From assembly GCA_015234045.1 (NCBI GenBank), contig JADFWU010000050.1:1-22031 (forward strand): a DNA stretch of 22,031 nt, written 5' to 3'. The position numbers and the translations under genes were made by a program. This document shows positions 1 to 22,031 of the stretch, piece by piece (within the stretch, counting starts at the first letter, position 1; each line of letters starts with the position of its first letter). Below the pieces are notes generated by a model. That model was not told where the DNA came from. It saw nothing but the letters and a program-made list of their open reading frames with translations, and did no database searches. The stretch comes from Magnetococcales bacterium. GTDB lineage: Bacteria; Pseudomonadota; Magnetococcia; Magnetococcales; JADFWU01.

Positions 1-47
1 TTTGCCCGCTCACTTTGGGCAATCTGTATGACTAAGAGGACAAGATC

Positions 48-941
48 ATGACCGTAGCACTGGCGTTCACTGGCATTGTACTGATTTGGGGATCTACTCC
101 ATTGGCGGTACAGTGGAGTATGGACAATGTTGGTTTTCCATTTGCAGTGATGGCGCGTATGGTGCTGGGTCTTGTGGTCTGTCTGGTGGTGTTAGGCGTA
201 GCAAAAACCCCGATGCCCTTTCATCGTACTGCACTCATGACCTATCTGTCCGGTGGCTTGGGCATTTTAGGTGCCATGACGACCACCTATTGGGCTGCAC
301 AGCACATTCCCTCTGGCTGGGTTTCGGTTCTGTTTGGGCTCACACCCATGGTTACAGGTCTGTTGGCGTGGTTGTGGCTCAGTGAAAAATTCGGCTGGGA
401 ACGGTGGTTAGGTACGCTGTTAGGCGTTGGCGGCCTGATGATTATTTTCATCCAAGGTTCAGCCAGCGGTTCAACACAAGCAGCGTATGGAATCGGTGCT
501 ATGGTACTGTCCGTCTTCATCTATGCAATCAGTACGGTGAATGTCAAACGCATTGGAGGAAACGTTTCCGCCCTAGCCACAACAGTTGGATCCTTAACTG
601 TCGCAACACCGGGCTTTATTCTGATATGGCTGTTGGATGGCGGACAGTTTCCCGTCACCCTGTCGCTTAAAGCAGCAGGCTCAATCGTATATTTGGCCGT
701 AATGGCAAGCGCCGTAGGCTTTATGCTGTTCTATTTCCTACTGAGTCAACTCCAAACCGGCCAAACCATGTTGATTACCCTGATGGCACCTTTGGTGGCT
801 GTAGCGTTGGGACGTTTTCTGAACAGCGAATATCTCGACAACCGCTTTTTGCTGGGCGTTGGTATGATTCTATTGGGGCTGGTGAGCTATCAGTGGGGAA
901 CCCGTACTTTGCAACGCATTAAGCTGGCTGTCAGTAGGTGA
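48..941 (+). CDS. DMT-superfamily (EamA) permease
   Basis: A 297-residue protein made almost entirely of hydrophobic helices, about ten membrane spans, arranged as two EamA-type halves (roughly residues 5-135 and 147-285). The N-terminus reads IVLIWGSTPLAVQW, the typical first-helix motif of the drug/metabolite transporter superfamily (RhaT/YdcZ/EamA group), which exports or imports small metabolites across the inner membrane. Length matches the family norm of about 300. The ATG start is preceded by an AGGA ribosome-binding site at about 36-39. The substrate cannot be read from the sequence. It is convergent with the HD-GYP gene on the other strand, and the gap holds a palindrome split by a repeat element. 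Membership of the superfamily is confident; the transported compound is unknown. Confidence 0.9.
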   Translation: MTVALAFTGIVLIWGSTPLAVQWSMDNVGFPFAVMARMVLGLVVCLVVLGVAKTPMPFHRTALMTYLSGGLGILGAMTTTYWAAQHIPSGWVSVLFGLTPMVTGLLAWLWLSEKFGWERWLGTLLGVGGLMIIFIQGSASGSTQAAYGIGAMVLSVFIYAISTVNVKRIGGNVSALATTVGSLTVATPGFILIWLLDGGQFPVTLSLKAAGSIVYLAVMASAVGFMLFYFLLSQLQTGQTMLITLMAPLVAVALGRFLNSEYLDNRFLLGVGMILLGLVSYQWGTRTLQRIKLAVSR

Positions 942-946
942 TGGAA

Positions 947-1139
947 TCGGCGCTTGTCTTTTATAGTTATTTCGATCCAAAATTTGACAATAAATCACAA
1001 CCTGAGTGGAAGCCCTGGTGATATTTTTGCACCGCTTTTGATATGCAAATCAGATCATCAGAGCAAAAATATCACCAGGGCTGGAACGGCTGACTGTTCA
1101 AATTTTAGACGAAACACCTATGTAAAGGACAAGCGCCGA
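947..1139. repeat. 34-bp palindrome split by a repeat element
   Basis: The left arm (947-963, TCGGCGCTTGTCTTTTA) and right arm (1123-1139) are reverse complements at 16 of 17 positions, the exception being a G-T wobble. Between them lies a 157-bp element. Rejoining the arms gives a 34-bp near-perfect palindrome centred on TATA, between the 3' ends of two convergent genes. That position suggests an ancestral bidirectional transcription terminator, although no strong T tract follows. The arms are not present around the other element copies, so they belong to the target rather than the element. Confidence 0.75.
964..1120 (+). mobile_element. 157-bp MITE-like element, copy A
   Basis: Begins TAGTTATTTCG and ends CGAAACACCTA, imperfect terminal inverted repeats extending about 25 bp inward over AAAATTTGA. 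An internal perfect 19-bp stem (1012-1030 with 1063-1081) encloses a 32-nt loop. It is preceded by TA (962-963) and followed by TG, consistent with a TA target duplication with one mutated base. It shares its full length, 157 bp, and most of its sequence with the copies at 10463-10778. There is no coding capacity: a 63-codon open frame across it is an accident of the repeat. A non-autonomous element moved by an IS630/Tc1-mariner-like enzyme is inferred from the TA target and the structure. Confidence 0.8.
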
Positions 1140-1200
1140 ATTTGAACCTTGCGCATGGATAATCAATCTAATCGATATCACATCAACCAAACACCACCCA

Positions 1201-3102
1201 TTAAAAATGGTTGGCATCCTGCCCAAACACCTCTTCAAAGGTATTGTGCTCTTTCAGTACGTCAAAACACGCTTCCACGGCCTCAGGGCAAAAGTGTGTG
1301 CCTTTTCCCTCGGTGAGAATGGACAGCGCCTTGTCCAATCCCATGGATGCGCGGTATGGACGGTGTGAAGCCAGAGCCTCTATGACATCGGCAACGGCCA
1401 GGATTTTTGCTTCTGGTAAAATCTCTTTATCTGTCAATCCTAAAGGATAGCCGGAGCCGTCTATTTTTTCATGATGTTGATGCACGATCTGAGCGATTGG
1501 GGTTCCAAATTTGATTGATCTTAGGATTTCGTAGCCGACTTGGCTGTGGGTTTTTATGATCTCAAACTCTGCATTGGAGAGTTTTCCAGGTTTAGAAAGG
1601 ATTTCAGCGGGCACCGTTATCTTGCCTATGTCATGAAGAATTCCGGCTATTTTGATGGAATCAATCTGCGCTTCGGTATAGTTGAGCTTACGGGCAATTT
1701 TTTCGGCGAATGTTGAAACACGGCGTTGATGTCCCGCTGTATAGGGATCACGTGTCTCTGCCGTGTGGGAGAATGCGTGGACCGTGGAGTGAACAATCTC
1801 TTCCAACTGCTGATTAAACGCTTCGAGTTGCTCTTCTGCTCGATGCCGACGAATAGCCGAAGCGATAAGATGGGAAATGCTGATGAAAAACTCGCGCTCC
1901 TGTGATGTAGATACATGACCAGAGGGTACATACAGGTTGATAACACCAAGCACTTCATTGTTGGAAATCAAAGGCGAACAGTAGTGTCCATGGGGATCCA
2001 TATTACCCAGAACCATATGATGATCTTCATCAATATCCGCTTTAAATACGAGCTCCCTGGTTTCAGCAGCAATTCCACAAATACAGGTGCCAAACGGCAC
2101 TTCCTTACATTTTTCTATCTCATCATCCAACCCATAATGGGCTTCCATTTTTAATATCTTTGTATTAGGATCAGTAGTAAAAATACACCCTTTCGAATCC
2201 AGAGATAACCATGGAATACCAATAATCTGACTCATGATGCGATCCAATTTATCAGATAGAGGTACATTTTCATTGGCAATGGTCAAGATATCATTGGTTG
2301 CTGACTGAATCTCATAGTTTCTTCTGATCTCTTTGGCCCGTTTTTCGACCTTTTCTTCCAGCTTTCGATTGTATTCCTGCAATTTCAAAGAAGCCTGATG
2401 ACGCTCAATCAATCCTGCAATAACCTGACATATGGATTTGAAAAATGTGATCTCAGTTTCATTTGATTTATGGCCATGGCGCACATAAAGGTTAAGCACA
2501 CCAAGCACTTCCCTATTTCCTGAGGTTATGGGAAAGCAGTAGTGTCCATGTGGCTGCATACCTTCAAAACCAATCGTATGTCGATGATCAACACAGTTGG
2601 AGAACTGCATTTTGGCTTCACTGGCTGCCATTCCGCACAAGCAGTGTCCATAATCCACCTTTTTACACTCAGACAAAAGATGCGGATGCAATCCTGACTC
2701 AACAATCATGTCCAGAGCATCTTCACCTGGCGTTTTGAGAAAAATAGAACCTTTTGATTCAATGGAAAGAAACGGAAGGGAAAGCAGCTTATCCAAGATA
2801 GATTGCAACTGACTATCAAGATCGGCATTGCTTGCTGATATGGCGATAATATCAGTCGTTTGAGAAAAAATACTTTCTATATATTCATGCGCTTTTCTCA
2901 GGCTGGCGTTTTTATATTTCTGTGGACGATAGACAAGCCAATAGATGACCGGGACCAAACCCATTGCCAACAAGGTGGCATCAATGAAAGCATCCCGAAA
3001 TGTATTTTCAAGTCCACGCCACTCTTCCAGAATTAGCATGATGCTAAATTCAAAAATAAAAATGACAATACCCAGAATGATAGAGATATTTATAGCTTTC
3101 AA
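1201..3102 (-). CDS. Membrane GAF-GAF-HD-GYP c-di-GMP phosphodiesterase
   Basis: A 633-residue protein. Two hydrophobic segments (about 5-25 and 40-58) anchor it in the inner membrane. Two related GAF domains follow (about 80-235 and 265-420), then a coiled linker and an HD-GYP domain (about 435-625). The HD-GYP signature is complete: HDIGK at 490-494, then HQHH at 541-544 and DGSGYP at 548-553, so hydrolysis of cyclic di-GMP is the expected reaction. Both GAF domains carry the same CxCG (C154/C156, C340/C342) and HGHYC (185-189, 371-375) motifs, suggesting a common redox, metal or ligand site. The start is TTG, chosen because AGGTGA lies just upstream at good spacing and no nearby ATG is as well placed. 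It is transcribed alone, toward the DMT permease gene. Confidence 0.9.
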   Translation of the reverse strand: MKAINISIILGIVIFIFEFSIMLILEEWRGLENTFRDAFIDATLLAMGLVPVIYWLVYRPQKYKNASLRKAHEYIESIFSQTTDIIAISASNADLDSQLQSILDKLLSLPFLSIESKGSIFLKTPGEDALDMIVESGLHPHLLSECKKVDYGHCLCGMAASEAKMQFSNCVDHRHTIGFEGMQPHGHYCFPITSGNREVLGVLNLYVRHGHKSNETEITFFKSICQVIAGLIERHQASLKLQEYNRKLEEKVEKRAKEIRRNYEIQSATNDILTIANENVPLSDKLDRIMSQIIGIPWLSLDSKGCIFTTDPNTKILKMEAHYGLDDEIEKCKEVPFGTCICGIAAETRELVFKADIDEDHHMVLGNMDPHGHYCSPLISNNEVLGVINLYVPSGHVSTSQEREFFISISHLIASAIRRHRAEEQLEAFNQQLEEIVHSTVHAFSHTAETRDPYTAGHQRRVSTFAEKIARKLNYTEAQIDSIKIAGILHDIGKITVPAEILSKPGKLSNAEFEIIKTHSQVGYEILRSIKFGTPIAQIVHQHHEKIDGSGYPLGLTDKEILPEAKILAVADVIEALASHRPYRASMGLDKALSILTEGKGTHFCPEAVEACFDVLKEHNTFEEVFGQDANHF

Positions 3103-3193
3103 TGTATCACCTGGATTTATTAGTTGTTACAACATATAACAAAAGGGCGGGAACCCGTATGTCGCATATTGGAGAATGGATTAGGAAGTCTCT

Positions 3194-3222
3194 GGCCAGT
3201 GATGGTAATTCGATCACTGGCC
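3194..3222. repeat. Perfect 10-bp stem-loop
   Basis: GGCCAGTGAT (3194-3203) and ATCACTGGCC (3213-3222) are perfect reverse complements around a 9-nt loop. It lies about 90 bp upstream of the HD-GYP start codon. No T tract follows on either strand, so it is not an obvious terminator. It could be an operator or part of an RNA structure. Confidence 0.6.
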
Positions 3223-3755
3223 TCAGTTGGGTCACGGAGTGCACCTCTTCTTCCAACTTGACAGAGTCAGACGACTAACCCCCATTAGCCTGTGTCTGTC
3301 CAACCGGTAACGGTCAGATTCCTGTTCAGATGGTTTCAGAAATGGTGAATATTATCCCCAAATTCCGTGACAACCGTGAGACTCGGGCAAATCCTACTTT
3401 ATTCCGAATACCGCTGTATGTCCGGTAAACACCCCACATAGTGTATTTTTTATCAAATCATTTTGATCTTACACATCAATACAATAGATTAAATTTAATA
3501 ATTTCAATGAGTTAATCTCAAGATATTTTTCTATTGCATGGATAATCTGTCGTTCCAGTCGCGCAGGATTTTAATTTTTCAGCAAAGCACAGAAAGGGAC
3601 GCGCTCTTATTGACATGATGTCCATAGGATACCTGACAGACATCCTATTGAGGCATTGCCATAATAGCCATTCAGTGCACAATTAGCCTCACGTTAGGGC
3701 CACGGAAAAAATTAATTTACAATGGCGCTCTAAAGCACCATTAATCTGAATTTTA

Positions 3756-3838
3756 TAGTGATTTCGATCCGAAATTAGACAATAAACCACAACCTGGGCT
3801 GGAACGGCTGACTGTTCAAATTTTAGACGAAACCACAA
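3756..3838 (+). mobile_element. Internally deleted MITE copy B (83 bp)
   Basis: It starts TAGTGATTTCGATCC after a TA (3754-3755) and follows the left end of the 157-bp element as far as CACAACCT. It then jumps directly to the right part, GGCTGGAACGGCTGACTG..., ending CGAAACCACAA. The missing middle is exactly the internal stem-loop. The right terminus is degenerate. It lies about 27-48 bp upstream of the possible starts of the YfiR-like gene, so it may sit in the leader or promoter of that operon. Confidence 0.7.
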
Positions 3839-3885
3839 TGGTAGGATGGATTGGATGTTAGGCATTGGTTAAACCAACACAAAAG

Positions 3886-4455
3886 ATGAGGGTACAGGAG
3901 GTTTGGCGCATCTTCATAGCCATTGTACTATGTTGGTCGCTCTTTGCTGTCTCATCGCCAATCCAGGCTTGGCAGGCATCCCGACTGCAAGCTGGCGTTG
4001 ATCTATTTCCAAGTTTTCTGGCCGCAGACACCAAAATCCATGACAAAATAGACGCTGATGGCATGCTTTCCCTGGTAGTGCTTCATCGAGGGGCATCCAC
4101 TCAGGCACAGGATATCGCCCATCAACTGGAAAAAGTGGGCACGATCCGCAATATCCCTATTCGGGTATTCATAACCGACGATCCAAACCTGTCAGAATAT
4201 AAACAAAAACCGCCTGCTGGTGTTTTCCTATCAGAAAAGCGCCTTAATGATCTTGATACCATTATTGCCTGGGGCAAACGATCCCATCGCACCGTTTTTT
4301 CACCATTTGAAGGAGATGTTGAGAGTGGATTGTTTTGCGGCCTGTCGGTACGTGAAAAAGTGTTACCTCTGGTAAACCAACATGCACTAGATACTTGGGG
4401 TATTGTTCTAAAACGCTTTTTTCTGCGGATCACCCGCCGATATGCTCATGAATAA
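3886..4455 (+). CDS. YfiR-like (DUF4154-type) periplasmic protein
   Basis: About 189 residues from the ATG at 3886; an in-frame TTG at 3865 would add seven. An N-terminal signal peptide is clear, with hydrophobic core RIFIAIVLCWSLFAV and likely cleavage after SPIQA. The mature part reads LFPSFLAAD...DGMLSLVVLHRG early on, and has near its end SGLFCGLSVREKVLPLVNQ followed by KRFFLRITRRY. This layout resembles YfiR/DUF4154 proteins, which are periplasmic regulators often encoded beside sensor proteins and TonB receptors. It overlaps the next gene by 14 bases, so it is probably co-translated with the kinase and may feed it an envelope signal. The family assignment is by general resemblance and is moderate; periplasmic location is firmer. 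Confidence 0.65.
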   Translation: MRVQEVWRIFIAIVLCWSLFAVSSPIQAWQASRLQAGVDLFPSFLAADTKIHDKIDADGMLSLVVLHRGASTQAQDIAHQLEKVGTIRNIPIRVFITDDPNLSEYKQKPPAGVFLSEKRLNDLDTIIAWGKRSHRTVFSPFEGDVESGLFCGLSVREKVLPLVNQHALDTWGIVLKRFFLRITRRYAHE

Positions 4456-5803
4456 GATTCTGAACGCGATCCCATTATGGCGCTCACGCCCGACTTTTCT
4501 GTTTCTCATTTTAATGGTGGGCATCCTTGGTGTGGTAATGATCTATTGGTTTGAAGAGCTGGAACCACGATTGATCGATGAATCCGAATCCCATGCACAA
4601 GCGCTTACTACAGTAATGGCTGACAGATTGTCTTCGCTTATAACCACGTCCAATGACGGACACGATATGAGTAAATCCATCCAACATGTAATCAATCACA
4701 CCCTACTATTAACGGATTCCAATACAAAGAAGCCATTTATCATCCGCATGGATATTGAATGGGATACCGCTGTTGTTGATCTGCCCAAAGAACAACAATT
4801 CATGACGCTTGGACCTGATTGCCCACCCTGTTTTAAAACCGATGCACCGTTGCTTCATCCCAAAACACGGGAGCTGATGGGAATCGCGCATTTCCATGTT
4901 AGCAATGCCTTTCATGCTCAATTGCGTGACCAACTTCAAAGCCGGATCATCTGGCTGGCCTTGTTCCAACTGGTACTGATTTTATTGGTCTGGCGAGCGG
5001 TTTCGGTCATGGCGGGTCGATTAAAAATCTATGCGGCCCAACTCTCTGAAACCAATGAAATATTAGAATATAAAGTGCTTGATCGCACCTATGCACTGAC
5101 CCAGACCAATGAACAACTCCGTGACGAAACCCAAAAACGCATTGAACTCGAAAAAACAGCCCATCAACTCAGTATTGAACTCGAAGGAGAAGAGCGCAGT
5201 CGGCTTGCAACTCTGCTCCATGACGGTCCAGGTCAAACGATCCAAACCATTCTGCTGGGCTTGAAAATGTTCAACCGCCAATTGGAAACCAGAGGTAATA
5301 CAGACCCACTTGCCATGGATACATTGATTCGAGATACCGGCCACGCCATCAAAGAGATCCGCAGTGTAACACGTGATTTAAACCCTCTCTCCTTGGAGGG
5401 ATTGACCTTGGTAAACGCCATTCGTCAACACTGTGATCGTATGCGTCGATTGACCGGTCTAACACTTGATTTGGATATACAAGATGATCCTGATCCATTG
5501 AATCAGGTGGATTTGGAAAATCTTTTTCTGATGTTCCAGGAAATACTGAACAATAGTGTCAAACATGCCCGCGCCCAGCACATTACCATTACTTTACAAC
5601 GCTTTACTAAACATCGCCTGAGACTGACCGTTCAAGATGATGGACGCGGTTTCGAACCGGAACAGATTAAAGCAGGCCACGGCGCGGGTTATGGCCTCTC
5701 CATTCTAAAAAAACGCGCCCAAATGTTGGGTGGCACGCTCAAGATAAAAAGCGCACCCGGCAAAGGTGCTATTGTTGACCTGGAGGTTCTGATTGATGAT
5801 TAA
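4442..5803 (+). CDS. NarX/DegS-type sensor histidine kinase
   Basis: A 453-residue inner-membrane kinase. Transmembrane helices at about 18-36 and 168-190 enclose a periplasmic sensor domain of about 130 residues, which contains a CPPC motif (C127, C130). A coiled coil (about 195-245) leads to a HisKA_3 dimerisation domain with phospho-acceptor H260 in LLHDGPGQ. The HATPase_c domain shows the N box (QEILNNSVKHA, 366-376), DDGRGF (399-404) and GAGYGL (414-419). This is the family that phosphorylates NarL/FixJ-type regulators, and one is encoded immediately downstream with an 8-base overlap. A second ATG two codons in (4448) is an alternative start. There is no strong ribosome-binding site, which fits translational coupling to the upstream gene. 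Confidence 0.92.
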   Translation: MLMNKILNAIPLWRSRPTFLFLILMVGILGVVMIYWFEELEPRLIDESESHAQALTTVMADRLSSLITTSNDGHDMSKSIQHVINHTLLLTDSNTKKPFIIRMDIEWDTAVVDLPKEQQFMTLGPDCPPCFKTDAPLLHPKTRELMGIAHFHVSNAFHAQLRDQLQSRIIWLALFQLVLILLVWRAVSVMAGRLKIYAAQLSETNEILEYKVLDRTYALTQTNEQLRDETQKRIELEKTAHQLSIELEGEERSRLATLLHDGPGQTIQTILLGLKMFNRQLETRGNTDPLAMDTLIRDTGHAIKEIRSVTRDLNPLSLEGLTLVNAIRQHCDRMRRLTGLTLDLDIQDDPDPLNQVDLENLFLMFQEILNNSVKHARAQHITITLQRFTKHRLRLTVQDDGRGFEPEQIKAGHGAGYGLSILKKRAQMLGGTLKIKSAPGKGAIVDLEVLIDD

Positions 5804-6419
5804 TATCGTTCTTGCTGATGACCATGCCATTTTTCTACAAGGTTTATCTCAACTTATTCAATCAGAAGCAGATATTGAGATCGTAGGCCAAGCAGGAGAT
5901 GGACAGTCCGCCTGGGATCTGATTCAGGAAAAACACCCTGATGTGGCTGTTCTGGATATTACCATGGCAGGACTCAATGGCATTGAAATATCACGTCGTG
6001 TAGAACAGTCAAAAGATGTCCAAAGCAACATTCTTTTACTGACCATGCATGAAGATCCACTGCTTGCCCTGGAAGCCAGACATGCCGGTGCCAAAGGATA
6101 TGTGCTTAAGGAAAACACCTTCGAAGATCTGGTCAACGCCATCCGACTTGTCAATACTGGTGAAACCTTTGTTACCAAAATCATTGCTGATAAAATTACC
6201 CAACTGGAAAAATTTGGTGGTACTTTGATTCTTTCCGGACAAGAACGGGAAGTATTAAGAGGCATCGCCAAGGGCATGACCAATAAGGAAATAGCCCGAC
6301 AAATGTCCATTAGCCCAAAAACCGTGGAAACCTATCGCAACCGGATTATGGACAAACTCAATTTACGCTCCATTGCCGAACTCTCCCGATTTGCGGTCAA
6401 ATTGGGGCTGGTTGAATAG
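5796..6419 (+). CDS. NarL/FixJ-family response regulator
   Basis: 207 residues. The receiver domain (1-120) has the acidic pair D8/D9, phospho-acceptor D54 in VLDITM, T83 and K105. A LuxR-type helix-turn-helix (about 146-200) shows LSGQEREVLRGIAKGMTNKE and PKTVETYRNRIMDKL. It should bind DNA as a dimer once phosphorylated by the kinase encoded just upstream. I chose the ATG at 5796, with GGAGG at 5782-5786 nine bases upstream; a TTG one codon earlier is also possible. The start overlaps the kinase stop by 8 bases. Likely targets include the TonB receptor gene that follows, but no repeated binding site was identified to support this. Confidence 0.93.
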   Translation: MINIVLADDHAIFLQGLSQLIQSEADIEIVGQAGDGQSAWDLIQEKHPDVAVLDITMAGLNGIEISRRVEQSKDVQSNILLLTMHEDPLLALEARHAGAKGYVLKENTFEDLVNAIRLVNTGETFVTKIIADKITQLEKFGGTLILSGQEREVLRGIAKGMTNKEIARQMSISPKTVETYRNRIMDKLNLRSIAELSRFAVKLGLVE

Positions 6420-6805
6420 GCTGATAAAGAAACTGGAAAATAATTGCTCAGTTTGATAAATTTATTTTTAAGGTCAATCAGATTTTTTCATGGAACAGGC
6501 ATATTTTCTTACACACCGTCTATGTGTCTGCGTTATTTTCAGATTAAATTCAATGATTTGAGAGTTATTATGTCTTTGCTTTTTCCATAGAACAATAGGA
6601 GTTACACCATTGCCAGTTGAAACAGACATAAAAGCGTGTACCGTCATTTCCGTGGAATCGGCAATCCAGTGGGTAGAGAACCAAGCTGGATTCCCGATTC
6701 CACGGAAATGACAGCTACAAAATTCATTCAATTACGTAACCCCTAAAACGATTTTACCTTCAGATGTTTTTCAGTAGAAATAACTATAAATTCTGCTGAC
6801 AAATC
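6420..6805. other. Intergenic region with REP-like hairpin
   Basis: About 385 bases between the response regulator and the TonB receptor. It contains a weak hairpin just after the regulator (AAACTG...CAGTTT near 6430-6455, followed by T-rich sequence), which may be a leaky terminator, and the strong REP-like inverted repeat at 6643-6712. The final 70 bases are AT-rich and should hold the receptor promoter; TATAAA at 6785-6790 is too close to the start codon to be convincing. An 85-codon minus-strand frame here runs across the hairpin and is not believed. Confidence 0.5.
6643..6712. repeat. REP-like palindrome, 27-bp arms
   Basis: The arms at 6643-6669 and 6686-6712 are reverse complements at 26 of 27 positions around a 16-nt loop. 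The sequence (GTCATTTCCGTGGAATCGG ... CTGGATTCCCGATTCC) has the form of the common proteobacterial repeated palindromes that begin GTCATTCCCG and end with CTGGATTCCC. Such units are usually spread through the genome between genes and may stabilise mRNA or end transcription. Only one copy is present in the window. Confidence 0.75.
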
Positions 6806-8851
6806 ATGGCGACAGAAACAATGATAAATCGAACACAACAAACAAAAAATCGTCTAGAAATAAATATAAATTTTACACATATACTTATAGGGCTGGTTAC
6901 AGCCTTGATCATTCTCAATCCCATACCACTCTTAAGTGCCGAAAATCCCGACTCCACGATCAATATCGACAATCAATCAAAAAACACACACTCCAGTCAC
7001 CAACCAAATGATGATTCAATGCTCAGCGAGTCAGAAGAGGATGAAAAGGAGCTCAAACAACTGCTGGGAATAATCAATAAACATACTAAAATTGCTACAA
7101 ATAACCGTATGAACGCGGATTATGTACCAGGCATGGTAACGGTTTATCTGGCTGAAGAGTTATTAGCGCGTGGTGCCTATGACGTTGGTGATGTACTGGA
7201 TTTGGTCAATGGTCATCATGCGCGCCTGGTTTTTCCAGAATCCGGTCCCGGTAGCGCACCCTCTCAGGGTTTGTATTTCAAATGGATGATTAACGATACA
7301 CCGATTGACACCCTCACCAAGGGTATGGTGATGTCACTCACTCAGATACTCATTTCTCAAATTGAACGCATTGAGTTTATTCAAGGCCCTGGCTCTCAGG
7401 CTCATGGCAATTTTGCCTACGCCGGTCTGATCCATATTATTACCCGACAATCTGGCCATCATCTTATTGGTAGCATTGGTACTGCTGAACATTCTGAAGG
7501 TTCAGCACTGATATCCGGCAGTAATGACTCCGGCACATTACATATGAGCTTGGGGCTTGCTGGCTGGCGCAGTGGTGGGCCTGACCGGGAATCAAATATC
7601 TTCCGGATCAGACAAAACATGGCAAAATCGGCCAACCTAACCCACGTGGACTCTGATCCCAGCTATTACAAAAGCGCATTATTCAGCCTGAAAATCGCCC
7701 AAAATACGAAGATTACCGCCAATGCATTTTCATTAAAAGATTTCGTGCGCGGTAAAGTACCCAGTGCTGCGGGAAATACGGTGATTGAACCAGGTGCCCA
7801 ACAGCTTAGAACAAACATCGCATTGCATCATTCATATGGTATTGAGCCAGATATGGCACTGGATTTCCACATTGGTTATCAACGCCTCCAAGCCAATTTC
7901 ACAGTCATCAACCCTGCTTTTCTACAAGGAAATACCACTCTTCCAGCCAGTAAGCTGCTACTCTCTAACAGTCAAAAAGAGAGTGATCTGACCAGTGGTA
8001 TAGACCTGACAATTGACCGCTGGACCAACCATTCTGTTTTTTTTGGCCTTCAAATGGCTAAATCTTGGATCACATGGGATACGTTCAATCCACTTATTAC
8101 CACCCCATTATCCCAAAATCGAATCCACTGGAGTCTGGCCGCACAGGATGCTTTCAAACTCAATAAGGATACCACCCTGACCACCGGCATTCGGTATGAT
8201 CGCTATGATCAAGGCGGCAGCAATCACCTCTCACCTCGATTAGCTTTGGTTCATCAACTCAATGCCAACCATCTTATCAAAGCGCAATACGCCTTTAGCG
8301 CAAGACCGATATCCAGAGATGAAGCCTATCTCGACATTGTAAAGCCCCAAACAGCTGACACATTGGAATTAGGCTATATTTACCGAAGCCCTCGTCTGTT
8401 GGGACGTGTTACCGCTTTTCATGCTTGGCACCATACAATCAGTGGTGTGGCAGCAGGTGTGGATGATGACGCACGCTTGGTTGGCATGGAAGCTGATCTG
8501 CAATATTCACCATCCAATTGGTATAAATTGCTCAGCACGTTGGCATGGTCTGTTCCTGAAGGTGATGGCGTATTGGATTCTGGAAAAGCATCCTGGTTTA
8601 TGGATAGCGGTCTCGATGTTCTGTTAAAAGATGATCTACGGGTTAATTTCCGCCTGGACCATTATCAGAAACCTTCATTTCAAACGTCTTCAACACACTT
8701 CACTGGCACTTGGAACAAATTTCTCCATCCTGAGTTTCGGCTCCAATTCCACGTTCGTAATTTACTACTCCTTCAGAATACGGGCGGCCCCAGTCTGCTG
8801 AAAAATGTGACTGACCGTCAGTGGCGTTTGGATTTAACCTATCGTTTCTGA
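6806..8851 (+). CDS. TonB-dependent outer-membrane receptor
   Basis: 681 residues. A signal anchor with core HILIGLVTALIILNPIPLLS ends near SAENP (about 25-46). An acidic, low-complexity linker follows (about 47-90), then a plug domain (about 95-215) with VGDVLDLVNG, ERIEFIQGPGSQAHG and AGLIHIITR, the hallmarks of the family. The rest is a 22-strand-type barrel of alternating residues ending in the terminal phenylalanine of DLTYRF. Substrate is not evident; receptors of this type import siderophores, vitamins or sugars, or act as signal receivers. No clear TonB box was identified. The length is typical. It lies downstream of the YfiR-like/kinase/regulator operon in the same orientation, so control by that system is plausible but separated by 386 bases. 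Confidence 0.88.
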   Translation: MATETMINRTQQTKNRLEININFTHILIGLVTALIILNPIPLLSAENPDSTINIDNQSKNTHSSHQPNDDSMLSESEEDEKELKQLLGIINKHTKIATNNRMNADYVPGMVTVYLAEELLARGAYDVGDVLDLVNGHHARLVFPESGPGSAPSQGLYFKWMINDTPIDTLTKGMVMSLTQILISQIERIEFIQGPGSQAHGNFAYAGLIHIITRQSGHHLIGSIGTAEHSEGSALISGSNDSGTLHMSLGLAGWRSGGPDRESNIFRIRQNMAKSANLTHVDSDPSYYKSALFSLKIAQNTKITANAFSLKDFVRGKVPSAAGNTVIEPGAQQLRTNIALHHSYGIEPDMALDFHIGYQRLQANFTVINPAFLQGNTTLPASKLLLSNSQKESDLTSGIDLTIDRWTNHSVFFGLQMAKSWITWDTFNPLITTPLSQNRIHWSLAAQDAFKLNKDTTLTTGIRYDRYDQGGSNHLSPRLALVHQLNANHLIKAQYAFSARPISRDEAYLDIVKPQTADTLELGYIYRSPRLLGRVTAFHAWHHTISGVAAGVDDDARLVGMEADLQYSPSNWYKLLSTLAWSVPEGDGVLDSGKASWFMDSGLDVLLKDDLRVNFRLDHYQKPSFQTSSTHFTGTWNKFLHPEFRLQFHVRNLLLLQNTGGPSLLKNVTDRQWRLDLTYRF

Positions 8852-8956
8852 TTTTTCCGTGACCCTTGTTCCCGAAAAAACACAATCCATGATCATCGGC
8901 CATACCGAATCCGATGTCCGGAATCATGCTAGGATTGTCCCAGAATGACCGTGCCT

Positions 8957-10444
8957 TTACGCTAGAGACAGAGTGGATAACGGACCTAAAAACGGCTGAT
9001 ACTTTTTCCAACGCTCAACAGACCGACTATGTATCTTTTGCCGAACCTGCCAATTGCTGGCAGTTGCAATGGAGCGTTTGGTTTCAAAAAAATTAAGACA
9101 AACAGGATCCCAATCCAGATCCGCATGTTGAATGATTTGTCGGATCACAACCTCTGGTTTTTTGGTGAGCGCCTCATAACGGACGGTCAACAGGTTTGGA
9201 ATCACGCTCTGCCAATGATCCATTACACGTTGGTACTGTTGATAGTATTCAACAATCTGTGATCGACTGGCCGCATAGTTCTGTCCTGCTGAAAAATTCT
9301 GAAAATAGATGGACAGCGCTGTGTCCCGTGGATTTCTGGCACAATGAATGAGCGTAGCCTTTGGGAAAAGAGTGTAGATTAATCCCAGATGTAGAAAATC
9401 GGTGGGCATTTTATTGACCACACGATTTGCGTTGGGAAAAAGCCCATCCAATACCTGTAAATAGTCCCGTGCCAAACGGTTGATCACGCCTTGATTCAGC
9501 CTCGCCAAACAGTCTGGATAGGGATTGTGACTACCGCCCATAAGAATCGGCAACATCTTTACCGTCCGATGGAAATGATCCAACTCTCCAGCGCCCTCTG
9601 CCTCGGGATGGCTGGCTATAATCTGCTCCACCAAAGAGGTGCCTGAACGAGGCATCCCCACCACAAAAACCGGTGTAGAATCATCGGAGCCGACAGTGAA
9701 CGCGGTTTTAAAATAATCTGACGAAAAATGGGCAATCAAACCATCCACAAGCCTGCCATGTGCTTCAGGATCAAATGTTAACTGTGTTTTTTTGACCCGA
9801 TTGGCGGCTTGGAAATGTCCAAAAGCGGTCTCATAATCGCCGACATCATCAAATGCTTTGCCCAAAGCATAGTTGAGATTCATAGCGCTTTCAGAATTCT
9901 CTGGTAGCTGCTGCAACTGATTTTGCAACCCGACCAATTCCGCCCGATCCGACTTGGTATAGCGCTTTAATTTCACACGATGTTGATGGACTTCAATCAA
10001 GGCTGGATTGATTTTCAACGCCTGATCAAAGGCCCGACCAGCCTGCTCTTTTTCACCCTGATTGAGCAGAACAACACCCAACCCGTAATAGGCTTTAGCG
10101 GAACGATCATCCATACTGATCGCTTTACGATAGTAGTGAATGGCTTGTTGTTCGTTGCCGGAATCCTGATAACAGTTGGCCAAATTGCACACAATATCAG
10201 AGCTGTCTGGAATTATTTTTCGTGCATTTTGAAACTGTTCAATAGCACGGTCATAGCGCATCAATTGGTAAAACACCACACCCAACGCATTGAACAGCGT
10301 TGCATCATCACCAACGATACCCAGGAGCGATTCCAGCTTCTGTTGCGCCTCTCGGAATCGACCGTTATTCAGACGATCAAGCGCCTGCTCAAACAGCGCA
10401 CGACTATCTGTTGACCATGGATTTTTTGAAACGTGCATAGACAT
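8957..10444 (-). CDS. TPR-sulfotransferase fusion protein
   Basis: 495 residues. The N-terminal half (about 12-215) is built of tetratricopeptide repeats, for example NALGVVFYQLMRYDRAIEQF, NLANCYQDSGNEQQAIHYY and GLGVVLLNQGEKEQAGRAF. The C-terminal half (about 255-480) is a sulfotransferase. It has the 5'-phosphosulfate loop VGMPRSGTSLVEQI (262-275), and CARNPRDTALSIYFQNF (368-384) matches the 3'-phosphate-binding motif. It should transfer sulfate from PAPS to an acceptor, perhaps a protein or glycan presented by the TPR part; the acceptor is unknown. There is no signal peptide. The ATG at 10444 has GGAG upstream. Its upstream region is filled by the nested repeat elements, beginning only 18 bases from the start codon. 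Confidence 0.9.
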   Translation of the reverse strand: MSMHVSKNPWSTDSRALFEQALDRLNNGRFREAQQKLESLLGIVGDDATLFNALGVVFYQLMRYDRAIEQFQNARKIIPDSSDIVCNLANCYQDSGNEQQAIHYYRKAISMDDRSAKAYYGLGVVLLNQGEKEQAGRAFDQALKINPALIEVHQHRVKLKRYTKSDRAELVGLQNQLQQLPENSESAMNLNYALGKAFDDVGDYETAFGHFQAANRVKKTQLTFDPEAHGRLVDGLIAHFSSDYFKTAFTVGSDDSTPVFVVGMPRSGTSLVEQIIASHPEAEGAGELDHFHRTVKMLPILMGGSHNPYPDCLARLNQGVINRLARDYLQVLDGLFPNANRVVNKMPTDFLHLGLIYTLFPKATLIHCARNPRDTALSIYFQNFSAGQNYAASRSQIVEYYQQYQRVMDHWQSVIPNLLTVRYEALTKKPEVVIRQIIQHADLDWDPVCLNFFETKRSIATASNWQVRQKIHSRSVERWKKYQPFLGPLSTLSLA

Positions 10445-10462
10445 AAAACTCCATGTGCATTA

Positions 10463-10778
10463 TCGTCATTGCGATCCAAAACTTGACAATAAATCACAAC
10501 CTGAGTGGAAGCCCTGGTGATGTTTTTGCGCCGCTTTTGATATGCGAAGCAGATCATCAGAGCAAAAGTATAGTCATTTCGATCCAAAATTTGACGATGA
10601 ATCACTACCTGAGTGGAAGCCCTGGTGATGTTTTTGCGCCGCTTTTGATATGCGAAGCAGATCATCAGAGCAAAAATATCACCAGGGCTGGAACGGTTGA
10701 CTGTTCAAATTTTAGGCGAAAGCACTATATCACCAGGGCTGGAACGACTGACAGTTCATTTTTTAGACGAAACACCTA
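10463..10778 (+). mobile_element. 157-bp MITE, outer copy C, interrupted by copy D
   Basis: The left part (10463-10570) and right part (10730-10778) together make exactly 157 bp, the length of copies A and D. Termini are TCGTCATTGCG on the left, where the usual second base A is C, and CGAAACACCTA on the right. TA flanks both sides (10461-10462 and 10779-10780), as expected for a TA target duplication. The break falls at element positions 107-108, a TA inside the right arm of the internal stem. More substitutions than in the inner copy suggest it is the older insertion. It occupies nearly the whole divergent gap between the sulfotransferase and DUF1643 genes, ending 17 bases before the latter's first ATG. 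Confidence 0.85.
10571..10727 (+). mobile_element. 157-bp MITE, inner copy D
   Basis: A complete 157-bp copy from TAGTCATTTCG to CGAAAGCACTA, flanked by TA on both sides (10569-10570 and 10728-10729). Its terminal repeats match at 9 of the first 11 bases and continue through AAAATTTGA. The internal stem GCCCTGGTGATGTTTTTGC pairs with its partner at 18 of 19 positions plus a wobble. It lies in the same orientation as all other copies. Insertion inside copy C is the direct evidence that this family has been mobile. Confidence 0.88.
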
Positions 10779-10795
10779 TACAATCCTGAATTGGA

Positions 10796-11302
10796 ATGGC
10801 TCTTATGATTGAAAAAATTGGCGAAAACCGAGTTGCTCTCTTTTCAGACTGTCTGCGTTATCGGTATACATTAAAGATAAGCTGGGATAACCAAAAGCCC
10901 CTATGCAACTTTCTAATGCTCAACCCTTCCACCGCAGATGAAATCAAAAATGATCCTACGGTAGAGCGAGCAGAACGTTATGCACGTCATTGGGAATATG
11001 GTGCTTTGATGGTGACCAATATCTTTGCCTTTCGGGCGACAGACCCAAAAGAGATGAAATCGGTCTCTGATCCGGTGGGTGTGTTCAATGATCAAGCGAT
11101 TGTAGAATCCGCTCAGAATGCGCGTCTAACGGTGTGTGCCTGGGGCAATCATGGCAGTCATATCAATCGTTCAAAAGCAGTGGTAAATCTACTCAAGACG
11201 GCGGGAATCGATATGCGCTGCCTCACGCTGACCAAAGCAGGCGAACCAGGTCACCCGCTCTATCTACGCAAGAATCTAAAGCCAATTATTTTTGAACTGT
11301 GA
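10796..11302 (+). CDS. DUF1643 family protein
   Basis: 168 residues, the usual size for this family of unknown function. Recognisable stretches are FSDCLRYRYTLKISW, FLMLNPSTADEIKNDPTV, a TNIFAFRATDP segment, VCAWGNHG and the C-terminal PGHPLYLRKNLKP. There is no signal peptide or membrane span, so it is cytoplasmic. The ATG at 10796 is the first start; a second ATG at 10805 with GGA nine bases upstream is at least as likely. The repeat element C ends 17 bases upstream, so the leader or promoter is largely repeat-derived. Such genes are often scattered accessory genes and their biochemical role is not established. Confidence 0.85.
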   Translation: MALMIEKIGENRVALFSDCLRYRYTLKISWDNQKPLCNFLMLNPSTADEIKNDPTVERAERYARHWEYGALMVTNIFAFRATDPKEMKSVSDPVGVFNDQAIVESAQNARLTVCAWGNHGSHINRSKAVVNLLKTAGIDMRCLTLTKAGEPGHPLYLRKNLKPIIFEL

Positions 11303-11346
11303 ACAAACAACTGGAATAACCACCTGGTCAGAAATTCCGAATGGCT

Positions 11347-12852
11347 TTATACCGCTGTAAATTCGATGGTCTTGTTACGATACATACTCTTCATGCGAAT
11401 CCTGGCCGGCGCTCCTGGCAGTACACGAACCAGTGCAACAGGCGGCGGTGAACTGAAGCGATAGCCCGTCTCCCACTCCATGGATTGCAGAATCAGTTTA
11501 TTATCTCTTTTGCGTAGCTGGTATATACCCCGTTCGATAGGCACATTGGAGTCATCTACAGTGACTTTGCTGCACTCATCCAAATCACAATAGACACACC
11601 GCGCCTCACCTTCCGGAAACTCTTCGACTTTCAGTGTCATGGCATGGCCATCCACTGTAAAGCGTGTGGTGGTTTCCAGATTCATCTCAACATTTTCACC
11701 ACCTTCAATAACACCAGAAGGTTGATCAATTCTCTTTCTACTGCGAATCTTGGTTTTCAAGGAGGATAAAGGCTTGTTTCGTTCCACCTGAATATCAATA
11801 AAATCCTCTATGACAAAACCATCCCTGGTGATGAAGTTCAGAATTCTATCAAGAAAACCATCATATCTTTTCAGCCCGACCAACCGTTTATTGATCGCAG
11901 CGATTTTCTTATCAACCTCTGCCATTTTCTTCTTGGCTTTTTCAATATCCGCCAGCCGGCCTGCCTGAATAGTTTCAATGGACTTAACGCCTTCTTCAGT
12001 ACTTTCAGGAAGCGTACCCGACGAGACAACACCTTCCAACCCCTTGATCGCCCCCGCTCTTTCCCTGCGGACTGTATCAATGGTGTGTTTTTCCTTTTGC
12101 AACGTCTTGATGGTCATTTCCAGCTTTTCAGCTGTGGTGACAGTACCGCCTGTCGTTGGGAAGGGTAGCGCGGCTGGCTTGCCTTTACCTTTTCCATCCT
12201 CTGGCTCAAAACGTTCTTTGACACCCAAAGCCATTTCCAAAACTTCCCGCTCCATACTGCGTAGAGCGGTATCTGGTGCAAACCCTCTAAAATCGTCAGT
12301 ATTGGGATCAGAAGCATAGGAGAAAAAGGAGTGCAGCTTTTGATAAAGCTCTCTGTCTGAATAGACGGTACCCTTCAGAAACAGTTCAAGTGCTCTGCCA
12401 AGATCAACAAACTCATTAATGCTATTGGCGATTGGTGATCTTGCTTTACGCTGGAGAGGATCTCTCTTAACAACAGCCTGCAACCGATTAGAGATACTAC
12501 TCAGTTGATTAATACGCAGAACTTGATATTTTTTCTCTTCAATATGATAAATAAGCACGCAGGGATTTTGTGTGCCATCACGGCCACGTTCAACAATTTT
12601 GAACCGTTTACCCGGCTTGCCCAGGTTATTCAATAAAGTGTAGATTGTACTAATTTTCAGCCGTTCAAGCTTCTTTTGGCCGATTCTTATCTCATTAAAA
12701 GCACCTTCTACCACAGGATCTTTCTCAAACAACGAGTGGAATCCTAAACGCCGTTTTGATGCAATATAGGCATTAATCTCTTTTTGATCAATTTCACCAA
12801 TTTCAGGAAATGACGATTGCGGCGACACTCTCGCGGCAGCTTGCTTAACCAT
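11347..12852 (-). CDS. Unrecognised 501-residue coiled-coil protein
   Basis: I do not recognise this protein. It has no signal peptide or membrane helix. Residues 1-215 look like a folded mixed region rich in Arg and Lys. Then comes a short GKGKGKPAALPFP linker (about 220-232) and a long heptad-like coiled coil (about 240-330, with LEMTIKTLQKEKHTIDTVRR and IEKAKKKMAEVDKKIAAINK). The C-terminal region (about 340-501) contains three cysteines in CVYCDLDEC (419-427), possibly a metal site, and a predicted beta-rich tail. The ATG at 12852 is preceded by GGGGAG eight bases upstream, so expression is likely. It is convergent with DUF1643 and divergent from the 266-residue protein. No function is assigned. 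Confidence 0.8.
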   Translation of the reverse strand: MVKQAAARVSPQSSFPEIGEIDQKEINAYIASKRRLGFHSLFEKDPVVEGAFNEIRIGQKKLERLKISTIYTLLNNLGKPGKRFKIVERGRDGTQNPCVLIYHIEEKKYQVLRINQLSSISNRLQAVVKRDPLQRKARSPIANSINEFVDLGRALELFLKGTVYSDRELYQKLHSFFSYASDPNTDDFRGFAPDTALRSMEREVLEMALGVKERFEPEDGKGKGKPAALPFPTTGGTVTTAEKLEMTIKTLQKEKHTIDTVRRERAGAIKGLEGVVSSGTLPESTEEGVKSIETIQAGRLADIEKAKKKMAEVDKKIAAINKRLVGLKRYDGFLDRILNFITRDGFVIEDFIDIQVERNKPLSSLKTKIRSRKRIDQPSGVIEGGENVEMNLETTTRFTVDGHAMTLKVEEFPEGEARCVYCDLDECSKVTVDDSNVPIERGIYQLRKRDNKLILQSMEWETGYRFSSPPPVALVRVLPGAPARIRMKSMYRNKTIEFTAV

Positions 12853-13267
12853 ATCGTTAACTCCCCAGCTCGTTACCTATTCTTGAGCAGTGGCTATACT
12901 ATTATACTAGCACGCACTCGGTGCCTCAGCTCAGCTTGAGGTGAATCTTTGCCGATGATAAAAACAGTGTCCTTGGGATGATCTGAAATTTCATCAATGG
13001 TTGAACGGGTCTCATACTGTCCTCAGCTGGTCATGAAGAAATTATGAGTGTACAGTAATACCCCTATTTGTAGACCAACCGCTAGTCATTTTGTTCCTGT
13101 AGTCCACCTGTCAATTGAAAAAAATCTATCAATCCATCATCTACTCTATATCTAGCTATTTGAAATATACCAGATTTTCATTTTTATGACGTTTCATGCA
13201 AAATAATGTCTGGTTTCTGAAATAATTAATTTTCAGAATCTAAATTGAGATTATTGGAGATTTTCCA
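12853..13267. other. Divergent intergenic region
   Basis: About 415 bases between two divergent unrecognised genes. On the minus strand a consensus TATAAT lies at 12901-12906, about 50 bases from the 501-residue gene. A CCTCA/TGAGG inverted repeat at 12924-12941 overlaps where its -35 would be. The right half (about 13100-13250) is AT-rich and should carry the plus-strand promoter, but no clear hexamer pair was found. Nothing else is evident. Confidence 0.45.
12901..12906 (-). promoter_or_regulatory. Possible -10 box for the 501-residue gene
   Basis: The minus strand reads TATAAT, a perfect sigma-70 -10 hexamer, about 48 bases before the start codon. The -35 region at the right distance (CTGAGG) is poor, and there is no TG extension, so this is only suggestive. 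Confidence 0.35.
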
Positions 13268-14068
13268 TTGAATAACAAACAACTCATCAAAGAACGTATT
13301 CTGAATTGGCTCTCTGAGCCGAGACAACTCGGCATGAAGCAGATTGGTCAGTTGGCCATGCACTTTGACTGTGAAGACCCGTTGGCGGTGTTTTCCTCAC
13401 TGCCATTAGAACAGGAAATGGAGCCGTTTGAGTTGGAACAGTTCCTCTCCTCACTGTTCACTCCTGATCTCAATGCGCGTATACAGTGTCAGCCCTATTT
13501 ATCCGATGACGGCCTCACCACATCCGAACGCCAGGATCTGATTGAGCAAATCTATGCTCAACACCCATCCTGCCCCATTGTCGGCGTTGATGAAGGCAAC
13601 GCACTGACAATTCCTGAAATTATCATAGAACGCTTTGTACGACTGCTACGACTGGATCAAACGGCTCAATCTGCCGCTCAACTGCGACGACTAACCAACG
13701 ACAACACAGAAACATGCAACCATGCCTTGGCACTTTCACGAGACAAAGCCTGGTCATCCCCCACATCGGCAACACTGCTGGAAAGTTGGCTTCACCAGCT
13801 CAGTTCATCTAACCAGACAAAACGATTTTCTGTGGATAAATTCGCTTTTCTCACTGAATTTGTCAGTACTAATCGGCCAGGCAATATTATCCAACTCAAA
13901 GAGATGATACGCCATTACCACGAAGCCTGCAAAACCGAAACGCATGTCTATCATGATGAAGCCCATGAGTGCAGTGATGTGCGCGCAAAACATCTGACCG
14001 AGGAACATAAAGCCTTTAGACTGACCATTTCCGGCGAAATCGTGCAGGATCTTCTGGCTTGTGGATAG
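13268..14068 (+). CDS. Unrecognised 266-residue protein, TTG start
   Basis: I do not recognise this soluble, mostly helical protein. No signal peptide, membrane helix or catalytic motif stands out. The N-terminus (RILNWLSEPRQLGMKQIGQLAMHFDCEDPL) looks helical, a middle segment has PIVGVDEGNALTIPEIIIERFVRLLRL, and the C-terminal part has a His/Glu-rich stretch (about 222-246: HYHEACKTETHVYHDEAHEC). That stretch could bind metal, though this is a guess from composition. The TTG start is chosen because TTGGAGA lies eight bases upstream and the next in-frame Met is at residue 23. It ends 38 bases from the stop of the giant kinase on the opposite strand. Confidence 0.75.
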   Translation: MNNKQLIKERILNWLSEPRQLGMKQIGQLAMHFDCEDPLAVFSSLPLEQEMEPFELEQFLSSLFTPDLNARIQCQPYLSDDGLTTSERQDLIEQIYAQHPSCPIVGVDEGNALTIPEIIIERFVRLLRLDQTAQSAAQLRRLTNDNTETCNHALALSRDKAWSSPTSATLLESWLHQLSSSNQTKRFSVDKFAFLTEFVSTNRPGNIIQLKEMIRHYHEACKTETHVYHDEAHECSDVRAKHLTEEHKAFRLTISGEIVQDLLACG

Positions 14069-14106
14069 TTGATTTCTTACGTGCCCCTTATCCGTGATCC
14101 TTATTT

Positions 14107-17100
14107 TCAGCCCACTCTGTTGAGCATACTATCAATTACCTTGATCAACTTTTTCTTGGTAATCGGCTTACTGAGAAACTCATCACACCCCGCATCACGC
14201 GCCCGCTGTGCATCCTCTGCCATTGCGTGGGCGGTTAAGGCAGCTACAGGCGTTCTTGGTAAATTGTTTTTCTGTTCATACTCCCGCAGTTTTCGCGTTG
14301 CGGTATAACCATCCATGCGCGGCATTTGGATATCCATCAGCACCAGATCAAAACGCTTGCTCGTCAGTTGATCCAACGCTTCCTGACCATCCCAGGCAAC
14401 GGTAATTGTATGCGGCGTGCTTTTCAGAAACACCTCAACCAGCAAGATATTATCTTCGGTATCATCCACCAATAGAATGGATGCACGCTCTGTTCCTTTT
14501 GGCCTGACTTGATCTTCGGAATGATACCGTAGGAAGGGTTCTCTTTTCGTCTGTTCCGAAGGTGGGTATGGGATAATCACATGGAATAGACTACCTTTGC
14601 CAATCTGACTGGTAACACCAATCTCTCCACCCATCAGATCAACAAGTTTTTTACAAATTGCCAAGCCCAATCCAGTACCACCATGACTGCGCGTAATACT
14701 CGCATCTACTTGAGCGAAATCCTGAAAAATATTCTCCATCTTCTCTTCAGGAATGCCAATACCGGTATCTTCGATCTCAACACGCAAGCTCTCTGCATGG
14801 TTGTGGCAAGCGCGCGCACGCAAAATGACACTGCCTCGTTGAGTAAATTTAATCGCATTGAATAGAAGATTAACCACAATCTGTTGAATTCTATGCGGAT
14901 CGCCAACCCCTTTTTTTGGCAGTGTCTCATCCACAACCATACTGAGTTTCAACCCCTTCTCAGCGGCTCGGACTTCCATCATATCCAAAGTGGACTGAAG
15001 CAACTTAGAGAGCCGGAAGGGTCGCTGTTCCAATTCAAGCTTGCCAGATTCCACTTTACTCAGATCCAGAATGCCATCAATCAATCCAAGCAGACCCTGC
15101 CCAGAGCGTTTGAACACCGTAACAAACTGGCGTTGTTCCTCATTGAGACTGGTTTCACCGAGCGCATCTGCCATGCCGAGAATGGCGTTCATCGGCGTGC
15201 GAATCTCATGACTCATGGTGGCCAAAAATCGGCTTTTGGCCAAATTACCAGCCTCAGCTGCTTCACGCCCCTGCTCTGCCTCTTTTCTGGCCTGTACAAG
15301 CTGCTCAGTACGGCGAGCAACCAGACTCTCCAAATGATCGCGGTGTTTTTTCAATTCCAATTGGTTTTTGATGCGTTGCCGGACGATCTCCGAATTAAAC
15401 GGCTTGGTAATATAATCCGTACCACCAAGATGGAATCCCCGCGCCTCATCCCCTACCTCTTTCTTGGCGGTAACAAAAATCACTGGAATACCTGCTGTTG
15501 CCGGATCATCCTTGAGCTGTTTGCACACCTCATAGCCATCAATAACCGGCATCATGATATCTAATAAAATGATATCCGGTTGAGGCTCTGTACGCGCCAA
15601 CTCCAAGGCCCGAACACCACCCAAAGCAATGATGCGGTCATAATCGGTCAGGATCTCACGCAACACATCCACATTACTGCGCTGATCATCCACGATGAGA
15701 ACCCGAGAACGACCTGTTGGCCTTTCTTCCTTGTCACTATTAGCCAACGCTGCAATGCCAAGATTGCGTTGCAATACTTGTAGTGCAACCAATGCCTCTT
15801 CAAAATTATAGAGTTGAACCTGTTGTTTAATCTCTTCCAAAATCGGCCGGCAGCCTTCCAATTCAACCTGTTCAAGCAACTCAGCCAACAGTGCTGAAGA
15901 CTCAAAATCATTGGCCTTAATATGGTCAATCACCGACTCAAAAAGCGTTGAGAACTGTTCTGGATTGTTTAGTGTTTCCGGTTTAGCACTGGAATCAATT
16001 GGGCTTCCAATATTTTCTTTTTTACTGTCACCCATAACTGCGATGAGAAATTGTTCCAACTTATGTTTCAAAGCGTTAACCAACGCCTGCTGTTGATTTT
16101 TCCGATTTTCATCACGTTGTGCATTACCAATCAAAGCCTGTTCCAGATCCCTTGCCGTCTGAAACAGCATACTGATACCCAATGCATCAGAACCTGTCTG
16201 AATGACATGGACCAAACGCGACAACTCCTCTCGCCCATCCAAACGCCAAAACTCACTGAGCTCTTTAATGGAATTCGTGTGTTCTCGAGCAAAGCGCAGC
16301 AGAAGTTTTTGGTACAGAAGTGTATTATCAGCAAACCGCTTCAAACGTGATTCAAGCTTGAGCTCCAACGTTTCATCAAACAAATCCAACACGATGCCTG
16401 GCTGATCAAAAGCCATCAGGCGGCGCTCTGCTGGAATTACTTTATCCAGCGAACCATAGAGCCGCTCTGTACGAATCGGCTTATCCAGAAAATAACTGAC
16501 CCCCAAATCGGCAAAGCGTTTTTTCTCCTCCGGTAAGGAGTGTGCAGTCATGGCAATAATCGGAAGATTCTTAGCACTCGGATCTTGCCGAATTTTTTCC
16601 GTGGTCTGGAAGCCATCCCACTCTGGCATCTGGATATCCATCAACACAGCATCAAAGGGCAGATATTTGATCAGAGCAAGCGCTTCTTTACCACTGGAGG
16701 CAGTCTCAACAACCAACCCGATCCGTTCCAACAATTCACGCGCAACTTGTTGATTGACAATATTATCATCTACCAATAAAATTCGGCATCCACCGATCCT
16801 AAGCCCGGTTTCACTCTCCTGTCCCAAAACTTTCTTCAGGCGCCGATCTGTTCCAGACCCCTTTGCATGTCCATCACCAGACAACGTTCGAATCAATCTA
16901 TGCATGGTGATGGGTTTATCAATTATTCCATCAATCCCTATCACTTCAGCTTCAGCACGCGCATCATCAATGCCGAAATCAATCATTAAAAATGTTGCAG
17001 GCGGTTGCACCGTTGGTGAATGCGCCGCAAGTGCAGCCTGCATTTCAATGATCGAAGAAACCCCCGACATGCCCGCCATATCCCAGTCGATGAGCGCCAA

Positions 17101-19173
17101 TACAAAGGGCTGTTTTTCTACAACGGCCTGAACTGTTTCCATGACAACGTCAGCACCGGAATTGACCGTGGTTGTTGACATACCTGCGGCTGTCAATATG
17201 GCTGACAAATGGTGGCACGAGTCCAGGTTATCATCAGCGATAAGAATGCGTTGACCACTCAAATCCGATGTTAATTCAGGATGCAGCCGACTGTTTAATC
17301 CATAATGCTCAACTATGATATTAAAGAAAAATTCACTGCCTTCACCCGGCGCACTCTCCGCCCAGATCCGACCATCCATCATATTGACCAATTTGCTGCA
17401 TATGGATAGACCCAACCCGGTTCCACCATATTTTCTGGTAGTAGAACCATCCGCCTGAACAAAAGGATCAAACAGCCGATCCAACGCCTCAGGTTCCACA
17501 CCGATACCCGTGTCACGTACTGAAAAGTCCAGATTGATCTTCTTGTTATTCTGCTGTTTTGGGCGCACCGTGACGACAATAGAACCGGTTTTGGTGAATT
17601 TAACCGCATTGCGAATCAAATTGATGAGAATCTGCTCAATCCGCATCACATCGCCAAACAGCACATCATCATAGTTCACTGGATCTATCCGCAATACCAG
17701 ATCAATGCGCTTATCTGATACCTGTCTACTGAACAGATCCGCCATCCGGTTCAGTAATTGGCCAAGATCAAACTTGACTGGATCAAGCTCCATCCGACCT
17801 ACTTCCATTTTGGAAAAGTCCAACAAATCATTGATAATACCCATCAATGATCGTGAAGCATTCTCTATCTTCTCCAGATAGTCCTGAATCTGAACCGGTG
17901 CATCCCGTTTCAACGCCAGGTCGGTAAAACCAAGCACCGCATTCATGGGCGTACGAATCTCATGACTCACATTGGCAATGAAATCGCTCTTGGCCCGGTT
18001 CGCTGACTCCGCTGCCGTCAATGTCTCTTCCAAGGACTTCATCAACTGTTTTCTAGCAGTAATATCTTGAATAAAAGCAATAAAATTAATACCCTCATCC
18101 TGAGCAACCACGGTCAGTGAGATTTGTAGATCAACTATTTTTCCATCAGCACGAAGCCCAGGAAGTTCCAACCGGCGCTGAAGTGTGACAGGTTCTTTCC
18201 ACTGTTTTTGAAAGCGTTCCATCGCCGCCTGATGCTGTTCCCGATAGCACTCTGGCACAATGAAATCAGCAATATTCTGTCCAAGGATATCCGCTTTTTT
18301 ATAGCCAAACAGCTCTTCTGCTGCTGGATTATAATTCAGAACTTTACCTTGCTGATCAATTGTAATGATGGCATCCAGCGCATGACTGAGAATGGATTGA
18401 TGATGAGAGAGCAGTTTGGCCGTCTCCCTATGCCGCTCAATGATCTCAATATTTTGATAAACACGGCACAACAGCTCTTCAGGCTGATAGGGTTTAACGA
18501 GAAAATCGTTGGCACCAGCCTTGATAAATTGAACAGCTATTTCTTGATTATCATTGGAAGAGAAGCCAATCAAAGCCACTTCGTTACGCGAGTACTGTGC
18601 CCGCATTTTTTTCGTCATGGCAATACCATTGACTTCTGGCATCTCATAGTCGGAAATGATCAAATGTATGTTCTGCTCATCCAGAATCTGCAAAGCCTGC
18701 GCACCATCAGCCGCTTCGTGAACCTGAAAGCCATAGCGCATCAGAAATCCCTGCAACGCCACACGCACACTGCGTGAATCATCCACCACCAATATATCAA
18801 TTTTCTTATTTCTACGAATGCGTTCAATGGAATGAATGACCGAATCAATCACTCCAATATTGTCCTTGATAAAGTAATCAAGCACGCCCCAACGCTGAAT
18901 TTTCTCTTGAAGGTTTTTATTAAACAAACCGGTTAGAACAATAACGGGAACATGGTTGGAAATGACCAAATCAACAATTTGACCGTCAGGTGCATCAGGT
19001 AGGTTCAGATCCAAAATTGCTAGAAAAAAATGCTCATGCTGATCAACAATCCGCTCACTGGCTTCAGCCATGGTCTTTGCGACCACAACCTGGATCTCCA
19101 AAGCACTCTGAATACGGCTTTGCAACAGCTGTGCAAAACTCCAAGAGTCCTCTACCAGAAGAATGGTATCCAT
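14107..19173 (-). CDS. Giant double-core hybrid histidine kinase
   Basis: 1688 residues with no membrane segment, so a cytoplasmic phosphorelay protein. Domains in order: REC1 (1-118, D55), REC2 (125-245, D175), PAS (250-372), HisKA (H404 in SHEIRTPMN) and HATPase (N522, DTGIG 554-558, GGTGLGLS 583-590), REC3 (642-765, D696), REC4 (797-915, D846), an HPt-like domain (about 940-1045, candidate H989), a helical segment (1070-1140), REC5 (1157-1275, D1205), coiled coil, second HisKA (H1322) and HATPase (N1439, D1469), REC6 (1565-1685, D1614). Both kinase cores and all six receivers keep their key residues. Most hybrid kinases have one core, so this may be a fusion of two neighbouring kinases. 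The ATG lies beside a 14-bp palindrome; the ribosome-binding site is weak. Confidence 0.93.
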
Positions 19174-19187
19174 CAGGTATTTACCTG
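19174..19187. promoter_or_regulatory. 14-bp palindrome abutting giant kinase start
   Basis: CAGGTATTTACCTG has perfect 6-bp arms around TT, directly next to the start codon of the kinase and including its only AGG-type ribosome-binding sequence. It could be an operator or a small hairpin limiting translation. Such a short palindrome could also be chance. Confidence 0.35.
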
Positions 19188-19446
19188 CTTTCTAAGCAAT
19201 TAATAAAACTGAGAGCCACAGAAAAAACCATAGGAGAATTAACGCCTCTTATAGCCTTCTGACACTAAGAAAGTCTACCAGTTCCACTCCCCTCATGATA
19301 GCGTTTCGAAATAGCTTTGCTGGAACATGCTTACCGAGTCTGACCATTCAGTTGTTTTTGTCAATTTTTCACATACATAAATATAAATTTTTATCATTGC
19401 AATAACCAAGATTAAGATTACATGATTTGGAAAATTGTTTACACAG

Positions 19447-19974
19447 ATGGAAGATAAACCACATAATGCGACTCTCAAGTGCTTTTCAAGTCATCGAAAA
19501 GAGCAACTCAAAGCCTTCACGGCTATTCACCGTGATGGTCTTTCAAAAGTGTCTGAAGCATTCGCCCATACAGTTAGTGGGCTATGGAGATTTCTCATGA
19601 GTGAAGCCATTGTCATCCCAGGGAAAAAAGAGTGGACTCCTGAAGCCATCATGGAAATGGGCAAGCAGTGGATTGATCCTTTGATACTCGAAAAAACCCA
19701 CCAGGAAGGTATACAGGTTGGTGAAAAACGCGGTGAAAGGCGTGGAGAGAAACGCGGTGAAAGGCGTGGAGAGAAACGTGGTGAAAAACGTGGTGAAAAA
19801 CGTGGAGTAAAAAAGGGTGAAGCCATGTTGCTTCTCCGTTTGCTTACGCACCGTTTTGGACCATTACCAGGCTGGACAACCGACAAAATTGATTCTGCCA
19901 ACCGCGTTACAATTGAACGATGGGCCGAGCGGGTTTTAGATGCAAAATCACTTGAACGCGTGTTTGCGGATTAA
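19447..19974 (+). CDS. DUF4351-type protein with GEKR repeat
   Basis: About 175 residues from the ATG at 19447; an in-frame TTG at 19435 adds four. The C-terminal part (LLLRLLTHRFGPLP...KIDSANRVTIERWAERVLDAKSLERVF) matches the DUF4351 domain, normally found at the tail of Rpn/PD-(D/E)XK nuclease-like, transposase-related proteins. The centre is a run of eight Gly-x-Lys/Arg-Arg/Lys tetrapeptides. The N-terminal 80 residues lack a visible PD-(D/E)XK catalytic core, and the protein is much shorter than full Rpn proteins (about 300). This points to a truncated or diverged member. Its stop codon overlaps the CheV-like gene's stop by 4 bases in convergent orientation. Confidence 0.7.
   Translation: MEDKPHNATLKCFSSHRKEQLKAFTAIHRDGLSKVSEAFAHTVSGLWRFLMSEAIVIPGKKEWTPEAIMEMGKQWIDPLILEKTHQEGIQVGEKRGERRGEKRGERRGEKRGEKRGEKRGVKKGEAMLLLRLLTHRFGPLPGWTTDKIDSANRVTIERWAERVLDAKSLERVFAD
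19720..19815 (+). repeat. 12-bp in-frame tandem repeat
   Basis: Eight 12-bp units encode GEKR, GERR, GEKR, GERR, GEKR, GEKR, GEKR, GVKK. The first four also form two near-identical 24-bp units. The strongly charged run is likely helical or disordered. Repeat number is liable to change by slippage without breaking the frame. Confidence 0.9.
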
Positions 19975-20936
19975 TCGAAATAGGCCCCTTTTGTTCTGGT
20001 TCCGCCTTGTTCTTCAACAATACCGAGACGCTCCATTACAAGACTGGCGATAACATCTGGTTGAAATTTTGGCACAAATCCATCGGCACCAACCGATTTA
20101 GCTTTACTGCTGTTCGCCTTGTTACTCATGGAACTATGTAGCAATAGCGGAATATCTTTCAAATCTGGGTTGGCTTTCACTTTTCTCGAGAAGGTGAACC
20201 CATCCATTCCCGGCATTTCAATATCGGAGATGATCAATACGATGGGTATTTCATCTTTTTGCAACGATTTAACAAGCGCTTGGTAAGCATGATCTCCTTC
20301 CTCAAACATAAGATGGGACACGCCGAGCTGATCCAAAGCATGTTTCATCATGCCTCTTGCAGCCTTTGAATCATCCAGCACCAGCACCCGCATTTCATCA
20401 AAATCTGAACCACGTGTTTTATCAATCAGATCCTGACTAATTTCTTCATCTAATCCAATCACTTCGGAGAGGATTTTTTCAATATCCAGAATCTGAATTG
20501 CTTCATCATTTTTGTCGTAAGCCAGCGCTGTTAGATAGCCCGTATCCTGGATAATACCACCCAATTTTTTCACGTGATCCCAACCAATACTCAACAGCAC
20601 ATTGGGCTGAGAGACCAGAAAACCTTGAGTTGTATTACTGTACTCGCATATTATTATATAACTTATAGTATTTTCTCGATCAACCGGAGTCAAACCCATG
20701 CTGAGGGACAGGTCAATGACGGTGACCATTTGGCCACGAAAGTCAAAGCCACCAAGAATCGCATGATGCGATTCTGGAATTTTGGTTATTTTCTCTGGTG
20801 CTTCTACGACTTCAATGATTTTAAATACATTAATGCCATATTGCTGGGAATCAGTCAGAAAGAAGGTAAGCATCTCCATCTGGTTGGAAAAAGCCAGATT
20901 GGCACGCCTATCAATCTCCTCCATAAAGGTATCCAT
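19971..20936 (-). CDS. cheV: CheV-like chemotaxis coupling protein (CheW-REC)
   Basis: 321 residues. An N-terminal CheW domain (about 18-165: FFLTDSQQYGINVFKIIEV, GGFDFRGQMVTVIDLS) should link chemoreceptors to CheA. A C-terminal receiver (about 182-308) has D188/D189, phospho-acceptor D238 in IISDIEMPGMDGF, S268 and K290. This two-domain order and length are those of CheV, thought to tune receptor-kinase coupling in adaptation. No cheA, cheY or receptor gene is in the window, so it is an isolated copy. The ATG at 20936 has a GGAGAG purine stretch upstream; a second ATG four codons in is possible. It converges with the DUF4351 gene with a 4-base overlap. Confidence 0.92.
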   Translation of the reverse strand: MDTFMEEIDRRANLAFSNQMEMLTFFLTDSQQYGINVFKIIEVVEAPEKITKIPESHHAILGGFDFRGQMVTVIDLSLSMGLTPVDRENTISYIIICEYSNTTQGFLVSQPNVLLSIGWDHVKKLGGIIQDTGYLTALAYDKNDEAIQILDIEKILSEVIGLDEEISQDLIDKTRGSDFDEMRVLVLDDSKAARGMMKHALDQLGVSHLMFEEGDHAYQALVKSLQKDEIPIVLIISDIEMPGMDGFTFSRKVKANPDLKDIPLLLHSSMSNKANSSKAKSVGADGFVPKFQPDVIASLVMERLGIVEEQGGTRTKGAYFD

Positions 20937-21130
20937 ACGCTCTCAGCTCTCCCCAATTTTCTACGTGGTTCTTTCAGATTGTCTGCCACATATATCATTA
21001 TGGTAATCACTTTGCCTGGGCACCATAAGATAGTGTGAAATCAATAGAGTATAGCACCAAAAAAAAGATAGATATAGAATGAAACACGATTGACTCACCA
21101 TCGCCTTCATCCCACAATCCATAGAGTTGA

Positions 21131-21160
21131 TGCAGGTCTTGCCAATTACCAAGACCTGCA
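21131..21160 (-). terminator. Strong hairpin, probable terminator
   Basis: TGCAGGTCTTG and CAAGACCTGCA form a perfect 11-bp stem with an 8-nt loop, about 27 bases after the stop codon of the PspA-like gene. The T tract on the minus strand is poor (TCAACTC); on the plus strand TTTATT follows. The position favours transcript-end function for the minus-strand gene. Confidence 0.6.
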
Positions 21161-21186
21161 TTTATTGATGTCGTTGAATACTCTAT

Positions 21187-21930
21187 TTACAGTCCGGCAA
21201 AAGGGTCATCCTGACTGGCTTTTTTAGCGTCACCACCGAGGATATCATCCAGCAAATCTTCATCGCCAGTGGCACCACGAGAAACGATTTCATCAGCGGA
21301 AAGGCTGGCAACCTGTGCGTTATGATCAGCACCATCGGCGGCGCGATTCATGGCATCCAAAGCGATTCCAATATTATCGAACCCACCTTCCATATTCGCT
21401 AACTCTTTGGCCTCTTGCTCACGCATTTTGGCCTGTTCTTCACGTAATGAAGCCTGTTCCATGCGATTTTTTGCATTTGCCAATTTAGATTCAATCTCGT
21501 TGCGACGCTGTTTCACGGTGTCATATAGCGCTTGAACCTGATCCAGAATTGCTTTGGCCTGAGCGTCTTCATTCAGTTCTCGTTCAATGTTAGTGCGGAT
21601 GTTATCCAGCGAACCACGAAGACGGCGTGCTTTTTCCATTGTTGAGGTATCTTCGGGATTGGCCTCAAAGCGAGATTTTAAAATCTGCATGGCTTGCAGG
21701 GTTTTTTGCTCTTTATCCTGCCAATCTTTGGTTTCCTGAAGATCCTTGTCAAACGCTTTTTGAGCTTTGACCAAGCGGCTACGTAGATCTGAAAGCTTGT
21801 TATCCATCATGGAGATTTGAGCCTGTGTAGCGGCTTCAGGATCCATTTTTGCCAAAGCGGCTGCACTGGCTTTTAATCCTTCTTCGATTTTTGCCTTACC
21901 AAAACTGCCAAAAAAGTCCAACAAACCCAT
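21187..21930 (-). CDS. PspA/IM30-like coiled-coil protein
   Basis: 247 residues, almost wholly helical with charged heptads from about 35 to 185, starting MGLLDFFGSFGKAK, which recalls the amphipathic N-terminus of PspA/IM30 proteins. Those proteins coat the inner face of the membrane and respond to envelope stress. The C-terminal 60 residues are acidic and Gly/Asp-rich, ending DDILGGDAKKASQDDPFAGL. There is no signal peptide or membrane span. The ATG has AGGAG eight bases upstream. The end of another minus-strand gene lies 47 bases upstream, so the two are probably one operon. Family assignment rests on shape more than on specific motifs, so it is moderate; a generic coiled-coil protein is the alternative. 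Confidence 0.6.
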   Translation of the reverse strand: MGLLDFFGSFGKAKIEEGLKASAAALAKMDPEAATQAQISMMDNKLSDLRSRLVKAQKAFDKDLQETKDWQDKEQKTLQAMQILKSRFEANPEDTSTMEKARRLRGSLDNIRTNIERELNEDAQAKAILDQVQALYDTVKQRRNEIESKLANAKNRMEQASLREEQAKMREQEAKELANMEGGFDNIGIALDAMNRAADGADHNAQVASLSADEIVSRGATGDEDLLDDILGGDAKKASQDDPFAGL

Positions 21931-21977
21931 GAGTTTTACTCCTGAAAAAAACGTCCAAAGATTTTGAGAATCCCAGT

Positions 21978-22031
21978 TTAATACTTTCGACAGACAGCTT
22001 TACGACCCGGAACCGGAATGCCGCCTTCAAT
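21978..22031 (-). CDS. 3' end of an unidentified gene (partial)
   Basis: Reading in from the right edge on the minus strand, one frame gives the 17 residues IEGGIPVPGRKAVCRKY followed by TAA at 21978-21980. The other two frames were not needed to explain it, and its place just upstream of a good ribosome-binding site for the PspA-like gene fits an operon partner. It is too short to identify. Confidence 0.5.
   Translation of the reverse strand: MEGGIPVPGRKAVCRKY

Follow-up and report, generated by a model that had tools for sequence, protein, structure and literature searches.

A segment at 10463–10778 of the window (the whole stretch of DNA analysed, 22,031 nucleotides, contig C63 of the assembly) carries a 157-bp repeat that appears to be interrupted by another copy of itself. 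This raises the question of whether the repeat is a mobile element and, if so, what moves it. The locus was analysed by direct reading and repeat finding, and the coordinates assigned to the nested pair in the preliminary description matched the sequence to the base. The features, from left to right, are:

10461..10462, no strand, TA left of the outer element
10463..10570, plus strand, outer 157-bp element, left part of 108 bp, ending in the target TA (10569–10570)
10571..10727, plus strand, complete inner copy of the element (157 bp), interrupting the outer copy at element position 107–108
10728..10729, no strand, duplicated target TA, right of the inner copy
10730..10778, plus strand, outer element, right part of 49 bp
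10779..10780, no strand, TA right of the outer element

Removal of the inner copy and one TA from the outer copy left 108 + 49 = 157 bp. The restored copy gave one uninterrupted alignment to positions 2–159 of the family model (162 bits, E 9e-50), which bears out the initial reading of one 157-bp copy inside another. The break was correctly placed at element positions 107–108, where a single complete copy elsewhere in the window (copy A) reads TA at 1070–1071, and TA was present, as described, at all four boundaries of the nested copies (10461–10462, 10569–10570, 10728–10729 and 10779–10780). A chance origin of the pair is excluded by the 93% identity between the inner copy and copy A and by the 65 full-length copies delimited in the genome. 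The nested site documents an earlier insertion that duplicated the 2-bp target TA. No equally clean nested reconstruction was found among the other full-length copies.

As another source of the nested arrangement, recombination among dispersed copies, or their tandem duplication, was considered. In its favour, five near-identical copies lie in tandem at 108823–109623 of contig C29, with a 161-bp period and TATA between them, and these arrays look like recombinational amplification. Two copies with CA between them were also seen on contig C47, and partial nested or tandem remnants on C29 and C49. The nested site, however, is out of tandem register, the outer copy being cut at an internal TA and resuming once a whole element and exactly one additional TA have intervened. 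Homologous recombination does not produce this structure and is contradicted by the exact junctions, and this origin is regarded as highly improbable; the insertion of one copy into another is retained.

The nested pair occupies almost the entire intergenic gap at 10445–10795, leaving ~17 bp free on each side. The neighbouring genes are divergent and encode a TPR-sulfotransferase (minus strand) and a DUF1643 protein (plus strand). As the pair fills the gap between divergent genes, both promoters may sit within the element or be altered by it. When the locus was scanned, a single promoter-like site, at chance level, and no terminator-like site were found.

Other copies of the element are present in the window, as follows:

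947..963, plus strand, palindrome left arm TCGGCGCTTGTCTTTTA, split by copy A
964..1120, plus strand, copy A, single and complete (157 bp), flanked by convergent genes for an EamA transporter and a GAF/HD-domain protein
1123..1139, plus strand, palindrome right arm TAAAGGACAAGCGCCGA, split by copy A
3756..3838, plus strand, 83-bp short form without the central hairpin

When the flanks of copy A were joined and one dinucleotide was removed, a near-perfect palindrome was obtained (−25.5 kcal/mol, z −6.8). This was the strongest fold of the 65 joined flanks, the next junction reaching −3.6. The split palindrome is a second reconstructed empty site. The dinucleotide to the right of copy A is TG rather than TA, presumably owing to a later change. 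Positioned after the stop codon of the EamA transporter gene, the palindrome was probably the former terminator of that gene. Insertion into terminator-like palindromes as a general rule was rejected, since copy A alone stands out among the joined flanks. A 12-bp repeat run was also noted in the window at 19719–19821, where it encodes GEKRGERR-type repeats inside an open frame (19435–19974).

The family was then followed through the whole genome of the host (3.65 Mb in 117 contigs) by BLAST and end-pattern searches, after which 109 merged stretches were examined with a family profile. The profile gave 159 non-overlapping matches on 58 contigs, a figure in which each short form counts as two and many of the matches are truncated where a contig stops; 67 of the matches were at least 150 bp long. 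These counts are a lower bound, the profile having been applied to stretches with end or BLAST matches. Among the 65 full-length copies that could be delimited, 49 were 157 bp long and the rest mostly 156–159 bp. TA preceded the element in 51 of the 65 and followed it in 51 of the 65, as expected from the prediction that many TA-flanked copies would be found. The 14 copies per side without a perfect TA are attributed to later mutation. The element ends were constant across the 65 copies and the sequence outside the TA was unrelated between them; random-length ends, a lack of TA flanks and conserved flanks, each named beforehand as an argument against transposition, were looked for and do not describe the family. 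Mean pairwise identity of the copies, six flanking bases included, was 85%, and the copies are therefore of mixed age.

The element is either 157 or 83 bp long and contains no transposase gene. Its consensus ends, TAGTGATTTCGATCCGAAATTAGACAATG and TAGTGGTTTCGTCTAAAATTTGAACAGTC, form imperfect terminal inverted repeats of ~28 bp, with 18/29 identity between the two ends when ungapped and higher identity when one gap is allowed. The interior contains a 20-pair stem with a loop, and a strand of the element folds end to end (whole-element fold, z −6.0 as RNA and −6.8 as DNA). Given the imperfect terminal inverted repeats and the long hairpin fold, the element is a MITE (miniature inverted-repeat transposable element). 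It is also short, multi-copy and dispersed, with constant ends, a target-site duplication and termini that resemble the left end of an IS630 element in the same genome. The TA target and its duplication match the IS630/Tc1-mariner group.

The full-length copies were mostly intergenic, with 9 of 62 insertion points falling in open frames of at least 150 aa compared with 171 of 240 control points. Where such open-frame insertions were inspected by eye, the insertion point lay either ahead of the start of a recognisable gene or close to its end. This distribution, together with the strong hairpin, could suggest that the element serves mainly as a regulatory RNA or terminator hairpin under selection, its mobility belonging to the past. 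Purifying selection against gene disruption also predicts an intergenic location, however. Moreover, end-proximal helix pairs were broken in many copies with compensatory changes nearly absent, Rfam gave no match, and the nested locus yielded neither a terminator-like site nor a promoter match above chance level. A mainly regulatory role is accordingly held to be improbable, and the element is treated below as a MITE. As a separate observation, the 157 bp of the element (as in the inner copy, 10571–10727) plus TA make 159 bp, or exactly 53 codons. One forward frame was open in 24 of 49 copies, so that an insertion read in this frame might contribute a peptide to a protein instead of truncating it.

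A transposase of the IS630/Tc1-mariner group elsewhere in the genome had been proposed as the likely mover, and an IS630-type IS sharing the terminal sequence was anticipated. Initially, the DDE_3 profile gave one match in the host genome, a degenerate IS630 remnant on contig C90, whose end (TATAGTCATTTCTAATCATAATTGAAC) lies directly after the stop codon; IS630 ends in genomes of the same order also start with TATAG beside the transposase stop codon. This sole match first suggested that the mover had been lost from the genome. That view was overturned when a nearly complete transposase from a genome of the same order was used as a query and revealed the start of a multi-copy IS, at 75% identity on contig C77, where the IS begins with TATAGTCATTCCAATCTAAAATCTAACAGTG. 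The same left end was found on seven contigs (C77 and six others), the six being cut off 72–77 bp into the IS, and the right end, TATAGTCATTCCAATTCAGAACTGAACATAAT, was found on four contigs, near the contig ends. The IS ends thus lie at 11 contig ends in total, nearly all cut 70–92 bp into the IS, which is read as multiple IS copies at which the short-read assembly was broken. The translated start on C77 matched PF01710 (HTH_Tnp_IS630) at 1.1e-24. The DDE_3 domain was represented only by the degenerate remnant on C90 and, for the end of the domain, on C106; the assembly lacks the central part of the multi-copy IS, and neither a complete IS copy nor an intact transposase was found in the 117 contigs.

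The ends of this IS were compared with those of the MITE. The IS left end TAGTCATTCCAATCTAAAATCTAACAGTG agreed with the MITE end TAGTCATTTCGATCCAAAATTTGACAATG at 23 of 29 bases for the best MITE ends, and the IS end TAGTCATTCCA was close, though not identical, to the MITE end TAGTNNTTTCG. The anticipated IS630-type IS is therefore present, but its ends are similar to those of the MITE and not the same. In the examined stretches, sites starting with TAG and reaching 18/29 identity to the IS left end numbered 78 inside MITE matches, against 2 of 4718 outside. The right end of the IS was less similar to the MITE than the left end. On contig C86 the IS right end adjoins a MITE copy, with one TA common to both.

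Based on these data, a MITE account is favoured by the family of copies, the constant ends, the TA flanks, the two reconstructed empty sites and the co-resident IS630 with similar ends. IS630/Tc1-mariner transposases cut at the element ends, insert only at TA and leave the TA duplicated (PMC2170065). By this account the MITE, having no gene of its own, would move as DNA into TA dinucleotides that become duplicated, and the nested pair would represent one insertion into a TA within a copy that was already in place. The transposase of the resident IS630-family IS (Tc1/mariner superfamily) would act on the MITE in trans through its ends, binding the terminal repeats because they resemble its own. 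From the likeness of the ends we infer that the MITE is recognised and mobilised by this transposase or by an earlier, closely related one. Taken as a whole, there is little doubt that the repeat is a TA-inserting 157-bp MITE, one copy of which jumped into another at position 107–108, with a resident IS630-family transposase as the most likely mover. The preliminary description had spoken of proof of a mobile element; the past insertion with TA duplication stands, and the word was slightly strong in that IS630 as the agent is deduced.

The MITE may instead have been moved by a different transposase, belonging, for instance, to an IS630 relative that is now extinct or was acquired horizontally, or to a TA-duplicating group of the IS5 family. 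The MITE and IS ends differ at no fewer than six of 29 bases, degenerate IS630 remnants on contigs C90 and C20 carry other ends, and the C90 remnant has TATAGTCATTTC in common with the MITE, all of which would fit such a mover. Against this, the resident multi-copy IS630 has the best-matching left end found, a likeness almost absent elsewhere in the DNA examined, and IS630/Tc1-mariner elements as a rule duplicate TA (PMC2170065). A different mover is considered rather unlikely, and the resident IS630 remains the preferred candidate.

The 83-bp class comprised at least 14 copies, in which both ends were kept and the central 74 bp were missing. The junctions of these short forms read ACCAG or ACCTG, so there may have been more than one deletion event. 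A tentative and somewhat doubtful extension of the MITE account is that a lineage-specific family lost its central hairpin more than once, giving the 83-bp forms, with tandem amplification (the five copies at 161 bp) on top. If the repeated hairpin loss were true, hairpin presence, transposition and array growth would be separable in one genome. Some irregular loci were also recorded. Right-end pieces of the element are repeated at a 35 bp spacing on contig C58 (21656–21795), C31 carries at 22911 a short, diverged element whose ends fall between those of the MITE and those of the IS, and a MITE is inserted in an apparent IS left-end remnant on C117 at 45198.

Outside the host, the element had no match in 60 related genomes (47 of the same order, none of the same genus or family), in plasmid records or in Rfam, nor by exact 25-mer in GTDB contigs and IMG/VR, in collections that may leave out records very close to the host genome. 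A literature search for MITEs in Magnetococcales found no paper. The family sequence is thus absent from the collections searched, while the class of phenomenon is well known. In this assembly the repeats coincide with many contig ends.

Several known systems resemble the family. The Correia elements of Neisseria (NEMIS/CREE) occur in size classes of ~155 bp and ~107 bp, the long class having an internal ~50 bp, and have TA ends, inverted repeats and strong secondary structure (PMC2229807). The likeness is one of architecture only (a long and a short class, TA ends), with no sequence homology claimed; here the classes are 157 and 83 bp and the short form lacks ~74 bp. Correia elements also have promoter, IHF and RNase III properties. 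For the Nezha MITE of cyanobacteria, mobilisation by a resident ISNpu3-like IS has been proposed from their shared ends (cited in PMC3049150); its sequence and host are different and it is likened to the present element by description only. ISY100 and the IS630/Tc1-mariner family have the TA target duplication in common with the present element and carry a single transposase with helix-turn-helix and DDE domains; for ISY100, 30 bp of each end suffices for transposition in vitro (PMC2170065). By contrast, the MITE has no transposase, and its partner IS was only partly assembled. Functionally, the closest parallel is RUP with IS630-Spn1, where the argument was built on evidence of the same type. 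RUP is a short non-autonomous repeat with ~100 copies per genome, mostly intergenic and with TA ends, and its terminal repeats are similar to those of the resident IS630-Spn1, the proposed mover (PMC2229807, PMC3049150). RUP differs in host and in size (107 bp), and the likeness is by description, with no sequence relation claimed; the present element is further set apart by its strong central hairpin and by the existence of a short class. The family is real and was correctly interpreted; elements of this class are ordinary, and the evidence available within this one genome is unusually complete. A plausible co-resident mover and two empty sites that can be reconstructed distinguish it from most bacterial MITEs, and it lends itself to a clean test of whether an IS630 transposase can mobilise such an element in trans.
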